This document shows, one piece after another, positions 1-5,770 of a stretch of DNA of 5,770 bases. Numbering within the stretch: position 1 is the first letter of the stretch; each line of letters starts with the position of its first letter. The DNA lies in NCBI GenBank assembly GCA_017626625.1, contig JAGAIK010000389.1:1-5770 (forward strand). The letters run 5' to 3'. The position numbers and the translations under genes were made by a program. The notes under the pieces are model-generated. The model did no database searches. It was not told where the DNA came from and saw nothing but the letters and a program-made list of their open reading frames with translations. The stretch comes from Roseburia sp. (lineage in GTDB: Bacteria; Bacillota; Clostridia; Lachnospirales; Lachnospiraceae).

Positions 1-123
1 TATCAAATCAATACCGAAGTAAGCCCGGAGGTTTATGAGACGGTGCGGCATACAAAGCCCCCGGAGGAACACCGGATAGATTTAGGTTTTACCTGCGTTT
101 TGGTAGAAAAATATTTTGCCTAG
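1..123 (+). CDS. C-terminal 40 codons of an unrecognised protein (gene cut by left edge)
   Basis: Frame 1 is open from the first base to a TAG at 121-123. The tail ends in LVEKYFA and gives 40 residues of balanced, soluble-looking composition with no membrane segment. Only 15 bases separate its stop from the permease ATG, and the permease ribosome site lies in that gap, so this is very likely the preceding gene of the same operon. In such operons that place is often taken by the extracellular solute-binding protein, but this tail does not look like the usual end of that family, and I do not recognise it. The short length is the main reason for doubt; the operon-like spacing supports it being real. 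Confidence 0.7.
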   Translation, partial: YQINTEVSPEVYETVRHTKPPEEHRIDLGFTCVLVEKYFA

Positions 124-138
124 GAAGGAGGAACAGGC

Positions 139-942
139 ATGGGAAAATTATTTGATTTTGAACTGGTATTTACGTCCATACCGGAGCTTTTGCAAAAGCT
201 GCCGATTACGCTGGAGCTGGCGCTTTTGGCAATGGTACTCGGGCTTCTGCTGGGACTTTTGATGGCAGTGATCAAACAGAAAAAAATCCGGGTTCTGACA
301 CAGATTGTGAATTTTCTGATTTCCCTGATTCGGGGAACTCCGGTGATTGTACAGCTTTACATCGCTTTTTTCGGAATCCCCATGTTTTTTAAGTATCTGA
401 ACCAGCAGTTCGGAACCGATTTTGCCGTGGCGGAGATACCGGGCTTTGTGTATGCGGTGGTGGCGCTGGGGTTAAACCAGTCGGCATTCTGTGCAGAAAT
501 TATCCGTTCCGCCTTACAGTCTGTGGACGAGGGGCAGATTGAGGCGGCCCATGCCCTGGGAATGAGTTTTTTCCAGACCTTAAGGAGGGTAATCCTGCCG
601 GAGGCATTTGAGGTGGCGCTGCCGACCCTGGGAAATTCCCTGATTAGCATGATAAAGAGCACCTCCCTGGCATTTACCTGTGCGGTGGTGGAGATTACGG
701 CACAGGGGAAAATTATTGGCGGACGCTCTTACCGTTATTTTGAAGTGTACGTGTCGTTGGCAATTATTTACTGGGTGATTACCATTGTTATTGAACAGGG
801 CATCCGGCTTATCGAAAAGAAAATCAGGATTCCGGAGCAGGTGGAACTGGTAGTTGTGAGGACAGACAGCGGAGGCGGGGACAAAAGTGCAGGGGTGCTC
901 CGGCAGGCGAAAGCTGTAGCTGCCCGGAAGGAGGGAACATGA
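139..942 (+). CDS. Polar amino acid ABC transporter permease (HisM/GlnP family, cystine-type)
   Basis: This is the membrane subunit of an amino acid uptake ABC transporter, 267 residues long. Hydrophobic segments lie at about residues 22-45, 53-84, 100-118, 160-185 and 203-225, the pattern of the HisM/GlnQ-associated permeases. The family motif RGTP is at 65-68. The EAA loop that docks on the ATPase is at 135-154 (EAA, then G141, then ILP). The stretch around residues 190-212 (GGRSYRYFEVY, then YW) resembles cystine-type permeases such as TcyL/TcyM/TcyB; substrate is inferred from that resemblance only. An AGGAGG at 126-131 sits 7 bases before the ATG. The protein has a hydrophilic tail of about 33 residues after the last conserved part (from about 235) that is longer than usual and rich in G, K, R and A. 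It is followed directly by its ATPase gene. Such permeases work as dimers, either alone or with a second permease; no second permease is in view. Confidence 0.95.
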   Translation: MGKLFDFELVFTSIPELLQKLPITLELALLAMVLGLLLGLLMAVIKQKKIRVLTQIVNFLISLIRGTPVIVQLYIAFFGIPMFFKYLNQQFGTDFAVAEIPGFVYAVVALGLNQSAFCAEIIRSALQSVDEGQIEAAHALGMSFFQTLRRVILPEAFEVALPTLGNSLISMIKSTSLAFTCAVVEITAQGKIIGGRSYRYFEVYVSLAIIYWVITIVIEQGIRLIEKKIRIPEQVELVVVRTDSGGGDKSAGVLRQAKAVAARKEGT

Positions 943-943
943 G

Positions 944-1702
944 ATGGTAAAAATAGAGCATTTATCCAAAAAATACAATGACAATATTGTCTTAGAGGAC
1001 ATCAATCTTGAAATCCGCAAGGGAGATGTGGTGGGCATCATCGGTCCCTCCGGTACAGGAAAATCTACGCTGCTGCGCTGTGTCAACCGCCTGGAAACGC
1101 CGGAAAGCGGTGCGGTGTGGTTAGGGGAGAAAAAAATTGAAATCGCCCGCAAAAATGTGAAAGAACTGCGTTATCTGCGCCAGAATACGGGCATGGTATT
1201 CCAGAGGTTTCATTTATTTGAAAAGAAAACTGCGCTGGAAAATGTGATGGAAGGGCTTGTGGTGGTAAAGAAGCTGAAGAAAGAAGAGGCAAGGGAAATC
1301 GCCCAAAAGGAGTTAGAAAAGGTAGGCATGGCACCCTGGGCGAACCATTATCCGAAGCATTTATCCGGCGGACAGCAGCAGCGTGTGGCATTGGCGAGAG
1401 CTTTAGCCATGAAACCGGAGCTTCTGCTGCTCGACGAACCCACCTCCGCCCTTGACCCGGAACTGGTGGGAGAGGTGTTAGATGTGATAAAAAAGGTGGC
1501 GGAGGAGGGGTACACCATGCTGTTGGTTTCCCATGAGATGAACTTTGTCCGCCATGTGGCAAACCGGGTGATTTTTTTAGAGAAAGGGCATATCGTGGAG
1601 GACGGCACCCCGGCGGAGGTGTTTGAGCATCCGAAGAATGAACGGACCAGGGAGTTTTTCAGGAAAATGCACATGATGAATCAGCCGGAATATATTATTT
1701 AA
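944..1702 (+). CDS. Polar amino acid ABC transporter ATP-binding protein (HisP/GlnQ family)
   Basis: This is the cytoplasmic ATPase that powers the adjacent permease, 252 residues, a normal length for the family. All catalytic elements are intact: Walker A GPSGTGKST at 34-42, Q-loop Q87 (in FQRFHLF, where FQQFNLF is more usual), signature LSGGQQQR at 140-147, Walker B LLLLDEP at 160-166, D-loop SALD at 168-171, and switch histidine H197 in VSHEM. The order and sequence are those of class 3 (polar amino acid) importers. The ATG at 944 is one base past the permease stop, and AAGGAGGG at 928-935 lies 8 bases upstream, inside the permease gene, so the two are translationally close or coupled. An ATG at 939 runs into a stop after three codons and is not the start. 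No clear Rho-independent terminator follows the stop; the next structured DNA is the palindromic element 42 bases on. Confidence 0.97.
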   Translation: MVKIEHLSKKYNDNIVLEDINLEIRKGDVVGIIGPSGTGKSTLLRCVNRLETPESGAVWLGEKKIEIARKNVKELRYLRQNTGMVFQRFHLFEKKTALENVMEGLVVVKKLKKEEAREIAQKELEKVGMAPWANHYPKHLSGGQQQRVALARALAMKPELLLLDEPTSALDPELVGEVLDVIKKVAEEGYTMLLVSHEMNFVRHVANRVIFLEKGHIVEDGTPAEVFEHPKNERTREFFRKMHMMNQPEYII

Positions 1703-1843
1703 GAAGATTATGGGGAAAAAAGGGTGGTGGGATGGGTGGTGTGAGGCAGATTGCACAAAGCCGGCTCTGTTTTTGTTCCGATGTACAGAGATAAGATGTT
1801 CTAAGAAATCTGCTGCCGAAGGCTGTGGCGGAGGGACGTAAAC

Positions 1844-1877
1844 GGTACAAGGGCGCCTTCCATGGCGCCGTTGTACC
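1844..1877. repeat. Inner hairpin 1 of the palindromic element
   Basis: GGTACAA (1844-1850) pairs with TTGTACC (1871-1877). After one G/G mismatch, GGCGCC (1852-1857) pairs with GGCGCC (1864-1869), leaving the loop TTCCAT (1858-1863). That gives 13 base pairs in a 34-base hairpin, largely GC in the upper stem. There is no T-run after it, so it does not look like a terminator. Confidence 0.88.
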
Positions 1878-1878
1878 T

Positions 1879-1902
1879 CGCCCAGCCGTCCGTGGCTGGG
1901 CG
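1879..1902. repeat. Inner hairpin 2 of the palindromic element
   Basis: CGCCCAGCC (1879-1887) pairs perfectly with GGCTGGGCG (1894-1902) around the six-base loop GTCCGT. It follows hairpin 1 after a single base, so the two could stack side by side at a junction. Just outside, GTAAACG (1837-1843 region) can partly pair with CGTTAC (1901-1906), which would close the junction at the cost of the last two pairs of this hairpin. Confidence 0.88.
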
Positions 1903-2042
1903 TTACTGTGTATCGGGCAGATTTCTAAGAACATCTAATCTCTTCCCATAGTCACAAAAACAGAGCCGGCTTTGTGCAATCTGCCTATATCAGTTATCGA
2001 CAGTCCCCCTTTGTGCCCCCGATGTCGTCGTATTTGGTAGAA

Positions 2043-2135
2043 AGAGGTAAGGATTTAAAGAAAAGGCTAGAAAAGGAATGATGCAAGGGGACGATAGAGG
2101 TAAGGGTTTGAAGAAAAGGTTGTAAAATAAATGAT
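2043..2135. repeat. Two diverged 40-bp direct repeats, period 53 bp
   Basis: Copy 1 (2043-2082) and copy 2 (2096-2135) both start AGAGGTAAGG and end AATGAT, and agree at 33 of 40 positions with no gaps. They share the AAGAAAAGG core. A 13-base spacer (GCAAGGGGACGAT) separates them. The second copy ends 37 bases before the peptidase start codon. Possible readings are an old tandem duplication or a pair of regulator binding sites; the sequence does not decide between them. Confidence 0.75.
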
Positions 2136-2157
2136 ATGTGGATTGACCTTATAGAAA

Positions 2158-2164
2158 AAGGAGG
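2158..2164 (+). promoter_or_regulatory. Ribosome binding site fixing a GTG start
   Basis: AAGGAGG lies 8 bases before the GTG at 2173, the ideal distance. The next in-frame ATG is far inside the conserved N-terminal region (residue 29), so the GTG is the only start that keeps the whole peptidase fold. Confidence 0.85.
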
Positions 2165-2172
2165 AAGCGGCA

Positions 2173-3291
2173 GTGGGAGTGATACGGGTGGAGGACGTGA
2201 AACGGACGTTTGGAAATTTGGTGGGGATAGATTCGCCGTCTCTAAAGGAAAAGCAGATGGCGGAGTATATGAAAAGAATGTTTAGGCAGATTGGGATTGA
2301 GCTTTGGGAGGATGACAGCGGGAGGGTGACGAAGTCTAACGCTGGGAATTTGTATGGGTTTGTGAGAGGGAGCGGGGGAGAAGCTCCGGTGCTGTTGTCG
2401 GCTCATATGGATACGGTGATGCCTGGTTATGGGAAAAAGGCGGTTTTTGAGGAGGATGGGACGGTAAGGAGCGATGGAACGACGGTTCTGGGGGCGGATG
2501 ATTTGGCGGGGATTACGGCAATTTATCATGCAGTGAAGGCGGTCAGAGAGCGCGGGAGCGGTCACAGGGATTTTGAGCTTTTGTTTACTACGGGGGAGGA
2601 GCTTTACTGCAAGGGGGCGAAAGCTTTTGATTATGGAAAGTTGAAATCACGGAGGGCTTATGTGCTGGATTTGAGTGGAAGGATTGGGGAGGCGGCTTAT
2701 GCGGCGCCTACGATTCTTTCTTTTTCTGCGAAATTGACAGGCAGGGCGGCTCATGCGGGCTTTTGTCCGGAAAACGGGATTAATGCCCTGCGGGCGGCGG
2801 CGGAGGCGGTGACCCGGCTGCCTCAGGGGAGGATTGATGAAATTACCACGGCAAATATCGGCAGGATTTCCGGCGGGGAGGGGGTTAATATCGTAGCTTC
2901 TGCCTGTGTGGTGGAGGGGGAAATCCGCAGTTTGGAGCATAGAAAGGCGTTGGCGCTTTTGAAAAGGTACCGGGAAACTTTTGCCCGGACGGCAGGAGCC
3001 TTTGGGGCGGGGCTGGACTGGGAAGAAAATATAGATATTGAAGCATATGAAACGAGCCTGGAGAGCGATACGGTGTTGGAATACCGGAAAGCAGCGGAAA
3101 TGGCGGGGATAAAAGCGGGGTTTTCGAAAACCTTTGGAGGGAGTGACAACAATGTGTTTGCGCAGCACGGAATCGAGGGGCTTGTGGTGGCGCCTTCTAT
3201 GAACGAGGTGCACAGTTGCGGGGAATACGGAAATATTTTTGAGATGACTTCTGTGGCGGAGATTTTGGTGCATTTGCTGGAACAGGTGTAG
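2173..3291 (+). CDS. M20 family metallopeptidase, peptidase T-like
   Basis: This is a 372-residue cytoplasmic zinc exopeptidase of the M20 family, closest in pattern to the PepT-like group that trims small peptides. The expected two-metal site is complete: H78 and D80 in SAHMDT, bridging D109 in GADDLAG, general base E142 and metal ligand E143 in TTGEE, D166 in YVLD, and H347 in EVHSCGEYGN. The lid/dimerisation domain sits at about residues 180-290 and carries H194 in RAAHAG, as in other M20 enzymes. Substrate cannot be fixed from sequence; acyl-amino acid hydrolysis is a less likely alternative because the motifs around D166 and H347 favour the PepT-like branch. The gene is strikingly G-rich on its coding strand, with many GGG glycine and AGG arginine codons, unlike the flanking genes. 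It is separated from the transporter by the repeat region, so co-transcription is doubtful. No clear terminator follows it. Confidence 0.93.
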   Translation: MGVIRVEDVKRTFGNLVGIDSPSLKEKQMAEYMKRMFRQIGIELWEDDSGRVTKSNAGNLYGFVRGSGGEAPVLLSAHMDTVMPGYGKKAVFEEDGTVRSDGTTVLGADDLAGITAIYHAVKAVRERGSGHRDFELLFTTGEELYCKGAKAFDYGKLKSRRAYVLDLSGRIGEAAYAAPTILSFSAKLTGRAAHAGFCPENGINALRAAAEAVTRLPQGRIDEITTANIGRISGGEGVNIVASACVVEGEIRSLEHRKALALLKRYRETFARTAGAFGAGLDWEENIDIEAYETSLESDTVLEYRKAAEMAGIKAGFSKTFGGSDNNVFAQHGIEGLVVAPSMNEVHSCGEYGNIFEMTSVAEILVHLLEQV

Positions 3292-3465
3292 TGAAAGGTG
3301 AGAATACCGGGGAAAATATAGGAAAAAAGTAATGAAATAATTTGACAAAAATGGAATCCCTGGAATATACTAATAGCATTACAGTGCTTTTGTGGTAAAA
3401 AAGTAACAGAAAACAGGAGCGCAGTAAGGAAAAAGTATCGGAAAGATACAGGGAGGACGAAGTTT
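3292..3465 (+). promoter_or_regulatory. Intergenic region and leader of the DUF1266 lipoprotein gene
   Basis: This 174-base gap contains the promoter at 3342-3371 and then a leader of about 87 bases. Just before the ribosome site, GTATC (3435-3439) and GATAC (3445-3449) can form a small 5-bp hairpin with the loop GGAAA. GGGAGG (3451-3456) lies 9 bases before the ATG at 3466. No strong terminator for the upstream peptidase gene is seen; AGCATTACAGTGCT followed by TTTT near 3375-3391 has only a four-base stem and is too weak to call. Confidence 0.6.
3342..3371 (+). promoter_or_regulatory. Sigma-A-type promoter for the lipoprotein gene
   Basis: A perfect -35 TTGACA (3342-3347) is followed after 18 bases by TATACT (3366-3371), five of six matches to the -10 consensus. 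Transcription would begin near 3378. The position between two same-strand genes and the lack of any other good pair in the gap support it. Confidence 0.8.
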
Positions 3466-4710
3466 ATGCAAAAGAAAATCAAATGGATGAAAAAAGCAGC
3501 CCTTTGCGTTATGATGGCGCTGGCGGTTACAATCGTGCAGGGCTGCGGCGGAGCTAAGACAGAGGAAGAGCGTCTTGCAGATATGCAGGAGTTTACTTCT
3601 CCGGACGGCAGTGCGTCGATTTATCTGGACAAAAGCTGGGAAAACGAGGAGGGACAGTATGAAGGCTGGCTGTTTGCGGGCAGTCCGGACGGCAGGGAGG
3701 CTTTGTATTTGCTGCAGTTCCCGAAAAAGGGAGTAAACCGTATGGCAGAGGATATGGAGAATATGAAATCTCTGGTAGCGGAAACCTATGGCATTTCCGG
3801 GGAGACAGAGGCGGAGGCGCCGGAAATTCCGGGCATGGAAAATGTAAGCGCCCAGACCGTGACGATTCAGGTGGGCAGCACTGCCGCAGATTCCTATGTT
3901 GTTTACGGAGAGACGGATTATGCCTGGTATACAGTGATGTTTGTTGCTTACACCATGAATGACGATGTGATAGCCAATGCGAAGGCAAGCTGTTCTAAAT
4001 TTGCGGAGCAGGCGCCGGAGGAAGAGGATTCTACCACAGTGGAAATTACAGATACCGTCCGCTGGTTCAATGCCTCCTACGCGGTGCTGACAGAGATGAA
4101 CGGCTGGGATTACAACCGTTTTGCAGGGCTTGCGGCAAATGAAGAGACGAAGGAGTTAGAACAGCAGTCCCTAAGCGAATGGTGGGGTGTGACGGACCGG
4201 GCCTCCGCAGATGAGACTCTGGACTGGGCATTGAATGAGGGACACCGTGCCAGCTTTGCAGAGGAGATGGAGTATCTGGAACAGGGCGGCTTTTTTGAAC
4301 TGGATGATGAGGGAAAAACCGCTTTCTTAGAGGAAAACTTCACTTACGATTCGGACGAGGTGGCTTTCTATGCGTCATTTTATCCGAGCGCATATGAGGC
4401 TTATAAACAGAACGGTGCAAAAGCTATTGCAGGCTGGGATTACTGTCGTGCCATGAACCTGTTAAGTTTCTATTACCTTGCCGGGTACTATACCGAGACG
4501 GAAGCGTTAGATAAATCGTTGGAGATTGCACAGCAGATTCAGCCGGAATTTACCTCTTGGGACGAGATGGTGGAGAGCTATCTGCTGGGTTATGAATACT
4601 GGGGACAGGAAAGTTCGGACGAACGCCGTGCTGTTTATGAGGATTTAAAAGGCAGGGCGGACAACCCATATGCGGTGGACTATAATCTGACTCTTGAAAA
4701 AACGTGGTAA
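3466..4710 (+). CDS. Predicted lipoprotein with C-terminal DUF1266 domain
   Basis: This is a 414-residue secreted, lipid-anchored protein of unknown function. The N-terminus has a basic start (KKIK, KK), a hydrophobic core at about 11-24, and a lipobox VQGC with the lipidated cysteine at C27; glutamine at -2 is unusual but tolerated in some lipoproteins. Residues 28-185 form an acidic, probably beta-rich region (for example FTSPDGSASIYLDKSW at 43-58) that I do not recognise. An acidic linker (EEED, 185-188) follows. Residues about 195-400 match the DUF1266 pattern: WWGVTDR at 239-245, LDWALNEGHR at 252-261, AGWDYCRAMNLLSFYYLAGY at 322-341, and SWDEMVESYLLGYEYW at 364-379. DUF1266 has no established reaction. 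The gene has its own promoter and terminator, so it is a single-gene unit. The protein is very acidic and aromatic-rich outside the signal peptide. Confidence is high for the gene and lipoprotein nature, good for DUF1266. Confidence 0.92.
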   Translation: MQKKIKWMKKAALCVMMALAVTIVQGCGGAKTEEERLADMQEFTSPDGSASIYLDKSWENEEGQYEGWLFAGSPDGREALYLLQFPKKGVNRMAEDMENMKSLVAETYGISGETEAEAPEIPGMENVSAQTVTIQVGSTAADSYVVYGETDYAWYTVMFVAYTMNDDVIANAKASCSKFAEQAPEEEDSTTVEITDTVRWFNASYAVLTEMNGWDYNRFAGLAANEETKELEQQSLSEWWGVTDRASADETLDWALNEGHRASFAEEMEYLEQGGFFELDDEGKTAFLEENFTYDSDEVAFYASFYPSAYEAYKQNGAKAIAGWDYCRAMNLLSFYYLAGYYTETEALDKSLEIAQQIQPEFTSWDEMVESYLLGYEYWGQESSDERRAVYEDLKGRADNPYAVDYNLTLEKTW

Positions 4711-4735
4711 TTATATAAGGAAGAAATAACAAATA

Positions 4736-4789
4736 AGCCTGAGGCAGGAGATGAAAGATTGCTATCATATCCTGTGTCAGGCTTTTTTT
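4736..4789 (+). terminator. Rho-independent terminator of the lipoprotein gene
   Basis: AGCCTGA (4736-4742) pairs with TCAGGCT (4777-4783). After one mismatch the stem continues with GCAGGA against TCCTGT (4744-4749 with 4770-4775, including one G-U pair) and then ATGA with TCAT (4751-4754 with 4765-4768). A run of seven T (4783-4789) follows at once. It begins 25 bases after the stop codon and separates this unit from lepA. Confidence 0.92.
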
Positions 4790-4845
4790 CTGCCCTGCGG
4801 AACCCGGCATCAGGAAGCGGCAAACCCCGGTTTTCGAGGAAAAGA

Positions 4846-4875
4846 TTGACGCGCCTTATCACAATCCCTTATAAT
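4846..4875 (+). promoter_or_regulatory. lepA: Sigma-A-type promoter for lepA
   Basis: TTGACG (4846-4851), five of six matches to the -35 consensus, is separated by 18 bases from a perfect TATAAT (4870-4875). Transcription should start near 4882. It lies just past the terminator of the previous gene, so lepA begins its own transcription unit here. Confidence 0.87.
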
Positions 4876-4886
4876 ACAGGAAGTAA

Positions 4887-4919
4887 CCCCGGTTTCTGCT
4901 GTATTTTTATAAGCCGGGG
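4887..4919 (+). promoter_or_regulatory. Leader hairpin in front of the lepA ribosome site
   Basis: CCCCGGTTT (4887-4895) pairs with AAGCCGGGG (4911-4919) with one G-U wobble, leaving a 15-base AT-rich loop. It lies about five bases after the predicted transcript start and ends seven bases before the AGGAGG at 4926-4931. It has no T-run, so it is not a terminator. It could stabilise the mRNA 5' end or influence ribosome access; that role is inferred. Confidence 0.6.
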
Positions 4920-4938
4920 CAGGACAGGAGGAAACAAC

Positions 4939-5770
4939 ATGTCAATCGACCAGAGTAAAATTCGTAATTTTTGTATTATAGCCCATATCGACCACGGCAA
5001 ATCAACCCTTGCCGACCGTATCATAGAGCGCACCGGAACGCTGACCAGCAGGGAGATGCAGGCACAGGTGCTCGACAACATGGAGTTAGAGCGGGAGCGT
5101 GGAATCACCATCAAATCCCAGGCAGTCCGCATTATTTATAAGGCGAAGGACGGGGAGGAATATATTTTTAACCTTATCGACACGCCGGGACACGTGGATT
5201 TTAATTATGAGGTGTCCCGGAGCCTTGCCGCCTGTGACGGGGCAATCCTTGTGGTGGACGCCGCCCAGGGGGTGGAGGCGCAGACCTTAGCCAACGTTTA
5301 TCTGGCGTTAGACCATGACCTTGACGTCATGCCGGTCATCAATAAGATAGATTTACCCAGCGCCCAGCCGGAGGCAGTGATTCAGGAGATTGAGGACGTG
5401 ATTGGAATTGAGGCTTCCGATGCGCCAAAGATTTCCGCCAAGACAGGCTTAAATATTGAAGAGGTGTTAGAGCAGATTGTGGAGAAAATCCCGGCTCCCA
5501 CAGGAGATGCAGCGGCACCGTTAAAAGCACTGATATTTGATGCGCTTTACGATTCCTATAAGGGAGTTATCGTGTTCTGCCGTATCAAAGAAGGAACGGT
5601 GAAGGTGGGGGATTCGATTTTGATGATGGCGACCGGAGCAAAATCCGACGTGACGGAGGTGGGCTATTTTGGCGCCGGGCAGTTTATTCCCTGCGAGGAA
5701 TTATCGGCGGGCATGGTAGGGTATCTCTGTGCCAGCATTAAAAATGTCAGGGATACCCGTGTGGGTGATA
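4939..5770 (+). CDS. lepA: Elongation factor 4 (LepA GTPase), N-terminal part cut by right edge
   Basis: The frame is open from the ATG at 4939 to the window end, giving the first 277 of about 600 residues. LepA is a ribosome-bound translational GTPase that acts on stalled or mistranslocated ribosomes or in 30S assembly. The GTPase motifs are all intact: G1 AHIDHGKST at 15-23, G2 RGITIKS at 54-60, G3 DTPGH at 81-85, G4 NKID at 135-138, and G5 SAK at 166-168. The segment [15 protein letters not shown] (45-59) and the N-terminal [15 protein letters not shown] are typical of LepA and separate it from EF-G. Domain II begins near residue 185 ([22 protein letters not shown]). AGGAGG at 4926-4931 lies 7 bases upstream. 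Bacterial lepA is often in an operon with sporulation or heme genes, but what follows here is out of view. Confidence 0.98.

Follow-up and report, generated by a model that had tools for sequence, protein, structure and literature searches.

A near-palindromic intergenic element of Roseburia sp. as a likely non-autonomous mobile element carrying a TwoAYGGAY RNA with two predicted CsrA-binding hairpins

Results

The window, i.e., the whole stretch of 5,770 bp that was analysed, corresponds to the entire contig C203 of its own genome (G000), the assembly of which is 81% complete. Genes for an ABC transporter ATPase (PF00005; positions 944–1702, plus strand) and an M20 peptidase (positions 2173–3291, plus strand) are separated in it by 470 bp, and this interval contains a palindrome of 243 nt (positions 1744–1986). 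An inverted-repeat search delimited a left arm (positions 1744–1813) and a right arm (positions 1917–1986) of 70 nt each, neither assigned to a strand, that are 89% complementary over these 70 nt and enclose a spacer of 103 nt. As RNA, the 243-nt strand folds with −157.1 kcal/mol, compared with a mean of −75.25 kcal/mol (standard deviation 4.68) for shuffled versions (z-score of −17.5), and 0 out of 200 shuffles were as stable. The near-palindromic arms of ca. 70 bp with their exact outer 33 bp, as pointed out in the initial annotation, thus exist and clearly exceed chance expectation: in the computed fold, no break interrupts the outer 33 pairs, and the centre indeed holds the two further strong hairpins that had been described. 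The mechanical ORFs overlapping the palindrome are 79, 59, and 43 aa long.

Both the homology between copies of this sequence and the pairing of their arms run on outward past the 243 bp, with a median self-complementary length of 296.5 bp among the 102 copies with enough flank, and the 243 bp initially taken for the full element are therefore too short. The outer arms common to several genera read GATTCGGGTGTCAAAAG...CTTTTGACACCCGAATC, and the palindrome forms the interior of a longer element, inferred from the GATTCGGGTGTCAAAAG consensus of the better preserved copies to span approximately positions 1706–2026 (no strand assigned), one end of which would lie 3 bp from the ATPase stop codon. 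In the window copy, both element ends are decayed and no target duplication is visible. Most isolated mismatches (109 cells) correspond to a U-U mismatch that is conserved in the long stem; in the window arms its site is TTCTTAGAA, within positions 1790–1813 and 1917–1940 (minus strand), which also occurs in other copies.

Among 19 loci with an M20 homologue, none of which matched the Rfam model RF01731 that covers the core of the element (see below), the adjacency of ATPase and M20 peptidase was kept in only four (L021, L022, L024, and L027); in five others ca. 2 kb lie between the genes, and the remaining ten have no adjoining ATPase. In L021, L022, and L024, i.e., Lachnospiraceae assemblies in which the ATPase is 84–85% identical to that of the window, merely 14 bp separate the ATPase stop codon from the first aligned M20 codon (ca. 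20 bp in L027), as opposed to the 470 bp in the window. Since the AGGAG of these relatives directly follows the stop codon, the extra DNA of the window sits between the stop codon and the ribosome-binding site. This extra DNA consists of the element and of ca. 146 bp (positions 2027–2172) beyond its inferred end. The latter segment, which is absent between the two genes in the three relatives, contains an imperfect 43-nt direct repeat (positions 2040–2082 and 2093–2135, 81%) and has no match in the other loci examined.

Searching with the 243-bp sequence, as the initial annotation had proposed, revealed 17 places with differing flanks in the own genome, distributed over 16 contigs and in several cases cut at contig ends, so that the element is not single-copy; model RF01731 found 14 copies in the same genome. 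No copy out of 107 was located inside an ORF of at least 80 aa (ORFs mostly within the element set aside). Across the family (one genome per genus), RF01731 was carried by 21 of 150 genomes, with 1–50 copies each when up to 81 candidates were scored in a renewed search of these carriers, the highest numbers being found in G143 (50), G042 (47), and G037 (40). In a larger family sample, 65 of 397 genomes were carriers at an E-value of at most 0.001 (63 above the Rfam cut-off), and in a sample of the class this was the case for 28 of 291 (20 above the cut-off). Outside the own family were 24 of these 28 class carriers (16 of the 20 above the cut-off), with best scores of ca. 37–63 bits. The TwoAYGGAY core also occurs in further families of Clostridia, where its ends are different. 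All carrier counts are lower bounds, with at most 17, 6, and 9 candidates scored per genome in the 150-, 397-, and 291-genome samples, respectively, so that some carriers may be missed.

Viral contigs yielded no match to either of two end patterns, and phage records no match. Among plasmids, a single record from Agathobacter rectalis matched, at two places. One of the two, on this 252-kb plasmid (unnamed1 of strain DFI.5.28; L322, positions 1929–2098), is a full RF01731 match of 159.2 bits; its outer arms, long and complementary, have a different sequence, one of its neighbours is a GGDEF-domain gene, and its host is a cultured species. TwoAYGGAY copies were also often paired, at distances of a few hundred bp and with diverging RNA strands, in G086 (C1, C5, and C15) and G008 (C47 and C33), and likewise in G037 (C123) and G143 (C92 and C125). 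In L184 and L185 (both G066), the self-complementary arms extend for at least 250 bp per side at 83–84%, so that either the palindrome is larger there or the assembly accounts for the extension.

The exact 33-bp arms had been proposed as the sites kept by a transposase. This is not supported: the arm sequence varies between copies while staying complementary (in L007 and L096, the arms outside the core are even of another sequence altogether), and conservation of the ends is found farther outward. In relatives, the true ends are GATTCGGGTGTCAAAAG and its inverse instead of the outer 33 bp of the palindrome. These ends were found with at most two mismatches in 8 of 10 carrier genomes (the other two being without match), and in G176 they occurred 78 times, versus once for a reversed control. 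From loci 1–20, 52–102, and 141–291, 39 distinct end-bounded copies were retained (at most 4 mismatches per end and 7 of 25 between the arms, a length of 60–420 bp, and 30 bp of flank). An exact 7-bp direct repeat abutted the ends in 12 of these 39, whereas exact direct repeats of 5 and 6 bp were each found once, those of 8, 9, and 10 bp never, and exact inverted 7-mers three times. The mean agreement between flanks over 7 positions was 0.67, compared with 0.43 for re-paired flanks, a value reached in none of 2000 trials; a weaker excess was seen over 5 positions (3 of 2000 trials) and over 10 positions (none of 2000). Ten of the exact duplications stem from G176, which supplies 26 of the 39 copies, whereas G042 and G122 contributed a single one each, and A-rich runs account for two of the 12. 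Neither the window copy nor the single own-genome copy among the 39 shows a duplication.

Out of 20 end-pair loci in G176, seven (310–314 bp) contain RF01731 and 13 (73–203 bp) do not. Alignment showed at least 10 of these 13 RNA-free forms to be central deletions of the long form, while one (121 bp) has an unrelated centre. An identical 159-bp RNA-free form resides at four sites, two of which have exact 7-bp duplications, and an identical 106-bp form at three, of which one has such a duplication; the flanks differ between sites. Because such RNA-free derivatives have spread too, movement does not require the RNA core.

The autonomous, transposase-bearing relative with matching ends that was to be sought was not found with PF01609, at isolated ends, or in the collected loci. 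Neither the 30 matches to DDE_Tnp_1 (PF01609) from 11 genomes (nine of them with matches) nor 20 G176 loci with isolated ends, i.e., ends lacking a close partner, yielded a gene flanked by the ends at up to 3 mismatches, and a few end pairs at 5 of 17 mismatches (e.g., in L301) were taken as chance. The 321 loci contained no transposase with element ends. Two end pairs in these 321 loci were more than 420 bp apart, i.e., that of L095 (1810 bp, enclosing ORFs of 230 and 198 aa) and that of L156 (744 bp, around a TwoAYGGAY copy).

The interpretation as a non-autonomous mobile element nevertheless holds, on other grounds and with other ends than first proposed: 17 places with different flanks, an empty site, and, in relatives, conserved ends with 7-bp target duplications. 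It is the empty site, the scattered copies, and these duplications that make us regard as most improbable an immobile structured RNA gene or two-way transcription terminator, in spite of the very stable hairpin between genes and of the family's entry as a probable RNA in the 2010 list (PMC2864571, as far as its passage on the family goes); a T-run terminator, moreover, was not found at positions 1650–2250.

The core of the element (positions 1780–1950, minus strand) matches the full Rfam model of the TwoAYGGAY RNA (RF01731, model positions 1–168) with 132.8 bits (gathering score 43), and this was the sole match in the window at Rfam's own cut-off. The family is of Rfam type Cis-reg and belongs to clan CL00106, as does CsrB (RF00018), as seen on scanning the csrB locus of E. 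coli K-12. The first RNA hairpin (positions 1879–1902, minus strand) has a 9-bp stem and the loop ACGGAC (positions 1888–1893), and the second (positions 1844–1877, minus strand) has a stem of 6 + 7 bp and the loop ATGGAA (positions 1858–1863). Both loops are of the CsrA-type form ANGGAN, from which a role in CsrA binding can be predicted, and ACGGAC fits AYGGAY, while ATGGAA is without the final pyrimidine. The alternative offered by the initial annotation, i.e., a folded RNA, was consequently right as to content. It is compatible with the mobile-element reading, neither excluding the other: the RNA is cargo.

In the passages that deal with the family, Weinberg et al. (2010) consider TwoAYGGAY a probable RNA that is probably not cis-regulatory (PMC2864571), and Gardner and Eldai (2014) propose CsrA binding from motif matches, terming validation work in progress (PMC4333381). 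Rfam 15 mentions it among the families with covariation-improved structure (PMC11701678), a 2025 preprint notes two differing hairpin stabilities (PMC11661157), and its name or accession also appears in PMC7657543 and PMC7682815. In the passages on the family in openly accessible main texts, no description of it as mobile was found.

A strand-neutral search of 105 distinct cores (from 107 copies) found 120 hexaloop hairpins in 78 copies, of which 117 have GGA, 116 ANGGAN, and none TCC, although these counts are biased as the copies were detected with a model that contains the loops. In the core loops, ANGGA is kept on one strand only, as in CsrA sites. The published CsrA consensus, as quoted in PMC4347634, is RUACARGGAUGU with the GGA in a hairpin loop, and its C-[ARGGAU]-G follows the same plan as the core loops.

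A simple consensus scan of positions 1650–2250 revealed neither a sigma-70-like promoter on the RNA strand nor a terminator, and the RNA strand of the window copy is antisense to both neighbours. Relative to the RNA, the upstream and downstream genes of the 107 copies were oriented +/+ in 30, −/− in 27, +/− in 23, and −/+ in 13 cases (one neighbour was missing in 14), so that copy orientation relative to genes is near random. The 30 copies with both neighbours in sense, together with the Rfam type, would suit a mobile cis-regulatory module, in which sense copies in untranslated regions place the neighbouring gene under CsrA and no free sponge RNA exists. We deem this quite improbable, given that 27 copies, as well as that of the window, are antisense to both neighbours, and that the family was judged probably not cis-regulatory in the relevant passage of the 2010 study (PMC2864571).

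CsrA was found in 62 of the 65 family carriers (all 21 of the first sample plus 41 of another 44), versus 61 of 129 family non-carriers of the first sample (p-value of 2e-12 against carriers). The family carriers in which it was not found are G168 and G319, with one copy each, and G358, with at least six copies in a 91% complete assembly, whose congener G042 does have CsrA. Outside the family, CsrA was present in 20 of 24 carriers (13 of the 16 above the Rfam cut-off) compared with 66 of 257 non-carriers (p-value of 3e-8), the four carriers without it all belonging to one family and having assemblies that are 80–95% complete. As a control, flagellin was present in 22 of these 24 carriers, and among flagellated genomes the element was found in 20 of 86 with CsrA versus 2 of 15 without (p-value of 0.51). 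Since flagellin predicts the element as well, co-occurrence cannot separate CsrA from motility, and it was rejected as proof of a CsrA link, with CsrA adding nothing within flagellated genomes.

The only CsrA found in the own genome is a divergent protein of 98 aa, encoded beside flagellin and a tyrosine recombinase. Aligned to 2jpp (a carbon storage regulator homologue), it retains the MLxL of the N-terminus as well as arginine 44, which we take to be RNA-binding positions. A cassette in which a tyrosine recombinase gene (ca. 190–200 aa) is divergently oriented to a long, divergent csrA, with a flagellin gene following, recurs in L083 (G000, contig C300, positions 355–3080), L084, L085, L089, L091, L092, and L094, as read from the ORFs. 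Pfam confirms the recombinase and CsrA in both L083 and L084, and the flagellin in L083 as well; the others were read by eye. Such a cassette may constitute a switchable flagellin locus.

Finally, the covariation check suggested for the RNA showed many paired changes: with 19 genomes represented by one copy each, 32 out of the 35 consensus pairs had at least one instance in which both sides had changed and the pairing persisted. Wobble pairs would be expected to favour the transcribed strand. They were rare, however, and G-U to A-C ratios of 45:26 (p-value of 0.03), 3:3, and 14:11 in three counts identify neither strand clearly as the RNA. Paired changes with hardly any wobble intermediates are as compatible with arm-to-arm correction of a palindrome at the DNA level as with selection on an RNA. 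The branched fold might then be a DNA palindrome only, kept complementary by palindrome-driven repair in a plain MITE whose RNA has no role, as is in line with the spread of RNA-free derivatives, the near-random orientation of copies, and the window copy having no visible promoter. To this account, unlikely in our view if deserving serious weight, are opposed the ANGGAN loops on one strand only (116 of 120), the recurrence of this core, with different ends, in further families of Clostridia, and the strong link with CsrA-bearing, flagellated genomes.

Discussion

Taken together, we favour, at a probability of roughly 60%, the reading that the palindrome is the body of a non-coding, likely MITE-type element that carries a TwoAYGGAY RNA with two predicted CsrA-binding hairpins. 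The element, situated between genes that adjoin in relatives, would spread as a non-autonomous transposon, with a transposase acting in trans that would recognise the GATTCGGGTGTCAAAAG ends and create the 7-bp target duplication. The RNA core would be dispensable for the transposition step itself, because RNA-free derivatives have spread. If the minus (GGA) strand is transcribed, each of the two ANGGA loops would offer a predicted CsrA site, and the many copies per genome might together act as a dispersed CsrA sponge. More tentatively, and as a possibility about which we remain doubtful, TwoAYGGAY could be a transposable CsrA decoy of Clostridia, i.e., a mobile counterpart of the CsrB sponge of which dozens of copies per genome titrate or rewire the CsrA regulon.

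An RNA candidate of 2010, for which the passages devoted to it contain a motif-based functional proposal only, thus emerges as cargo of what is likely a transposable element. Such mobility would account for the scattered, multi-copy distribution of TwoAYGGAY, and the CsrA proposal thereby becomes testable in cultured bacteria. Should the copies bind CsrA, transposition would be a route for spreading the sites of a global regulator through a genome. A word of caution is that paired changes in families of this kind may stem partly from DNA palindrome dynamics, beyond selection on the RNA alone.

The element resembles bacterial MITEs in being short and non-coding, with terminal inverted repeats, many intergenic copies, and, in relatives, target duplications. 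It differs from them in being almost wholly self-complementary and in carrying a structured RNA that is found in several families of Clostridia, and no parent transposase was found for it (PF01609 in 11 genomes, 20 isolated ends, and 321 loci). With sponge RNAs of the CsrB/RsmZ type (clan CL00106) it shares the GGA-loop hairpins and the Rfam clan, and most of its hosts have CsrA. Those sponges, however, are one RNA gene with many sites, whereas two predicted sites per copy and many dispersed copies are seen here; the own promoter and terminator by which CsrA-sequestering sRNAs are recognised were, moreover, not found in the window copy. Of the TwoAYGGAY RNA itself, the core fold and both hairpins are present in a full-model match of 132.8 bits, even if the second loop of the window copy (ATGGAA) does not strictly conform to the name AYGGAY. 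In the passages of the literature on this family, TwoAYGGAY is described only as a candidate RNA, while in the present case an element of ca. 320 bp, with terminal repeats and, in relatives, target duplications, carries it as cargo.
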